A DNA stretch of 64,000 bases from Victivallaceae bacterium. GTDB lineage: Bacteria; Verrucomicrobiota; Lentisphaeria; Victivallales; Victivallaceae. Both the position numbers and the translations under genes were made by a program. Of the stretch, positions 1-64,000 are shown one piece after another. The notes under the pieces are model-generated. The model did no database searches. It saw nothing but the letters and a program-made list of their open reading frames with translations, and had not been told where the DNA came from. Every line of letters begins with the position of its first letter. Positions within the stretch are counted from its first letter, which is position 1. The DNA is taken from the NCBI GenBank assembly GCA_028709805.1, contig JAQUTL010000001.1, positions 248,001-312,000 on the forward strand, given 5' to 3'.

Positions 1-30
1 TGCTCCGATCATTTCCCAAATCTCCTTCAT
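1..30 (-). CDS. 5' end of a truncated gene, product unknown
   Basis: The minus strand has an ATG at 30 that stays open to the window edge and encodes MKEIWEMIGA. A purine-rich GGGAGAGAG lies about 6 bases upstream and fits a ribosome binding site. Ten residues do not allow a family call. The gene would lie downstream of the WYL regulator on the same strand, with a nested inverted repeat (59-94) in between. Confidence 0.4.
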   Translation of the reverse strand, partial: MKEIWEMIGA

Positions 31-58
31 CTTCGTCTCTCTCCCGCCTTAGATATTT

Positions 59-94
59 TGATCTGACCGGCACGACGCGCCGGTTGTTTGATCA
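59..94. promoter_or_regulatory. Nested inverted repeat upstream of the truncated gene
   Basis: Two perfect dyads share one centre region: outer TGATC (59-63) with GATCA (90-94), and inner CCGGC (67-71) with GCCGG (79-83) around a 7-base loop. No T-run follows on either strand, so an intrinsic terminator is unlikely. The position just ahead of the minus-strand start at 30 suits an operator or leader hairpin. This is inferred from symmetry only. Confidence 0.35.
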
Positions 95-141
95 TAATGT
101 AAAGCGGGAGGTATGACAAAAAGTGTCCTACCCAATACAGG

Positions 142-1128
142 TCAACAGTTGCTCTCCATAATATTTCTTCCGGCTTCGGCGATCTTCTTTCTCAACGACT
201 TGAGGTCCAACACCTGAATGCGCCCGGCTTCCGCGAGTATCCAGCGGATCACCTCATGCTCAATCGCCGGATTCAGGTTTACGATCAGTGAATCGTCCGC
301 CTGCCGCCCGATCCTGGACTTAAACACCTTCTGCTGTTCATATATATATAAGGCGATTGAAGCATCACAATGCAGTTTGATGCCGGAGACTTTTTCATAG
401 TTGAACAACCCTTTTTTCCGAGTGTCCTCCAAAAGTTTTTTGTCCGGTTCGAAACAGTCGCCGCCGTTGTGCAGACCGACGATTCGTTGGACGGCGTAGA
501 GTCGGACATCCTTCGTGCCGTATTTATAGCCCTTGGCATACCACGCCCCCTTGTGAAACGCGATCAGGTGCGGCTCGAACTTATGTTCGGAGACTTCGCC
601 TTTGGGATTTTTATAGGTGAGTATGACCATCTGCTGTCGACGCCATGCCTCAAAAAGTTTTTCAAACGTCGCAGGATCAATGCTTGCCTTGATGCCGGAG
701 GCGCACAGAATAGTGTCGATCATCGCGGAGTCGAAGAAGTCGGAGCACTCGTTGGCCAGTGTTATGGAAATGGCATCGTCCACGCTCTTTTTCACCGGGT
801 CGGGCAGAATGTCCGCCGCCAGCCGGGTTCCGAGTACGGCCATACTCACAAAGTCATCCTCAAAAACCGGGCAGTCTAAATTCCACGAAGGGTCGCTCAG
901 ATAATACCCGCAGCTGTGCGGATCGTATTCCAGCGGAGCTTTATGCACTTCCACCAGCTCCCGGATATCCCGTGCGACGGTCCGTGCGCTGCATCCGAAC
1001 GGCTGACCGTCTTCGTCCTCGAACATGCAAAGTTTTTTTGCAAACGTTTCCGCCGTCGGATAGTTGTTCTTTTTCAGCTCGGAGATAAACTTCAGCTTGC
1101 GCATCCACTGTTCACTTTTCTTGTCCAT
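142..1128 (-). CDS. WYL-domain transcriptional regulator
   Basis: A 328-residue cytoplasmic DNA-binding regulator. Residues about 10-70 form a winged helix-turn-helix of the HTH_11 type, with the recognition-helix-like stretch CSARTVARDIREL. The middle and C-terminal part (about 160-235) matches a WYL domain: the WYL-like core appears as GAWYAKGYKYG, followed by VRLYAVQRIVGL. A WCX-like C-terminal extension follows. WYL proteins sense nucleic acid or nucleotide ligands and often repress stress or defence genes. Its own promoter and a hairpin-like dyad lie immediately upstream, suggesting autoregulation. The target is not evident; the truncated gene at 1-30 and the macrodomain gene are the nearest candidates. 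Confidence 0.85.
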   Translation of the reverse strand: MDKKSEQWMRKLKFISELKKNNYPTAETFAKKLCMFEDEDGQPFGCSARTVARDIRELVEVHKAPLEYDPHSCGYYLSDPSWNLDCPVFEDDFVSMAVLGTRLAADILPDPVKKSVDDAISITLANECSDFFDSAMIDTILCASGIKASIDPATFEKLFEAWRRQQMVILTYKNPKGEVSEHKFEPHLIAFHKGAWYAKGYKYGTKDVRLYAVQRIVGLHNGGDCFEPDKKLLEDTRKKGLFNYEKVSGIKLHCDASIALYIYEQQKVFKSRIGRQADDSLIVNLNPAIEHEVIRWILAEAGRIQVLDLKSLRKKIAEAGRNIMESNC

Positions 1129-1170
1129 AACAGAAAAAGCTCCGAGTCAATGACAGTTTTATTCCGACAG

Positions 1171-1198
1171 AATATATCATGTTGCGGCGGAAAGACAA
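1171..1198 (-). promoter_or_regulatory. Sigma70-type promoter of the WYL regulator
   Basis: On the minus strand: -35 TTGTCT (1193-1198), 16-base spacer, -10 TATATT (1171-1176), about 45 bases upstream of the WYL start codon. The same -10 hexamer recurs at several other genes in the window. A 6-bp dyad sits 6 bases behind the -35 box. Confidence 0.5.
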
Positions 1199-1204
1199 TC
1201 ACTC

Positions 1205-1220
1205 CGACAAGAAATTGTCG
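1205..1220. promoter_or_regulatory. Perfect dyad CGACAA-GAAA-TTGTCG, likely operator
   Basis: CGACAA (1205-1210) and TTGTCG (1215-1220) are perfect complements around GAAA. A further TTGTC occurs inside the -35 box of the WYL promoter on the minus strand, so three ATTGTC-like half sites cluster within 30 bp. The location directly upstream of the promoter suggests a binding site for the WYL protein itself, which is an inference. Confidence 0.4.
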
Positions 1221-1540
1221 TGTTGTTAGTTCTGTGTGGACCACATTTTGTCAGGCCGTAAAAATCAAAGTATATGCAAATAAAGAAGATTTTAACCGTT
1301 TGCCAATCCGCCGGAACCGGAGTGTTCCCATGCGGAGTTTGCATTTTACGACGGTAGATTTCGGACGGGCGGGGGGCCTGCTTTTGAGAAATTGAGCAAA
1401 ATATACGAATTTTAGGCGGCGCAATCAGAAAATTACGCCTTTTTGAAAATTGTTAGGACCGGCGTGCTCCGACGGCTTACAATAAACGCCGGAACGCCGC
1501 GGCATATGGAAAAACTTTTGAACACTCTGAACGACAATTC
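1221..1540. other. Intergenic stretch without a supported gene
   Basis: AT-richer than its surroundings. Both strands were examined. Only short open frames of unnatural composition occur, without ribosome binding sites. No RNA gene, repeat or convincing terminator is seen beyond a weak 5-bp stem near 1415-1442. Confidence 0.5.
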
Positions 1541-1800
1541 CTATTGAGCAACCGTCTTTTCATTATTGGTCTTCAAGTCGCCGCCTTTGATTTTCCACAG
1601 ATAAAGCGACGCCCGCGTGCCGTCCGGCGAATAACGTTTGCGGTATTTTTCAAAATCGGCATTCCAATATCGGTTAAACTCATAATGTCGCCGCAGCCAC
1701 GCCGATCGCAAGCTGCAGCTTGCATCAGCGCCTTGAACAAATCCGCCGCGCATTCAAACCCGTGTTCCGGCACAACGCCGACAATCCGTGAGAATTCCGG
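1541..1800 (-). pseudogene. Degraded, frameshifted coding remnant, function unknown
   Basis: Two minus-strand reading frames join into protein-like sequence. One frame gives PEFSRIVGVVPEHGFECAA and continues to about 1690. A second frame then gives RRHYEFNRYWNADFEKYRKR and runs to the TAG at 1541-1543. The first frame is stopped upstream by TAA at 1804-1806, and no start codon with a Shine-Dalgarno precedes it. The aromatic and charged composition looks like real protein, unlike the neighbouring shadow frames. It lies just downstream of the macrodomain gene on the same strand. I do not recognise the family. Sequencing error is the alternative to decay. Confidence 0.3.
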
Positions 1801-1851
1801 CGCTTACCGGCAATGCCGCGCATCGTCTTCCGGCGGTGACGACGAAACTCA

Positions 1852-2364
1852 TTACGTGCCCTCCTGCACACTTAAAAGATGGCAGTACAACTCCAGATCA
1901 GCGGCGGAAAAACAGCAGAAAATAACTTTTTCCGGGAATCTGCCAGTCCACGACCGCACGCTGTTCATTGCGATCGCGGCCGCCTCCGGCTTGGGAAAAT
2001 GGTATACTCCGGTACTGATGCACGGGAACGCCAGCGACCGGCATTGAGCTTCCGCCGCCAGTTCCAGTGAATTCAGATAGCATTTTTTCAGAAGTTCCGC
2101 CTCATTGTTTTCTCCGCCGCGCCAGACCGGACCGGGCGTATGGATGACAAATTTAGCCGTAAGTCCGAATCCCGGCGTTATCCGCGCCTCTCCGGTGGCG
2201 CAGCCGCCGAATTTGCGGCACGCCTCCAGAAGTTCCGGTCCGGCGGCGCGATGAATCGCCCCGTCCACGCCGCCGCCGCCGAGCAGCGAACAGTTGGCTG
2301 CGTTGACGATCGCGTCGACTTCGAGCTTTGTGATGTCTCCGGCGATTGCGACGATATTGTTCAT
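1852..2364 (-). CDS. ymdB: Macrodomain O-acetyl-ADP-ribose deacetylase (YmdB/MacroD type)
   Basis: A single macrodomain of 170 residues, close to E. coli YmdB in length and sequence. Visible signatures are GDIT (9-12), VNAAN (20-24), the ADP-ribose-binding loop GGGGVDGAIHRAAGP, the GEARITPGFGL strand and ISTGVYHFP near residue 115. The family hydrolyses O-acetyl-ADP-ribose and removes ADP-ribose from acidic residues; E. coli YmdB also modulates RNase III. It lies 3 bases downstream of the DUF4855 gene, so the two are probably co-transcribed, although no functional link between them is obvious. Confidence 0.93.
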   Translation of the reverse strand: MNNIVAIAGDITKLEVDAIVNAANCSLLGGGGVDGAIHRAAGPELLEACRKFGGCATGEARITPGFGLTAKFVIHTPGPVWRGGENNEAELLKKCYLNSLELAAEAQCRSLAFPCISTGVYHFPKPEAAAIAMNSVRSWTGRFPEKVIFCCFSAADLELYCHLLSVQEGT

Positions 2365-2367
2365 TTT

Positions 2368-4521
2368 TCAGCGGCAGATATATTTCAGCAGCGTAAGCGC
2401 GCCGCGGACTGCTTTTGCGGTGACGCGCAGTTTGATGTAACGCACCGGCGTGTCGGCGGTAACGCAGGCCGGAGCCAGCCGCAGCAGATTGCGTTTTTCA
2501 TTTTCCGGCGGCATCTTGGCGGAGCTCCGGCGGCTCCAGTCTTCGCCGTTCTCCGAAAAAGCTGCTTCGATCCGTTCCGGCAGCGCTACCTTCTGCAGTT
2601 TGCTGTAAAAGCAGCCGATCATGACGGTTCCGGCTGGTTTGACGCTTCCAAGATCGATGCAAAACTCTCGGACGCCGCCGCCGGACCATCCGGTCATCCC
2701 GTTCAGGTTTTGGGGAATAACTCCGGTGGTGGCCACAACGCCGTCGTCGTAATATTCTCCGCCGTTGTTCAAGGTCCCCGGATGCCAGCGGCCGCTGACA
2801 GCGGCGGCGATCCGTTTGCCGTCACGGAAAAGCTCGACGGCTCCCGTTCCGGTATAACCGCTGAATTGCAGACAAAGCGAAAAATTCTGTAAGACGACCG
2901 CTTCCGGCAGGTCGAAAATCATTTTTCCGCCGCGAACAGTTGCCGGAATCACGAGCGTGTCCTCCGGAAGCGCACCGCAGCCGGAAGCGGCGCAAAATTC
3001 CTTCTCCGCCGCCAGCAGGAGCGCCGCCGAGTCGGCCGGATTGGCGCAGGATATGACAATACGGTCGCAACGCTCCGGCGTTTCAAGCGTAAAAATTCTG
3101 ACCGCTTCGGTGTGTTGACCGTAAATAAAGCGCATAAGCCCGGATTTCCCGCCGGTAATGGCGGTTTCCAGCCCGTCCAACTGTTCGGGCAGCGGTTCGG
3201 AGAACCGGCGGTCGTGGTCGACCGGCTCGGCGTTGTGTTCAAGCGCGATGTCGGAAATGTCCGGCACTCCTCCGGAGATTTCGAGGCGCAGACAAGTGGC
3301 CGACCGGCCGCCGCAGTCAAGCGGAACGGTCAGCGCCTGAAATTCCAGCTCATCCGGATTCGGATTGGTACGCGCTGCCCATCCGACCGGCCGGCCGTCG
3401 GCGTAGAGCCGGGCGACGCCATGCCACGCTTCGCCGGTTTCGTTGAAAAAAATATCGATGTTTCCGCTTTTTATCGGCTGCTCCAATATGCATTCCGCCG
3501 TCAGTGCGCCGCCGTTGCGCCGGATGTCCCAGTGATCCATGCGCGGTTCGATGATCTGCCGTCCGGCGATATAATCGCACAGCGACTGGTAAATCCGGCG
3601 CATTTCCACCTCCGGCGACGCATACAGTTCAAGCGCGCCGCCGAGATAATAAGCGGTCGGCGCCTGCTGATACCCGAGCCGTTCGGCGCCGCCGCACTCC
3701 AATGTGCGCAGAAAAAAATGACGCTGATCCGGCGTGAGACGGTAAGAGCTGGACAGCTCTATTTCAAAGCCGAGGCCGTATTTCCGGCAGCGTGCGGCAT
3801 TGGCCGTCAGCCGGTTGGCTCTGGCGTTGCCGCCGGTGTCGGCGCAGTTGAAAACGTAGTTGCTCTGCATGATTGCAACGTCGACGCCGTAATCGCGCCA
3901 GCGGTCGAACCCGGAAGCCAGATAGTAGGGTATCCACAGCAGTTTCAAATCGTGACGGTGGATGATGTCGGCGGCGGCGCGGACGGCCGACGGGGTGCCG
4001 GATATATTCTCTCTCATCCAGTAAAATCCCCACAGTTCAAGGTGTTTGTAGCGGTTGGCAAAGCGTTCCTTCACCTGTTTGACATACCATTCAACCGCGG
4101 TGTCGCGGCCGCGCTGCGTGGCGAGCGACACCGGTTTGCCGTTCAGCGTTCCAAAGTTTGTCACCGCCGGATTAAGCCACGGGATAACGATGATGATTTT
4201 GCGTTTGGACGGCGGCAGGGCGCCGAGTTCACCGGTTATTTTTTCGATGGCCGAGTCGAGCGCGTCAAGATTGCGTCCCGGTGCGAAATACTGTTCGAGG
4301 ATCGCCTGAAAATCGTCCATGGTGATCTCGCCGATCTCGGTGTTCATGCCGCGCACGTTGTGAGTGAGGAACAGAAAAGCGTCGAACACCCACTGCGGCT
4401 CCGGACGTCCGTCGACGATCTTCGCCACATAATGGCGGAATGAATCGGAATTGCGCGGCGGCTGTTCATATATCAGCGTGCAGTGATGAAACCCTGCGTC
4501 GGTCAGCGATGGATAGGACAT
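2368..4521 (-). CDS. DUF4855-family protein, probable glycan-active TIM barrel
   Basis: A 717-residue protein whose first about 320 residues resemble DUF4855: start near HCTLIYE, WVFDAFLFL, a TIM-barrel-like series including IIIVIPWL, and LKLLWIPYY followed by DVAIMQSNYVFN. The rest (about 330-717) looks like beta-sandwich modules, the last discoidin-like (DLGSVKPAGTVMIGCFYS, then RYIKLRVTAK), typical of carbohydrate-binding appendages. No signal peptide or membrane segment is visible, so it is apparently cytoplasmic or exported by an unseen route. The start is supported by AGGAGA about 8 bases upstream. The biochemical activity of DUF4855 proteins is not established to my knowledge; glycoside hydrolase-like function is inferred from fold pattern and genomic setting. 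Confidence 0.7.
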   Translation of the reverse strand: MSYPSLTDAGFHHCTLIYEQPPRNSDSFRHYVAKIVDGRPEPQWVFDAFLFLTHNVRGMNTEIGEITMDDFQAILEQYFAPGRNLDALDSAIEKITGELGALPPSKRKIIIVIPWLNPAVTNFGTLNGKPVSLATQRGRDTAVEWYVKQVKERFANRYKHLELWGFYWMRENISGTPSAVRAAADIIHRHDLKLLWIPYYLASGFDRWRDYGVDVAIMQSNYVFNCADTGGNARANRLTANAARCRKYGLGFEIELSSSYRLTPDQRHFFLRTLECGGAERLGYQQAPTAYYLGGALELYASPEVEMRRIYQSLCDYIAGRQIIEPRMDHWDIRRNGGALTAECILEQPIKSGNIDIFFNETGEAWHGVARLYADGRPVGWAARTNPNPDELEFQALTVPLDCGGRSATCLRLEISGGVPDISDIALEHNAEPVDHDRRFSEPLPEQLDGLETAITGGKSGLMRFIYGQHTEAVRIFTLETPERCDRIVISCANPADSAALLLAAEKEFCAASGCGALPEDTLVIPATVRGGKMIFDLPEAVVLQNFSLCLQFSGYTGTGAVELFRDGKRIAAAVSGRWHPGTLNNGGEYYDDGVVATTGVIPQNLNGMTGWSGGGVREFCIDLGSVKPAGTVMIGCFYSKLQKVALPERIEAAFSENGEDWSRRSSAKMPPENEKRNLLRLAPACVTADTPVRYIKLRVTAKAVRGALTLLKYICR

Positions 4522-4559
4522 CGGAAGCGTCTCCTTTTTTCTGGCTCAAGATTTTGTAT

Positions 4560-4587
4560 AATATAACGGCATTTGCTTTTTTTGCAA
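4560..4587 (-). promoter_or_regulatory. Promoter of the DUF4855-macrodomain unit
   Basis: Minus strand: -35 TTGCAA (4582-4587), 16-base spacer, -10 TATATT (4560-4565). It lies about 40 bases ahead of the start codon at 4521. Confidence 0.5.
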
Positions 4588-4608
4588 CGATTAAAACGGC
4601 GGCGGCGC

Positions 4609-4636
4609 TTGAAAAAAGCGGTTTTAGAGCTATCTT
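4609..4636 (+). promoter_or_regulatory. Candidate hisF promoter
   Basis: Plus strand: -35 TTGAAA (4609-4614), 16-base spacer, -10 TATCTT (4631-4636), about 30 bases before the hisF ATG. The tRNA-Met promoter in this window has the same spacer and -10. Confidence 0.4.
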
Positions 4637-4666
4637 ATAAAGATTGTAAAAACGATTGGAAACATA

Positions 4667-5425
4667 ATGCTGGCAAAACGGATCATTCCATGTCTTGACG
4701 TAACCTCCGGCCGTGTGGTCAAGGGGGTTAATTTTGTCAATCTGGTGGATGCCGGAGACCCGGTCGAGGTCGCCCGCGCGTATGACGGGCAGGGGGCGGA
4801 CGAGCTGGTTTTTCTGGATATTACCGCGTCAAGCGACCACCGGCACACCATGGTGGACGTGGTTCGCCGCACCGCCTCGCAGATATTTATTCCACTTACA
4901 GTCGGCGGCGGCATCCGGAGCGTCGGCGATATGCGCGAGCTGCTCAACAACGGAGCGGACAAAATCAGCCTTAACACCGCCGCGGTGAACGATCCGGCGC
5001 TTATATCCGCCGGTGCCTCCCATTTCGGCAGTCAGTGCATTGTGCTGGCAATCGACGCAAAGCGGCGCGGAGCCGGGCGGTGGGAGGTCTTTACTCACGG
5101 CGGCAGAACGCCGGCCGGAATCGATGTTCTGGCTTGGGCGCGCCGCGGCGTTGAACTTGGCGCCGGAGAAATTCTGCTGACCAGCATGGATTGCGACGGC
5201 ACCGGAAACGGATATGACTGCGAACTGACCGCCGCAGTGTCGGCGGCAGTGAACGTGCCGGTGATCGCCTCCGGCGGCGCCGGAAAATTGGAACATCTGG
5301 CCGATGTGCTCGAACGCGGCCGCGCCGACGCGGTTCTGGCGGCCAGCATCTTTCATTTCGGAACCTTTACGGTTCCCGAAGCTAAAAGTTATCTTGCCTC
5401 CCGCGGGATAACGGTGCGAATGTGA
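4667..5425 (+). CDS. hisF: Imidazole glycerol phosphate synthase cyclase subunit HisF
   Basis: A (beta/alpha)8 barrel of 252 residues, the normal HisF length. It closes the imidazole ring of histidine biosynthesis, using ammonia from HisH to convert PRFAR to IGP and AICAR. The two catalytic aspartates are exactly where expected: Asp11 in IIPCLDV and Asp130 in VLAIDAKRR. The phosphate-binding motifs TVGGGIRS and IASGGAGK are intact. No other his gene lies nearby; the next genes encode a ferredoxin-dependent oxidoreductase and probably form their own unit 48 bases downstream. A GGAAA lies about 6 bases before the start. Confidence 0.97.
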
Positions 5426-5473
5426 ACGGAAGTTATTTTTAAGCGACTTTTTTAACATAAAGAGGGCTAAACA

Positions 5474-5698
5474 ATGAGCAAAAAGTTCAGAGTCGACATT
5501 GCTTTCGACCAGTGCAAGGGATGCGGACGCTGCGTTATCGCGTGTCCGAAAAAAATCCTGAAACTGGGCGAAAAGCTCAATGTGCAGGGTTATCCGGCGG
5601 CCTATCAGGCCGCGGACGGCTGCATCGGCTGCGGAGGCTGTTTCTATCAGTGTCCGGAGCCGGGCGCGGTTACGGTTCTTGAGATTGTGGAGGATTGA
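5474..5698 (+). CDS. vorD: 2-oxoacid:ferredoxin oxidoreductase delta subunit (2x[4Fe-4S] ferredoxin)
   Basis: A 74-residue two-cluster ferredoxin. Two complete CxxCxxCxxxCP motifs are visible: CKGCGRCVIACP near residues 15-26 and CIGCGGCFYQCP near 50-61. As the delta subunit of a VOR/KOR-type complex it passes electrons from the thiamine-bound 2-oxoacid to external ferredoxin in the cytoplasm. It is first in a three-gene unit: 3 bases separate it from the alpha gene, which is itself coupled by ATGA to the fused beta-gamma gene. Confidence 0.92.
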   Translation: MSKKFRVDIAFDQCKGCGRCVIACPKKILKLGEKLNVQGYPAAYQAADGCIGCGGCFYQCPEPGAVTVLEIVED

Positions 5699-5701
5699 CG
5701 G

Positions 5702-6771
5702 ATGGAATACAACAATCGAGTTCTTTTGGTGGGCAACGAAGCGGCCGTCTACGGCGCGCTGCTCGCCGGTTGCGACAGTTATTTCGGCTACCCGATCACC
5801 CCGGCCAGCGAAGTCGCTCAGGAAGCGGCGCTGCTGTTCCCGCGGCTGAAACGCGTGTTCATTCAGGCCGAGAGCGAGATCGGCGCGATCAATATGGTGA
5901 TCGGCGCGTCCGCGATGGGCAAGCGGGCGATGACCGCCAGCTCCGGGCTGGGCATCAGTCTGAAGCAGGAGGGTGTCAGCTATCTTGCCATGTACGAGCT
6001 TCCGGCGGTGATTGCCGACATAACCCGTTCGGGTCCGGGGCTTGGCAACATCGGCCCCGAGCAGTCTGACTACTTTCAACTGACCAAGGGCGGCGGTCAC
6101 GGCGGTTATCACTGCCCGGTGTTCGCCCCGGATTCGGCGCAGGAGATGTGCGACATGACCTATGCCGCGTTCGACATCGCGGAAAAATACCGCACTCCGG
6201 TCTACATTATGGCCGACGGCGTGATCGGGCAGATCATGGAGACGGTGACGCTGCCGGAGCCGCGTCCGCCGCGCAAGGATTCACCGTGGTCGATCGCCGG
6301 AAAGCGCGAGGACGACGGCACTCCGAACTATTTCACCACTTTGTATCTTGAACATTCCGAACTGGAGCAGATTCGGCTGCGGCTTGAGGCGAAATACAAG
6401 GAGATCGAGAAGAACGAACAGCGCTCTGTGGCGTATAAGCTGGATGACGCCGAGCTGGTGCTTTGCGCGTTCGGCGTGTCGGCCAGAGTGGCGCTCCGTG
6501 CGGTGGATGTGCTGCGAAGCCAGGGCGTCAAGGCCGGGTTGCTGCGTCCGCAGACGGTGTGGCCGTTCCCGAAAGATGCGCTTCGCGGAACGCTCAAGAC
6601 CGCCAAGGCGTTTCTCTCCGTGGAAATGAACTGCGGACAGATGATCGACGATGTGAAGCTGGCGATCGACTGCAGTCGTCCGGTGCATCTGGTCAGCCGC
6701 TGCAGCGGAAACATTCCGAGCGTGGCCGAGATCGTGGCCAGGGCGCAGGAAGTGATGAAAGAGGTGACCAA

Positions 6772-6775
<4 letters not shown>
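5702..6775 (+). CDS. vorB: 2-oxoacid:ferredoxin oxidoreductase alpha subunit (VorB type)
   Basis: A 357-residue alpha subunit that supplies the pyrimidine-binding and transketolase C-terminal domains. The N-terminal half carries the VorB signature GCDSYFGYPITPASE, the Glu of FIQAESEIGAINM, GPGLGNIGPEQSDYFQ and the GGGHGGYH loop. The C-terminal part (about 240-350) is the transketolase-C-like domain. The closest pattern I know is archaeal 2-oxoisovalerate:ferredoxin oxidoreductase VorB, so branched-chain 2-oxoacids are the favoured substrate, with 2-oxoglutarate as the alternative. Its TGA overlaps the next gene's ATG. Confidence 0.9.
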
Positions 6776-8247
<1,472 letters not shown>

Positions 8248-8271
8248 CATTGCGCGGACTGACGGAAAGTC

Positions 8272-8305
8272 AAAGCGCATCCGTTTTAAACGGGTGCGCT
8301 TTTTT
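8272..8305 (+). terminator. Intrinsic terminator of the hisF-vor region
   Basis: A 12-bp stem, AAAGCGCATCCG paired with CGGGTGCGCTTT (one G-U pair), encloses a 7-base loop and is followed by six T residues. It sits 25 bases after the fused oxidoreductase stop and about 40 bases before the convergent epimerase gene. The A-rich 5' arm gives it some bidirectional potential. Confidence 0.9.
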
Positions 8306-8342
8306 GTCGCGGCCGCCGGAGCGCGATTGCGGCGCGGACAGG

Positions 8343-9077
8343 TCAATAAGAGTTAAGTGTGATCCGCAGCAGCCGGTCGAATTCCGGCGTGTCGGTTTCC
8401 GTTTCCGGAGTTCGTCCGGACATGGCCAGCAGTTTGCGCCACAACTCCGGCAGCCGGAGTTCAAAGCGGTGCGGTATGGCAGTGACAACCGCCTTGGCCG
8501 CCGACGGAGTGTGACCGGCAATAATTTCGGCAATGGCGTTGACCAGCGAAAAAACGTCGATCAACTTCAATTCCGCGTCATCGATTCGCTCCGGCGTTGC
8601 GCCGTCGGCCGCCATTTTGCAGAATGTCGCCACCACCGAATTGAAAAACGGCCGGCTGTACGGACCGAACACATTGGGCATCAGCAGGGTGGTTACGTCG
8701 AAACCGGAGTGTTCAAAAAGGGTTTGCGCGTCACGTTTCGAGGCGTGATACGGCGTTTCTTTGGCGATATGGGTGGTGGAGCCGAAAAAAAGCGCCGGCC
8801 GGCGACCGGACGGCAGCGCGTTCAGCGCCGCGTTCAATTTTTCCGCCAGTTCCATATTCACATGGTAGAGCCATGCGCCGTCTTCATGACGGCTCAATCC
8901 GGCCAGATGCACCACTGCGCTGCAGCCGTCAAGCGCCGCGGCGAGTCTCTCGGCGGACTCGAAATCCCGGCGCTCGATGGCGACCGGTTCAAAACGCCGG
9001 TCGCAGCGCAAGCGTCCGAAAAGGTGGCCGCCGATGAATCCGCGGTTTCCGGTTATTGCGGTCCGTATCGGCTTCAT
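8343..9077 (-). CDS. NAD(P)-dependent epimerase/dehydratase, extended SDR
   Basis: A 244-residue Rossmann-fold sugar-nucleotide-type enzyme. The N-terminal dinucleotide motif is TGNRGFIGGHL, a VVHLAG strand follows, and the active-site YxxxK appears as YHASK with a preceding STT. It is shorter than typical 310-residue epimerases, mainly in the C-terminal substrate domain. The pattern is closest to CapF/WbjC-like or NAD-dependent 4-dehydrogenases, but the substrate cannot be assigned. Its ATG overlaps the TGA of the upstream UPF0210 gene by one base, so the two are translationally coupled. Confidence 0.8.
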   Translation of the reverse strand: MKPIRTAITGNRGFIGGHLFGRLRCDRRFEPVAIERRDFESAERLAAALDGCSAVVHLAGLSRHEDGAWLYHVNMELAEKLNAALNALPSGRRPALFFGSTTHIAKETPYHASKRDAQTLFEHSGFDVTTLLMPNVFGPYSRPFFNSVVATFCKMAADGATPERIDDAELKLIDVFSLVNAIAEIIAGHTPSAAKAVVTAIPHRFELRLPELWRKLLAMSGRTPETETDTPEFDRLLRITLNSY

Positions 9078-10435
9078 CAGTTTTTCAGGCTGTGGATCGG
9101 CGCCGGAATATGGCCGCCGCGCCCGATGAATTTTGCCGGAGAACCGGTGTTGACCCGCATGACCGGCGCCTCGCCGAGCAGTCCGCCGAAGCTCACCATG
9201 TCGCCCACGGAACAGCCTTGCGCCGGAATCAGCCGGACGGCGGTGGTTTTGGTGTTGGCGACGCCGATGGATATTTCGTCGGCGATAATACCGGAGATCA
9301 CCGCGTCATCGGTGTCGCCGGGAATGGCGATCATGTCCAGCCCGACCGAGCAGACGGCGGTCATCGCTTCAAGTTTTTCAATGGTCAGCGAACCGCACTT
9401 TGCCGCCTGGATCATTCCCGCGTCTTCGGACACCGGAATGAACGCCCCGGAAAGTCCGCCGACCTGGGGAGACGCCATGACGCCGCCTTTTTTCACCGCG
9501 TCGTTCAACAGCGCGAGACAGGCGGTGGTTCCGGCGCAGCCGCATCGCTCCAGCCCCATGGACTCCAGAATATACGCCACCGAGTCGCCGATTTCCGGGG
9601 TCGGCGCCAGCGACAGATCGACAATGCCGAACGGCACATTCAGCTTTTCGGCCGCCTCCCGCGCCACCAGCTGGCCGACGCGGGTTATTTTGAACGCGGT
9701 CTTCTTGATGAGTTCCGCGAGTTCGAGCAGATTGCAGTCGCCGGCGCGTCTGATGGCCGACGCCACCACTCCGGGGCCGGAAACTCCGACGTTGATGACC
9801 GTCTCCGGCTCTCCGATGCCGTGAAACGCTCCGGCCATGAACGGATTGTCCTCCGGCGCGTTGGCGAACACCACCAGTTTCGCGCAGCCGATAGATCCGC
9901 GGTCGGCGGTCATCACTGCGGTCTTTTTGATGATATGGCCCATTTCCGCTACGGCGTCCATATTTATTCCAGCCTTGGTACTGGCCACGTTGACCGAGGA
10001 GCAGACCAGATCGGTGACGCTCAGCGCCTCCGGGATCGACTCGATCAGCGTGCGTCCGCCGTTGGTCGCTCCCTTTTGAACCAGCGCGCTGTAGCCGCCG
10101 ATGAAGTTTATGCCGAGTTCGCGGGCGGCGCGGTCGAGCGTTTTTGCGATTTTCACAACTCCATCGTGGTCAAGCCGCCCCGCAAGCAGGGCGACCGGGG
10201 TGACCGCCACCCGTTTGTTGACAATCGGAATGCCGTATTTCTTTTCAATCTCCATTCCGGTGGAGACTAAGTTGGCGGCGCTGTGCATGATTTTGTCGTA
10301 AACATTGTCCGCCAGGCGGTTGGGGTCTTCGCTCAGGCAGTCGTAAAGGGAGATGCCCATCGTTATGGTCCGGATGTCGAGGCACTCCTCCCGGATCATG
10401 TTGATGGTTTCGATGATATTTTCAATGGCGAGCAT
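9077..10435 (-). CDS. UPF0210 (DUF711) family PFL-like protein
   Basis: A 452-residue cytoplasmic protein matching UPF0210 in length and conserved stretches: [13 protein letters not shown] near the N-terminus, [36 protein letters not shown], and the C-terminal [11 protein letters not shown] and GGHIPAP. The fold resembles pyruvate formate-lyase/ribonucleotide reductase barrels, but no Gly-radical motif is evident and no enzymatic activity is established. The preceding gene is the UPF0237 ACT protein; the two families are adjacent in many genomes, which suggests an ACT-regulated partner relationship. Confidence 0.92.
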
Positions 10436-10477
10436 TTTATAATTGAACTTTCACTTTCGCGGATCACGGAAGGTTGA

Positions 10478-10747
10478 TTAAATCTTGTGCATCGAATTGA
10501 AGATGTCTTCGTGCATGGCGTGGATTTGAAGGGATGATTCGCGGCCGAGCTTGTCCATCCGGTCCACAAACTCGCTGAAAGAGACGGTCATCCGGTCGAT
10601 GTCGGTGATCATTATCATGGTGAAATAATCTTCCAGCACCGTCTGGGAGATGTCAAGGATGTTCACGCCGCATTCGGCGCAGCTGGTGCTGACTTTGGCG
10701 ATGATGCCGACCGAGTCGCGGCCGATTACGGAAATGACTGCCTTCAT
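10478..10747 (-). CDS. UPF0237 ACT-domain protein
   Basis: An 89-residue stand-alone ACT domain. ACT domains bind amino acids or similar effectors at dimer interfaces. The first strand and loop read AVISVIGRDSVGIIAKVS, the ligand-loop signature, followed by NILDISQTVLEDYFTM. The start has AAGGAG about 8 bases upstream and a strong promoter. It is followed 42 bases later by the UPF0210 gene, its usual partner, so it may sense the effector for that protein. Confidence 0.93.
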   Translation of the reverse strand: MKAVISVIGRDSVGIIAKVSTSCAECGVNILDISQTVLEDYFTMIMITDIDRMTVSFSEFVDRMDKLGRESSLQIHAMHEDIFNSMHKI

Positions 10748-10775
10748 AATGAAAAACTCCTTTGAATTTTTCTAT

Positions 10776-10804
10776 AATATACCACGTCCGTCGCGGTTTG
10801 GCAA
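10776..10804 (-). promoter_or_regulatory. Promoter of the UPF0237-UPF0210-epimerase operon
   Basis: Minus strand: -35 TTGCCA (10799-10804), 17-base spacer, -10 TATATT (10776-10781), about 30 bases before the UPF0237 start. Confidence 0.6.
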
Positions 10805-10816
10805 ATTTTCCCGGCG

Positions 10817-12025
10817 TTACTCGTCTTTTCGTTCGGCTGGAAACGGAATGATCCTCTGAACCAGCGCGGTCAGCAGCGCCAGCAACAGCAGACTGGCCGC
10901 CGCCGAAGCGAAAACCGAACGCGTCCCCCACAGTCCGGTCACCGCCGCGCCGACCGCGCCGCCGATCAGCCACCCCAGACTGCGCGCGCTGGTGGCGTAG
11001 CCGAACATCGCGCCGCGTTCCTTCTGTTCGGTGGTGAGTGACAGCCACGACTGCATGACCGGACTTAGGCCGGCCACAAAAAATATCATCGCCATGCGTT
11101 CAGCGAACAGCCAGTCAAGCGACGAACACCAGCTTTGCGGCAGAATGAACACCGCGCCGAGCACCGCGCAGGCGATCCCCACAATGTGCCCGGATATCCG
11201 GTCGGAGATATAGCCGATGGCGAATCCGCCCACCATTCCGGCCGCCGCCGCCGCGCCGCCGAGAAATCCGTTCCATTTCATCGCTTCGTGATTGCCGGAC
11301 TGCAAAACGTCTTTGACCAGCAGCGGCAGAAACGGCGCGTCGATCTGCTGAACATATCCCATCAGCAGCGTCAGCAGCATGATATACCAGACGTTTCCGA
11401 GTTTCGGCAGTCCGCCGGGCAGCCAGCGCATTTTCGGCCGTTCCGACTTCGGCGGCATCTTCCCGCGCACCAGAAAGTGCGAGATCGCCGCAGCGGTGAA
11501 TCCGAGCGCGCCGCAGAGCACGAAGGTGTTGTTGTAGCCGAGCGAGTTGACCGCGAAGCCGCCGATGACGATTCCGGCCAGATTGCCGCTGAAAATCGCC
11601 GAACTTACCACGCCGAGCGCGGCGCCGCGGTGTTTTTCCGGCGTGGTGCACGCCACCAGTGCCATCGCCGCCGAGGCAGAACCGGACAGCGAACCAATGA
11701 AAAAACGCAGTGTGATCAGCGACCACACTCCGGGCATCCATGCCAGAAACGGCAGCAGACAGGCGGCGCAGAAATTGGCGCGGGTCATCATCATTTTCCG
11801 GCCGTAGACATCGGCCATTTTACCCCACAGCGGCGCAAAGATGAAAAATCCGAGATTGCCGGAAAAGGCGAACAGCGAGATGAACATATCCAGTTCACGG
11901 GCGTCGCTGACTCCGTAAACGTCCTCCAGCATGAACGGCGCGACCGGATAGGCGAAGGCAAAAGCGCCCATCGCCAGAAAAAGACTGGCCCACGTCCAGA
12001 ACAGATTTAGTTTCCAGTGTTCCAT
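10817..12025 (-). CDS. Major facilitator superfamily transporter, DHA1/TetA-like
   Basis: About 402 residues with 12 predicted transmembrane helices. The cytoplasmic loop 2-3 motif appears as GKMADVYGRKMMM and the loop 8-9 counterpart as GYISDRISG. Both fit drug:H+ antiporters. I start at the ATG at 12025 (MEHWKLN) because the first helix begins soon after; an in-frame ATG at 12073 adds 16 residues of unlikely sequence. Neither has a clear Shine-Dalgarno. It lies about 90 bases downstream of a GT39-like glycosyltransferase on the same strand. The substrate is unknown. Confidence 0.85.
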   Translation of the reverse strand: MEHWKLNLFWTWASLFLAMGAFAFAYPVAPFMLEDVYGVSDARELDMFISLFAFSGNLGFFIFAPLWGKMADVYGRKMMMTRANFCAACLLPFLAWMPGVWSLITLRFFIGSLSGSASAAMALVACTTPEKHRGAALGVVSSAIFSGNLAGIVIGGFAVNSLGYNNTFVLCGALGFTAAAISHFLVRGKMPPKSERPKMRWLPGGLPKLGNVWYIMLLTLLMGYVQQIDAPFLPLLVKDVLQSGNHEAMKWNGFLGGAAAAAGMVGGFAIGYISDRISGHIVGIACAVLGAVFILPQSWCSSLDWLFAERMAMIFFVAGLSPVMQSWLSLTTEQKERGAMFGYATSARSLGWLIGGAVGAAVTGLWGTRSVFASAAASLLLLALLTALVQRIIPFPAERKDE

Positions 12026-12111
12026 GATGTCGATTAATATACCGCCGGAACCGGACGAAAACAAGCCGCGCAACCGATCGCCTGAAACGGCGTTTGCCGT
12101 GTTGTCCGGCG

Positions 12112-13752
12112 TTACTTTTTGCGATATATGGTGATGCGCGGCGCGACGGTTTCATAGAAATAATTTATTCTGAAGTCGCGCCGCGGACCGAAGCCGGCAA
12201 CCGGGGTGTGGCCGGAAAACTCAGGACGGCGGTCATCCCACTCAAATGAGCAGTCGATGTAATAGTCGGCGTCAAGCGCGGCGGCGCGTCCGTTTTCAAG
12301 CTCGTTGCGGAGGTCGTATTTTTCCGGGTCGAGGATCAGCGAACGGTAAGCCACCGGATAGCGCCGCATGCCGACCGCCGTGCCGGATGGAATATTGGCG
12401 TTGACCCAGCGCGTTGCGGAGAGCCGGGGATTTTCGGCGGCGCACATCGCGTCCCAGCGCATGGAGTCGCAGAAGGCCGCCGCCGGAAATATCAGCGCCG
12501 CAACCGGAAGCAGCGGCACCCGGCGGGCAAAAACCGCGAACGGCTGGAAAAACAGCAGCGCCCCCGCGGCATAACCCGGCAGCAGATAACTTTCCGAATG
12601 CGGCTGCCCCAGGCAGGTGACGCTGAATATCACGGCGCAGAACGCCAGCAGCGCCGCCGCAAAAACGTCAAACCGGAAAAACAGCCGAATCAGTGTAAAC
12701 AGCGCAGCCGCTGTAAAGAGGGCAAATTCCACACCGGTGAGTCCGGCCTGATTGCGAACGGGAGAGATCAGATAGTTGAGTCCTTCGCACCACAGCTGTT
12801 CATACCACGGCCGGGCGCCGGCGATGCCGGAATGAATCCCGAGCAGGTCGAACTTCCACAGTGGAAAGTCGAAAAACAGCGCCGGCGTCAACAGCGCGAA
12901 CACTGCGGCTGCCGCGGCGGCGCAGCCGGAAAGTTTTTTCCAGTCGCGGAATCCCGCTGCGCAGCAGATTGTAAATGGAACCGCCGCGGCGAGAACTCCG
13001 GTGTATTTGGTGGCCGCCGCCGCGCCGATCGCCGCGCCGCAGAGCAGATAATATTTCCATTCCGGTTTCCGGGTGAGGTTCACGGCAAAAAAGAGCGCAA
13101 GAACCGTCCAGAACGTCACAGGCATGTCCGGCTTTATGCTTTTTCCGGCAAGCGCCGCCACCGGCAGCGTCGTGAATGTGGCCGCCGCCAGAAATCCGAG
13201 CATGCGGCCGTGCATCATGGTTCCGGCGGCGTATAGAAGCAGCGCGGTCGCCAGAGTAAAAAATACCATGCCGCCGCGCAGCCAGAGGTAGAACGGCGCA
13301 AAGGCGGAGGGATGGGTGAGAAAGTAGGTTTCACTGTGTGGTTCAAGGATGCCGAACATCCGGCCGGCCGCTGCCAACGTGCCCATTTGATAAAAATAAA
13401 AATTGCCGTAGGCGTAGGAACCGGGCAGGGGGGAGCGCCGTTTATACATCGAGGCGAGCACTTTCAGAGTGTGGAATTCGTCGGGATTGTAACTGCGCAC
13501 CGAATCGAAATAAGGGGAAAGCGCGGCGAGTTCACCGAAGTTTTCGATGGTGTCGCGTTCACGGAACTCCGAGCGCTCGGCGGCTCCGGACGCGATCGCC
13601 GCCGCCAGAACGCCGGATTTTTCCGCGACTTTTTCACCGCTTCCGAAACTGGCTTCAATCCGGTCGTCCGACGGCAGACCGATGGTTATTCCACGGATGG
13701 TCGCCGTCAGCGACAGAACTGTTATAGCCAATATTGGAAACAGGTGTTTCAT
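12112..13752 (-). CDS. GT39/PMT-like integral membrane glycosyltransferase
   Basis: A 546-residue polytopic protein with an N-terminal signal-anchor, a large first extracytoplasmic segment (about 25-140) and about 10 further hydrophobic helices, then a soluble C-terminal tail. The acidic pair near the first loop (NPDEFH) resembles the catalytic Asp of lipid-phosphate-sugar-dependent GT-C enzymes such as PMT and ArnT. It is 6 bases downstream of the GH20 gene and likely co-transcribed. A role in transferring a sugar from a polyprenyl carrier at the outer face of the inner membrane is inferred from family. Confidence 0.75.
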   Translation of the reverse strand: MKHLFPILAITVLSLTATIRGITIGLPSDDRIEASFGSGEKVAEKSGVLAAAIASGAAERSEFRERDTIENFGELAALSPYFDSVRSYNPDEFHTLKVLASMYKRRSPLPGSYAYGNFYFYQMGTLAAAGRMFGILEPHSETYFLTHPSAFAPFYLWLRGGMVFFTLATALLLYAAGTMMHGRMLGFLAAATFTTLPVAALAGKSIKPDMPVTFWTVLALFFAVNLTRKPEWKYYLLCGAAIGAAAATKYTGVLAAAVPFTICCAAGFRDWKKLSGCAAAAAAVFALLTPALFFDFPLWKFDLLGIHSGIAGARPWYEQLWCEGLNYLISPVRNQAGLTGVEFALFTAAALFTLIRLFFRFDVFAAALLAFCAVIFSVTCLGQPHSESYLLPGYAAGALLFFQPFAVFARRVPLLPVAALIFPAAAFCDSMRWDAMCAAENPRLSATRWVNANIPSGTAVGMRRYPVAYRSLILDPEKYDLRNELENGRAAALDADYYIDCSFEWDDRRPEFSGHTPVAGFGPRRDFRINYFYETVAPRITIYRKK

Positions 13753-13758
13753 GGTTTT

Positions 13759-16512
13759 TTATCTGGTCTCCGGGTTGCCGGCGGCGCTCAGTCCGAGCAG
13801 ATAGATCGGCGTTTCTCCGCCGTTTGACTTCAGCGTGACCGATTTTACCGGAACCTCAGGCTTTGGATTGCACCAGCTCTGATACCATATCCGGCAGGTT
13901 GAGCCGTTGTCTTCCCAGCTGTAAGACTGCAGTGGCGCGAGCGAGAAGTTGACCGTGCTGAAGACGGAGCCGATGGTTTTTCCGTATATTATCGGCGCCG
14001 AATCTGCGGTTCCGTCGGCGTATTCAATTTCATAACTGCCGATGACCGCATCCTTTTTCGCGGCGGTCGACGCGGTGGTGTGCAGAAAATAAAGGTCGGA
14101 AACTTTCAGATTGACCGGCAGCTGAGCCGAGGTTTCCGGCAGCGCCGGCGAAGTTGCCGACCGCACCGAAACGGCGGCCGCGGTATGATCGTATTCTGCC
14201 ACCCGGAATTCGACCGAGCCGCAGCGCAGACCGGACGGCAGCCGGTCAAATTCGTTCAGCGTTCCGGTAAGAAACGGATCGGTTCCCGGCGCGAAGGCGA
14301 TGCTGGAGAACTGGGAAAGGTCAAGCGCCCAGCCGGATTTGGTTTCGCGGTCGCGGATACTTTCCATCAGATCGCAGAAAATTGTCGGAGAATCCGCTTC
14401 GTCCAGTCCGATGTCGGGATTCCATGACGACATGGCCAGCTGGGCATACGGGTGCATCTGCATGAACTCCCTGTCGATCGCGTGGCGGTTGCCGTTGTAT
14501 CCGGTCCAGGTGGTCTGCAGCATGCCCTTGAGCCGTCCTTTGCCGAACCGGCACAGCGCCGTGATGTTCGACCGGTCGTACCATGTGGCGCCGAAAAGGT
14601 TGTGGAACCCCTCGCCGTAAACCTTTTCAATGTCCTTGAAGTCGAATCCTGCGCTGTACCGCCAGAATGCTATGTTGATGTCTTTTGGCAGATCCTTGCG
14701 GATTTCCGAGATGTGGTCGGGTTCGCCGCCGGCGCCGTTTTCAGGACATTCCTCCTGCGTCACCAGCATGTCGTGCCACATGATGATCTCAAAGTCAAGT
14801 TTTTTGCCGAGCGTGTAAAAGTGCATCACGTCGTCAAAGAAAAGTTTTTTCGCGGTCTTTGCCACGTTCTCCGGCTGATACGGCCATCTGGCGACCGGAT
14901 TGTAGACCTCGTCATGACCGATGTGGACATAGCGCGGACGGTTGAACGTCTCAAGAACCTCGGCCAAAATCGCGTCGATCAACGGATACAATTCCGGGTT
15001 GGACGGGTCGTAGGCATAGGGGAAATCGGGGTCTTCGGCGAGGCCGCGGTTGTTGCCGTTGGCGAACAGCCATTCGGAATGGCCGAGCGTCTGGAACAGC
15101 GGGTAAACGTCGATATAATTGTCGTTGGCGATCTCGATAAGTTTTTTGACCTGCTCTTTGGACGCACCCCATTTCTGATGGATGTTCCCGGTGCTGTCCC
15201 ATTTGACATATTGACACTCGGCGACGATGGCGTTGATGTGGAGCGGCGCGAACAGGTTTTCGATCATGGGGCCGGTAACGTCAAGCGAATCTTCGTCAAG
15301 CAGGATATGGATGCCGCGGAAGGCGTATTCCGGATAGTCTTCTATGGTCATTGCCGGAATTTCGCCGTTTGTGACTTGGGTTTTCAGGGTTTGCATGGCG
15401 TGGAACGCTCCGCGTGCGGACGGGCTGGCGATGGTTATGCCGCGCTCGGTCACTTCGATCTTATAGGATTCCGGGTTGTCGTCATGATTTGCGGCGGCGG
15501 CGATATTGACGGTGATATCCGGCGGCGTCCGCCGGTCGGGTTCAAATCTCAGGCGGGGGAAGGAGGCGGACAGGGTGCGTTCGGCGGCGCGGCGGAAGCG
15601 GTTGAGTTCGGCGGCGTCATGCTCAATGCCGGTGATCCGCATTGCCGAGGCCGACGGAATCGTGAACGGCAGCCCGGCGTTTTTGACGATGCTGCGCGGC
15701 GGCGGCAGATGCGAATAGTCGGGCGCCAGCGGGGTGTAAAGGCGGTTCATGGCCAGCGGACGCGTCGCGGCGCCGAGCTGCGGCGGAATGACCGGAGCCG
15801 GCGTCATGGCGTTTTCCTTGAATTTCACTTCGATGACGCTTTCAATCGGCTTGCCGAATTCCACGTCCCATCTGGCGCCGACCTCAAATCCGCGGATCGG
15901 ATTGTAGATGGAGTCGGCGCGCCGCTCGAAGAACACCAGAACCGGGCCGGACAGCCGCCTGATGGTCAACGTTCCGCGATATCCGGTGAAAGTTATTTCG
16001 CTGAATCCGGAAAAAAGCTCGGCGGCGTCCTGAACCTCCGGCTGAGCGGGGATTTTTACGGTTTTTTCGGCGCCGTCCGGGAATTTCACCGTGCAGTCGG
16101 CGCCGGCGAGCAGATAGTCGGGGATCATCAGCGCCTGATAAAACATCTTGGTGGGGACAGCGTTGACCAGTCCGCCGCGAACCGTTATCAAAGCGGAGTC
16201 GCCGTCGATTGCGCATGAATATTCGTCAAGCTGAAAATCTTTGAATTTTTCATTCGGAAGTTGAACGGCGGTGACGGAACCGTTTTTTTTCTCAATTTTC
16301 GTCGGCGTTGAAGAATTGAACCGTTCACCGCGCCACGGCGGAATGACCGCGATCAGGTTGGAGAACAGCGAAACGTCGCAATATTTTCCCTTGATCGACA
16401 GCGATGAATTGCCGGTGATGTCGCAGGTTAGCGGCGACGGTTCTGATCCCAAAACGGTTAAAGCGCCCGCCAGCGCGGCCGCAGTTATCAGCGCGGAAAC
16501 GATATGTCGCAT
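13759..16512 (-). CDS. Secreted GH20-family beta-N-acetylhexosaminidase-like protein
   Basis: A 917-residue protein with a signal peptide (1 to about 22). An N-terminal beta-rich region of about 280 residues is followed by the small alpha/beta domain that precedes GH20 barrels (DITVNIAAA, YKIEVTERGITIAS) and by the GH20 barrel from about 395 (YPEYAFRGIHILLDEDS). The catalytic Asp-Glu pair is visible as HIGHDE, D534-E535, where the family normally reads HxGGDE. Barrel features GHSEWLF and WHDML are present. A C-terminal beta domain of about 170 residues follows. The start has GAAAGGA about 8 bases upstream. Substrates are probably terminal GlcNAc/GalNAc residues of host or microbial glycans. 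Confidence 0.85.
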   Translation of the reverse strand: MRHIVSALITAAALAGALTVLGSEPSPLTCDITGNSSLSIKGKYCDVSLFSNLIAVIPPWRGERFNSSTPTKIEKKNGSVTAVQLPNEKFKDFQLDEYSCAIDGDSALITVRGGLVNAVPTKMFYQALMIPDYLLAGADCTVKFPDGAEKTVKIPAQPEVQDAAELFSGFSEITFTGYRGTLTIRRLSGPVLVFFERRADSIYNPIRGFEVGARWDVEFGKPIESVIEVKFKENAMTPAPVIPPQLGAATRPLAMNRLYTPLAPDYSHLPPPRSIVKNAGLPFTIPSASAMRITGIEHDAAELNRFRRAAERTLSASFPRLRFEPDRRTPPDITVNIAAAANHDDNPESYKIEVTERGITIASPSARGAFHAMQTLKTQVTNGEIPAMTIEDYPEYAFRGIHILLDEDSLDVTGPMIENLFAPLHINAIVAECQYVKWDSTGNIHQKWGASKEQVKKLIEIANDNYIDVYPLFQTLGHSEWLFANGNNRGLAEDPDFPYAYDPSNPELYPLIDAILAEVLETFNRPRYVHIGHDEVYNPVARWPYQPENVAKTAKKLFFDDVMHFYTLGKKLDFEIIMWHDMLVTQEECPENGAGGEPDHISEIRKDLPKDINIAFWRYSAGFDFKDIEKVYGEGFHNLFGATWYDRSNITALCRFGKGRLKGMLQTTWTGYNGNRHAIDREFMQMHPYAQLAMSSWNPDIGLDEADSPTIFCDLMESIRDRETKSGWALDLSQFSSIAFAPGTDPFLTGTLNEFDRLPSGLRCGSVEFRVAEYDHTAAAVSVRSATSPALPETSAQLPVNLKVSDLYFLHTTASTAAKKDAVIGSYEIEYADGTADSAPIIYGKTIGSVFSTVNFSLAPLQSYSWEDNGSTCRIWYQSWCNPKPEVPVKSVTLKSNGGETPIYLLGLSAAGNPETR

Positions 16513-16565
16513 GAGGCTGTTCCTTTCTATATTTTGCAGCAGTTGATAAAATTACCGCGTCAAGC

Positions 16566-16599
16566 CGCCTTTTTCAAGTTTTGAATTTGAAAAATGGCG
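16566..16599. promoter_or_regulatory. Dyad between GH20 and the surface-glycan operon
   Basis: CGCC-TTTTTCA (16566-16576) pairs with TGAAAAA-T-GGCG (16588-16599), giving 11 base pairs with one bulged T and an 11-base loop. It lies between two divergent units and overlaps the candidate -35 of the plus-strand operon. It may be an operator for either side. Confidence 0.4.
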
Positions 16600-16615
16600 T
16601 TTGACCAGTTATTTT
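16587..16615 (+). promoter_or_regulatory. Candidate promoter of the surface-glycan operon
   Basis: Plus strand: -35 TTGAAA (16587-16592), 17-base spacer, -10 TATTTT (16610-16615), 40 bases before the TTG start at 16655. The -35 overlaps the right arm of the dyad at 16566-16599. Confidence 0.4.
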
Positions 16616-16654
16616 TATCTTGGAAAATAAAACCGTAAGAAGGGAGCGTTTCTG

Positions 16655-17395
16655 TTGACCGGATTATCCTGTATTGTCCGCGGATTGAAAATATTTTATT
16701 CAACACCGTCTTACTGGCGCAGTCTGATTGCTCCGCTTGCGCTGCTGCTGCTGTTTTATCTGGCGGTGCTTGCCGCGGCGGTGCTGTTCGGCCGGACGCT
16801 GCTGAGTTTTCTTCCCGACCCGGCGGCGTGGAACGAGTATTTGCGCTGGCTGGCGGTGGCGCTGCGCTGGATCGTTGTGGCCGGATTCGCACTTACGGTG
16901 GCGGTGGCGGCGGCGCTGCTGTCCAACAGTGTGTTCGAGGCGTTCGGATCGCTGTTTTTTGACGGGCTGGTCGCCAAATTTGAGCGGGACTTCTACCACC
17001 GGAGTTCGGAGCGTCCCATCTGGCGGGCGAATCTGTACTGCGTGTGGAAATCGTCGCGTTTTGCAGTCGGCACGCTGCTTGGGGCGTTGTTCGGCGCAGC
17101 GGTGGGGTTGTTTGTTCCCGGATTTGGTTTTCTGATTGCGCCGGCGCTGATCGGGTGTCGGGTGGGCTGCTCCTATTTGTGGAGTCCGCTGCTGCTGCAC
17201 GGCGGAATTGCGGAATACCGGAAATTTTTTCGGCGCGGCGGCGGCGAGTTGTGGTGTTTCGGCTTTGTCGTTTCGCTGGTGCTTTCGCTGCCGGTGATCG
17301 GAATTTTTGCGGTTCCCGGATTTGTGATCGGCGGAGCGATCTTTTACAACGAGCGGCTGGACGCGCCGCCGGCGGACGGAGTGTGCGGCGAATGA
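16655..17395 (+). CDS. EI24/CysZ-like integral membrane protein
   Basis: A 246-residue protein with about five hydrophobic segments, alternating with the pattern of the EI24 family (CysZ in proteobacteria): an N-terminal GLKIFYSTPSYW, a central SNSVFEAFGSLFFDGLVAKFE and C-terminal ALIGCRVGCSYLWSPLLLHG. CysZ is a sulfate channel, but substrates across the family vary. The start codon is TTG, chosen because AAGAAGGGAG lies 8 bases upstream and no in-frame ATG exists early. It is translationally coupled to the flippase gene through ATGA, so a role linked to envelope polysaccharide is possible. Confidence 0.72.
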   Translation: MTGLSCIVRGLKIFYSTPSYWRSLIAPLALLLLFYLAVLAAAVLFGRTLLSFLPDPAAWNEYLRWLAVALRWIVVAGFALTVAVAAALLSNSVFEAFGSLFFDGLVAKFERDFYHRSSERPIWRANLYCVWKSSRFAVGTLLGALFGAAVGLFVPGFGFLIAPALIGCRVGCSYLWSPLLLHGGIAEYRKFFRRGGGELWCFGFVVSLVLSLPVIGIFAVPGFVIGGAIFYNERLDAPPADGVCGE

Positions 17396-18723
17396 ACCGG
17401 CTGCTGGAACTGCTTGTCGCCGGCGGCGTCAGAAAATACGGAGCGAACACTGCGTGGCTGTTTTTTGAAAAGGCGGTGAGGGTGGTCGCCGGACTTTTCG
17501 TCGGTATTTATGTGATGCGTCAGCTTGGTCCGGAAAAATTCGGTGCGCTCAGCAATATTTTGAGTTACGCGGCGATGCTGGCCAGCGTGGCGCCGCTGGG
17601 AATGGCGGAGATTCTGGTGCGCGAACTGGTGACCCGCCCGGATGACGGGGAGCGCCTGCTGGGAACAGCGTTCCTGCTGCGAATGGCTGCTGCGGTTTTT
17701 GTGCTTTTGGCGGCGGTGCCGGTCTTTGTCGTCACCGGAACTCCGAAGGCGACGGCGGTGCTGGTGATGATCGCGCTGAGCGGAGTTTTAGTTCAGTCGC
17801 TGGCGGCTCTGGAACTGTATTTTCAGGCGTTTGTCAAAGGTAAGTTCATCGCGATGTCGCAAATCGCGGCGGTGACGGCGTGTTCGCTGGTCCGTCTGGT
17901 TCTGGCATGGAAGAATGCGCCGTTGACGCTGTTCGCCGCGGTCGAGCCGCTGCTGTGGATGGTTGAGGGGGCTTTTCTGCTGTGGTTTTACCGGAGAGAC
18001 GGCGGCCGGTTGGAACGTTGGCGTTTTGCGCGGACGGAAGCCGCAACGCTGTTGAAGGCGTCGTGGCCGCTGCTGCTCTCCGGCATTGCGGTTACGGTCT
18101 ATATGCGGATCGACCAGCTGATGATCGACCGGATGCTTGGAGCCGGGGCGCTAGGCGTTTATGCGGCGGCGGTAAAAACCGCTGAGGCGTTTTTCTTCAT
18201 ACCGCTGCTGGCCGGCGCCGCGCTTTTTCCGGCGCTGCTCAACGCAAAGAAGACCGATGAACGACTGTACCGGGAGCGTCTTGACGGGTTCTGTTCGCTG
18301 ATGTTTTACGGCGGCGCCGTTGCGTCTGGGGTGCTGACGGTCTGCGGCGTGGCGATGGTCTGGCTTTACGGCGATGCCTACCGGTCGGCGTATCCGTTGT
18401 TCGCGGTCATCGTCTGGCGGTTGCTTTTCCTGTCGTGGGGAACGGCGATGAATTATTATCTTTATACGGAGAATCTGCAACTGTATTCGCTGTTTTTTGC
18501 GCTGTTGGGCGCCGGATTCAATATTGCGGCCAATCTGCTGCTGATCGGGAAATTCGGGGCGTTCGGGGCGGCGTGGGCGGCATTGGCGACCTCGGCGTTT
18601 CTGGTAATGGCGATGCCGCTGATATTCGGCCGGATGCGGATTTTTGTCGGCATATACTGGCGGTCGCTCAATCCGTGGACGATGGTGCGCGCTCTGCGCG
18701 GAGCGGAGGGAACATTGCAATGA
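17392..18723 (+). CDS. Oligosaccharide flippase, Wzx/RfbX-like
   Basis: A 443-residue polytopic MOP-superfamily protein with about 12-14 hydrophobic segments. The N-terminus reads NTAWLFFEKAVRVVAGLFVG followed by YVMRQLGPEKFGALS, the usual Wzx opening. It likely flips lipid-linked glycan units across the inner membrane. The ATG at 17392 lies in the ATGA shared with the EI24-like gene; the longer open frame upstream is out of register with any sensible start. The 3' end overlaps the next glycosyltransferase by ATGA. No polymerase (Wzy) is seen in this cluster. Confidence 0.88.
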   Translation: MNRLLELLVAGGVRKYGANTAWLFFEKAVRVVAGLFVGIYVMRQLGPEKFGALSNILSYAAMLASVAPLGMAEILVRELVTRPDDGERLLGTAFLLRMAAAVFVLLAAVPVFVVTGTPKATAVLVMIALSGVLVQSLAALELYFQAFVKGKFIAMSQIAAVTACSLVRLVLAWKNAPLTLFAAVEPLLWMVEGAFLLWFYRRDGGRLERWRFARTEAATLLKASWPLLLSGIAVTVYMRIDQLMIDRMLGAGALGVYAAAVKTAEAFFFIPLLAGAALFPALLNAKKTDERLYRERLDGFCSLMFYGGAVASGVLTVCGVAMVWLYGDAYRSAYPLFAVIVWRLLFLSWGTAMNYYLYTENLQLYSLFFALLGAGFNIAANLLLIGKFGAFGAAWAALATSAFLVMAMPLIFGRMRIFVGIYWRSLNPWTMVRALRGAEGTLQ

Positions 18724-19685
18724 CCGGACCAATGGAAATGCCGGTGCTGTTTCTGATCTTCAACCGGCCGGAAAACACCGCTGAAAGTTTTGCCGCGATC
18801 GCCGCAGCAAAACCGCGACGGCTGTTTGTGGTTGCCGACGGTCCGCGGCCGGAACGCCGCGGCGAGGCGGAACGCTGCGCCGCGGCCAGAAACATTGTGC
18901 TCTCCGGCGTGAACTGGGATTGCGAGCTGAAAACCTGTTTCCGCGAAAAAAATCTCGGCTGCGGCCCCGGTGTTTCCGCGGGGATCGACTGGTTTTTTTC
19001 CGAGGTCGAATCCGGCGCGGTCATTGAGGACGACTGTGTTGCCGGACCCGACTTTTTCCGCTTCACCTCCGCCATGCTGGATTATTATCGCACAGACGAC
19101 CGTGTGATGCATGTCTCCGGCGACAGTTTTGTTGATTTTCCGTCCGCCGACCGCGCCTCCTATCGTTTTTCCCGCTATCCAATGCTGTGGGGGTGGGCCT
19201 CCTGGCGGCGGGCGTGGCGTCATTTCGATTATAATTTGGGCAGCTATCCCGGTTTCCGGCGCAACGGCGAACTATCCGCCATTTTCCCGGACAATCCGGC
19301 GGTGCGTCGCCGTTGGACCGCCATTTTCGACCGGGTGCGCCGCCAAGCTCCCGGCTTCGACACCTGCTGGGGATTTCAATGGCTCTACGCCATCATGCGC
19401 CGCCGCGCCTTCACTGTGGTTCCAAAATTCAATCTGGTCACCAACATCGGAGTTGACGCCATACATGAAATGCGTGACGGAGCGTTGAATCTCGAGCGGT
19501 GTTCGCTGCCGAATCCGGTCGTGCATCCGCCGGAGCCGGAATTTGACGACCGGTTCGACATGGCGTTGTTCGATCTGCTTTACCGCAATCGGCCGCTTTC
19601 CGAACGGCTGCGGAAAAAATTAGCTTCGTGGCTGGCAAAAATACCGGTTGGCCGGAAAAACGTCGATGCGCAAGGAGTTCTCTGA
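18720..19685 (+). CDS. Glycosyltransferase, GNT-I-like/HlpA-type family
   Basis: About 321 residues with a GT-A fold opening (PVLFLIFNRPENTAESF), a RLFVVADGPRP strand and the acidic metal-binding motif AVIEDDCV. Later comes YPMLWGWASWRRAWRHFD, a stretch common in this family, which is often annotated as hemolytic protein HlpA-like or GNT-I family and acts in capsule or O-antigen synthesis. The ATG at 18720 sits in the flippase ATGA; an alternative ATG at 18732 would remove four residues. The next gene begins 2 bases after its stop. Confidence 0.8.
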   Translation: MTGPMEMPVLFLIFNRPENTAESFAAIAAAKPRRLFVVADGPRPERRGEAERCAAARNIVLSGVNWDCELKTCFREKNLGCGPGVSAGIDWFFSEVESGAVIEDDCVAGPDFFRFTSAMLDYYRTDDRVMHVSGDSFVDFPSADRASYRFSRYPMLWGWASWRRAWRHFDYNLGSYPGFRRNGELSAIFPDNPAVRRRWTAIFDRVRRQAPGFDTCWGFQWLYAIMRRRAFTVVPKFNLVTNIGVDAIHEMRDGALNLERCSLPNPVVHPPEPEFDDRFDMALFDLLYRNRPLSERLRKKLASWLAKIPVGRKNVDAQGVL

Positions 19686-19687
19686 TT

Positions 19688-20641
19688 ATGGCAGAATATG
19701 AATTTTTCACCTGCTTCGATTTCAATTACGCGGCGACCGGAATAACACTTTACCGGTCGCTGAAAAAACTTGGTATCGACTTCCGCCTGCACGTCTGCAC
19801 GCTGGACAACGGCGCGTTCAAAGCGGTGTCCGCGCTGGCCGCCATCGGTGAAAAACTGAACGCGATACCGCTGGCCGAGGTGGAGCGTTTTGATCCGGAA
19901 TTTGCCGCCTGCCGCCACAACCGCAGTCGCGCGGAATATATTTTCACTTTGAGTCCGGTGCTGCCGCGTTATATTTTTTCCGTTGCGCCGGACATCGGTC
20001 GGCTGGCATGGCTGGACGCCGACCTCTTTTTCTATGCGTCACCTGAACCGCTGTTCCGCGAATTCGAGAGTTGCAACGCGGCGGTTCTGCTGATGGAGCA
20101 TGGGTTTCCGCCGCATTTGATGTGGCGGCTCAAGTACGGAAGATTCAACGTGGAGTTTCAAATTTACCGCCGCGGCTCCTCCTTCGCCGCGCTGGACTGG
20201 TGGCGCAGAAAATGCCTCGACTGGTGCGGCGACGTTCCAGAACCCGGCCGGTTTGCCGACCAGAAATATCTCGACGAGTTTCCGGAAAAATTCAGCGGTG
20301 TCATTGTCGGCCGCGATCCGCGGTTCGGCATCGCGCCGTGGAACTGGCCGCTGCGCCCCTGCGACGATCCCGGCTTCTATCATTTTCAGGGGTTCCGCTT
20401 CATCACCCGCCATCTGGCATGCAGCAATCTCGGCAGTTACGGCAACCGGATGCCGGAGGCGCTGCTGACCCGGTTTTACCGTGGTTACGCCGCCGAACTG
20501 ATCGCCTCGCGCGCTTTGCTCCGGGAACGCTGTCCCGAACTCGGCGCCGGACTCAACGGCGTCGACCGCCGCACCGGGCGATCGCGTTTCCGGGAACTGC
20601 TTTCCGCGCTGAAACACCGCAATCTGATGGTGATAAAATGA
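19688..20641 (+). CDS. GT8-like glycosyltransferase
   Basis: A 317-residue cytoplasmic enzyme. The N-terminus (FFTCFDFNYAATGITLYRSL) and the acidic LAWLDADLFFYASPEPLF motif, a DxD variant, are as in GT8-like or nucleotide-diphospho-sugar transferases. A later FADQKYLDEFPEKF resembles the QxxxNxxF region of the family. It is part of the coupled plus-strand glycan operon, between a GNT-I-like and a GT2 enzyme. The donor sugar is unknown. Confidence 0.78.
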   Translation: MAEYEFFTCFDFNYAATGITLYRSLKKLGIDFRLHVCTLDNGAFKAVSALAAIGEKLNAIPLAEVERFDPEFAACRHNRSRAEYIFTLSPVLPRYIFSVAPDIGRLAWLDADLFFYASPEPLFREFESCNAAVLLMEHGFPPHLMWRLKYGRFNVEFQIYRRGSSFAALDWWRRKCLDWCGDVPEPGRFADQKYLDEFPEKFSGVIVGRDPRFGIAPWNWPLRPCDDPGFYHFQGFRFITRHLACSNLGSYGNRMPEALLTRFYRGYAAELIASRALLRERCPELGAGLNGVDRRTGRSRFRELLSALKHRNLMVIK

Positions 20642-21357
20642 AGTTTTCCATCATCACTCCGGTGCTCAACGGCGCAGCGACCATTGAGCGTACGATTGAA
20701 AGCGTGCTGTCGCAGCGCGGTGCGGAGATCGAATACATCGTCATCGACGGCGGCTCGACCGACGGAACGCTGGAGGTGATCGACCGTTACCGCGACCGGA
20801 TCGCCGCGACCGTGAGCCGCCCGGACCGCGGGCTGTATGACGCAATGAATTCCGGAATCGCGCTTGCCACCGGAGAGGTGGTCGGCATCATTAATTCCGA
20901 CGATTATTACTTCCCCGGCGCTTTCGCCGCCGCCGCCGACATTCTTGCACGGAGAAAGTCGGACGACGCGATTTTATGGGGTGACGTTGAATATCAGTTC
21001 CTGGGCCGGGTGCGCGGATTCCGGCGCGCCAATCTCAAACGCGGCGCATTTGCGCCCCATCCGTCGATGTTTGTGCCGCTGGCGCTGTACAAACAAATCG
21101 GCGGCTATGATATTTCACTGCGTTATCTGGCCGACTATGATTTCATGTATCGTGCCGTCAACGTTCACGGCGTTGAAGTGCTGTACTGCCCGCAGATTTT
21201 CGCATGGTTCGCCGAGGGAGGGCTGGCTGACCGCCACGTCCGCGACTGTCTGCGCGAAGAGCTGACCGTGAAGTTGCGTTACGGTCAGCCGGCGTGGCTG
21301 GCCGTAACGGAATATTGGCTGAAACTGCTTAAAAATCGCCGGCGAATTCGCGGCTGA
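20638..21357 (+). CDS. GT2-family glycosyltransferase
   Basis: A 239-residue GT-A enzyme. Visible motifs are FSIITPVLNGAATIERTIES, VIDGGSTDGT, the RPDRGLYDAMNSGI stretch typical of WcaA/WbbD-like transferases, and the metal-binding IINSDD. It is last in the surface-glycan operon and coupled upstream by ATGA. Its final 29 bases overlap the 3' end of the convergent M20 amidohydrolase gene. I find no terminator in the overlap. Confidence 0.9.
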   Translation: MKFSIITPVLNGAATIERTIESVLSQRGAEIEYIVIDGGSTDGTLEVIDRYRDRIAATVSRPDRGLYDAMNSGIALATGEVVGIINSDDYYFPGAFAAAADILARRKSDDAILWGDVEYQFLGRVRGFRRANLKRGAFAPHPSMFVPLALYKQIGGYDISLRYLADYDFMYRAVNVHGVEVLYCPQIFAWFAEGGLADRHVRDCLREELTVKLRYGQPAWLAVTEYWLKLLKNRRRIRG

Positions 21358-22507
21358 CCGCATCGGCCTCCGCCCGGTCTTCAAGCAGCGTGACGGCGGT
21401 CAGCGCCACGGCCGCTCCGGCGCGGAACGCCTGATCGAACGCGAACGGCTGTTTCGCGCACTCCAGAAAATCCTGCGAATGCAGCGCCGCCACTTTGCCG
21501 CCGCCAACCGTGTCGAACATCAGGTTGACGCCGGGGCAGCGCAGTGAAACGTCCGCGAAATCGGTCGATATTTTCTGGGTGATTTCGCCGAGTTCAAATC
21601 CGGCCGCCACCGCCGTCCGGCGCGCCAGATCCTCCAACGACTTCACATGGCGGTTGGCGCTGTAACTGTTCGGATATTTGTTAAGTTCAAGCCGGCATCC
21701 GGTCATCATTGCCGCTCCCTGCGCAATCTGTTCAAAACGCTCCTCCATTTTTTTCTGGGTGGCGTTGTCAAGACTGCGGACGTAGAAGAAACTTGATGTA
21801 CAGTCCGGGATGATGTTCGGCATGTCGCCGCCTTTCTGGATGACACCGTGGACGCGGGCGCCCTGCGGCATCTGCTGGCGCCACATGCCGATTGCGTTGA
21901 ACAGCAGTATCTGCGCGTCAAGCGCGTTGACGCCAAGCTCCGGCGACACCGCGGCGTGGGCGGCCTTGCCGTAAAAAACAACGTCATAACGGCCCACCGC
22001 CAGATTGCCGGGATCAACATTGGTCAGATAAAACGGATGGGTGATCAGTGCAAAATCAAGATCGTCCAGCACTCCGGCGTGTATAAGATCGATTTTTCCG
22101 CCGAGCGCCTCCTCCGCCGGAGAACCGACCAGACGCAGCGTTCCCGGCAGCTTTTTCTTTTCCATCAGTGTTTTTATCGCAACGGCGGCGGCGAGCGCAC
22201 TGAGGGTTATCAGGTGGTGGCCGCAGGCGTGACCGATTCCGGGGAGGGCGTCATATTCGGAAAAAACGGCGATGACCGGTTTGCCGCAGCCGACTTCCGC
22301 CGCATACGCCGTGTCAAGTCCGCCGAACCGCCGGGTGACGCGGAATCCGGATTTTTCCAGATAGTCGCACTGAACGGCGGCGGCCGACACCTCGTGGTGT
22401 CCGGTTTCCGGGTGGTTGAGAATGTGTTCGGACACAGCGGTCAGCGCTTCGCGTTCGGCGGCGATCGCCCCGTTTATTTCAGACAGGCAGTAATCCTTCA
22501 TCATCAC
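21329..22507 (-). CDS. M20-family amidohydrolase (M20D/ACY1L2-like)
   Basis: A 392-residue metallo-amidohydrolase. The metal-ligand signature is AVFSEYDALPGIGHACGHH, followed by the Glu pair in GSPAEEALGGK, a lid/dimerisation domain beginning GKAAHAAVSPELGVNALDA, and a C-terminal STDFADVS. ACY1L2-like enzymes cleave amide or dipeptide bonds. It is last in the ROK-NagA-Gfo/Idh cassette and overlaps the oxidoreductase start by ATGA, so it probably deacylates or hydrolyses an amide in the same sugar or peptide-sugar pathway. The 3' end overlaps the convergent GT2 gene by 29 bases. Confidence 0.87.
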   Translation of the reverse strand: MMMKDYCLSEINGAIAAEREALTAVSEHILNHPETGHHEVSAAAVQCDYLEKSGFRVTRRFGGLDTAYAAEVGCGKPVIAVFSEYDALPGIGHACGHHLITLSALAAAVAIKTLMEKKKLPGTLRLVGSPAEEALGGKIDLIHAGVLDDLDFALITHPFYLTNVDPGNLAVGRYDVVFYGKAAHAAVSPELGVNALDAQILLFNAIGMWRQQMPQGARVHGVIQKGGDMPNIIPDCTSSFFYVRSLDNATQKKMEERFEQIAQGAAMMTGCRLELNKYPNSYSANRHVKSLEDLARRTAVAAGFELGEITQKISTDFADVSLRCPGVNLMFDTVGGGKVAALHSQDFLECAKQPFAFDQAFRAGAAVALTAVTLLEDRAEADAVSREFAGDF

Positions 22508-23388
22508 GCTCCGATTTCAACCGATGCTCCATCCAGACCAATCGACCGGTCGACCGCCTCAAGCATGGCGGTGACTTCCAGCGCCGCTTCGGGGGAGACC
22601 GGCGCAACGCCGGTTTGGAAAAACTTTTCGATCTCTTTTATTGTTGAACCGTAAAATTCGGCATTGGGGGCGACGACTTCAAACTTGTCGCCGTCCGCCG
22701 TGCCGCCGTAGGCATACCGGCCTGAGCGCAGCTCGACTTTCGCGGTTCTTCCGTCAATATAATGTACCACGCATTTGACGCCGTTCAAGTCCTTTTTCGC
22801 CGACAGTCCGGCTGCTTTGCCGTCCATCATCATCTGCAGCAGTTCAAAGGTGTGGACTCCGTACCACACCACGTCGCTGCCGCGCCGCGCCGTGCCGAGC
22901 GCGCCATAGAGCGAAAGCTCGCGCGGCGACGGATGTGCGCGGTGAAATGCCGCCGCGTCGGCCGCGAAACGCAGCGGCGACGTGGTGAAGAACGGGATAT
23001 TTTTCCGCGCTGCCAATTCCAGGATTTTCCGGCCGTCGGCCACAGTGGCGGCCAGCGGTTTGTCCAGCCAGACCGGAAGCGCGCAGCCGGAGCACTGTTC
23101 CATGTAGAACAGATGTTCCGCCGGATCGTTGGCTTCCACCATCACGGCGTCGGCTCCGTCAAGCGCCGGCATTATGCCGGTGGTGATCCGTTTTACGCCG
23201 AGGCCGCGCAGGATTTCACAGCGGGCCGCGATGCCGGCTGCGTCCTGAAACGCGCTCGGAACCGCCATGCAGCTTATCGGCACAAGACCGTAAACGCGCT
23301 GTTCGGGTGCGAACGATCCGTCGCACATTCTTCTGGCGTATTCAACGGTATGACTTGAATCGGCTCCGATCATTGCCACTTTTATCAT
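22504..23388 (-). CDS. Gfo/Idh/MocA-family oxidoreductase
   Basis: A 294-residue NAD(P)-dependent sugar oxidoreductase with the N-terminal Rossmann strand KVAMIGADSSHTVEYARR and the family Lys in LPVWLDKPLAA, corresponding to the EKP motif. The second domain is shorter than in typical 340-residue members. The catalytic His candidate lies in YGVHTFELLQ. Substrate is unknown; the neighbours (NagA-like deacetylase, ROK regulator, M20 hydrolase) suggest an amino sugar or its derivative. ATGA couples it to the NagA-like gene. Confidence 0.85.
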   Translation of the reverse strand: MIKVAMIGADSSHTVEYARRMCDGSFAPEQRVYGLVPISCMAVPSAFQDAAGIAARCEILRGLGVKRITTGIMPALDGADAVMVEANDPAEHLFYMEQCSGCALPVWLDKPLAATVADGRKILELAARKNIPFFTTSPLRFAADAAAFHRAHPSPRELSLYGALGTARRGSDVVWYGVHTFELLQMMMDGKAAGLSAKKDLNGVKCVVHYIDGRTAKVELRSGRYAYGGTADGDKFEVVAPNAEFYGSTIKEIEKFFQTGVAPVSPEAALEVTAMLEAVDRSIGLDGASVEIGA

Positions 23389-24326
23389 AATTTGCCAACC
23401 GCTCCTCCGGGTTGTTTCATTCCGATCAGCGCGAGCGCGTTGTCCCGCCCGACCGCGACAAGTTCCTTTTCAGAAAGCAGTTCGAGCGCCGCCAGAAACT
23501 CCATGCACTTCGACAGCGTTGACGCCGACCCGACCAGACACTGTTTCTCCGGGTTGTAAAGCCGTCCCGACGCTTCCAGTATCGCATCGTTTCCCAGCAC
23601 GTTGTAGCGTCCCGGCGGCAGACCGGCGGCCGGCGAAGCGTCGCTGACGATCACCAGCTTTGCGGCGCCCTTGCAGCGGACGAAGCATTTCAACACCTCC
23701 GCCGGCAGATGGTGGCCGTCCGCGATCGCCATGGCAGTCAGGCCGTCGGCGGACAGTCCGGCGAATATCGCGTTGCGGTGACGCGGCAGAAAATTCGGCA
23801 CGCCGTTTCCGAGATGGGTCAGCGCCGTGGCGCCGTGACGAGCCGCAAAGCCCAGACTCTCCGGCGTGGCGTTGTGATGGCCGACCGAGACGGTTACGCC
23901 GAGCTTTACCGCGTGTTCGATCAAATCACCGCTGTCGGCCGAAGCCGCCAGTGTCAGCAGTTTTATTTTTCCGCAGGCCGCGTCGAACAGCGCGTCGAAA
24001 TTTTCCGGCGACGGTTTTTGAACAAACTTCGGATCATGACAGCCGATATAACCGGGTTCCGGCGCCAGAAACGGACCCTCAAGATGAATTCCCGGTATCT
24101 CTTTTTCCAGCCCGGCACTTTCGACCGCGTCCGCGATCAGCCGGAGATTGCGGCGGTACATCGCCATGCTTCCGGTGATTACCGTGGGCAGAAAAAGCGC
24201 GGTTCCGGAAGTGAGAACGGCTTCGGCGGCGCGCAAAAAACCGTCGCGGTCAAGCGCGGCCGATGAAAAGTCGACGCCGATCTGTCCGTTCACCTGGAGA
24301 TCGACCCAGCCTGAATGTTTTATCAA
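23385..24326 (-). CDS. N-acetylglucosamine-6-phosphate deacetylase-like (NagA family)
   Basis: About 313 residues, shorter than NagA (380) because the N-terminal small beta-domain is nearly absent. Family motifs are IHLEGPFL, VSVGHHNATPE, a divergent THLGNG where NagA reads THLFNAM, IADGHHLP, and the catalytic Asp in IVSDASPAAGLPPG. I place the start at the TTG at 24326, because GGAG in the end of the ROK gene lies 9 bases upstream and the ROK stop ends one base before it; a TTG at 24359 would add 11 residues of shadow sequence. The reaction is probably deacetylation of an N-acetyl sugar phosphate, with altered substrate preference. Confidence 0.82.
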   Translation of the reverse strand: MIKHSGWVDLQVNGQIGVDFSSAALDRDGFLRAAEAVLTSGTALFLPTVITGSMAMYRRNLRLIADAVESAGLEKEIPGIHLEGPFLAPEPGYIGCHDPKFVQKPSPENFDALFDAACGKIKLLTLAASADSGDLIEHAVKLGVTVSVGHHNATPESLGFAARHGATALTHLGNGVPNFLPRHRNAIFAGLSADGLTAMAIADGHHLPAEVLKCFVRCKGAAKLVIVSDASPAAGLPPGRYNVLGNDAILEASGRLYNPEKQCLVGSASTLSKCMEFLAALELLSEKELVAVGRDNALALIGMKQPGGAVGKL

Positions 24327-24327
24327 T

Positions 24328-25386
24328 TCAATACACTCCTTCTTCAGTGCGTTGCGCAATGTATTCCCGAATGCGTTTGAACGCCGCTCCGCAGGCCGCT
24401 CCGTCCGCTCCGGCGGCGGCGAACTTCAGCGTTGGCGGCTCCCGGCGGGCGGGGAGGGCGGACTTCAACGCAAAAGTCAACTCGTCCAGAAACCCAGCGC
24501 CGAGCTGTTTGAACTTTCCGCCGAAAATCACGGTGTCCGGATCGGTGATCGCCGCCAGCATTCTGACCATGTCGGTGCACACCGGGATATAGAATGCGGC
24601 GGATTCCGGCGTTGCACCGTGTTTTTTGTAAAGATCAAGAATCGCCGGTTCCAGACGCGAAAATCCGGTGTCGGAACTTCTGACGATCATGTCCCTTATT
24701 TCGCCGGCCGAATGATTTTTGCCGTTGAGCATAGTGCCGTTGTGGTGGATGACCGAGCCGATGCCGGAGCCGAAGGTGACATAGACAAAGTCCCGATAGT
24801 CCGCCGCCGCGCCGCCGCGCCACTCCGCCGCCGCCGCCGAGCGCGCACGGTTGCGCAGCAGCACTGGAAGTCCGGTGGCAGACTCCAGTGTGGACGCAAA
24901 GTCCAGCTCCCCGCCGGCAAGTTCAAAATTGGCGCAGAACAAAATCCGGTTGCGTCCGGCGTCCACCACGCCGGGAACCGCCGCGCCGATGCCATTGACA
25001 CGGTGGTGAGGCGAGCGTGCGACCAGAAGCCGGGTCAACCGCTCAGCCGTCCGGCAGACCGAGGAAAAGTCAGAGGCGACTTCGGCTTCGGCGCGGTCGA
25101 TCACCTCGGCGTTGCCGTCAAGCAGTACCGCGCGCATCGCATTTCCGTCACCGATGTCCAAGCCAACCGCGCACACTTCCTGCGGCGAAAACTCCAGTAT
25201 AATCGGCGGTTTGCCGCCGGAAGAAACGCCGAAACCGCCTTCGCGCAGCAGTCCGGCGGCGAGCAGTTTCTCCACCGCCGCGGATATCGCCGGACGGCTG
25301 AGCTTCAATTTTCGCGCTAAATCCGCGCGCGACGTCCGGCCGTTGTCAAGCAGAATATTCAAAATGTTTTTCGCACTGTCCGCCAT
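24328..25386 (-). CDS. ROK-family transcriptional regulator
   Basis: A 352-residue repressor-like protein: N-terminal winged helix (about 5-60, with RTSRADLARKLKLSRPAISA) joined to a ROK sugar-kinase-like domain (VGLDIGDGN, GIGAAVPGVVD, and VYVTFGSGIGSVI). The zinc-binding CxCGxxGC motif of most ROK proteins is missing; the corresponding region reads AGEIRDMIVRSS. NagC/Mlc-type members lose DNA affinity when a sugar or sugar phosphate binds. It is first in the minus-strand cassette and has a perfect 8-bp inverted repeat 20 bases upstream of its start, so autoregulation is likely. Confidence 0.88.
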   Translation of the reverse strand: MADSAKNILNILLDNGRTSRADLARKLKLSRPAISAAVEKLLAAGLLREGGFGVSSGGKPPIILEFSPQEVCAVGLDIGDGNAMRAVLLDGNAEVIDRAEAEVASDFSSVCRTAERLTRLLVARSPHHRVNGIGAAVPGVVDAGRNRILFCANFELAGGELDFASTLESATGLPVLLRNRARSAAAAEWRGGAAADYRDFVYVTFGSGIGSVIHHNGTMLNGKNHSAGEIRDMIVRSSDTGFSRLEPAILDLYKKHGATPESAAFYIPVCTDMVRMLAAITDPDTVIFGGKFKQLGAGFLDELTFALKSALPARREPPTLKFAAAGADGAACGAAFKRIREYIAQRTEEGVY

Positions 25387-25404
25387 ATCGCCTCCAACTT
25401 GCTC

Positions 25405-25427
25405 CTTTGTAACTTATTCTTACAAAG
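25405..25427. promoter_or_regulatory. ROK operator: CTTTGTAA-7-TTACAAAG
   Basis: A perfect 8-bp inverted repeat (25405-25412 and 25420-25427) with a 7-base spacer lies just after the ROK promoter -10 and about 20 bases ahead of its start codon. The 23-bp length and T/A-rich arms fit ROK-family operators. Binding here would block the whole ROK-NagA-Gfo-M20 unit. Confidence 0.65.
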
Positions 25428-25429
25428 AT

Positions 25430-25457
25430 AAATTATCACTTTTTTGTGCGTTTACAA
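25430..25457 (-). promoter_or_regulatory. Promoter of the ROK operon
   Basis: Minus strand: -35 TTGTAA (25452-25457), 16-base spacer, -10 TAATTT (25430-25435). The 15 bases at 25427-25441 recur exactly in the etfB upstream region at 35077-35091. Confidence 0.45.
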
Positions 25458-25490
25458 CCCCGCGGCGCCAAAAAGATGGAAAAAAACGCT

Positions 25491-25519
25491 TTGCACACCG
25501 CAACGGACGATGCTATATT
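25491..25519 (+). promoter_or_regulatory. Promoter of the rdgC-DUF486-FKBP unit
   Basis: Plus strand: -35 TTGCAC (25491-25496), 17-base spacer, -10 TATATT (25514-25519), about 50 bases before the rdgC start. Confidence 0.6.
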
Positions 25520-25571
25520 AAAAGGATAACAGATTAAACAGTAAAACACCCCAAAACGGAGAAAAACAGTT

Positions 25572-26666
25572 ATGCCATTTGACCATGGGTCGGTTACGCT
25601 GACCATTTTTGAACTTGGAAGCCGGCTGCCGGAAGATTATGTTGCAAAATTCGCCGCCTTTGCCGCCGGAACGCTTGACAGCGTGACCGATGAACTGCAG
25701 GTTGGATGGGTTTCCGGCCGCCATCTGCTTGAGAACACCATCGACGCTTCCACCGTGATTCAGGGTGACGCCTGTCTGGTTACGCTGCGCAAAGCGGTCC
25801 GCAAGATTCCGGCGTCGCTTCTCAATTCCATGCTGCGCCGCGAGGAGCTGATTTGGCAGAAAGCGCACGAGGCGCAGTTTGTTCCCGGCAAGGTTAAGCG
25901 CGAACTGCGCGACGAAATACTGGAGAAAAATCTTCAGAAGTTTCCGCCCGCCGTTTCCGGAATTCCGATTGCGATCGACCCGGACGCGAATCTGCTTTAC
26001 GCCGCCACCGGGTCGCAGTCGCAGACCGACGAGCTTGTCGGCGCATTCATGCGCACGCTGGACGTTGAGCCTTTGCCGTTCACTCCGCAGCTGATCCTTC
26101 AGCGCGACTTCGATACCGCATTGGCCGATTTTCCGACGCTGGAACTGAAAAAAGGCGTTGAGAGCTATCCGACCATCGGGCGCGACTTCCTGACCTATCT
26201 CTGGTTTCTCAACGAGTCCGGCGGCAGAATTCCGCATCCTGATTTCGGTGACTTCGAGATTGCGCTGGACGGTCCGCTCTGCTTCGCCGGAGACGATCCG
26301 GCGTGCAACGGCGCCGCCGAAACCGTGGTCAAAAAAGGCGAGAATCCGCTGCGCAGCGCCGAAGCCAAGGCCGCGTTCGCCGTGGGTAAAAAACTGAAAA
26401 AAGCAAAACTCATGGTGGTTCTCGAAGATAAGGTGTGGACCTGCACGTTCGACGCCGACCGTTTTGTTTTCGGATCACTCCGTCTTCCCGAGGGCGAAAA
26501 ACTTGACGCCGACAGCGTGACCGCCGAACGCATGGCCAATCTGTACGAGTTCAAATGCGCGATCGAAGCGGCGTTCAAACAGTTCGCCGCCATGATGCTG
26601 GGCAATGACGCCGAGCGCGGAATGGAGAATATCCGCGTCTGGGCCATGGATCGCGAAGGCGTGTAG
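25572..26666 (+). CDS. RdgC-like recombination-associated protein
   Basis: A 364-residue protein that follows the RdgC plan: an early GWVS motif, a central basic helix (QFVPGKVKRELRDEILEKNL, echoing K-rich LKDEVL of E. coli RdgC), AIDPDANLLYAATGSQSQTD, and VEPLPFTP. E. coli RdgC is a ring-shaped double-strand DNA-binding protein that restrains RecA. The FLTYLWFLNESGG stretch resembles that of longer RdgC homologues outside gammaproteobacteria. A CGGAG lies about 10 bases upstream. Similarity is moderate, so the assignment rests on motif order rather than strong identity. Confidence 0.7.
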   Translation: MPFDHGSVTLTIFELGSRLPEDYVAKFAAFAAGTLDSVTDELQVGWVSGRHLLENTIDASTVIQGDACLVTLRKAVRKIPASLLNSMLRREELIWQKAHEAQFVPGKVKRELRDEILEKNLQKFPPAVSGIPIAIDPDANLLYAATGSQSQTDELVGAFMRTLDVEPLPFTPQLILQRDFDTALADFPTLELKKGVESYPTIGRDFLTYLWFLNESGGRIPHPDFGDFEIALDGPLCFAGDDPACNGAAETVVKKGENPLRSAEAKAAFAVGKKLKKAKLMVVLEDKVWTCTFDADRFVFGSLRLPEGEKLDADSVTAERMANLYEFKCAIEAAFKQFAAMMLGNDAERGMENIRVWAMDREGV

Positions 26667-26669
26667 AAA

Positions 26670-27056
26670 ATGTGGAGTCATTTCGCCGCGTTTATCGGCT
26701 CGCCGGTGACCCGTGCGATTCTGCTGCTGATCCTGTCGAACGTCTTCATGACGTTCGCCTGGTACGGCCATCTGAAGCATCTGGCCAACAAGCCGTGGTT
26801 TATCGCGGCGGTCATCAGCTGGGGCATCGCGTTTTTTGAATATATGCTTCAGGTGCCGGCCAACCGGATCGGCCATCAGCCGGGAGTATTGACTCTGCCT
26901 CAGCTGAAAATTCTTCAGGAGGTTATCACTTTGAGCGTATTCGTGCCGTTCGCGCTGTTCTACATGAACGAGCCGCTGCGCTGGAATCATTTGGCCGCCT
27001 TTGTCTGTCTGATACTGGCGGTGGTGTTCGTTTTTGCATTCAACCCCTCACATTAA
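26670..27056 (+). CDS. DUF486 (DMT-like) small membrane protein
   Basis: A 128-residue protein with four hydrophobic segments. It matches DUF486: SNVFMTFAWYGHLKH, AVISWGIAFFEYMLQVPANRIGH and QLKILQEVITLSVFVPFA. The family resembles half-size drug/metabolite transporters, but no substrate is established. It starts 3 bases after the rdgC stop and ends 10 bases before the FKBP start, so the three genes probably share a transcript. Confidence 0.9.
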   Translation: MWSHFAAFIGSPVTRAILLLILSNVFMTFAWYGHLKHLANKPWFIAAVISWGIAFFEYMLQVPANRIGHQPGVLTLPQLKILQEVITLSVFVPFALFYMNEPLRWNHLAAFVCLILAVVFVFAFNPSH

Positions 27057-27066
27057 GGAGCTTCCG

Positions 27067-27687
27067 ATGGCATTTGCAAACGAAATGGAAAAGATGAGCT
27101 ACACTCTCGGGCTGGACATGGCGAATTACATGGCTCAGCTGCCGGTCAAGGTTGATTTGACCGTGGCGGCGCGGGCGATGATGGACGCGGTGGCCGGAAA
27201 ACCGGAGATTACCGAAGAGGAATATCACAAGAACATGCAGAAGTTCCAGCAGGAAATGCAGGAAAAAGCGCAGAGCCGCCTGTCGGAGGTCGCCGCGAAG
27301 AACCTTGAGGAAGGCAACCGGTTTCTGGCCGAGAACGCCAAGGCCGAAGGCGTGAAGACCACTGCGTCGGGACTTCAGTATGTTGTGGTCAAGGAGGGCG
27401 ACGGCGCGACTCCGGCCGCCGACAGCAAAGTGAAGGTTCACTACGAAGGAAAGCTGATCGACGGTCGGGTGTTCGACAGTTCGGTGGCGCGCGGCGAACC
27501 GGCGGTATTCGGCGTCAATCAGGTGATTCCCGGCTGGACCGAGGCGCTGCAGCTGATGAAGGCCGGTTCAAAATACAAGCTGTTCATTCCGTCCGGGATC
27601 GCCTATGGCGAGCGCGGCGCCGGGCAGGTGATCCCGCCCAACGCCACGCTGGTGTTTGAGGTGGAACTGCTCGACGTGGTCAAATAA
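27067..27687 (+). CDS. FKBP-type peptidyl-prolyl isomerase, FkpA/Mip-like
   Basis: A 206-residue isomerase. Residues 1 to about 95 form the Mip/FkpA helical dimerisation domain (SYTLGLDMANYM), followed by the linker TASGLQYVVVKEGDG and the FKBP domain with VHYEGKLIDGRVFDSS, GWTEALQLMKAG and PSGIAYGERG. No signal peptide is present, unlike periplasmic FkpA, so it appears cytoplasmic. The start at 27067 has AAGGAG 6 bases upstream; the frame opens earlier but overlaps DUF486. Its last 8 bases overlap the convergent DUF6259-like gene. Confidence 0.93.
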   Translation: MAFANEMEKMSYTLGLDMANYMAQLPVKVDLTVAARAMMDAVAGKPEITEEEYHKNMQKFQQEMQEKAQSRLSEVAAKNLEEGNRFLAENAKAEGVKTTASGLQYVVVKEGDGATPAADSKVKVHYEGKLIDGRVFDSSVARGEPAVFGVNQVIPGWTEALQLMKAGSKYKLFIPSGIAYGERGAGQVIPPNATLVFEVELLDVVK

Positions 27688-29503
27688 GTTTTTTGACGTA
27701 CGAGCGCGGCGGAATTTCTCCTGAGATTCCGCCGCATTTGTATTTTTGCGGCAACGAGGTGTAATTCAGCATGAACAACGCCTTTTCTCCATTCGGACTT
27801 TCCCACAGCGAATGGAGGATGACCGGCATATGCCTGGACACGGTGCGGTAACTGCCTTCCTCGGTGAAGATGAAGCGGATGATGAATGTAACGTCATGCT
27901 TCCCGCATTCAAGCAGCGGCGGCCGGAGCATGGCGCCGTCGAACAGCCACTCGCGGTTGGCGTGATAAAGTTTTGCGGTGTCGCAGATGAATTTATAGCG
28001 GTCGGCCAGCTTGGGGTCGTCAAGATGTTCCTGGCGCAGATTGGCCACCATCGGCTGCTGACCCCAGATCAGCGAACGGCCGAGTTCCACGAAAAACTGG
28101 TCGGGCGCGATTTTGTTCCAGTCCATCTCATGTTTCCATTTGCCCTCCTGCGGCCACAGCGAGTCGAACGGCGGAACGCCGTCGATATGGGCGCTGGAGC
28201 CGTACATGGCGCAGTCGCCGTGATGAACAGCGGAGAAGGCCGGAACAAATTCAAACGGCGGCAGCACGCCGTAGCGTTCGCCGGAGGGGGACATCACGGA
28301 GATCACCGAATCGACCAGATCCATGTAGGTTTCATTGCAGTCCTCGGTTGAAATCAGCAGGGACGGCAGTTTGGCGTGAAGGTCGCGCAACAGCCGGCGG
28401 TATCCCCCGGCCATATAGGAACCGCCGCCCGGAGCGTGCGGATGGTCTGGATTGTAGCAGAACTGCATGGTGGCGCAGCCGATCATATCCACATAGATGC
28501 CTTCGAGTCCGCAGGCGGCGAGCAGTGATATCTGTTCAAGCAGTTTGGCGCGGAATTTTTCGGCGCAGCCGCACATGTACGCCATCGGATGCTTCATGAA
28601 AACGTTGAAACTGGTGGCGACCATTTCGCCGTTTTCGTCTTTGATCACGCCCTCGGAACCGCCTTGAGACCAGTCGTCGTTCAAGGTGTCCCAAAGAAAG
28701 CCGTTGGTATAGACCTGGGTGAAGATGCCGGAGCGTTTGAGCCGGGCAAGGGCGGCAGTGAATTTTTCCACGCCTTCGCGCGGGGGATAGTAGTCGGGAT
28801 AACCGGTGTCGTAGGGATTTTTGTGATACCAGTACCAGTCGAGGGCGACCGGGACGCCGGAGTCGGCCTGCAAGCGCTCGGCCGGCGGAATGACATTGTC
28901 GGCCCGGTCGCGGTTCCAGAGCCACATGGCGATGTCGCGCAGCGGCGTGGATGCGCGGAGTTTTTTGAGCGGCCGGCAGTTGTGCTTATAGAGCATGGCG
29001 GCGTCAAACCAGTTGCCGGAAAACGGTTTAAGCTCAACGGAAAACGGCATTTCAGAAGAATATGAAACAATATCGAAATGCAGGGTTTTGCGGTCAGCCG
29101 AACGATAGATGTCGGCCGACTTGGAAAAGCATTCGCTGTCGTTGATTCCGATATAGAGATGCGGATTCATGACCGCGGCGAATTTCATGGATCGGAACCG
29201 GGTTTCGTAAATATAGTCCGGATTGTCTGGTCGGAAGGTGAATTCCGGAGTGGAGACAAGTCCGGTGACCAGCAGTCCCTGACTTTCGGAAAGCAGAACG
29301 GCGGTGTCGTCGGTCATTTCCAGCTCGATTGCCGGAAACACGATCCGGACGATGGAAAGTTCCGGCGGCACATTGCGGCAGACCAGCCGCCGGCCGCCGC
29401 CGCACTCTTCGATTGCAACGTCAAAAAGCGGTGCGCTCTCCGGCGTTATCTCGGTTGTCGCCCCATTTCCGTTCCGGACGGCGATTCTCCATGAACACTT
29501 CAT
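27680..29503 (-). CDS. DUF6259-like putative glycoside hydrolase
   Basis: A 607-residue protein with an N-terminal beta domain (1 to about 170) and a TIM-barrel-like middle: DIAMWLWNRDRADN, PVALDWYWYHKNPYDTGYPD, FTQVYTNGFLWD, GLEGIYVDMIG and SLLISTEDCNE. Acidic candidates for catalysis are the Asp of YVDMIG and the Glu of STEDCN. The pattern recalls DUF6259 proteins, which resemble GH families but lack proven activity as far as I know. No signal peptide is present. I start at ATG 29503 because GGAGG lies 9 bases upstream; the open frame extends to 29761 without support. Divergent from the CE7 esterase. Confidence 0.7.
   Translation of the reverse strand: MKCSWRIAVRNGNGATTEITPESAPLFDVAIEECGGGRRLVCRNVPPELSIVRIVFPAIELEMTDDTAVLLSESQGLLVTGLVSTPEFTFRPDNPDYIYETRFRSMKFAAVMNPHLYIGINDSECFSKSADIYRSADRKTLHFDIVSYSSEMPFSVELKPFSGNWFDAAMLYKHNCRPLKKLRASTPLRDIAMWLWNRDRADNVIPPAERLQADSGVPVALDWYWYHKNPYDTGYPDYYPPREGVEKFTAALARLKRSGIFTQVYTNGFLWDTLNDDWSQGGSEGVIKDENGEMVATSFNVFMKHPMAYMCGCAEKFRAKLLEQISLLAACGLEGIYVDMIGCATMQFCYNPDHPHAPGGGSYMAGGYRRLLRDLHAKLPSLLISTEDCNETYMDLVDSVISVMSPSGERYGVLPPFEFVPAFSAVHHGDCAMYGSSAHIDGVPPFDSLWPQEGKWKHEMDWNKIAPDQFFVELGRSLIWGQQPMVANLRQEHLDDPKLADRYKFICDTAKLYHANREWLFDGAMLRPPLLECGKHDVTFIIRFIFTEEGSYRTVSRHMPVILHSLWESPNGEKALFMLNYTSLPQKYKCGGISGEIPPRSYVKKLI
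27706..27735 (+). terminator. Hairpin terminator for the FKBP transcript inside the convergent gene
   Basis: GCGGCGGAAT (27706-27715) pairs perfectly with ATTCCGCCGC (27726-27735) around a 10-base loop, and a T-rich stretch follows (27736-27747). It lies 18 bases past the FKBP stop, within the last codons of the minus-strand DUF6259-like gene, so one sequence serves as coding and terminator DNA. Confidence 0.7.
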
Positions 29504-29540
29504 GATGGTCATTCCTCCCTGATTTTCCTGGTAATTTAGC

Positions 29541-29569
29541 TTGACAAACGGTTTTATCAATGTTCTATT
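29541..29569 (+). promoter_or_regulatory. Promoter of the CE7 esterase
   Basis: Consensus -35 TTGACA (29541-29546), 17-base spacer, -10 TCTATT (29564-29569), 31 bases before the start codon. Confidence 0.6.
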
Positions 29570-29600
29570 AAATAAAATTAACCATTTTGAAAGGGAAACT

Positions 29601-30908
29601 ATGAACAGGATATGTCTTGGCGGCATGCTGCTCTTCGGGCTGAACGCGGCGGTCGCTGGAGCGGAATATTTCACACAGTATGAAAAAGACACTTTTAGAA
29701 AGAAGGACGATACCTCTTCGGCGCTCTCCGTAGTGGTGACTCCGGAGCGTTCCGGCGCCATTTACCGGTGCGGCGAGACCGCGGTGATGAAAATCGCGGT
29801 CACCGGTCTGGACGAAGGCGTGGCGGCGGTGGACATCCAGCGGGAAGCGCGCGGCGTCGAACAGTTTGAACGCCGTTTCACCGACGGCGCATTCACCGTT
29901 GACATAACCTCGGAAATCCCGGAGTTCGTCACCTGCGCGGTGACGGTTGAAAACAACGGAGTCAAAACGTCAAAGGCGGCGACGGTGGGATTTTCTCCGG
30001 AGGAGATTGTTCCGGCGCAGGTTGAGCCTGATGACTTCATGAACTTCTGGACCTCCGCGATTGCCGCCGCCGGACGCGACATTCCGCTGGACGCCAAACT
30101 GGTGAAGATCGACCGGCTTTCGGACGAGTTGGCCGACACATACAGCATCAATTTCGCCAACATCAATTCCACCCGCATGTACGGTTATATCTGCGTACCG
30201 AAGAAGCCGGGCAAATATCCGGCGTTCTTCGCCATTCCCGGCGCCGGCTCCGGGTTTACCGACGTTCCGGCTGAATTTCCGCGCGGCAAGGCAATCGCCA
30301 TGGTGGTCAACGTCCATGATTTTGAGATTGAGCCGGCCACCGCCGAACAGCGCTACGCCGAACTCAACCGCGACGGCATCTATATAATCAAAGGCATGGA
30401 GAGCCGCGAAAAATATTATTATTACCGCACAATCATCGGTCTTGCCCGCGGCGTCGCCTATCTTGCCGGACGCGACGAATGGGACGGAAAACATCTGCTG
30501 ATATGGGGGTCGAGTCAGGGCGGCGCGATGGCGCTTGCCACCTGCGCGCTGAATGCCGACAAGGTCACCGCCGCCGCGCTCAATGTTCCGGCGATGTGCG
30601 ATTTTGCCGGCTGGAAAGTCGGCCGACGTCCGGTTTGGCCGACGCAGCTTTATTTGGCAAAACAGTTTGATGAAACGCTGCAATATTATGACGGCGTGAA
30701 TTTTGCGCGTCATATTGAATGCCCGGTGATCTGCGGCGTCGGACTGATGGATGTCACCTGTCCGCCGGCTTCGGTCTTCGCCATGTACAATATCCTAAAG
30801 ACGCCGAAATCGATGTGGGTTTCGCCGTGGATGGGTCATGATTTTGACCCGGAATATTCAAAATTCCGGGTGGACTGGGTACGCGAACATCTGCTGGATG
30901 AAAAATAA
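29601..30908 (+). CDS. Secreted CE7-type acetyl xylan esterase (AXE1 family)
   Basis: A 435-residue alpha/beta hydrolase with a signal peptide (1 to about 20, ending AVAG). After an N-terminal Ig-like beta domain comes the AXE1 fold. The nucleophile motif is GSSQGG (Ser305), with Asp384 in GLMDVTCPP and His413 in WMGHDF completing the triad; RDEWDGKHLLIWG is typical of the family. CE7 enzymes remove acetyl groups from xylo-oligosaccharides and cephalosporin-like esters. The start has AAAGGG about 6 bases upstream. It is followed by a strong terminator and pairs divergently with the DUF6259-like gene. Confidence 0.9.
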   Translation: MNRICLGGMLLFGLNAAVAGAEYFTQYEKDTFRKKDDTSSALSVVVTPERSGAIYRCGETAVMKIAVTGLDEGVAAVDIQREARGVEQFERRFTDGAFTVDITSEIPEFVTCAVTVENNGVKTSKAATVGFSPEEIVPAQVEPDDFMNFWTSAIAAAGRDIPLDAKLVKIDRLSDELADTYSINFANINSTRMYGYICVPKKPGKYPAFFAIPGAGSGFTDVPAEFPRGKAIAMVVNVHDFEIEPATAEQRYAELNRDGIYIIKGMESREKYYYYRTIIGLARGVAYLAGRDEWDGKHLLIWGSSQGGAMALATCALNADKVTAAALNVPAMCDFAGWKVGRRPVWPTQLYLAKQFDETLQYYDGVNFARHIECPVICGVGLMDVTCPPASVFAMYNILKTPKSMWVSPWMGHDFDPEYSKFRVDWVREHLLDEK

Positions 30909-30928
30909 GAGCTGAATCTGAAAACCTG

Positions 30929-30968
30929 AAAAGCAGTCCGCGCCGATATTCCGCGCGGACTGCTTTTT
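30929..30968 (+). terminator. Strong intrinsic terminator after the esterase
   Basis: A 14-bp perfect stem, AAAGCAGTCCGCGC against GCGCGGACTGCTTT, with a 9-base loop and a run of T residues. It lies between the esterase stop and the convergent TRIC gene, and could act in both directions. Confidence 0.92.
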
Positions 30969-30994
30969 TATGGCCGTGAAAGAATGGCGGGCCG

Positions 30995-31621
30995 TTATTC
31001 CGGGCGCGCCGCCGCGGCTCCGGCTCTGGGCAGCTGGATCTTATAATGGAACGCGGTCAGCCGGATCGCCGTAACCAGAAACGACACAATGAGAAAATTT
31101 GCGTAATGCGGCAGTCCGGTGTCGATCAGAAACAGATAAACCACGCCGCCGATCAAACTGGCGGTGGCGTAGAAGTCGCGCCGCAAAACTTCCGGCACTG
31201 TGCCGACCAGCACGTCGCGCAGCATGCCGCCGCCGACGGCGGTCAGGGTTCCTGTAAGCACCACGCCGACCGGCGCCAGGTCGTAATTGACGCCTTTTGC
31301 CGCGCCCAGCACGGTGAAAACCCCCAGCCCGACAGCGTCGCAAACCGTGATGATATGGCGGCTGTCCATGATTTTTCCGGACATGAAGAACACCGTCACA
31401 CCGGCGGCAATGCAAAGTATGAGATAACTTTCGCTGGTCAGCGCGGCCGCCGGAGTGGCGCCGATGATCGCGTCGCGCATCATGCCGCCGCCGACGCCGA
31501 CCGCGCAGGAGAGCACCACCACTCCGAGCAGATCGAATTTCGCCTTGACGCCGCGGACCGCGCCGGTGACGGCGAAAACCGCGGTGCCGAAAAGATCAAA
31601 GATCGTGATCAGCTGATCCAT
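30995..31621 (-). CDS. TRIC-family (UPF0126) membrane channel
   Basis: A 208-residue inner-membrane protein with about seven hydrophobic helices arranged as two repeats. Each repeat carries the hallmark GGGMxRD, seen as GVGGGMMRDAIIG and AVGGGMLRDVLVG. Prokaryotic TRIC proteins form trimeric cation channels; the bacterial YicG/YadS branch is poorly characterised. It begins 4 bases after the stop of the lactate-dehydrogenase-like flavoprotein gene, with GGAG in that gene's last codons, so it is probably co-transcribed with the etf genes. Confidence 0.92.
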   Translation of the reverse strand: MDQLITIFDLFGTAVFAVTGAVRGVKAKFDLLGVVVLSCAVGVGGGMMRDAIIGATPAAALTSESYLILCIAAGVTVFFMSGKIMDSRHIITVCDAVGLGVFTVLGAAKGVNYDLAPVGVVLTGTLTAVGGGMLRDVLVGTVPEVLRRDFYATASLIGGVVYLFLIDTGLPHYANFLIVSFLVTAIRLTAFHYKIQLPRAGAAAARPE

Positions 31622-31625
31622 GTTT

Positions 31626-33035
31626 TCAGGCTCCGGGAATTACTTTGGACGGATTCAGGAGATTGTCCGGGTCGAACGTCTTCTTTATTCCGGAAAGCAG
31701 GCGCAGGGCGGCCGGCGACAGCGTTTCGGCAAAGTAGTTTTTTTTGGCGAAGCCGATGCCGTGTTCGCCGGAAACCTGGCCGCGCAGTTCGCGCGCTTTG
31801 GCGTACAATTCTTCGAACACCGCAGACAGCGTGCGCGTCCACTCCTCCGCGTTGAGTTCATCGCGCAGAACGTAGATGTGCAGATTGCCGTCTCCGGCGT
31901 GGCCGAAACTGCGGATGCGCACGCCGTAGCGCTTCTGAAGTTCGCGGGTGAACAGCACCAGTTCGGCCACATGGCCGCGCGGCACCACAACGTCGCATTC
32001 GTCCATTTCGGTGGTCGAAGCCTTGATCGCCTCAAGGAAGGCGCCGCGGGCGGCCCAGAGCGATTCGTTGCGCTCCGGCGTGTCGGAGATGAATGCGTCC
32101 GGCGCGCCGCAGGCGATACAGGTTTCGGCGGCGGCGCGGCAGGCGGTCTCCACCTCGGCTTTTTCCGCACCGTCGAAAGTCAGCAGCAAATAGGCGTCGG
32201 CGGAGTGGTCGGGGAATTTGCGGAGCAGGAATTTTTCGGCGGCGAGGATCACTTCGCGCTCCATAAATTCCACCGCGGTCGGGGTCGAAGCTGCCCGGAT
32301 CACCTTCGGCACCGTTTCAATCGCGGTGACCAGATCGGGAAACGGGATCAGCAGACTGACCCGGCATTTCGGCAGCGGCAGCAGCCGCAGCACCGCCCTG
32401 GTGACGATCGCCAGCGTGCCTTCCGAGCCGACGATCAGGTCTTTCAGGCTGTATCCGGAACTGTTTTTCACCACTTTTCCGCCGAATTCGACGATTTCGC
32501 CGGACGGCAGCACCGCCTCGACGCCGCGCACATAGTCGCGGGTGACGCCGTATTTGACGGCGCGCATTCCTCCGGCGTTGGTGCTGATGTTGCCGCCGAT
32601 GGTGGCGGTCTTTTCGCCGGGATCCGGCGGATAGAAAAAGCCGCGTTCCTCAACATATTTAGCCACATCCATCAGCAGTACGCCGGGTTCAAGCGTCAGC
32701 GTCATATTGGTTTCGTCGAGTCCGAGTATCCGGTTCATGGAGCTGAGGTCAAGCAGGATGCCGCCGCAGAGCGGAACCGCGCCGCCGACCAGTCCGGTTC
32801 CCTGTCCGCGCGGTGTGACCGGGATTTTCCGCGCGGCGGCAAAGCGCATCACCGCCGAGACTTCGGCGGTCGACTTGGGGCGGACCAGCACCTCCGGCCG
32901 GCTTCTGGTGCCGGAGAGTTCGTCGTGACAGTAATCTTCTCCGACTTCGGCGCCGGCGACAACGCGGCGCTCATCGCATATTTCAACGAGTTTTTCAATG
33001 TCTTCGCCGGTTATTTTCTGGTAGATGGGATTCAT
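31626..33035 (-). CDS. GlcD-type FAD lactate/2-hydroxyacid dehydrogenase (LctD-like)
   Basis: A 469-residue flavoprotein of the FAD/PCMH plus FAD-oxidase-C type. Motifs include [19 protein letters not shown] (PP-loop), [29 protein letters not shown], and the C-terminal [12 protein letters not shown] and GEHGIG. With EtfB and ferredoxin-type EtfA directly upstream, the set matches LctBCD of Acetobacterium woodii, which oxidises lactate with NAD+ while consuming reduced ferredoxin. Glycolate or another 2-hydroxyacid is the alternative substrate. I start at ATG 33035 within an ATGA shared with etfA; upstream extension is shadow sequence. Confidence 0.85.
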
Positions 33036-34228
33036 TTCGCCGCAGCTCCTGTTTCGATTTTTGCGATGAGTTCTGGGACAATCCGGTAGATGTCGTCCAC
33101 AATCGCCACGTCGGCGATTTTGAAGATGGGGGCGTCCGGGTCGGAATTGATCGCCACGATCAGCTCGGAGCCGTTCATTCCGGCCGCGAACTGGATGGCG
33201 CCGGACACGCCGCAGGTGATGATGAGTTTGGGTTTTACGGTGCGTCCGCTCAGCCCGATCTGCATTTTCGGATTGCACCATCCGGCTTCCACCAGTGCGC
33301 GGGTCGAAGCGAGGCGGCCGTTGAGCAGTCCGGCCAGTTTTTCCAGCATGGAGAGGTCTTCAGGCCGTTTTACACCGCGGCCGGCGGCGATCAGCACATC
33401 GGCCTCTTCAATGCCGGTCTCGCGGCTTTTTTCCGTGGCGGCGAGGATGGCGACCGCCGATTTGAGCTGTGCGGCGGCAAGCGTTCGCATGGTTACTTTG
33501 CCGTTCGGCTCGCGTTTTGGCGGAATCGGAAATATTTTGTAGCGGACGGTGGCGAACTGCGGCCGGCGGTTCGGCGTGCCGATGTGAGCCATGATGTTGC
33601 CGCCGTAGGCGGGACGAATCTGTTCGAGGTCGGTATCGGGTGAAATGTCCAGAAACGTGCAGTCGGCGGTCAGCCCGGTGCGGAACCGGGCGGCGGCGCG
33701 CGGCGCCAGACTGCGGCCGGACTGGGTGCCGCCGACCAGCACAACCGCCGGACGGCGGAAGTTGATGAAATCGGTTAAAGCATTGGTATACGGTTCGATC
33801 AGAAAATTTTCGAGTTCAGGCGCGTCGTAGCACACCACTTCGTCGGCGCCGTAGGACAGAAGCTCGTTGGCCAGCGGTTTGATGTTGTGCCCGGCCAGCA
33901 TGCAGATTGTCGGCTGACCGACTTTCCCGGCCAGTTCGCCGGCCTTTCCGAGCAGTTCAAATGTGACCGGATGTATGCGCCCTTCGACCAGCTCCGCAAC
34001 CACGGCCACGCCGCGCCATTGCGATTTGTCGATCGGCGGCTCGGCGTCGTCCTCCACAAGCTCGAACGCGCCGCCGCCATTTTTGACGCAGATGCGGCAC
34101 ATCCGGCATCCGGAGTTGATTTCAAGTGTTCCGTCGCTGTGACATTCGATTGCGCCGAACGGACACAGCGCGGCGAGTTTTTCCGGATCGGTTGCTTTTT
34201 CCCTGATTATTGCGATATGCGCGGACAT
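33032..34228 (-). CDS. etfA: Electron transfer flavoprotein alpha subunit with N-terminal ferredoxin-like domain
   Basis: A 398-residue EtfA, about 80 longer than housekeeping EtfA. The extra N-terminal domain holds cysteines for one cluster: C22 in [10 protein letters not shown] and C41, C44, C47 in [11 protein letters not shown]. The Etf core follows ([27 protein letters not shown] divided over two strands), then the FAD domain with [13 protein letters not shown]-like [19 protein letters not shown] and [12 protein letters not shown]. This architecture is known from LctC and some Caffeyl-CoA-type bifurcating Etf proteins. It follows etfB by 8 bases. Confidence 0.9.
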
Positions 34229-34236
34229 GATGCACC

Positions 34237-35031
34237 CTAAAGTTGTTGAAGAAATTTATGAGCGGTCAGAAGTTGATGGAGTTTGTCCGCCGGAGCGTCA
34301 TTGCCGCTCCATACGATGCGTTCTCCTTTGGCCTCGGGCGGAAATATCCGCTTGACCCGGGTTGGAGAGCCGGAGAGTCCGTAATGTTTTTCGTTTTTGT
34401 CCGGCAGGTCGTCCATTCCGATGCGTGTAATCGGCTGTCCGGCGGTGGCCAGCTTCAATTTGAATGACGGCAGCCGCGGCTCGAATATATTTTTATCCAC
34501 GGTAATCAGGCACGGGAACGGCAGACGGCATCTGGCGGTCTGCAGCGGCCAGTCGATGTCCGCCACGATGGCGTCCTGAGCAATTTCGCAAATGGCGCAG
34601 ACGTTGGTGACATGCGGGATGCCGAGGAACTCGGCAAGCTCGGCGCCGACTTGAGCGGTGTCGCCGTCTGTGGTCTGCCGGCCGCAGACGATCAAATCGA
34701 AGTTTCCGGCGGCACGCAAGCCCTGACTCAGGGTATAGCCGGTAGCCAGAACGTCGGCGCCGCCGAAGCGGCGGTCGGAGAGCAGTACGGCGCGGTCGGC
34801 ACCCATCATGAACGCCTCGCGGAGCACGGCCTCGGCCTGCGGCGGCCCCATGGTGACGGCGGTGAGTTCGGCTCCGGCCGCCTCTTTGATGCGCATCGCG
34901 GTCTCTATGGCGTAGAGATCGAACGGATTCATTTTAGTTGAGGCGCCGTCGCGTTTCAATGTTCCGGTCTCCGGATCGATTTCAACCTGAGCGGTTCCCG
35001 GAACCTGCTTGATGCAGACTGCGATTTTCAT
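34237..35031 (-). CDS. etfB: Electron transfer flavoprotein beta subunit
   Basis: A 264-residue EtfB of usual length. The start reads KIAVCIKQVPGT, followed by MNPFDLYAIETAMRIKEA, AVTMGPPQAE, and the nucleotide-binding VCGRQTTDGDTAQVG. In bifurcating complexes this subunit binds the second FAD near the NADH site; in ordinary Etf it binds AMP. It is first in the etfB-etfA-lctD-TRIC run, with a promoter about 50 bases upstream. Confidence 0.92.
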   Translation of the reverse strand: MKIAVCIKQVPGTAQVEIDPETGTLKRDGASTKMNPFDLYAIETAMRIKEAAGAELTAVTMGPPQAEAVLREAFMMGADRAVLLSDRRFGGADVLATGYTLSQGLRAAGNFDLIVCGRQTTDGDTAQVGAELAEFLGIPHVTNVCAICEIAQDAIVADIDWPLQTARCRLPFPCLITVDKNIFEPRLPSFKLKLATAGQPITRIGMDDLPDKNEKHYGLSGSPTRVKRIFPPEAKGERIVWSGNDAPADKLHQLLTAHKFLQQL

Positions 35032-35079
35032 GACCGATATTCCCCTGTTTTATACCGCGTTTTAATGTCTTGCACGGAT

Positions 35080-35108
35080 AAATTATCACTTAAAACAACT
35101 GTTTTCAA
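35080..35108 (-). promoter_or_regulatory. Promoter of the etfB-etfA-lctD operon
   Basis: Minus strand: -35 TTGAAA (35103-35108), 17-base spacer, -10 TAATTT (35080-35085). The 15-base segment 35077-35091 is identical to 25427-25441 at the ROK promoter. Confidence 0.45.
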
Positions 35109-35158
35109 GCCGGAGCAATTTGATTTCAACGGTTTTAGGCTGTAGTTTAAATGGCTGT

Positions 35159-36292
35159 ATGAAGACAAAAAACAAAAAAATTCTTAAAGTGATTCTCGCG
35201 GTCGTCGGAGGATTGCTGCTGATTGTCGGAGTAATCTGCGTTGAACTCTGGCACGAAATGGGGGAAACTCCGTCCGCTGCGGCTGCGGCGGAATTTGAAG
35301 GGTTGCCCAACTATGCGGACGGCAGGTTCCACAACACGGAGCAGATGGACCAGTCCACTCCGCCGCCGGAGGGCGGAACGGCGGTCGGAAAACGGCCGAA
35401 AATCTGGCGGATGATTTTTGCCGGCAATTCGCCGGAGAAAGAGATCCCGACGGTAAAACTTTCGGCCTCCGATTTTTCCGCCGCGCCAAACAAGGATGCG
35501 GCCGCGGTGCGCTGGTTCGGCCATTCGTCGCTGTTGTTTGAACTCAACGGCGCCAGATTCATGGTTGATCCAGTGTTCGGCAACGCGGCGCCGATACCAT
35601 TTGCCGTCCGGCGCTATGTCGATCCGCCGCTGGTTCGTCGCGACCTGCCCAAACTGGACTTCGTCATCATCACACACGATCACTACGACCATCTTGAATA
35701 TCAGACCATAGCCATGCTGCGCGGCTCGGAGACCGAGTTCATCTGTCCGCTTGGCGTCGGCGCGCGGCTGCGCGGCTGGCTGATCAAGCCGGAGAAGATT
35801 CATGAACTCAACTGGGGGGAAAGTCTGGTGGTCAACGGCGTGATGGTGGCGGCGCGCGAGGCACGCCATTTTTCCGGCCGGACATTCGAGGATCGCAACC
35901 GGACGCTGTGGGCGTCCTTCATTGTCGCCGGCGGCGGTAAAAAACTGTTCATCTCCGGTGACGGCGGCTACGGCGGACATTTCAGCAAAATCGGCGAAGC
36001 CGACGGCCCGTTCGACTATGTTTTTATGGAAATCGACGCATGGAACGGCAACTGGCGGAACAATCATATTTTCCCGGATGACGCGGTGCGCGCGGTGCGC
36101 GAACTGCGCGGCGCAAAAATGGTTCCGGTGCATTGGTCGGTGTTCAATCTGGCCGATCATCCGTGGGATGAGTCGATCGGCATGGTCGCCGCCGCCGCCG
36201 ACCGTGAAGGCGTTGAACTGGTCACCCCGGTGATCGGGGCAAAACTTGACCTGAACATCCCGGAATCCGAACGCTGGTGGCTTGACCGGTGA
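35159..36292 (+). CDS. Membrane-anchored MBL-fold metallo-hydrolase (UlaG/NAPE-PLD-like)
   Basis: About 377 residues. An N-terminal transmembrane anchor (about 7-30) is followed by a linker and a metallo-beta-lactamase fold: WFGHSSLLFELNGARFMVDP, the metal motif THDHYDHLE, ARHFSGRT, ISGDGGYGGHF and a late VPVHWSVF. This is the pattern of the lipid- or phosphodiester-hydrolysing NAPE-PLD/RomA-like group. I choose ATG 35159 because the anchor begins there; a TTG at 35120 has GGAG only 4 bases away and would add 13 odd residues. Its outer-leaflet active site is inferred from the anchor orientation. Confidence 0.82.
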   Translation: MKTKNKKILKVILAVVGGLLLIVGVICVELWHEMGETPSAAAAAEFEGLPNYADGRFHNTEQMDQSTPPPEGGTAVGKRPKIWRMIFAGNSPEKEIPTVKLSASDFSAAPNKDAAAVRWFGHSSLLFELNGARFMVDPVFGNAAPIPFAVRRYVDPPLVRRDLPKLDFVIITHDHYDHLEYQTIAMLRGSETEFICPLGVGARLRGWLIKPEKIHELNWGESLVVNGVMVAAREARHFSGRTFEDRNRTLWASFIVAGGGKKLFISGDGGYGGHFSKIGEADGPFDYVFMEIDAWNGNWRNNHIFPDDAVRAVRELRGAKMVPVHWSVFNLADHPWDESIGMVAAAADREGVELVTPVIGAKLDLNIPESERWWLDR

Positions 36293-36322
36293 AGCGCAAT
36301 CGCATGGCGGAACAATAGCGGT

Positions 36323-37501
36323 TCAGCGCTCGTCGCCCGCTTTTCCGGAGGCGGCCGCGTTTCTTACCGCGGCGACCGCTTCGTTCTGAAATTCCGTCAT
36401 TCGATTGACCTGAAATCCGAAGTCGCCAGAAAAATCGCAGAGATTGACAACCAAACACCACGCCAGATCAAGTTCCGGATTGTAATAAACCATGGAATAA
36501 TAGCCGTTGAAAGCGCCGTCATTGCCGAATCCTGATCCTTTGCTCATCACGCCGAGACCGTAACTTTCGCCCGGCGGCGGCAGCATCGAATATCCCGGAC
36601 CGCGGTTGAACAGCAGACGGACGAAGCGCGTCATGTCGCGCGGGGTGGAGATCATGTCGCCGGAGCCGATGAACACCGTCGGATTGCGTTCGGTGGCGGA
36701 GACGACCGCGCCGGACGTGCGGTCGCTCCATTTGTATCCGCGGATGAAAGGTTCCGGCAACCCGCGGTCATCGCCGCCGGCCGGAAAAAAGGTGGAGGGC
36801 AGATCGAACGGCTCGATAATGTGTTCATTGATATATTGTCCGGCGGAACAACCGGCGGCTCGCTCAATGATTTTGGCGAGCAGCGCGTAGTTCATGTTGC
36901 AGTAATTTCCGCCGCCCGGAGGGGAGGCCTGCAGCCGGAGCCGACCGATGAGTGAGAAATATTCGTCGCAGGTAAAGTTGTGGCAGGGATCGCTTTCCTG
37001 AACAAAGTCGGTGTAGTCGCGCCCGGCGAATGCGACGCCGGAGTTGTCGGGAATCGCGGAATTGGTGGGATCGAAAATCCCGCTTTTATGATTGAGCAGC
37101 ATGTGAACGGTGATGCGGTCGCCGTCCGGCACGGCATAGTCGGGCGGAATCAGCGGAACAATGTTGCCGTCCAGCGCGAAAGCGCCGTCCGCGATCAGCT
37201 GCGCGGCGGCGGCGGCGGTAAACATCTTGGTACAGCTGGCAATGCGGAAAAAATGATCGGGGCCGCATTTCCGGATGTTGCCGGAAATGACGGACAGTTC
37301 TTCGCCGCGCATGGAAAAATACCCGAAAGCGCCCACGCCGTCCGGGATGCCGGTGTCGCGGAAGATGTCGACCAGCGCCACATTCAGCCGTTCCTGAAGA
37401 TACGCCGAGCAGCATTCAAGCGGCTGCGGCGTCCAATCCGCCGCAGCCGCCGGCGACAGAAGAAGCATGACGGCGGAACCCGCGGCGATGAGGCGTTTCA
37501 T
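36323..37501 (-). CDS. Exported serine hydrolase, class C beta-lactamase/DD-peptidase-like
   Basis: About 392 residues with a signal peptide (1 to about 21, AAA-ADW). Class C-like motifs are SCTK (Ser89, Lys92) and YCN (Tyr200, Asn202); the third KTG-type triad is not obvious, although GNDGAFNGYYS occupies the place where esterase-like relatives have HTG-type sequence. The family includes DD-peptidases, esterases and beta-lactamases, and true resistance function cannot be claimed. The ATG at 37501 overlaps the stop of the pyruvyl transferase gene by ATGA. Confidence 0.82.
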   Translation of the reverse strand: MKRLIAAGSAVMLLLSPAAAADWTPQPLECCSAYLQERLNVALVDIFRDTGIPDGVGAFGYFSMRGEELSVISGNIRKCGPDHFFRIASCTKMFTAAAAAQLIADGAFALDGNIVPLIPPDYAVPDGDRITVHMLLNHKSGIFDPTNSAIPDNSGVAFAGRDYTDFVQESDPCHNFTCDEYFSLIGRLRLQASPPGGGNYCNMNYALLAKIIERAAGCSAGQYINEHIIEPFDLPSTFFPAGGDDRGLPEPFIRGYKWSDRTSGAVVSATERNPTVFIGSGDMISTPRDMTRFVRLLFNRGPGYSMLPPPGESYGLGVMSKGSGFGNDGAFNGYYSMVYYNPELDLAWCLVVNLCDFSGDFGFQVNRMTEFQNEAVAAVRNAAASGKAGDER

Positions 37502-38322
37502 TTGAACGGCCATGCGTCAAGCAGGCGTCCGCGGATATCGTCAACCATCGTCCGGGTTATCCGGCAGCCGGCGGCAATGGCGGAGGGCAGCGGCGGATTC
37601 TTAACCGCGTCCTCCAGATCAAGCGGAGCTTCGGGCAAGACCGGAAACGCCGAATAATAATCGTCATATTTGAAGTCTCCGCCGCGCACTTTCCCGGAAT
37701 GGCGGATGCGGCGGTTTGGCACTCCCAGCGCGTCCGCCGCGATCAGCCCGTGAAGCGAAGATGAAACCACGGTTTCGCATTCGGCGATTTCCCGGATGAT
37801 CTCGTCCACCGGGCTTAACACGCTGATCATTTTTGCGCCGGGAACCGCGGCGGCGATGTTTTTATATTCGGCCATGTCCAGTTCGCGGTAGTGCGGAATC
37901 ACGCCGAGAGTGTATTTTTTTTCAACCGGAGAATCCAGCAGCCGGTCAAACAGCAGTCCGGCGTCACCGGTCGGCACCGGAAACTTTTTCCCGGTCACCC
38001 GCTCAAGCTCGGCTTTGGAAAGTTCTCCGCGCAGTGCCGCCACTTTGAACCGGCGCACCGGCAGCACGCCGGGCGCCGGCCGGTACATGAATCCCGATCC
38101 CCAGATCACAATTTCCGGGAGCAGGTTTTTGAGCATGGCCTTCAACCGGTTGTGACGGTCCGGCGCAACTTTTCCCAGAATGCTGCCGATGGCGAAAAGC
38201 TCGGCGTTGCGGTAATGGGCGTGTTCGACCTTGCAGTTGAAAAGCCGTTCGATCAGCAATGGGCAGGCGGCGTCTCCGAAGTTGGGATGCCGGGCGGAGT
38301 GGTAAAGTTTTATGGTTCGCAT
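37498..38322 (-). CDS. Polysaccharide pyruvyl transferase family protein
   Basis: About 274 residues of the CsaB/WcaK-type family: NFGDAACPLLIERLF at the N-terminus, VIWGSGFM, GVIPHYRELD and the diagnostic SSSLHGLIAADALGVP. The family adds ketal pyruvate to surface glycans using PEP. I start at ATG 38322; the open frame reaches 38385 but that part is the tRNA gene. It is translationally coupled to the serine hydrolase, and both may act on the cell surface. Confidence 0.88.
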   Translation of the reverse strand: MRTIKLYHSARHPNFGDAACPLLIERLFNCKVEHAHYRNAELFAIGSILGKVAPDRHNRLKAMLKNLLPEIVIWGSGFMYRPAPGVLPVRRFKVAALRGELSKAELERVTGKKFPVPTGDAGLLFDRLLDSPVEKKYTLGVIPHYRELDMAEYKNIAAAVPGAKMISVLSPVDEIIREIAECETVVSSSLHGLIAADALGVPNRRIRHSGKVRGGDFKYDDYYSAFPVLPEAPLDLEDAVKNPPLPSAIAAGCRITRTMVDDIRGRLLDAWPFK

Positions 38323-38352
38323 AAAAGGATTCCGTTCCTGAAGATAAAAAAA

Positions 38353-38428
38353 TGGTACCGGGTATTGGATTTGAACCAATGACACGTGGATTATGATTCC
38401 ACTGCTCTACCGACTGAGCTAACCCGGC
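38353..38428 (-). tRNA. tRNA-Met (anticodon CAU)
   Basis: A 76-nt cloverleaf read on the minus strand, with CCA encoded. The acceptor is GCCGGGT paired with ACCCGGT (first pair G-U). The D-arm is GCTCAGTCGGTAGAGC, the anticodon stem-loop GTGGA-ATCATAA-TCCAC, and the T-arm TTGGTTCAAATCCAA. The anticodon is CAU. It lacks the three GC pairs of initiator anticodon stems, so it is elongator Met, or possibly Ile2 if lysidinylated. A run of seven T follows directly after CCA. Confidence 0.95.
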
Positions 38429-38439
38429 ACTGCGCTATT

Positions 38440-38467
38440 AAGATAATCCGCTTCCCTCAAAATGCAA
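38440..38467 (-). promoter_or_regulatory. tRNA-Met promoter
   Basis: Minus strand: -35 TTGCAT (38462-38467), 16-base spacer, -10 TATCTT (38440-38445), 11 bases before the mature tRNA 5' end. Confidence 0.55.
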
Positions 38468-38487
38468 ATCGGAGCGGAAATTTTTTT

Positions 38488-40485
38488 TCAAAAAAGTTCA
38501 AGCTGTTCCGGTCGACCGGTGTCTCCGGCGCCGCCAAGCTTGTTTTCCGGTGCGGCTCCTGCGTCATCCGGATTGTTTTCCGGCGCGGCTCCGGCGCCGA
38601 CCGGTTCAGCGGCGGATTCCCCGCTCTCCGCAGCATCGTTCACCGGAGTTTTTTCCAGCGACGTAAGAAAATCCGGCAACTCCATAATCTTCACGCCAAG
38701 CTTTTTCGCCTTTACTGTCTTGGAGCTTTTGCTGCCGATGTCGTCCGTTACCAGCAGGGAAAGCGACGAAGTCACCGAATCTGCCGCCGCATAGCCGTGC
38801 TTTGCGGCCAATTCTTCGTAATATGAACGCTTTTCCGGCATTTTTCCGGTGAAGCACACGGTTGGCCGGCCGACGTCGCCGGCGGACTCCAATGCGGTTC
38901 GTTTCAGGTCGACCGCCGCGAGCAGTTCGGCGATGAGCGGCGCTTCGGCGTGAAGCACCTCGGAGACCGCCCTGGCACGTTCGTCGCCGATTGACGGAAC
39001 GGTTTTCAGTTCGTCCGCCGACAGTCCGGAAAGTTTTTCAAGCGGATAATGGCGCAGCAGAACTTTTGCCACATTCAAGCCGATGTGCGGAATGTTCAGC
39101 GCGGCCAGAAAACGGTAGTCGGGCGCGGTGCGGGCGCTTTCGATCTCGGCGGCAAGATTGGCGGCCGACTTGTCGGCAAAACTGTCCAGTGTCAGTATCT
39201 CGGCCTTGGTCAGCCGGAAAATGTCGGCTAAAGTGCGGACGCGCAGCGCCGTCATCATTTTTCGCAGCGTGGGTTCGCCCAGCCGTTCGATGCCGAAGTT
39301 TTTTACCGCGTCGGCCAGTTTCTGAAGGTTGGTTTCAAAACACTCAGGATTGACGCAGCAAAGCTCCGGACCCTTTCGCACCAGCGGCGATCCGCAGCCG
39401 GGGCAGCGGTCGATCATAATGTTTCGCCGGTTGCTTCCAGCTTCGCGGCTGACGATATAGGGTATCACGTCTCCGGCGCGTTCCACGGTGACGATGTCGT
39501 GCAGTTGCAGGTCCATGTCGATTATATTCTGGGCGTTGTGAAGCGTGGCGCGCCTGATGGTCACGCCGCCGATCTCCACCGGGGAAAGCTCGGCCACCGG
39601 AGTCAGCGCGCTTTTCCCGAAACTCCATTCAACGCCGACAAGTTCGGTTTCGCGTCTGATCCCGGAAAATTTGAAAGCAATCTGGCCGCGCGGATGGTGA
39701 CTGGTGGCGCCGAGCGAATCGGAATAGACGGCGTCGGCAAGTTTGAACACCACCCCGTCGGTCGGATACGGAAGCGCCTCGACTTCGGCCACCAGATCGG
39801 CAAACCGCCCGGTTAATTCCTCCATCCTTATTTTGTGCGACTTCAGCCCGTAGTCCGCCAGCGTGATCTTGGCGTGCTGGCGCACCATGTCCGAAATGTC
39901 CTTCAATCCCATGATGCCGGCCACGGCGTTGCGCGAGTTCTTGTACGCGCCGCCGCCGCGTTTGACGATGTTGCGGTAGATTGTGGAAAAGTCATCGTCT
40001 CGGATCACAAGTTCGCCGCGCGCCGGGCGGTCAAGCGGACCGGTGTAGCCGGGGGACTCCAGCTCGATCAGCGGAATTTTGTCGGTAATGTCCTCGCCGT
40101 AGGTTCCGTCGCCGCGGGTGGCGAGAATGCGGCCGTCGAAATACGCCGAAATGCCGTCGTATTTCGGCTGAACCAGCAAAGGTTCGTTTTTGTCGCGGAC
40201 ACACTTCTCCGCCCAGGCGACAACCTCGTCCAGACTGTACGCCTTGTCCAGCGACAGCATCGGCTCGGCCAGTTTTATTTTTCCGCCGGCGGTCTCCGCG
40301 TTCACTGCGTGAACGGCCTCCAGCAGCGGATGGCCGGGAACGCGGCGGCGCAGTTCGATCAGCAGCGCGTCGTATTGATCGTCGCTTATTTCCGGACTGT
40401 GCAGCTCCCAGTACAGCCGGTTGTGGTGTTCAATTTCGGCGGTAAGTTGGTCGAGCGTCAGTTTTTCAAGTTCGCATTTTTCCAT
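38488..40485 (-). CDS. ligA: NAD-dependent DNA ligase LigA with extended C-terminal tail
   Basis: A 665-residue ligase with the full domain series: Ia (YDALLIEL), adenylation domain with catalytic Lys108 in QPKYDG, OB-fold (HPRGQIAFKF and VERAGDVIPYI), a Cys4 zinc finger (CPGCGSP and CCVNPEC), helix-hairpin-helix repeats and a BRCT domain (RPTVCFTGKMPEKR, about 560-635). It seals nicks during replication and repair. After BRCT comes an Ala/Gly/Pro/Glu-rich tail with a tandem GAAPEN repeat, ending at PEQLELF, which looks like a sliding-clamp binding peptide. The start has its own promoter. Confidence 0.97.
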   Translation of the reverse strand: MEKCELEKLTLDQLTAEIEHHNRLYWELHSPEISDDQYDALLIELRRRVPGHPLLEAVHAVNAETAGGKIKLAEPMLSLDKAYSLDEVVAWAEKCVRDKNEPLLVQPKYDGISAYFDGRILATRGDGTYGEDITDKIPLIELESPGYTGPLDRPARGELVIRDDDFSTIYRNIVKRGGGAYKNSRNAVAGIMGLKDISDMVRQHAKITLADYGLKSHKIRMEELTGRFADLVAEVEALPYPTDGVVFKLADAVYSDSLGATSHHPRGQIAFKFSGIRRETELVGVEWSFGKSALTPVAELSPVEIGGVTIRRATLHNAQNIIDMDLQLHDIVTVERAGDVIPYIVSREAGSNRRNIMIDRCPGCGSPLVRKGPELCCVNPECFETNLQKLADAVKNFGIERLGEPTLRKMMTALRVRTLADIFRLTKAEILTLDSFADKSAANLAAEIESARTAPDYRFLAALNIPHIGLNVAKVLLRHYPLEKLSGLSADELKTVPSIGDERARAVSEVLHAEAPLIAELLAAVDLKRTALESAGDVGRPTVCFTGKMPEKRSYYEELAAKHGYAAADSVTSSLSLLVTDDIGSKSSKTVKAKKLGVKIMELPDFLTSLEKTPVNDAAESGESAAEPVGAGAAPENNPDDAGAAPENKLGGAGDTGRPEQLELF
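38494..38590 (-). repeat. Tandem repeat in the ligA tail
   Basis: The LigA tail encodes two copies of GAAPEN plus four variable residues, framed by further GAG/AGD units. The DNA copies around 38535 and 38575 share TTTTCCGG and GCGGCTCC blocks. Slippage between copies would vary linker length without touching the terminal QLELF codons. Confidence 0.6.
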
Positions 40486-40493
40486 AATGCACT

Positions 40494-40522
40494 AATATAT
40501 CACCGTTGAGCGCGGTTTTCAA
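40494..40522 (-). promoter_or_regulatory. ligA promoter
   Basis: Minus strand: -35 TTGAAA (40517-40522), 17-base spacer, -10 TATATT (40494-40499), very close to the start codon (about 9 bases from the -10), so the mRNA leader would be short or leaderless. Confidence 0.55.
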
Positions 40523-40588
40523 CCGAACAAAAACCGCATGAGGACGGTCTAATATCAAAAATATCCGGTTAATTTGCCCTCGCCATGC

Positions 40589-40617
40589 TTGCGGCGACGG
40601 CGAAATATGTATATATT
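40589..40617 (+). promoter_or_regulatory. Promoter of the type II secretion operon
   Basis: Plus strand: -35 TTGCGG (40589-40594), 17-base spacer, -10 TATATT (40612-40617), 35 bases before gspL. No further promoter of this quality is seen within the operon. Confidence 0.6.
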
Positions 40618-40651
40618 ACATAAAAACGCAGAATAACGGAACGCGGAGATT

Positions 40652-41908
40652 ATGAGCAAACGGTGCTGGGCAGTCAGCTGGGATCACCAGTTCAGGGTAT
40701 ACGCGGTGCGGCTGGAGGAGCGGCGCGGCGGTCAGCTTTTTATGCTTGACCACCGGTCGAATTCCGCCGGAACGCTCGCTTTGGGCGACCGCCTCCGCCT
40801 GCTGCTCAACGATATTCAGATCGACGAGGATGAATTTCTTTCACTCGGCGGCTATATGCCGGAATGCGTTGTGTTTGAACGGGCAATGCCGCCGCTGCCG
40901 GACAGCGAACTTGCGCAGGCGCTCAACTTTGAACTGGCCGACGCGCTTCCGGAGTCACCGGACAACTGCGTTCACACTTTTATCCGCATGGGAAATCTGC
41001 CGGACGGCCGGGTGAGGGTGCGGATCATGGCGGTCAACCGCGCCAGACTAAACGCGCTGCTGGACGAAATCCGCGACTCCGGTGTAAGACCCGACATCAT
41101 GCTCCATCCGTTCATGGCGATCGGTCCCGAATTCGACCGTATGGAAATTTATATGCCGTTCGTGGAGCCGGACTGTGTGTTCAAACCGGTCGGACAGTCC
41201 GGGCTGCGCGAAGCGGCGATGCTTTCCGGCTATGCCCAGTCTCCGGCGCTGACCCGGTTGAACGATCTTGCCGTAAAACTCAATCTTGCCACCGGCGATC
41301 TGCCGCTGTCCGGCGCTTATCCCACCGCGGTTCTGCTCGGCGCCGCGCTGTTGCGCGATTCCGCTTTCCGCGGACGCGGCGCCGCGCTGCTGCCGCGCGA
41401 TATGGTCAGGCGGCGCTTCCGCCGCTATCGGCACAGCATTATCTATCTGGGCGTATTGTGCCTGCTGGCGATCGCAGCTTTGCTGGTCAAGGCCTGGGTG
41501 CAGGAGCGCGATCTGGTGCTTGAAACCGCCGCCAAGGTGGTGGTGGTTCAAAATGAGCTTGACGCGGTGAGACGCGAACGCGCCACCATCGACCGCCGTC
41601 AGCTTATCATGCGCAAATTCTGCGAGAATATCACGCCGGACGCCGAAATACTCGGCTTCCTCTACCGGTTGACTTCGGCGCTGCCGGACAATATGTACGT
41701 CACCAGTTTCGCCTGCGCCGCCGGAAAAGTCAGCGTTACCATCATCTACGCCGGCGAGCGTATCGCGCTGCTTGACCTGCTGGGGACTATTCCCAATTAT
41801 AAACTTGCCGAGGACACCAAGACAACCCAGAATGCCGACAACAAGACGTCCACCGCCCAGGTCGTATGGATTCGCAGCGGCGCAACGGGAGGAGCGGCCG
41901 GAAAATGA
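40652..41908 (+). CDS. gspL: Type II secretion GspL-like protein (actin-like plus PilN-like)
   Basis: A 418-residue bitopic protein. The first about 255 residues are a divergent actin-like domain (start CWAVSWDHQFRVYAVRLEE), then a transmembrane helix (about 268-290, IIYLGVLCLLAIAALLVKAW), a coiled coil and a periplasmic ferredoxin-like domain with PDNMYVTSFACAAGKVSVTI as in PilN/GspL. It recruits the GspE ATPase to the membrane. The assignment relies on domain order and position ahead of GspM-like and GspC-like genes. A GGAG lies 7 bases upstream; ATGA couples it to the next gene. Confidence 0.75.
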   Translation: MSKRCWAVSWDHQFRVYAVRLEERRGGQLFMLDHRSNSAGTLALGDRLRLLLNDIQIDEDEFLSLGGYMPECVVFERAMPPLPDSELAQALNFELADALPESPDNCVHTFIRMGNLPDGRVRVRIMAVNRARLNALLDEIRDSGVRPDIMLHPFMAIGPEFDRMEIYMPFVEPDCVFKPVGQSGLREAAMLSGYAQSPALTRLNDLAVKLNLATGDLPLSGAYPTAVLLGAALLRDSAFRGRGAALLPRDMVRRRFRRYRHSIIYLGVLCLLAIAALLVKAWVQERDLVLETAAKVVVVQNELDAVRRERATIDRRQLIMRKFCENITPDAEILGFLYRLTSALPDNMYVTSFACAAGKVSVTIIYAGERIALLDLLGTIPNYKLAEDTKTTQNADNKTSTAQVVWIRSGATGGAAGK

Positions 41909-42501
41909 ACGGACTGGGCAAACTTCACGCCGAACTTCACAACCCGGACAATCGCAATAAAGTGATCGTTCTGGCCGGGCTGGTGCTGGTGCTTTTTGTG
42001 GTGCTGCTGTTGAATATCGACTGGCGCAACGCGGTGCCCGATCTGCGCAACTACCGGCTGAGAATGCGTGAATACGAGAATCTCCGGGCGCAGCTGGCCG
42101 AGGAGCAGGCCGATCTGATTGCCGCTCAGATGAAGTCGGTGCGCCGCAACGATGTGTGGAGTTTCAATTCCGCCGAGGACCCCCGTCTGGCGGTGCTCCA
42201 GAAACTGGAGACGATTTCCGCGGAATGCTCGGTCAATCTGCGAACCACCGGAAATCTGAAGGACGTGCAGTTGGCGGACGGAGTGATCGGTTATGAGGTG
42301 GACGTCAACGCCGATCCGGCCAAACTCGGCGACGTATGCCGGTTTGTGATCGCGCTGTCGCTGTCGCAGCCGAAATTTTTCTGGGACAGTCTTACTTTGA
42401 AGCCGTCCGGCGGAAAGGTTGTGCTGGGCGGAAAACTTAAAGTGATCGTGGCGACCAGCCGCGCGGCGCTGGCCGGATATTGGGGGGACAAAGATGCGTA
42501 A
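41905..42501 (+). CDS. gspM: Type II secretion GspM/PilO-like protein
   Basis: A 198-residue protein with a single N-terminal transmembrane helix (about 20-37), a coiled-coil region (LRNYRLRMREYENLRAQLAE) and a periplasmic ferredoxin-like domain (VIGYEVDVNADPAKLGDVCRF). This is the GspM/PilO plan; it stabilises GspL in the inner-membrane platform. Starts in the ATGA of gspL and overlaps the next gene by 8 bases. Confidence 0.7.
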   Translation: MNGLGKLHAELHNPDNRNKVIVLAGLVLVLFVVLLLNIDWRNAVPDLRNYRLRMREYENLRAQLAEEQADLIAAQMKSVRRNDVWSFNSAEDPRLAVLQKLETISAECSVNLRTTGNLKDVQLADGVIGYEVDVNADPAKLGDVCRFVIALSLSQPKFFWDSLTLKPSGGKVVLGGKLKVIVATSRAALAGYWGDKDA

Positions 42502-43000
42502 CGTGCTGATGCTTCTCCAATTCGCGCTGGCCGGCATGCTGCTGGTGTTCTGCCTGATGCTGTTTTTTCACGACTTCGGCAAGCCGCTGCAGACCGACGA
42601 GTTTCTGGTGCGGCACCGCATCGGCGGCGACGGCGTGGTCAGCTTGGAGCAGCTGCGCACCTGGAGCGACTTGATTGTGCAGAAAGACCTGTTTTCGCCG
42701 CGGCGCGGCCAGAGCGCCCCCCAGGCCGCCGAGCCGTGGACCGATAAGGCGCCGCCGTTCGAGCTGGTGGCGGTCATGGGGCGGGATGGCGGCCGGACCG
42801 GTGTGTTTATCCCGGCCGGAGCCGACCGCAAAGTCACTCCCGGCGTGATTATCGGCGCCGGCGGCACATTGATGAAGGATGTTACGGTGGTGGAAATACG
42901 CGAAGGTTCGGCGGTCGTCCGCAAACCTGACGGCCTGTTTGAAATAAAACTTCCGCAGGACGGCATGCGGGATCGGGTGAAAATATCAACGCCGCGGTGA
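42494..43000 (+). CDS. gspC: Type II secretion GspC-like inner membrane protein
   Basis: A 168-residue protein with one N-terminal transmembrane helix (about 5-25), a linker and a homology-region-like beta domain: LIVQKDLFSPRRG followed by FELVAVMGRDGGRTGVFIPAG and VTVVEIREGSAVVRK. GspC links the inner-membrane platform to the secretin. A PDZ or coiled-coil C-terminus found in many GspC proteins is missing. The call is based on HR-like sequence and its place just before gspD. Confidence 0.7.
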   Translation: MRNVLMLLQFALAGMLLVFCLMLFFHDFGKPLQTDEFLVRHRIGGDGVVSLEQLRTWSDLIVQKDLFSPRRGQSAPQAAEPWTDKAPPFELVAVMGRDGGRTGVFIPAGADRKVTPGVIIGAGGTLMKDVTVVEIREGSAVVRKPDGLFEIKLPQDGMRDRVKISTPR

Positions 43001-43027
43001 CGGCCTAAAACATAACCGGAGGACAAA

Positions 43028-45484
43028 GTGTTGCTGCCAAAGATTGCAAGAGTTGTAATGACGTGCGCCTGTGCCGGACTTTTCGGCGGCTGCAGCGCCG
43101 ATTGGATACTGAACCATGAGGCGGACGAGAAGTCGAACGCCGACAATACGCTGAAACCGTCGCCTTTCGGCATCATCGGCGAAACTCCGATCCGCAACCA
43201 GCGGCCGGCGGTCGGCGACGGCAGCGCCTCCGACCGGACCAAGGACGTGGTCACCGAACCCGTCTATCAGGACATCACCATTACCGACGACAATCTGCCC
43301 AAAACCGGTTCATCCGACGGTCTGAGCCGGATTGAGGAAAAAAGCGGCGCCGGATTTGCCGCGGTCTTTCCAGACCGCAACCCCAACGACCGGCTCCGGA
43401 TCGACCTTGACGCCGACAACCTCAATATTATGACCATCGTCGCCCGGTTCGGCAACGACATGAAATTCAACTACACCGTGGAGTCCGGCGTCTCCGGAAC
43501 GGTAACAATGTCGCTGCACGCCGAATTTTCCGCCGCCGAAGCGTGGGAGATGTTCAACCGTCTGCTCTGGATGTGCAAAGCCTATTGCGATTTCCGCGAC
43601 GGAGTGCTTTACATCCGCCCGCTCGATCAGGTGGCGCGCGAGCGGCAGATCCTTGATGAAGGCAGCAGCGTGATGCTCCGCACCGTGCGCATGAAGTATG
43701 TTCCGGCGGCCAACATCATGGAGCAGCTCAAGCCGTTTCTTTCAAGCGAATCGACCTGCAAGGTGCTGGGGCAGAACAATTCGCTGCTGCTGATCGACAC
43801 TCCGGACAACATCAACCGGGTGCTGGAGATCATCACCGAACTGGACAAAAATTACAAGCAGGGATGGTACCGGGTGGTGATGCAGTGCAATCAGGTGTCG
43901 TCACGCAAGATCGTCGGGGAATTGAAGCAGATTATGCCGGTTCTGGGTTTTTCCGTCACCGACGTCGGCAATGTGGACAGTCAACCGGGCGCGATTCATC
44001 TGGTGAGTCTGGACCGGCTGCAGGTGCTGATTGCCTCGGCCAGCGCGATAGAGCCGCTGGTCGAGCTTCGCAACTGGGTCAACGTGCTGAACCGCACCGA
44101 CGCGGAGGAGAAGAACAACGCTTATATTTACCGGGTTGTCAACGGCGACGCCGAACAGCTGCTGGCTGAATTTTCGGTGTTGTTTCCGAATCTGGTCGGC
44201 ATAGTGATTCCGTCCAAGGGCGGCAACGTGAAGAACGTCAACGGAGTGGCGGCGCCGAACACGGAGAAAGTGGTGGCGGCGCCGAACTCGGTGTTTGAAT
44301 ATCCGGTCCGCATTTCCGCCAATTTGGAATACAACCGGCTGGTTATCATGACCACGCAGCGGGTGTACGGCATCATCCGCGCACTGCTCGACCGGCTTGA
44401 TTCGATTCCGCCGCAGGTCATATTGCAGGTCATGGTGGTGGAAATTGAATTGACCGACAAGAACAGTTTCGGCGTGGAGTGGAACACCCAGACCACCGTC
44501 AACGGCGAAAAAATGAATTTCGGCACGGATTACTCCGATCTCAAGCCCGGAGCGGACAATCAGTTCGGCGGCAACATCCATGTGTTCGATCCGAACAATC
44601 CGAATGAAAAATTCCTTTATGTCAAGGCGCTGGCCGGAAAAAGCAAGCTGAATGTTATTTCCAGTCCGCAGATCATGGCGCGCAGTCAGTACAAGTCCAC
44701 AGTGAACGTCGGCAAAAAGGTGCCGGTCATCAATTCTCAGCTGACCGACACCTCAAGCTCCACCGGAACCAACACTTCGTTAGTTCAGAATTACAAATAC
44801 GAGGATACCGGCATCATACTGGAAGTCACGCCGACCATCAGCGAAGGCGGTCTGATCTCGCTCCAGATATCCCAGACCATATCCGACGCTATGGCCAACA
44901 CGCTCGGCGGCGTTTCCACTCCGATCATCAAGCAGAATCTGCTTTCGACCAATCTTTCGCTGCGGTCCGGCTCCACCATTGTGATGGGCGGGTTGATCCG
45001 CGACCGGCAGGAGGAGTCGCTGGACAGTATTCCGATGATCTCGGAGATACCGATGCTGAACTGGCTGGTCGGCAATTCGTCGCGCAGCAATGAGCGCTCC
45101 GAGATACTGGTGCTCATTACCGCCACCGCCGTGGACGAGCGCACCTCGCTTGAGGAGATGGTGCGCCGCTACAGCGACTCGCTGCGTGAAATCAATGTGT
45201 TTGAAAACAACGTCTACATGCCTTATCAGAAGCGGCGCGGCGAGTTCCGCGAGCGCGGCGGCGTGATTGTGAAGCCCGCCGACGTCGATCCGGACGCCCA
45301 GTTGCGCACCGACATTATGGAGTATATGGATCCGGACGGCGCAACCGAGGCCGACGGCGACACCTTTGCACCGACGCCGATCGCCGACATAGCCTCCGGC
45401 GCGGAAGGCGCACCGGAAGCAGGCGGAAGTGCGCCGGAAGCGGCGGACGACTCCGCCGCGGCGACGACAACGGAAGGAAAGTGA
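43028..45484 (+). CDS. gspD: Type II secretion secretin GspD
   Basis: An 818-residue outer-membrane secretin. The start is GTG with GGAGG 5 bases upstream. A signal peptide ends in a lipobox-like LFGGC (Cys22), suggesting a lipidated N-terminus. N0 (LDADNLNIMTIVARFGNDM) and repeated N1-N3 domains (VKYVPAANIMEQLKPFL-like, KIVGELKQIMPVLGF) precede the secretin core, with VILQVMVVEIELTDKNSFGVEW, KLNVISSPQIMARSQ, VGKKVPVIN and SGSTIVMGGLIRDRQEE. The C-terminal 110 residues are acidic and Ala/Gly-rich without domain character. Confidence 0.95.
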   Translation: MLLPKIARVVMTCACAGLFGGCSADWILNHEADEKSNADNTLKPSPFGIIGETPIRNQRPAVGDGSASDRTKDVVTEPVYQDITITDDNLPKTGSSDGLSRIEEKSGAGFAAVFPDRNPNDRLRIDLDADNLNIMTIVARFGNDMKFNYTVESGVSGTVTMSLHAEFSAAEAWEMFNRLLWMCKAYCDFRDGVLYIRPLDQVARERQILDEGSSVMLRTVRMKYVPAANIMEQLKPFLSSESTCKVLGQNNSLLLIDTPDNINRVLEIITELDKNYKQGWYRVVMQCNQVSSRKIVGELKQIMPVLGFSVTDVGNVDSQPGAIHLVSLDRLQVLIASASAIEPLVELRNWVNVLNRTDAEEKNNAYIYRVVNGDAEQLLAEFSVLFPNLVGIVIPSKGGNVKNVNGVAAPNTEKVVAAPNSVFEYPVRISANLEYNRLVIMTTQRVYGIIRALLDRLDSIPPQVILQVMVVEIELTDKNSFGVEWNTQTTVNGEKMNFGTDYSDLKPGADNQFGGNIHVFDPNNPNEKFLYVKALAGKSKLNVISSPQIMARSQYKSTVNVGKKVPVINSQLTDTSSSTGTNTSLVQNYKYEDTGIILEVTPTISEGGLISLQISQTISDAMANTLGGVSTPIIKQNLLSTNLSLRSGSTIVMGGLIRDRQEESLDSIPMISEIPMLNWLVGNSSRSNERSEILVLITATAVDERTSLEEMVRRYSDSLREINVFENNVYMPYQKRRGEFRERGGVIVKPADVDPDAQLRTDIMEYMDPDGATEADGDTFAPTPIADIASGAEGAPEAGGSAPEAADDSAAATTTEGK

Positions 45485-45491
45485 TTGCAAG

Positions 45492-47087
45492 ATGGCGGTC
45501 AATGAAAAACGGATCGTTGAACAGCTTTCGGCAATCTATCCGGAATACGCGGTAAAAGCGGCGGACACCGCCGATCGCGGCAAACTGGACTGGGAACTGG
45601 TAACCACCGGTGTATTCGCGGAAAACGAACTGCTTCAGGCGTACAGTCTGGCGTCCGGCGTGCCGATCGCGGAGGAGAGCGAATTCAAGCATCTGACGCC
45701 GATTGCCGAAATCCCGGAAAGTTATTGTTCCGCCTGGAATATCGCCGTCGGGCGGCGGGCCAACTTTTCGGCGGTGCTGCTGGTCAGCGACCCCTATCGG
45801 CTGGACAGTCACGTTTATCTGATGCGCAAACTTCTCAGTCTGGTTCCGGAATGCTATCTTCTGCGGCGCAACGCGATCGAGCAGCTGCGGGCGCCGGGCG
45901 GCGCGGCGGACGACGCCGGCGAGGACAATCCGGCCGCCTCCGCCTCCGAGCCGGAACTGGAAGAAACGCTGCGCAGCATGGCCGGCGAAGCGCGTACCGT
46001 ACGCTTGGTCAACGACATATTGATGGCGGCGGTTGAGCAGAAGGCCAGCGACATCCATGTGGAGCCGGACGAGGATCGCACCGTTGTCCGGCTGCGGGTG
46101 GACGGGTTGCTGCGCGAATATCTTTCGCTGCCGCTGGCACGTCACGCGGCGATCGTCTCCCGGATCAAACTGCTCGGAAATTTGAACATTGCGGAAAGCC
46201 GGCTGCCGCAGGACGGCCGCACCAATGTGCAGCTGGCGCGAAATTCAATTGACATAAGAATCAGCACTATGCCGACGCTGAGCGGCGAAAGCGTGGTGAT
46301 GCGTCTGCTGAACAAGGGCGCGGTCTCGTTTGAACTGGCCAACATCGGCATGCTGCCGGAAATGGAGGAGGTGTTCGACCGGCTCATCCGCATCCCATAC
46401 GGCATTATTCTGGTGGTGGGGCCGACCGGGTCTGGCAAAACGACCACGCTGTATTCGGTAATTTCAAAACTGTCCGACGCGTCGCGCAAAATCATCACCA
46501 TCGAAGACCCGGTGGAATATCAGATGCCGCATCTGACGCAGATTCAGGTCAACCCGAAAATCGGACTGAGTTTCGCCTCCGGGCTGCGCCACATTGTCCG
46601 TCAGGACCCGGACATCATTCTGGTCGGCGAGATCCGCGACCGCGAAACCGCGGACATCGCGGTGAACGCCGCGCTGACCGGCCACCTGGTGCTGAGCACG
46701 CTGCATACCAACGACGCGGTCGGCGCCATCGGCCGTCTGCTGGACATGGGGGTGGAGCCGTTTCTGCTTTCGGCGGTGCTGTACGGCGTACTGTCGCAGC
46801 GGCTGGTGCGGCGCATCTGTCCGGACTGCGGCGGCAAGGGAAAAATCAACGACATGTCGTGCGGCAACTGCTCCGGCTGGGGGTACAGCGGCCGTACCGG
46901 GATTTTTGAACTGCTGAGAGTGGATAATGACATCCGCAGCGCAATCAACCGCTGCGCTACTTCGTCCGAGCTGGAAAAACTTGCAATCGACAACGGGATG
47001 AAACCCTTGATTGATGACGGGATGAAAAAAGTTGAACTTGGAATAACCACCGCCGAAGAGATCCGCCGGGTGGCGATCGAAATCTAA
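45492..47087 (+). CDS. gspE: Type II secretion ATPase GspE
   Basis: A 531-residue ATPase: N1E domain for GspL binding, then the catalytic core with Walker A GPTGSGKTTT, the Asp box (TIEDPVEYQ), Walker B LVGEIRDRETAD and the His box (GHLVLSTLHTND). The four-Cys zinc motif is present as CPDCGGKGK and CGNCSGWGYSGRTGIFEL. It powers pseudopilus assembly from the cytoplasmic side. ATG 45492 lies 7 bases after gspD. Confidence 0.96.
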   Translation: MAVNEKRIVEQLSAIYPEYAVKAADTADRGKLDWELVTTGVFAENELLQAYSLASGVPIAEESEFKHLTPIAEIPESYCSAWNIAVGRRANFSAVLLVSDPYRLDSHVYLMRKLLSLVPECYLLRRNAIEQLRAPGGAADDAGEDNPAASASEPELEETLRSMAGEARTVRLVNDILMAAVEQKASDIHVEPDEDRTVVRLRVDGLLREYLSLPLARHAAIVSRIKLLGNLNIAESRLPQDGRTNVQLARNSIDIRISTMPTLSGESVVMRLLNKGAVSFELANIGMLPEMEEVFDRLIRIPYGIILVVGPTGSGKTTTLYSVISKLSDASRKIITIEDPVEYQMPHLTQIQVNPKIGLSFASGLRHIVRQDPDIILVGEIRDRETADIAVNAALTGHLVLSTLHTNDAVGAIGRLLDMGVEPFLLSAVLYGVLSQRLVRRICPDCGGKGKINDMSCGNCSGWGYSGRTGIFELLRVDNDIRSAINRCATSSELEKLAIDNGMKPLIDDGMKKVELGITTAEEIRRVAIEI

Positions 47088-47102
47088 GCCGGATTCACTG
47101 GA

Positions 47103-48305
47103 ATGGCAAAATTCAAATACAAAGTGGCGGATTCCGCCGGAAAGGTGTGGCTCCAGACCGTTGAGGCGGAGAACGCCGCCGACGCCGGGATCAAACTGCG
47201 CGAGAGCCGTCTCACCATTCTGAAACTGGTGACGCAGGGCGAAAGCTCGTGGCTGGAAAAATTGCGCGATTTCCGGTTTTCCGGGAAGAAGTTTGACGTC
47301 TGTGAATTTACCGGCAAACTGGTTCCGCTGCTCCAGGCCCATGTCCAGCTCTCCCGCGCACTGGCAATTATTTACGGCGGGTCGGAGGACGAGGCGGAGC
47401 GCGAAGTCGTCGCCATGCTGCAGCGCGGACTTCAGGAGGGTAAAAAATTCTCCGAACTGCTGCGGGCTTCGGGAAAGTTTCCGCAAGCCTATGTGAGTTT
47501 GACCGAGGCCGGCGAAGAGGCCGGCGAGTTGACCGGAGTTCTGGAGGAGGTCTACCGGTTTCTCAAGGAGGGTAAGGACACACGCGATTTTCTGGTGACC
47601 AGCAGCATTTATCCGGCCATTCTGCTGGCGGTGACGTTTCTGGTCATCATGGTGGTGTTTGTTTTTTTTCTGCCGTACTTCGCCAATATTTTCACCGACA
47701 TGGGGCGCGAACTGCCGGGGCCGACCAAGGCACTGCTCAGCGTCAGCGATCTGATACTGGACTACTGGTGGCTGTGGGTGATGACGATTTCCGGCGCGAT
47801 ATGGTATTTGAGAAAAGTCATGCATGATCCGGAAAAGAGTCTGGTGCTGGAAAAATGGGTGTTCAAACTTCCGGTGGTCGGCAAACTGAGGAACGCGGCG
47901 CAGATGAGCAATTTTTTCCGCACGCTGGCGATATTGTTTCAGAGCAACGTGCAGCTGCTGACCAGCATCAGGATTGCAACGGGCGCGGTGTCGAGCGAAC
48001 TGGTTCGCCGGTCGTTCGAGCATCTGCCGGGCGAACTGCGATCCGGCGGAACGCTGTCATCCGGGCTGAAAAAGAGTGAATTTGTGCCGGCGGAAGCGGT
48101 ACAGCTGGTCGAGGTTGGCGAGGAGTCCGGCGAAGTCGGCCGGATGCTGTCGCGGATTGCCGAGCGGCAGGAAGCGGCCTTGAAGATCGCCATAAAAAGA
48201 CTGCTGGCGCTGTTTGAGCCGGCGGTGATCATTGTTTTGGCGCTGGTGATTCTGGTGGTTGTCCTGACGATTTTTATGACGATTCTTGAAATGAACGATT
48301 TTTAA
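47103..48305 (+). CDS. gspF: Type II secretion platform protein GspF
   Basis: A 400-residue polytopic inner-membrane protein with two T2SSF domains (about 60-190 and 265-390) and three transmembrane segments. Signatures are FTGKLVPLLQAHVQLSRAL, SLTEAGEEAGELTGVLEEV, FFRTLAILFQSNVQLLTSI and LVEVGEESGEVGRMLSRIAE. It forms the base of the pseudopilus assembly site with GspE and GspL. The gaps to gspE and gspG are 15 bases each. Confidence 0.96.
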   Translation: MAKFKYKVADSAGKVWLQTVEAENAADAGIKLRESRLTILKLVTQGESSWLEKLRDFRFSGKKFDVCEFTGKLVPLLQAHVQLSRALAIIYGGSEDEAEREVVAMLQRGLQEGKKFSELLRASGKFPQAYVSLTEAGEEAGELTGVLEEVYRFLKEGKDTRDFLVTSSIYPAILLAVTFLVIMVVFVFFLPYFANIFTDMGRELPGPTKALLSVSDLILDYWWLWVMTISGAIWYLRKVMHDPEKSLVLEKWVFKLPVVGKLRNAAQMSNFFRTLAILFQSNVQLLTSIRIATGAVSSELVRRSFEHLPGELRSGGTLSSGLKKSEFVPAEAVQLVEVGEESGEVGRMLSRIAERQEAALKIAIKRLLALFEPAVIIVLALVILVVVLTIFMTILEMNDF

Positions 48306-48320
48306 CGCGGAGGATATCAA

Positions 48321-48734
48321 ATGAAGAGAAAAAACGGTTTTACCCTGCTGGAAGTCATGATTGTTCTGATGCTTCTGGTGATTTTGGCCGGAGCGGTCAC
48401 GCCGGCCTATCTGAATTATCTGAAAAAAGCGCGGGTGCAGACCGCGAAAAGCGAAAGCAAGCTGTTGAGCGACGCGGTGGATCATTATTATCTTGAAGTC
48501 GGAGTCTATCCGTCGTCGCTCAAAGCGCTGGTCGGCAATGCCGACAACAACGAGAAGTGGGACGGCCCCTACATCAAAGGAAAACTGCCGGTTGATCCCT
48601 GGGGCAACGCCTATATTCTGGAAGTTCCCGGCAAAGAGGGCGACTTCGATGTGATCTCGCGCGGGTCGGACGGCAAGTCCGGCGGCGACGGCGACGCGGC
48701 CGACATCTTCAGCAGCGACATCGCGGCAAACTGA
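48321..48734 (+). CDS. gspG: Major pseudopilin GspG
   Basis: A 137-residue major pseudopilin. The prepilin site is KNG|FTLLEVMIVLMLLVILAG with Gly at -1 and Glu at +5. The globular part has the GspG pattern VDPWGNAYILEVPGKEGDFDVIS split over two strands, and the calcium loop GSDGKSGGDGDAADI. A CGGAGG lies about 8 bases upstream. It is the only pseudopilin of the operon with the canonical Gly before the cleavage point. Confidence 0.97.
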   Translation: MKRKNGFTLLEVMIVLMLLVILAGAVTPAYLNYLKKARVQTAKSESKLLSDAVDHYYLEVGVYPSSLKALVGNADNNEKWDGPYIKGKLPVDPWGNAYILEVPGKEGDFDVISRGSDGKSGGDGDAADIFSSDIAAN

Positions 48735-48743
48735 TATTTTTCA

Positions 48744-49385
48744 ATGATTCACGGTTCAAAGCGGCATTTTACCCTGATCGAGTTGCTGATCGTGCTCCTG
48801 ATAATGGTGCTGACCGGAGCTTTGGTGATGGGAAAACTGGCAGCGCTGCCGGGCGGGGCGGTGATGGGAAATCTGGCGTCGCGGATCGACGGACTTTTCC
48901 GCTTCGCCGCCGCCGCCTCAACCGCCTGCAACCGCCCGGTGACGGCGGTTTACGACCCGGAGGCCGGAGCGGTAATGATAGCAACCGCGCTGGAGCTGGA
49001 CGAACCGGACTATGGAGAACAGACCGCGCTGCCGGATTCGGATATGTCAAAAAATATTGCGGTCTACGCCGCGTCCGATCTGGTGTTGCCGAGGCACGGC
49101 CGGACGGTGAAACTGCCGGACGGCTGTGCGCTGGAACTGGAACCGCAGGGAGAGACCGCCGAGGAACTGATAGCCAGAGCGTCAATGACCGCGGCGGAGA
49201 CGGATGACGCGGAGCAGAACGCTCCGGTGACGCTGGCAGTGTTTTATCCGGACGGCGCGGCGGAGGCGGTTCGCTGGCGGTTGCGGTCGGGACGGGCGAC
49301 GGTCTATTGCGAGTTGTCCGGAATGTCCGGCGAGCTGACGATAAACGATGCGCCGCTTTCCGAATGGCGCCGGGAGGAGGAGTGA
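48744..49385 (+). CDS. gspH: Minor pseudopilin GspH-like
   Basis: A 213-residue pseudopilin. N-terminus SKRH|FTLIELLIVLLIMVL, with Glu+5 but His instead of Gly at -1. The globular domain contains RIDGLFRFAAAASTACNRPVTAVYD, as in GspH, and a long acidic segment before the final strands. Its TGA shares a base with the gspI ATG, so the two are coupled. Confidence 0.85.
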   Translation: MIHGSKRHFTLIELLIVLLIMVLTGALVMGKLAALPGGAVMGNLASRIDGLFRFAAAASTACNRPVTAVYDPEAGAVMIATALELDEPDYGEQTALPDSDMSKNIAVYAASDLVLPRHGRTVKLPDGCALELEPQGETAEELIARASMTAAETDDAEQNAPVTLAVFYPDGAAEAVRWRLRSGRATVYCELSGMSGELTINDAPLSEWRREEE

Positions 49386-49783
49386 TGAGGTCGGGAATCC
49401 GCCGGTTCACACTGCTTGAAGTGGTTATCGCGCTGACGATATTCGCCGTCGGCATCGGCATCGCCTTCGGCGTAAGCGCCGCGGCCAGAATGCGGACCAT
49501 GAAAGGTCGCCAGCTGCTTGAAGAGTCGCACATGCTGGCGCAGGCCGTCGAATATTATCTGCTTGATTACGACGCCGAGGAACTGCCTGAGGACGTTTTT
49601 CCGTATCCGGAATATCATGCGAATGTGAGTTACTCCGATCCCGATCCGGAATCGCTGCCGGATAGGGCGGACGGCGAACTTGGTATGTGGAAGCTGCGGG
49701 TTATGCGGGTTGAACTTTTCAACTCAAAGGAGGAATCATGCGGATTTCTGGAAATGGAACGCATCATGCCCGCCGGAAAATAA
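49385..49783 (+). CDS. gspI: Minor pseudopilin GspI-like
   Basis: A 132-residue pseudopilin: GIRR|FTLLEVVIALTIFAVGIG, with Glu+5 and Arg instead of Gly at -1. The short C-terminal beta domain includes WKLRVMRVEL and fits GspI. The start is the ATG at 49385 in the gspH stop; the open frame upstream is shadow sequence. Its 3' end overlaps gspJ by 46 bases. Confidence 0.85.
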   Translation: MRSGIRRFTLLEVVIALTIFAVGIGIAFGVSAAARMRTMKGRQLLEESHMLAQAVEYYLLDYDAEELPEDVFPYPEYHANVSYSDPDPESLPDRADGELGMWKLRVMRVELFNSKEESCGFLEMERIMPAGK

Positions 49784-50409
49784 GTTGTAACAGCTTCACG
49801 CTGCTGGAACTGATGCTGGCGGTGGTGGTGCTGGTGGTGGTGCTTTCGGTGGTGTCGCTGAGTTTCCGCACCGTGGTGCTGGCGTGGCGCAATATGTCCG
49901 GAACCACCGGGAAGGTTGAGCGCATGATGGCGCTGGAAAAATTCGCGGACGAATATCTGCGCGGTATTGTCGCGGACACCTGGGAACATCCCGATTATAG
50001 AAGTGCCGAGCCGATATTCAAGGGCGATGCTTCCGAACTGTTCGCCGCGGCGCGGCGGCGGACCGACTCGTCGGAAAACCCGGGCATGGTGTGGTTCCGG
50101 GTCTTTCCCGGAGAGGATGACGGAATTTTGTGGCTGGAGTCCGCGACCTCGCCGTTTTTCCCGGAGATGGAAACTGAAATGCCGCGACGGCTGGAAAAAT
50201 TGGCCGACAATATCGAGGAAGTCGTCTTTTCATATGTGGATTATGACGCCTTTGGCGAACTTGACTGGCACGAGACATGGCTGCCGGAAGATCATCCGGG
50301 CGCGCTTCCGGCCGCGATCATGATGACTCTGACCTGGAAAAACGGTGAAAAAAATGTGTGGCTGCGCCGCCTTGCCGGAGTCCAGCAATATATGGAGGCG
50401 GGAAAATGA
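49738..50409 (+). CDS. gspJ: Minor pseudopilin GspJ-like
   Basis: A 223-residue pseudopilin with an unusually long leader of 19 residues: ISCNS|FTLLELMLAVVVLVVVLS, with Glu+5 and Ser instead of Gly at -1. The globular domain carries KFADEYLRGIVADTW and LADNIEEVVFSYVDYD, matching GspJ. The start has an excellent AAAGGAGGA 4 bases upstream, located within gspI. ATGA couples it to gspK. Confidence 0.85.
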   Translation: MRISGNGTHHARRKISCNSFTLLELMLAVVVLVVVLSVVSLSFRTVVLAWRNMSGTTGKVERMMALEKFADEYLRGIVADTWEHPDYRSAEPIFKGDASELFAAARRRTDSSENPGMVWFRVFPGEDDGILWLESATSPFFPEMETEMPRRLEKLADNIEEVVFSYVDYDAFGELDWHETWLPEDHPGALPAAIMMTLTWKNGEKNVWLRRLAGVQQYMEAGK

Positions 50410-51401
50410 ACCACGACCGGAATGAACGCGGCTCGGCGCTGATGATCGCCATGCTGGTGCTGCTGGTTATGGCGCTGCTTACCGCAACCATGACGGTGTG
50501 GTCGCTGAATCTTCTGCGTGACAGTCACACAAGAACCGACATGACGCGCGGAATGTACGGGCTTGAAAGCGCCGCGCACCACGCCTTGTGGCTGTTGTTT
50601 TTTGACGCGTCGAGCTTCCCCGGCAAAGTGGAACTTGACCGGGTGGACTACTCTACGGACGAGCGCTTTGTCGCCGACGGCCGGCCGCATTATTTCCGGG
50701 TGGCCGGAATGCCGTGGACGTTCGAGTTGCGGCTATTCGACCTGTACGGCGGAATTCAAATGGAAAATGACGGCGCCGCCGCCGCGGAGAAATTGATTGA
50801 GAATCAGCCGGAGACCACCATCGCCCAGCAGGAGCGCGCGCAGGTTCTGCTCAATCGGCTGCTTGATTATGTTGACGCCGATGACGTCGCGCGTGACGGC
50901 AGTTTGGAGCGCGAAATATTCACCGAGCTGGGCAAGCCGCTGCTGCCGCGCAACAGTTACGCGCCTCATCCGGAGGAATATGCCGCAATCCCCGGATTGC
51001 TTGAACTGTTCCCGCCCGACGAATACGGCCGGATGGCGTGGTTCATGCCAACCGGATTCCCCGCCGCTAAGCCTAACATTTTTGCCGTTCCTCGTGAACT
51101 GGTCTACCGGGCGGCCCAAGCGGGAAAACAACAGAAGGAATACATTGACGAGGCGTTCAAGAATATCGTCAAATACAGCTATACGCTGGAGTTCTCCATG
51201 TCGCTGGTTGATTCTGCGATGTGGCAGACGCTCTCCAAGTACTTTTCAATTGAGGAATCCGGCTATTACCGTTTAATGATAAGGCCAATGGCTGAAAGCT
51301 CGCTCCGGGGCAGGGCGGTCGAGGCGCTAATCCGGGTGGAGCGCGGCGGCGTTCCCGACGGCGACGGCCGCATCACGCTGATTTCTTTCCGATATCTTTG
51401 A
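50406..51401 (+). CDS. gspK: Tip pseudopilin GspK-like
   Basis: A 331-residue protein with leader NERG|SALMIAMLVLLVMALLTA: Gly at -1 is kept, and Glu+5 is absent as is typical for GspK at the pseudopilus tip. The large alpha domain includes LLNRLLDYVDADD and a following NSYAPHPEEYAAIPGL, as in GspK helix-hairpin-helix regions (T2SSK). It is last in the secretion operon. The prepilin peptidase GspO is not encoded in the window. Confidence 0.85.
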   Translation: MNHDRNERGSALMIAMLVLLVMALLTATMTVWSLNLLRDSHTRTDMTRGMYGLESAAHHALWLLFFDASSFPGKVELDRVDYSTDERFVADGRPHYFRVAGMPWTFELRLFDLYGGIQMENDGAAAAEKLIENQPETTIAQQERAQVLLNRLLDYVDADDVARDGSLEREIFTELGKPLLPRNSYAPHPEEYAAIPGLLELFPPDEYGRMAWFMPTGFPAAKPNIFAVPRELVYRAAQAGKQQKEYIDEAFKNIVKYSYTLEFSMSLVDSAMWQTLSKYFSIEESGYYRLMIRPMAESSLRGRAVEALIRVERGGVPDGDGRITLISFRYL

Positions 51402-51422
51402 TCCGGCGCTTGAAAAAACTCC

Positions 51423-51441
51423 ATTAATGGTGCACATTAAT
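51423..51441. promoter_or_regulatory. Perfect palindrome ATTAATG-5-CATTAAT
   Basis: A 7-bp perfect inverted repeat with a 5-base centre lies 42 bases before the helicase start and 22 bases after gspK. There is no clear T-run, so it reads more like an operator than a terminator. Confidence 0.45.
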
Positions 51442-51482
51442 AGACCTTATTGTGTATTTGAAAGAAAATGGAGTGAACCCAA

Positions 51483-54400
51483 TTGGCGTCAACTTTTGAA
51501 GAGCGGCTGATCGCGGCGTCGAGCCGTGAAATATTCAATGCCGGAAAACTGCTGCTGAAACAGGGTAAGCTGTCTGGCGCCTTCCGGGGGGCCGACGGCG
51601 GCATCCGCGCGATATTCAATGACAACAAACGCTATGTGCGCTGCATGGTCAGAATCGGCGAAAACTTTGTTTCGGAATGCGACTGCGAGGCGGAAAATGA
51701 TTCCGCGGTTTCGCTTTGTCCGCATGCGGTGGCGGCCATTCTTTACAACGCCAACTTTGCCTCCGGCCGGCCGGCCGAAACGCCGGACACCTCCGGCGCC
51801 TACGCCGGAATGCGCCGCGAATCGCTGACCGAACTGCTGAAACGCGCCGGAACAGCGCCGAAAGCGCAGGTGTTTCTGCGCGCCGAGTCGGAATTTCCGC
51901 ATGTGCCGAGCAAATGGGAAAACTCGCTGCTGAACGTCCGGCTCAAGTCGGCGCAGCGCGAATATGTCGGAAGCATCAACAACTTGAGGCAGCTGTATTT
52001 TGACAAGGCGCTGGCCATCACTTTGAAGTTTGACGATTTTTCGCTTCAGGACCGCCAGATCATCCAGTTTCTCGCCATCAACGCCGAGGCCGGGGATTCC
52101 CATCTGATGATGAATTCCGAGGTCACCGCCGAGTTCTTTCATTGTCTCGGCGGCTTTGACCGGTTCACCCGCAACGGCCGCCGTCTGGTGATTCATGATA
52201 TTCCGGCCCGGGCGGCCATTCTGCACGTCAAAAATAATAAAGACGATTTCTACACTCCGGGACTGATTTACAATCGGGTTCCGCTGCCGCTGTCGGCGGC
52301 GAAGGTGATTGTCGGGCGCTCCGGCTGCTGGGTCGGGCGCGACGGCGAGTATTTTTTTGTTCCCGCGTCAATCGAAGTCAACTGGCTGCGCAATTTTTTC
52401 CGGCTCGGCGAACAGCGCGACGGGGATCAGGCCATGCTTTCGCTGCTTGACGGCAAACAGGGAACTTTGCCGGTGATCGAAATCGACTCGGCCGAACTGG
52501 TCAAACCGCCGCTTCAAAGCGTTATCAGCGGCCGGCGCGACGAAAACGGCGCGCTGCGCATTTGTCTGCAGTATTTCTATGACGATGTGCTGCTGCCGGC
52601 CGACGGCGGACATATCGCCGTCGGCGGCGGGAAGTTTTTTCAACGCAACGAGAAATGCGAATTTGAACTGGAAAATTCGCTGAAGATGCTGAAATGCGAA
52701 TGCGCCGGTGACGAATTTGTGATCTCCGACCCGGAAGTTCAGGGGATGTTTCTGGACGAAATGCTGCCCGACTGTGTGTTGTCCGAACGGCGCGTGATGA
52801 TCGCCGATTCCATCCTTAAACTCTGCGGACGTTCGTTCGGCGTGGCCGAAGTCGAGTTCCATGTCCGTTTTCTTACCGCGCTGGCGGACGGATTCCGGCT
52901 GTCGTGTGAACTTGCCGGCGGCGACGGTGAGAAAATGGCGCTGACAGCCACCATTCGCCAACTGCGCCGTCAACGCCGTTATTTCATCAACAGCGCCGGA
53001 CGGGTGGTGAAGGTGACCGCCGAACTCGCGGCTCTGCTGACCGCGCTGGACACGGTCGCCTCACGGATCGATGAGAAGAACAGCACTTTTGATCTGCCGT
53101 TCCATCAGGTTCATTTTTATCGCTATCTGGCGGAGAAGCTGCCGTTCGCGGTGCCGCCGGAGCTTTGCGGTTCCGGCACTGGCGTCCACGCTCTCGCCGC
53201 CGAGCCGCCGGGATTCAAATTTGAGGGAACGCTGCGCGCTTATCAGAGCGAAGGCGTGGAGTGGATGCGGTCAATGGCGGCAAATAACTTCAACTTTATT
53301 CTTGCCGACGAAATGGGCTTGGGAAAAACCGTCCAGCTGCTGGCGCTGATCGCCGGACTGCGGCATCGCGGAGACGAGCCGGCTATGGTGATCTGTCCTG
53401 CCAGTCTGGTCGAGAACTGGGTGCGCGAATGCAATCGCTTTGTGCCGGAGTTCCGTACCGCCGGTCTGGCCGGCGGCGAACGGGAACAAGTATATGAAAA
53501 CATCGCGGAATACGATTTTATCGCGATCAGCTACGCCACCGCCCGGCATGACGCGGAACGGCTCAGGAAGCTGAGATTCAGTTTTCTGGCGCTCGACGAA
53601 GCGCAACACATCAAAAACGCCGACACCGCCAATTTCCAGAGCTGCAAGGCGTTGACCGCCGTTCACCGGGCGGTGCTCACCGGCACTCCGCTGGAAAACT
53701 CTCCGGAAGACCTGTGGAGCCTGTTTGAATTTCTTCATCCCGGATTTCTCGGCAGTTTCAACTCCTTCAAGGCACGCTATGCGAATCTGCACGGCGATTC
53801 GGCGCGTCAGAAGGAGTTGGCGGCCAGAGTCGCCCCATTTATCAAGCGTCGCCTGAAAAACGACGTGTGCCGTGAGCTGCCCCCGAAACACGAGCAGTTG
53901 CTGATGTGCGAGATGGGGAGTGCCCAGCGTCAACTTTATGATGAGGTGCGCGAACTCGGACGCAGCCAGCTGAAAAATCTCAAACCCGGAGAAAAGCGGG
54001 TGCCGTTTGAAATATTGACCACGCTGCTGCGGCTCCGGCAGATATGCTGTCATCCGCCGCTGGTCGGGGCGCCGCAGGTGGAGTCGGCGAAAATGGAGCT
54101 GGTCAGGGAGCTTATTCTGGAACACATCGACTCCGGCAGCCGGATGCTGCTGTTCAGTCAATTCACCTCGCTGTTGAGCTACATCCGGGCATGGCTGGAA
54201 GAGCAGTCGATCAAATACGAGTATCTGGACGGCGCCACCCGCAACCGTCAGCAGAAGGTGGACGATTTTAACAATTCACCGGACATCCCGATTTTTCTGC
54301 TCAGCCTGAAAGCCGGCGGCACCGGACTGAACCTGACCGGAGCCGACACCGTCATCATCTATGACCCGTGGTGGAATCCGGCCGTGGAGGAACAGGCCAG

Positions 54401-54590
54401 CGACCGGACTCACCGGATCGGACAGACCAAGCCGGTAAGCAGTCTTAAACTTCTGGTCAAGGACTCGATAGAAGAGCGCATTCTCGCCATGAAGCGGCAG
54501 AAACAGGAGATTTTCGACAGCGTGATCGAAAATCCCGAACTTTCCACCGACAAACTGTCGGTCAAAGAGCTTGCCTATCTGTTCGGCTGA
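51483..54590 (+). CDS. SWIM zinc finger SNF2-family helicase
   Basis: A 1035-residue DNA-dependent ATPase. The N-terminus has a SWIM finger (CDC with CPH about 11 residues on, residues 60-77). A long SNF2-associated region follows, then two RecA-like domains: motif I DEMGLGKTVQ, motif II DEAQ, motif III LTGTPLEN, and motifs V-VI LSLKAGGTGLNLTGAD and QASDRTHRIGQ. Such proteins remodel DNA-bound complexes and act in repair or transcription. The start is TTG, supported by GGAG 9 bases upstream. The last 16 bases overlap the convergent permease gene. Confidence 0.93.
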   Translation: MASTFEERLIAASSREIFNAGKLLLKQGKLSGAFRGADGGIRAIFNDNKRYVRCMVRIGENFVSECDCEAENDSAVSLCPHAVAAILYNANFASGRPAETPDTSGAYAGMRRESLTELLKRAGTAPKAQVFLRAESEFPHVPSKWENSLLNVRLKSAQREYVGSINNLRQLYFDKALAITLKFDDFSLQDRQIIQFLAINAEAGDSHLMMNSEVTAEFFHCLGGFDRFTRNGRRLVIHDIPARAAILHVKNNKDDFYTPGLIYNRVPLPLSAAKVIVGRSGCWVGRDGEYFFVPASIEVNWLRNFFRLGEQRDGDQAMLSLLDGKQGTLPVIEIDSAELVKPPLQSVISGRRDENGALRICLQYFYDDVLLPADGGHIAVGGGKFFQRNEKCEFELENSLKMLKCECAGDEFVISDPEVQGMFLDEMLPDCVLSERRVMIADSILKLCGRSFGVAEVEFHVRFLTALADGFRLSCELAGGDGEKMALTATIRQLRRQRRYFINSAGRVVKVTAELAALLTALDTVASRIDEKNSTFDLPFHQVHFYRYLAEKLPFAVPPELCGSGTGVHALAAEPPGFKFEGTLRAYQSEGVEWMRSMAANNFNFILADEMGLGKTVQLLALIAGLRHRGDEPAMVICPASLVENWVRECNRFVPEFRTAGLAGGEREQVYENIAEYDFIAISYATARHDAERLRKLRFSFLALDEAQHIKNADTANFQSCKALTAVHRAVLTGTPLENSPEDLWSLFEFLHPGFLGSFNSFKARYANLHGDSARQKELAARVAPFIKRRLKNDVCRELPPKHEQLLMCEMGSAQRQLYDEVRELGRSQLKNLKPGEKRVPFEILTTLLRLRQICCHPPLVGAPQVESAKMELVRELILEHIDSGSRMLLFSQFTSLLSYIRAWLEEQSIKYEYLDGATRNRQQKVDDFNNSPDIPIFLLSLKAGGTGLNLTGADTVIIYDPWWNPAVEEQASDRTHRIGQTKPVSSLKLLVKDSIEERILAMKRQKQEIFDSVIENPELSTDKLSVKELAYLFG

Positions 54591-56302
54591 GGTTTGCCGT
54601 AATCTTTCGGGATCACCCGCATCGCCGCAGCAGTGGCCGCGAAACTCACCAGCGTGGCGATCATCACCCAGACAAAGAAGTGGAAATAGTCTCCGCCGCA
54701 GATGTTTTCCTGAATGTCGCCGGAATAAAATCCCGGCACCATCAATCCGATCGCCTGAAGTCCGGTCATGATCGCAAAATGGCTGGTGGCGAATTTGCCG
54801 GAGTCGGAGGCGAACCACACCATGAACATCATGTAGGCCGAAAAACCGAATCCGTAACCGAACTGCTCCACCGCCACGGAGAGATAGACCGGGAACCGGT
54901 CGACGGGCTGATAATGCGCCATCAGAACATAGACAATGTCCGGAATATTCAGCGCCAGCGCCATCGGAAGCATCCAGAAACGCAATCCCTGTCGCGACAG
55001 AGCCCAGCCGCCGGCGATTCCGCCGAACACCAGGCATGAAATCCCAACCACGCCATAGATGGCGCCGTATTCACTGTTGCTCAGGCCGAGGCCGCCCTTG
55101 CTGACCGGGTCGATCATAAAAGTGCTGCCGATCTTCAACAGCTGCGATTCGCCGAACCGGAACAGCAGAATGAAGATCAACGCCACCACCACATTTCTTT
55201 TGGTGAAGAAGCTGACAAACGCCTGCGCAAATTCCCGGTAGAACTTTCCCATGTCGGTCACGCCGGAAGCGCTGCCGGAATCGGAGGGCAGGGCGAAGAA
55301 ATGATATACCGCCAGCAGCGCGTAAAGTCCGGACAGCACGCCGAGGGCGACCATCCAGGCCACGATGAAGTTTCCGCTGTCCACCCGGAAACTGGTCATA
55401 CTGCCGTCGGCGCCGTTGGCTACTGCGGTGATGCGGGCAAGCCGGGGAAGGTCGAGAGTGTCCCGGGTGAAAAGCAGCCGCTCGGCGCCGACAAACGAGA
55501 CGTCCTTGTCCCGGCTGTCGGCCGTCCGGACCAGCGCAAGCTGCCGCCGGTCGCTGTTTCCGGTGTCGCGCAGCGTGATAAAGGCGAGCGGGGCATTCTG
55601 CGCCGCGGCGGTGATCCGTGCCAGTTTTTCGGCGGAGGGATCGGCGTTGTAGTCGGCGATCATCGGGTCAAGGTGTTTTGCGTCGCTGCTTCCTAGCGCG
55701 CACTTTGCGGTGCTGACGATGAAAAACTCATTGGCCAGTTCAACCGGCTGGACGGCGGCGTTTTTGATCTCCAGCGAAAATTCCAGCGGCCGCAAACTGG
55801 TGTGCTGTTGAACCAGACCGGCCAGCAGCACCACTCCGCCCTGCGCCGTAATCATTGCAATCCGGTAGAACGTGCCGCGAATTCCGGTGAAAAACGCCTG
55901 AAGGTTGGGCTTGAGCGAAACCACATAGATGCCGTCGGCCGCCGCGTCATGGGTGGCCGAGAGCAGCGCAAGAACCGAAAATATCGCCAGGAGCGACCGG
56001 GTCGCCGCGGTAAACGGCATGGCGAACACCGCCAGCAGAAATGCCGCCGCCATCGCCAGCTGCATAGTGACAACCCACCATTTCTTGCTGCGGTAAAGAT
56101 CGACGATCGGCGTCCACAGCGGCTTTATCGCCCACGGGAACATCAGAAAACTCGTGAAGCGGGCCACATCGGAATTGTTCATGCCAAGCTGTTTGAAGAT
56201 AAGGATCGACACGGTTGTCACGATTATGTACGGCACGCCTTCGGCAAAGTACAGACTGGGAACCCAAAACCATGGTGAACGTGTTTTGTCCGAGTTTTTC
56301 AC
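54575..56302 (-). CDS. AmpG-like MFS permease with large inserted loop
   Basis: A 575-residue permease of the PAT/AmpG type: SLYFAEGVPYIIVTT, the motif KPLWTPIVDLYRSKKW, and SATHDAAADGIYV as in AmpG-like proteins. A non-membrane insert of about 140 residues (167-309) lies between helices 5 and 6, which would be periplasmic by usual MFS topology. AmpG imports muropeptides for recycling; the substrate here is not shown. It is last in the lolC-lolD-GT-GT operon and overlaps the helicase 3' end by 16 bases. Confidence 0.82.
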   Translation of the reverse strand: MKNSDKTRSPWFWVPSLYFAEGVPYIIVTTVSILIFKQLGMNNSDVARFTSFLMFPWAIKPLWTPIVDLYRSKKWWVVTMQLAMAAAFLLAVFAMPFTAATRSLLAIFSVLALLSATHDAAADGIYVVSLKPNLQAFFTGIRGTFYRIAMITAQGGVVLLAGLVQQHTSLRPLEFSLEIKNAAVQPVELANEFFIVSTAKCALGSSDAKHLDPMIADYNADPSAEKLARITAAAQNAPLAFITLRDTGNSDRRQLALVRTADSRDKDVSFVGAERLLFTRDTLDLPRLARITAVANGADGSMTSFRVDSGNFIVAWMVALGVLSGLYALLAVYHFFALPSDSGSASGVTDMGKFYREFAQAFVSFFTKRNVVVALIFILLFRFGESQLLKIGSTFMIDPVSKGGLGLSNSEYGAIYGVVGISCLVFGGIAGGWALSRQGLRFWMLPMALALNIPDIVYVLMAHYQPVDRFPVYLSVAVEQFGYGFGFSAYMMFMVWFASDSGKFATSHFAIMTGLQAIGLMVPGFYSGDIQENICGGDYFHFFVWVMIATLVSFAATAAAMRVIPKDYGKPQPNR

Positions 56303-56333
56303 GGTAAGTTACACTCCTGTTTTATATTGAAAT

Positions 56334-58001
56334 CTAAAATATTGCCGTCCATATCTCGTCATAATAGTCATCAAACAGCGGTTCAGCTTTCAAGTCGCGG
56401 ATATATTCCGACCGGTCGTTTTCATATTTGTCCGGCTTGATGCGGATGATTACCACCACCGGCGCGCGGTCTTTTCCGGCAATCAGCTTGATCAGGCGCG
56501 GATAGCTGTAAAGCCGGTCGCCATATTCGGAGTTGAAGGTTTTCTCCACGCTGTCGGCCAGCTCGCCGGCTTCGGCGCCGAAGAACCCCGGAGCCGGGTC
56601 CATCAGATAGCCGACCGCGTGCATTACGTTGCTGTCCGCCACCACCGTTGCATTATACGGAATCAGCCGTGCGGCATGGCGCACGCCGCGTTCCTGAGCT
56701 TTGCCGGCCAGTATTTCATCCGGTATCACCCACTGGCCGATCGCAAACACTATCGCCAGTCCCATAAAGAAATGGGGCAGTTTTTTCTCCGATATTCCGC
56801 CGCCGGCTTTCATGGCAAGACACCAGAGGCAGACCGCGGCCAGCATCGTAAGCCATTTTGCGTTCTCATGGCCGGAAAACACCGGATATATCGCAGTCTG
56901 AACAATGATAAACCCGAATCCGGCAATCAGCAGCAGAATGAAAAATATTTTCAGCGGAACGGTCAGCCATTTCCGTCCGCCTTCGTCAAGATAGCGTTTC
57001 GCACCGAGCGCCAGAAGCATGGTCAACGGCGGAAAGCACGGCATGATATAAGTGGCGAGCTTGCCGGTGGAGGCGGAGAACAGCAGGAACGGCAGCACCG
57101 TCCAGCACAAGAGAATCCGGATGAAATCGCTGCGCAGCAGCTCGCGGAAATGACGCTTCAGAACCACAAACGCGCCGAGCGCGGTCAAAGCTCCCGGGAA
57201 CACGCCTCCGGCAAGCGGCGGCAGCAGAATCCAGAACGGCGAAGCGTGCTGTCCCGGCGTTTCATGAAAGAAGCGCTGAACGTGTTCGACCCAGAAAAAA
57301 TAGTTCCAGAAATACGGTTCGCGCAGATGTATCAGCAGCGACCATGGCGCGGCGACAACACAGGCCGCCGCCAGTACCGGCCACGGAGTGGTGTAAAAAA
57401 GTTTGAATTTCCGGCTCCAGATCAGGTATGGAACCACCGTCGCAGCGGGAACGGCAAAGGCAAGGAAGCCTTTGGTCAGAAACGCCAGACCGCAGCAGAC
57501 GCCGGAGAGCAGGAGCCACCCGGTCCGTTTTTTCCACGCCGGATCGTCGATCGCCGTAAAATAAAAGATCAAACAGCCGGTGGTGAACAGTGTGGTCAGA
57601 CTGTCCAGCACCGCGAACGTGCCGATGCCGAAAACAAAACCGGACGCCAGATACAACAGCGAGCCGAATGCGGCGTCTTCTTCGTTGCCGGTCTTGCGGC
57701 GGACGAAGCCGTAGATAAGAAGCGCCGTCAACCCGGCGGCCAGAGCCTGCGGAAAACGCGCCGCAAACCGGGTGTCTCCGAACAGCGCCATGCTGACCGC
57801 AGTGATCTGATAGCCCAGCGCCGGCTTCTCAAAATACCGCACTCCCAGCAGCCTGGGCGACACGAAGTCGCCGGATTCCAGCATCGCCCGCGGAATTTCC
57901 GCATAGCGGAATTCGTCCGGCGTTATCAGCGGACGCAGATTGAGCGGCGCGATATACGCGATCAGAAAAAATGCCAGCGGCAGATATTTATTAATTTTCA
58001 T
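56334..58001 (-). CDS. ArnT-like GT39/GT83 membrane glycosyltransferase (copy 2)
   Basis: A 555-residue GT-C enzyme with about 12 helices. The catalytic first periplasmic loop carries PDEFRYAEIPRAML, with DFVSPRLLGVRYFEKPALGY as in ArnT. A C-terminal soluble domain ends the protein. ArnT moves 4-amino-arabinose from undecaprenyl phosphate to lipid A; other members transfer different sugars. It is a tandem paralogue of the upstream gene, with an ATGA overlap, so donors or acceptors may differ. Confidence 0.87.
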   Translation of the reverse strand: MKINKYLPLAFFLIAYIAPLNLRPLITPDEFRYAEIPRAMLESGDFVSPRLLGVRYFEKPALGYQITAVSMALFGDTRFAARFPQALAAGLTALLIYGFVRRKTGNEEDAAFGSLLYLASGFVFGIGTFAVLDSLTTLFTTGCLIFYFTAIDDPAWKKRTGWLLLSGVCCGLAFLTKGFLAFAVPAATVVPYLIWSRKFKLFYTTPWPVLAAACVVAAPWSLLIHLREPYFWNYFFWVEHVQRFFHETPGQHASPFWILLPPLAGGVFPGALTALGAFVVLKRHFRELLRSDFIRILLCWTVLPFLLFSASTGKLATYIMPCFPPLTMLLALGAKRYLDEGGRKWLTVPLKIFFILLLIAGFGFIIVQTAIYPVFSGHENAKWLTMLAAVCLWCLAMKAGGGISEKKLPHFFMGLAIVFAIGQWVIPDEILAGKAQERGVRHAARLIPYNATVVADSNVMHAVGYLMDPAPGFFGAEAGELADSVEKTFNSEYGDRLYSYPRLIKLIAGKDRAPVVVIIRIKPDKYENDRSEYIRDLKAEPLFDDYYDEIWTAIF

Positions 58002-59668
58002 CGATTGTATTCCTGATAGAGCAGTCCGCGTTCATCCCATATTTTTATCGGCGAGGACGGCAGTTTTTTCATCCGGCGCTCCGAGTCCATGACAACAACA
58101 ACGTGATTGGACGGATCGGCAACCATGAGCCTGAACGCCTCCGGCGTCAGCAGCCGGCCGCGACCGGACTCGCGCTCCAAGCCGTAGGCAAGCTCACCGC
58201 CGGACTCGTAGACCAGAATATCGTCGCGCTTCAGCATCCAGCAGGTCGCTCCGACCAGTTTTTTGAACGCGGCCACCTTGGTCTCCGCCGTCACATTCTT
58301 GAAATACGGCGCGTAGAACACCTCCGGAGCGATTTTTGAGACAAACCGATACGGCATTACAAAATGAACAGTCAGCATCACCGCGGCGGTTCCGCCGGCG
58401 GCTAGCGCCATTTTTGCGGTCAGGGAATCCATCTTCGGTATTTTCTTCCAACATCCCATCATGATGATCGCCCCCAGCGCGGCGAAAAAGAACTTCATTT
58501 TTTCCGCCGGCAGATAGACCTGCCATTTTTCCGGCGTCATCCGGACAAAACCGCACGCCTGATAGATAATGAAACTTATCAGCGCCGCCGTCAGCAGCAA
58601 TGAAAACCAGCGTGCCGCCCGGTCGATCATCGCCATTTTTGCGTCAATTTTCGCATAATTGCTCAAGCCGACGGCCATGACCGCGGCGAAAAAAGGAAAA
58701 AGCGGCAGAATGTAAGTCGCCAGTTTTCCCGAACATGCGCTGAGAAAGATGAACGGCAGAATTATTGAACAGGCGCAGAACTGCATCGGCGGCGCTGAAA
58801 ATTCACGTTTCCATGCCCGGTGGAAGCCGCGGAACGCCGCCGGAAAAAACAGTGTCCACGGCATCATGCCGACCGGCAGGATCAGCAGGAAAAACCACGG
58901 CCCCTCCGGATGCTGTCCTTTTTCGTCGCCTAAAAAACGCTGGACATGCTCAATCCAGAAAAAGTAGTTCCAGAAGTCCGGCGAACGTCTGGCGATCAGA
59001 ATGCTCCACGGCAGAACCGCCAGCACCGCCACCGTCAGCGGCAGCCACGGCGCCAGAACCATCTCCCGCCATGAACGCCGCCAGAGCAGATATCCAGCCG
59101 CCGGCAGCCCGATCAGCGCCAGCGCCACAAACCCCTTGACGAGAAATGCGCCGCCGATCGCCAACCCGAACAGCGTCAGCAGGCCGCATTTTTCCAGACG
59201 GCTTTGCGACTCGAACGCCGAAAACGCGCTCATCAGCGCCAATGTGGTGAAAAAACTCAACTGCGCGTCCAGCACCGCATAGGTTCCGACGGCGAAAACC
59301 AGTCCGCTGCTGAAATAGATCATTGCGGCGATTCCGGCCAGCTCCGGACTGCGAAACGTCTTCTTCATCCAGAAAAACAGCATCATCCCGGTAAGAATGG
59401 TGCAGAACGCCGGAAAAAACCGGACGGAAAAACCGTTTTCACCGAAAACCGTCATCGCCGCCGCGTTCATCCAGTGGCCCATGACCGGTTTTTCAAAGTA
59501 GTCCAGACCGTTAAGTTTGGGCGACACCCAGTCATGACTGACGATCATTTCGCGGGCGATTTCCGCATAGCGGGTCTCATCCTCCACGAACAGCGGCCGG
59601 GTGGCGATGGTTCCAAGATAAACCGCCGCGATCACGAACAGGGCGGTGAACAGATTTTTTTGATTCAT
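57998..59668 (-). CDS. ArnT-like GT39/GT83 membrane glycosyltransferase (copy 1)
   Basis: A 556-residue paralogue of the following gene, with EDETRYAEIAREM and DWVSPKLNGLDYFEKPVMGH in the first periplasmic loop and the same alternating helix layout; HVQRFLGDEKGQHPEGPWFF parallels HVQRFFHETPGQHASPFWIL in the other copy. It lies 2 bases downstream of lolD. Role in lipid A or other lipid-linked envelope glycan decoration is inferred from family. Confidence 0.88.
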   Translation of the reverse strand: MNQKNLFTALFVIAAVYLGTIATRPLFVEDETRYAEIAREMIVSHDWVSPKLNGLDYFEKPVMGHWMNAAAMTVFGENGFSVRFFPAFCTILTGMMLFFWMKKTFRSPELAGIAAMIYFSSGLVFAVGTYAVLDAQLSFFTTLALMSAFSAFESQSRLEKCGLLTLFGLAIGGAFLVKGFVALALIGLPAAGYLLWRRSWREMVLAPWLPLTVAVLAVLPWSILIARRSPDFWNYFFWIEHVQRFLGDEKGQHPEGPWFFLLILPVGMMPWTLFFPAAFRGFHRAWKREFSAPPMQFCACSIILPFIFLSACSGKLATYILPLFPFFAAVMAVGLSNYAKIDAKMAMIDRAARWFSLLLTAALISFIIYQACGFVRMTPEKWQVYLPAEKMKFFFAALGAIIMMGCWKKIPKMDSLTAKMALAAGGTAAVMLTVHFVMPYRFVSKIAPEVFYAPYFKNVTAETKVAAFKKLVGATCWMLKRDDILVYESGGELAYGLERESGRGRLLTPEAFRLMVADPSNHVVVVMDSERRMKKLPSSPIKIWDERGLLYQEYNR

Positions 59669-59670
59669 TT

Positions 59671-60342
59671 TCAGCGTTTCCGTAGTTGACCGTCAACCAG
59701 TTCGCAGGAGGCGTCTCCAAGTTTTGCGAGGTCGGGGTTGTGGGTTATCATGATGATGGACAGCGGAATGCTTTTGTCGCCGTGCAGTTCGGCCAGCAGT
59801 TTCATGATGCCGTCTCCGGTGGCGGCGTCGAGATTGCCGGTCGGCTCGTCGGCCAGCAGCAGCCGCGGCGAGTTGATCAATGCGCGGGCGATGGCGGCGC
59901 GCTGGCATTCGCCGCCGGAAAGTTCGCCGGGACGATGCGCAAGCCGGTCTTTCAAGCCAACCCGTTCGGCAAGCGAAAGCGCGCGCGCCTTACAGGAAAA
60001 ATTCTTTCCAAGATAAGCCGGAAGCATGATGTTTTCCAGCACGGTCAACTCCGGCAGCAGGTGGTAGCTCTGGAATACAAAGCCGATCTCGCGGTTGCGA
60101 AGCGCCACCTGATTGAATTCGGAATACGGTCTGCCGTCAAAATTCAGTTCCCCGGAGTCGGGCCGCTCAAGGGTGCCGAGGATGTTCAGCAGCGTAGTCT
60201 TTCCGCTGCCGGAAGCGCCGAGCAGCATCAGCCATGAACGCTCCGGCATAACCAGATTCACGTCCTTCAGCACCGTCAGCGTCTGACTTCCGATTCTGAA
60301 GTCCTTGCGGATATTTTTACATTCCAAAATGATTTTTGACAT
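59671..60342 (-). CDS. lolD: Lipoprotein-releasing ABC transporter ATPase LolD
   Basis: A 223-residue ABC ATPase: Walker A GASGSGKTT, Q-loop VFQSYHLLPELTVLEN, signature LSGGECQRAAIARAL, Walker B LLLADEPTGNLD and switch His in ITHN. With the adjacent FtsX-like permease it forms the LolCDE-type extractor that hands outer-membrane lipoproteins to LolA. I choose ATG 60342 (MSKIILE); a GTG at 60372 immediately after the lolC stop would add 10 residues. Neither has a strong Shine-Dalgarno, so translation coupling to lolC is likely. Confidence 0.9.
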   Translation of the reverse strand: MSKIILECKNIRKDFRIGSQTLTVLKDVNLVMPERSWLMLLGASGSGKTTLLNILGTLERPDSGELNFDGRPYSEFNQVALRNREIGFVFQSYHLLPELTVLENIMLPAYLGKNFSCKARALSLAERVGLKDRLAHRPGELSGGECQRAAIARALINSPRLLLADEPTGNLDAATGDGIMKLLAELHGDKSIPLSIIMITHNPDLAKLGDASCELVDGQLRKR

Positions 60343-60372
60343 TTGCGATGTTTTCTGTTTATGGTATTTCAC

Positions 60373-61656
60373 TTATTCGTCGCGAAACGCCTTCGCCGGA
60401 TCAAGTTTCGCCGCGCGCCAGGCGGGGATCAGCCCGCCAACGGTGCACAGCGCCACCGAGATAAGCACGATCAGCATCAGGTCCTGACCGACGATTTCAG
60501 CCGGCAGTTCGTCAAACTGATAAAGCGACTTGGGAAATATCTCCCGGCCGGTCGCTTTCGCCAGCGCGTTCATAATCGCCATCCGGAAAGTCACCACCAG
60601 CGTTCCCAATCCCACGCCGGCGCCGGTGCCGATCATCCCGACCAGCAGCCCCTGAAAAACGAACACCCGCATCATCTGGCCGTTGGTTGCGCCGAGCGCT
60701 TTCAGCAGCCCGATCTCCCGCGTTTTCTGATATACGGAGGTTATCAGATTGTTGCTTATGCTGAATGCCGCCACCAGAACGATGAAGACCAGCAGGAAGA
60801 ACATCATCTGTTTTTCGGTGTTCAGAACACTGATCAGCAGTTGATTGCGCTCCTCCCATGTGGTGATGTCATAGCCGGGGAGGGCGGCGCGGAGCTGCTT
60901 TGCCGCGTCCGCCGCCTTCGCCGGATCGTTCAGCCAGCCGGCGACCTCCGAAGCGCAGTTCCACGGCAGGCGGAACAGATCGGCGGCATCGTTGAGATCC
61001 ATGAAGATTATCTGCGAATCGAAGTCATACTTCCCGAAGTGGCAGAGCGCCGCCACGGTGAATTCGGCTGGAAGCGACACCTCTTTGGCATCCTTCACTG
61101 ATATTTTTCCGGACGAGGAGATGTTCACCATGTCCGCCAGTTGAACGGTGGAGTGCACCTGCACCCGGCTTCCCAGCCGCAGGTCGAGTTTTTTCGCCAG
61201 CGTGCTGCTGATGATTATTTCGCCGGGCAACAGTTCGAACGGCGCGTCCGGCCTCAGATGCGCCACGATTGCGTCGCGGAAATCCATTTCCTCGCGGAAC
61301 CGGTCGAATTCGATGCCGAGAACGCCCTGCGGCTCAAAAACATCGCCGCGCTGAATAAACACCGGAGCGGTGATCATTCTGGCCGCCCGGCCGCCTGCCG
61401 AACGGATCGCCTCCTCGGCTTTTTCGGTGTCGGTGATCACATAGCGATCACGGGAAACATGAAGATGCGGCTGGGTCTGGAGCATTTTGTTTCTCATCTC
61501 GCCGCTGAATCCGGTCATCACCGCCAGAACCACGATCAGCACCGCCACGCCGAGCATCACGCCGACTATTGAAATCAAAGTTATTATGGAAACTTCATTG
61601 CGTTTGGGGCGCAAATAGCGCCGAGCCAGAAACAATTCAACCCGCATTGCCGACAT
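60373..61656 (-). CDS. lolC: Lipoprotein-releasing ABC transporter permease LolC/LolE
   Basis: A 427-residue permease: ELFLARRYLRPKRNE with the family start SIITLISIVGVMLGVAVLIVVL, a periplasmic MacB-like domain (about 45-255) and three C-terminal FtsX helices with KTREIGLLKALGAT. A single permease gene is present, so the complex may be a LolC homodimer (LolF-like) rather than LolC-LolE. It is the first gene of the five-gene minus-strand envelope operon. An ATG 9 bases later (MRVELF) is an alternative start. Confidence 0.92.
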   Translation of the reverse strand: MSAMRVELFLARRYLRPKRNEVSIITLISIVGVMLGVAVLIVVLAVMTGFSGEMRNKMLQTQPHLHVSRDRYVITDTEKAEEAIRSAGGRAARMITAPVFIQRGDVFEPQGVLGIEFDRFREEMDFRDAIVAHLRPDAPFELLPGEIIISSTLAKKLDLRLGSRVQVHSTVQLADMVNISSSGKISVKDAKEVSLPAEFTVAALCHFGKYDFDSQIIFMDLNDAADLFRLPWNCASEVAGWLNDPAKAADAAKQLRAALPGYDITTWEERNQLLISVLNTEKQMMFFLLVFIVLVAAFSISNNLITSVYQKTREIGLLKALGATNGQMMRVFVFQGLLVGMIGTGAGVGLGTLVVTFRMAIMNALAKATGREIFPKSLYQFDELPAEIVGQDLMLIVLISVALCTVGGLIPAWRAAKLDPAKAFRDE

Positions 61657-61761
61657 CCTGTGAAATTTAATCGTCTTTTATTCGGTTAATGTACTATCTA
61701 AACCGTTTTTTTAAAGTATATTAATATTGAAATATTGATAAAAAAGACAGGAGGCGTTCTT

Positions 61762-63981
61762 TTGAACACTATAAAGACTCCCGAATTGCTGGCTCCGGCC
61801 GGAAATCTTCGCTGCGCATTGGCCGCATTCGACGCCGGCGCCGATGCGGTTTACGCCGGACTCGGCAAATTCAACGCCCGCGAACGCGGTGAAAATTTCG
61901 AGTCCGAAGAGCTGCTCGCACTGATCGAATACGCTCATGCGCACGGTAAAAAAGTGTATCTTGCGTTCAATACGCTGCTGAAGGAAAGCGAATTGGAAGA
62001 AGCCGCCGCCATGCTCGGCTCGTTTTATGACGCATTTCCGGACGCGGTGCTGGTGCAGGATCTCGGACTTGCAAAAATAATCCGCGACTATTTTCCGGAA
62101 TTGACCATGCACGCCTCCACGCAAATGGGTATTCATAACCTGGAGGGTCTGGAGATCGCCGCAAAACTCGGCTTCAAGCGTGCGGTGCTGGAGCGTCAGC
62201 TTACTCTTGATGAAATCCGGCTTATCGCCGCGAAGTCTCCGATTGAGCTTGAGGTGTTCATTCACGGAGCGCTGTGCTGTTCGCTTTCCGGCGAATGTCT
62301 GTTTTCGTCATGGTCCGGCGGCTGCAGCGGCAACCGCGGAAAATGCAAACAGCCGTGCCGCCGCCGTTACTTTTCCAAGCAGGGAAACGGCTTTTTCTTC
62401 TCCACCGCCGACCTGTGCGCCACCGGAGTCATATCCGAACTGCGCAAGCTGAATATCGCCAGCTTCAAGATTGAGGGCAGACTGCGTCAGGCCGACTATG
62501 TGTTCAACACGGTAAGCGCCTACCGGAAACTGGTCGACGCGCCGGAAATCGACCGCAAAGTCACCGGCGAGGCGCGCAATCTGCTGGCGGAGAGCTGCGG
62601 AAGGAAATGGTCGGACGGTTTTTACTCCGACTCTTCAATGCGCGAATTGATTCAATACAAGGCGCTCGGCGCCTCCGGCGCGCCGTGCGGCCGGGTGGAG
62701 GACGTGGCGGACAACGGCTTCGGCTTTATCGCCGCCCGGCGGATTCATCTTGGCGACCGCGTCCGGGTGCAGCCGGCGTCCGGTGACGAAGGGCCGTCGC
62801 TGACCATCACCAAAATGTTTGTGAACAACGCTCCGGCCACCGTTGCTTCGCGCGGCGACCGCTGTTTTATCTGCTGCGACAAACCGGTCGAGTTCAAAGG
62901 TCTGGTATACAAGATCGGCCGGGCCGCGCCCGATCCGAAACTCCGCAGACTGCCGGTTCCGCGCCGCAAACTCAACGCGTCATTCCATTTCAGCAGCAAC
63001 GGCGGCTTCTCCGGTAAAGTGACCAATACGGTTCCCCCGATAGAATTTTCCTGCCCGATCGAACTGCGTCCGGCGCTGAATCAGGCGTTGACGCCCGGCA
63101 TGCTCGGCGCCGAACTGGCGCTGCGCGGCGATGACGCCTATGCCTCCGGCGCGCTCTCCTGCATGCTGGACGGCAATTATTTTCTGCCGCTCAGCGAATT
63201 GAAGAAACTCCGGAATAAGTTTTGGGATCATGTTCTGTCGTCGCTCGGAACGGTGGAGCTTCCGCCGCCGGGAGCGTTGAATCTGGCGGCGTTCCGCGCC
63301 GCCGTCGCCTCGCGTCCGGTCATTGAACCGGATGAAGGCTATCGTCGTGAAACGGTGGCGGTGTCGCCCTCAAGCGCCACTTTCGGCAATCCGAAAGCGC
63401 GGATGGCATCATCGATTTTCAGCTATACCAAGCACGCTGAAGAGCTTATTCTGCCGGACTTCTGTCCGCCTGAAAAAATCGAGAGACTAAGAAGACTGAT
63501 TGCCGAAGCTGTTGCTTCCGGCGTCCGCCGTTTCCGGGTCTGCGGGCTGTATGCGTTCGCACTGTTCAATGGCGACCGCGAACTGGTCACCGGATACGGT
63601 ATTCCGGTCTGCAACTCGTGGGCGGCTGAGCTGTTGCGCGAACTGGGAGCGGGGCAGGTCATGGCGCACGTCGAGCTGGAGAAAGCGGCGCTGGAGCAGC
63701 TGGTCTCCCGTTCTCCGCTGCCGGTGGAGATCTACCGTTTCGGCCGGATACCGCTCTTGTCCACCCGGGCGGCGCTGCCGGTTGACGGTGAAATACGCGA
63801 CGCGCACGGCGCCGGATTCATGATCCTGCGCGACGGCGCGTGCGGATTGTTCCGGCTTTACAGTTCAAAAGTAATGAGCGTTCCCCGTCTGCGCGGCGCT
63901 TCCGACTTTTACGATCTCACCAACGCCCACTGGGGCGCAAAAGACACTGGCGATTTTAATTTCTATACTGAACTGACATGA
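61762..63981 (+). CDS. U32 family protein, RlhA-like
   Basis: A 739-residue U32 protein. The N-terminal barrel reads PELLAPAGNLRCALAAFDAGADAVYAGL, with MHASTQMGIHN and the cysteine signature HGALCCSLSGECLFSS followed by SGNRGKCKQPCRRRY. A DUF3656-like middle (GAPCGRVEDVADNGFGFI) suggests the RlhA branch, which hydroxylates a 23S rRNA cytidine in E. coli; other U32 members act in ubiquinone synthesis or as putative collagenases. The TTG start has AGGAGG 7 bases upstream; an earlier in-frame TTG at 61735 lacks a site. ATGA couples it to the next gene. Confidence 0.9.
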   Translation: MNTIKTPELLAPAGNLRCALAAFDAGADAVYAGLGKFNARERGENFESEELLALIEYAHAHGKKVYLAFNTLLKESELEEAAAMLGSFYDAFPDAVLVQDLGLAKIIRDYFPELTMHASTQMGIHNLEGLEIAAKLGFKRAVLERQLTLDEIRLIAAKSPIELEVFIHGALCCSLSGECLFSSWSGGCSGNRGKCKQPCRRRYFSKQGNGFFFSTADLCATGVISELRKLNIASFKIEGRLRQADYVFNTVSAYRKLVDAPEIDRKVTGEARNLLAESCGRKWSDGFYSDSSMRELIQYKALGASGAPCGRVEDVADNGFGFIAARRIHLGDRVRVQPASGDEGPSLTITKMFVNNAPATVASRGDRCFICCDKPVEFKGLVYKIGRAAPDPKLRRLPVPRRKLNASFHFSSNGGFSGKVTNTVPPIEFSCPIELRPALNQALTPGMLGAELALRGDDAYASGALSCMLDGNYFLPLSELKKLRNKFWDHVLSSLGTVELPPPGALNLAAFRAAVASRPVIEPDEGYRRETVAVSPSSATFGNPKARMASSIFSYTKHAEELILPDFCPPEKIERLRRLIAEAVASGVRRFRVCGLYAFALFNGDRELVTGYGIPVCNSWAAELLRELGAGQVMAHVELEKAALEQLVSRSPLPVEIYRFGRIPLLSTRAALPVDGEIRDAHGAGFMILRDGACGLFRLYSSKVMSVPRLRGASDFYDLTNAHWGAKDTGDFNFYTELT

Positions 63982-64000
63982 GCTTTGAGAAATATTTCCG
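63978..64000 (+). CDS. 5' end of a gene cut by the window edge
   Basis: ATG at 63978 within the ATGA of the U32 gene starts MSFEKYF and runs out of the window. Coupling of this kind is common here, which supports a real gene. Function cannot be judged from seven residues. Confidence 0.55.

Follow-up and report, generated by a model that had tools for sequence, protein, structure and literature searches.

In Escherichia coli, the β clamp has been reported to bind DNA ligase and to aid ligation (PMC6010275), and the interaction between LigA and the clamp is credited to Lopez de Saro and O'Donnell in two later papers (PMC4976356; PMC11139829). The E. coli enzyme is likewise an NAD+-dependent ligase, but its motif is unmapped and its affinity is given as 'ND' in a 2024 review (PMC11139829), whereas the candidate motif described below is explicit and terminal. 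The LigA of Helicobacter pylori contains an internal clamp-binding motif (CBM), 554-QEFIRSLF-561, supported by a co-crystal and by SPR, which its authors presented as the first reported clamp site in a prokaryotic ligase (PMC4976356). This is also a clamp-binding peptide, although it lies near the BRCT domain and has an irregular spacing, instead of ending a tether predicted to be disordered. The LigA of Mycobacterium tuberculosis does not bind its own clamp (PMC3335792), showing that ligase-clamp coupling is not universal. Clamps are known to stay on the DNA after the completion of an Okazaki fragment (PMC6010275 and works cited therein).

The CBMs of Pol II (QLGLF), Pol IV (QLVLGL) and the MutS of the genomes studied here (QPKLF or QLRLF) have the same grammar and the same extreme C-terminal place as the LigA motif considered here, but they belong to other enzymes, and the tether of LigA exceeds theirs in length and variability. 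Eukaryotic DNA ligase I, which is ATP-dependent, binds PCNA through a PIP-box in its disordered N-terminus; this is likewise a linear motif tethering a ligase to a sliding clamp, unrelated by descent to the LigA tail. In the open-access literature, we found no description of a C-terminal CBM in LigA.

The ligase and its C-terminal tail

The window analysed, a stretch of 64,000 nucleotides from a Victivallaceae genome, contains a ligA gene (Table 1) followed on its 3′ side and on the same strand by a tRNA-Met (CAT; 38353-38428, minus strand). The adenylation, OB and HhH_2 domains of its product are clear, and the BRCT domain scores 0.9 bit under the Pfam family cut-off (20.4 vs 21.3). K108 of the KYDG motif, D110 and G111 are invariant across 53 aligned relatives, as are the four cysteines of a Zn finger (C361, C364, C377, and C382). 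The protein therefore presents the features of an NAD+-dependent DNA ligase: the KxDG adenylation lysine, OB, Zn finger, HhH and BRCT. A search of the genome, which is 92.7% complete, gave a single locus for NAD+-dependent ligases and, at E <= 0.001, none for ATP-dependent ones; LigA is thus the sole ligase found in this genome.

Table 1. Features of the ligA gene and of its product (positions in the window; residues of the protein).
Feature	Position	Strand	Evidence
ligA ORF, NAD+-dependent DNA ligase, phage-type, 665 aa	38488..40485	-	PHROG 3869 match
Adenylation domain PF01653, residues 70-216, KYDG	39838..40278	-	Pfam
OB-fold domain PF03120, residues 279-347	39445..39651	-	Pfam
Helix-hairpin-helix domain PF12826 (HhH_2), residues 458-514	38944..39114	-	Pfam
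BRCT domain PF00533, residues 542-601	38683..38862	-	Pfam 20.4 bits, AlphaFold2 confident fold
Disordered C-terminal tail, residues 619-665, ~47 residues past BRCT	38491..38631	-	AlphaFold2
First GAAPEN of linker, residues 632-637	38575..38592	-	Translation
Second GAAPEN of linker, residues 643-648	38542..38559	-	Translation; not conserved in relatives
QLELF, putative C-terminal β-clamp-binding motif, residues 661-665	38491..38505	-	Translation, conservation in relatives

The translation ends in GAGAAPENNPDDAGAAPENKLGGAGDTGRPEQLELF, with GRPEQLELF as the last residues, and the QLELF codons are directly followed by the TGA stop (38490-38488). A sequence-only reading of this DNA had described LigA as ending in QLELF after a disordered-looking linker, with two GAAPEN repeats past the BRCT domain. 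The minus-strand translation bears out this description, both repeats were located (Table 1), and an AlphaFold2 model built on a 53-sequence alignment gives the tail a pLDDT of ~28-32 with no secondary structure, compared with values >90 for most of the core. QLELF itself, at a pLDDT of ~30, is thus predicted to be accessible and disordered. It fits the QxxL(x)F consensus and is one conservative change away from QLDLF. The GAAPEN repeats are private to the species and the linker of its congener is different, leaving the terminal motif as the only conserved part of the tail. As they are missing even in the congener, these repeats were rejected as a functional element, and the repeat-rich linker is incidental.

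Conservation of the terminal motif

The C-termini were compared in LigA sequences of the same family and order, together with records of named Victivallis and of uncultured Lentisphaeria, most of these relatives being metagenome-assembled genomes. Conservation of the tail and of QLELF in close relatives had been set beforehand as the point on which the sequence-only reading should be judged, and it was largely recovered: among 72 distinct LigA of the phage-type Victivallales kind, 70 have a tail of at least 15 aa and 47 end in the strict clamp motif, an LF-like anchor being present in most of the others. The linkers differ widely in length and letters and the tails range from 16 to 76 aa, yet 55 of the 70 tailed sequences close with F, and the endings converge (QLELF, QLTLGF, QLELGF, QLELGL, QLSLF, QPELF, QGELF, and QMFFDF). 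The motif is thus conserved beyond its surrounding linker. In roughly a third of the sequences, the ending is degenerate and contains no Q (DDLFAGF, LLPGF, PLFD), and the motif is wholly absent in at least three members of the same type (L016, L044, and L298). Tailless LigA stop within ~13 residues of the BRCT domain.

Canonical LigA either stop a few residues past BRCT or carry a tail of at least 18 residues, and in the phylum sample the strict or relaxed motif is found in 18 of 19 such canonical tails. In the wider class sample, the strict terminal motif is found in 11 of 13 tailed LigA. The canonical LigA of two Victivallales genomes ends in EPEQLSLF (L318 and L319). One Victivallales-type LigA without BRCT (L299, G159:C100) still ends in EPEQDLFSLL; its genome, also from Victivallales, has a second ligase, canonical and tailless (L300, G159:C44). 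Many bacteria have a LigA without such a tail, and none was observed in eight LigA from plasmid-collection records, which form the whole of our sample from other phyla.

Some tails (L063, L067, L068, L070, L071, L073, and L082) contain two clamp-like motifs separated by ~20-30 residues, as in QPELF...QLELF. These two-motif versions may provide a two-site grip on one clamp ring.

The low complexity and fast evolution of the linker, together with GAAPEN being private to the species, could suggest an unselected or proteolysis-related extension (a C-degron) whose motif arose by coincidence. The comparison with shuffled tails makes this extremely improbable. The strict motif ends 70 of 102 distinct LigA tails from one phylum, against a mean of 0.8 and a maximum of 5 in 500 shuffles, and it ends only 1 of 333 other proteins of the same loci. 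This pattern was partly shaped after the tails had been seen, but the published consensus QxxL(x)F, fixed a priori by others (PMC4976356), gives an excess that is smaller and still very large (45 of 102 tails vs 0.2 shuffled and 0 of 333 background proteins). The relaxed pattern also fits the folded end of BRCT, and hence the statistics rest on the strict and published patterns only. An ending due to chance was rejected from these shuffles and background proteins, and the recurrent changes observed on the tree and the tails with two motifs (QPELF and QLELF) also argue against coincidence. At the DNA level, a QLxLF-stop pattern searched in four genomes (~9.6 Mb) closes four frames of >100 codons, three LigA and one Cas2, the matches being complete for the window's own genome and, for the other three genomes, counted among the matches listed.

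The clamp, its clients and the proposed role of the tail

The DnaN of this genome, 31% identical to that of E. coli, keeps most of the contact residues of the peptide pocket: R152, L155, T172, L177, P242, V247, M362, P363, and R365 (E. coli numbering). In E. coli, R152 contacts the terminal carboxylate of Pol IV (PMC11139829). Three pocket positions have changed (R246 to L, Y323 to F, and H175 to K), and the affinity could therefore differ. Clients of the clamp in the same genomes display related motifs: MutS, whose use of the clamp is already known, ends in QPKLF in this genome and in QPRLF, QLRLF, QPTLF, QLRLL, QMDLF or QLDLF in relatives, and DnaE contains an internal QGSLF. The variants L, P and G at position 2 are common to the LigA, MutS and DnaE motifs. 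The interpretation of QLELF as a clamp motif, first proposed from this DNA alone, is thus supported at the sequence level, both by its conservation and by the presence of the same motif family in MutS and DnaE.

Some degenerate LigA endings, such as DDLFPGF and DGLLPGF, are acidic, F-terminated and resemble the tip of SSB, which would suit a tail serving as a peptide for another partner, as an SSB-tip mimic or a clamp-loader contact. However, the SSB of this genome and of the others compared ends in DDIPF, unlike the EQLELF of LigA, so the tail is no copy of the SSB tip and mimicry of this tip is not favoured; in addition, endings of the form Q-x-x-L-F agree with the motifs of MutS and DnaE and not with SSB tips. 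We consider a partner other than the clamp improbable.

The terminal motif is shared by another protein of the order. Cas2 ends in QLELF, QLTLF or, mostly, PEQLLLF, endings that fit the clamp motif (L179:413-805, minus strand, and also L234-L239, L242, L243, L245, L246, and L248-L252), and the L179 Cas2 adjoins a type II Cas1. Some Cas2 homologues end in SLVII. The Cas2 ending may link Cas1-Cas2 to replication, or may be a structural strand contacting Cas1.

QLELF is very probably a C-terminal clamp-binding motif recruiting LigA to β clamps at nicks. Through this motif, LigA would dock on a clamp that has stayed behind where an Okazaki fragment or a repair patch was completed, and the flexible tail of ~47 residues would allow the enzyme to reach the adjacent nick and close around it, with Pol III and MutS taking turns with LigA in the same clamp pocket. 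Binding to DnaN and use at Okazaki nicks are both proposals of this model. The sequence-only reading had instead supposed that a tethered ligase would remain at the replication fork; clamps left on finished Okazaki fragments suit known biology better.

The tail could also bind the clamp mainly for repair (mismatch repair or gap sealing) instead of Okazaki joining, since the MutS of the same genomes has the same terminal motif family and could share the clamp with LigA at repair patches. Nevertheless, as the sole ligase found in the genome, LigA has to close the nicks between Okazaki fragments as well; in E. coli and Bacillus subtilis, clamps build up behind the forks (PMC6010275); and in one relative (G097) MutS ends in QLDMF although LigA is tailless, indicating no strict coupling between the two. 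A role mainly in repair thus appears unlikely, albeit less so than a different partner.

Probable origin of the phage-type ligase

This LigA matches the phage NAD+ ligases of PHROG 3869 with 426 bits, and it scores under the curated cut-offs of the cellular models (377.9 vs 444.45 for TIGR00575 and 350.7 vs 369 for PRK07956), which places it outside canonical cellular LigA. Outside the class, its nearest relatives are viral ligases with 40-46% identity (viral contigs L253-L282); some viral contigs with related ligases exceed 200 kb. In our tree, 16 viral and 13 Victivallales-type sequences form a group of 29 (SH-aLRT 99) that excludes canonical LigA, whether from the phylum or from other phyla, several of the inner branches being weak. 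By sequence, the LigA of this genome and of most of its order is therefore of the phage type, and in this order it would mostly stand in for the canonical enzyme, with its own replisome tether. Viral donors would be the simpler, though not the sole, reading of the direction of transfer.

The phage ligases of PHROG 3869 have the same type of catalytic core and differ in lacking the tail. Among the viral relatives, the majority end 1-9 residues past BRCT, and two have longer endings without the strict motif. The viral-type LigA of one family of the class (f31; L291-L295 and L297) is also tailless. The tether was thus apparently added in the cell lineage, and we infer that the viral-type gene came first and the tail later. 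Inheritance of the motif with the phage-type enzyme is not supported, as the viral and f31 sequences are tailless and the canonical L318 and L319 are tailed. The motif state requires seven changes on the core tree, five of them forced by well-supported branches, and each may be a gain or a loss. On this reconstruction, the motif has switched repeatedly between presence and absence, and it is found on both of the deep lineages of LigA.

Taken further, a phage-type ligase could have displaced the ancestral cellular LigA of Victivallales, become the essential ligase of the chromosome and evolved a clamp tether, with the same tether evolving separately on the canonical LigA of other Verrucomicrobiota; one tailed ligase would then have lost its BRCT, and two-motif tails could grip both ring halves. 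We propose this scenario tentatively, as its chances as a whole are slightly less than even. If true, it would be an example of a viral-type enzyme built into a cellular machine.

The LigA tail would bring together a motif and a partnership that are each already known, in a form that we did not find described and that recurs across the phylum. The occurrence of some version of the motif in nearly all relatives suggests, from the protein endings, the repeated evolution of a built-in ligase-clamp leash in bacteria. Little is understood of the way in which bacterial LigA locates nicks behind the fork. With a C-terminal motif that is short and can be removed, ligase-clamp coupling becomes directly testable by a five-residue mutation, and the phylum offers a natural comparison between tethered and untethered ligases.
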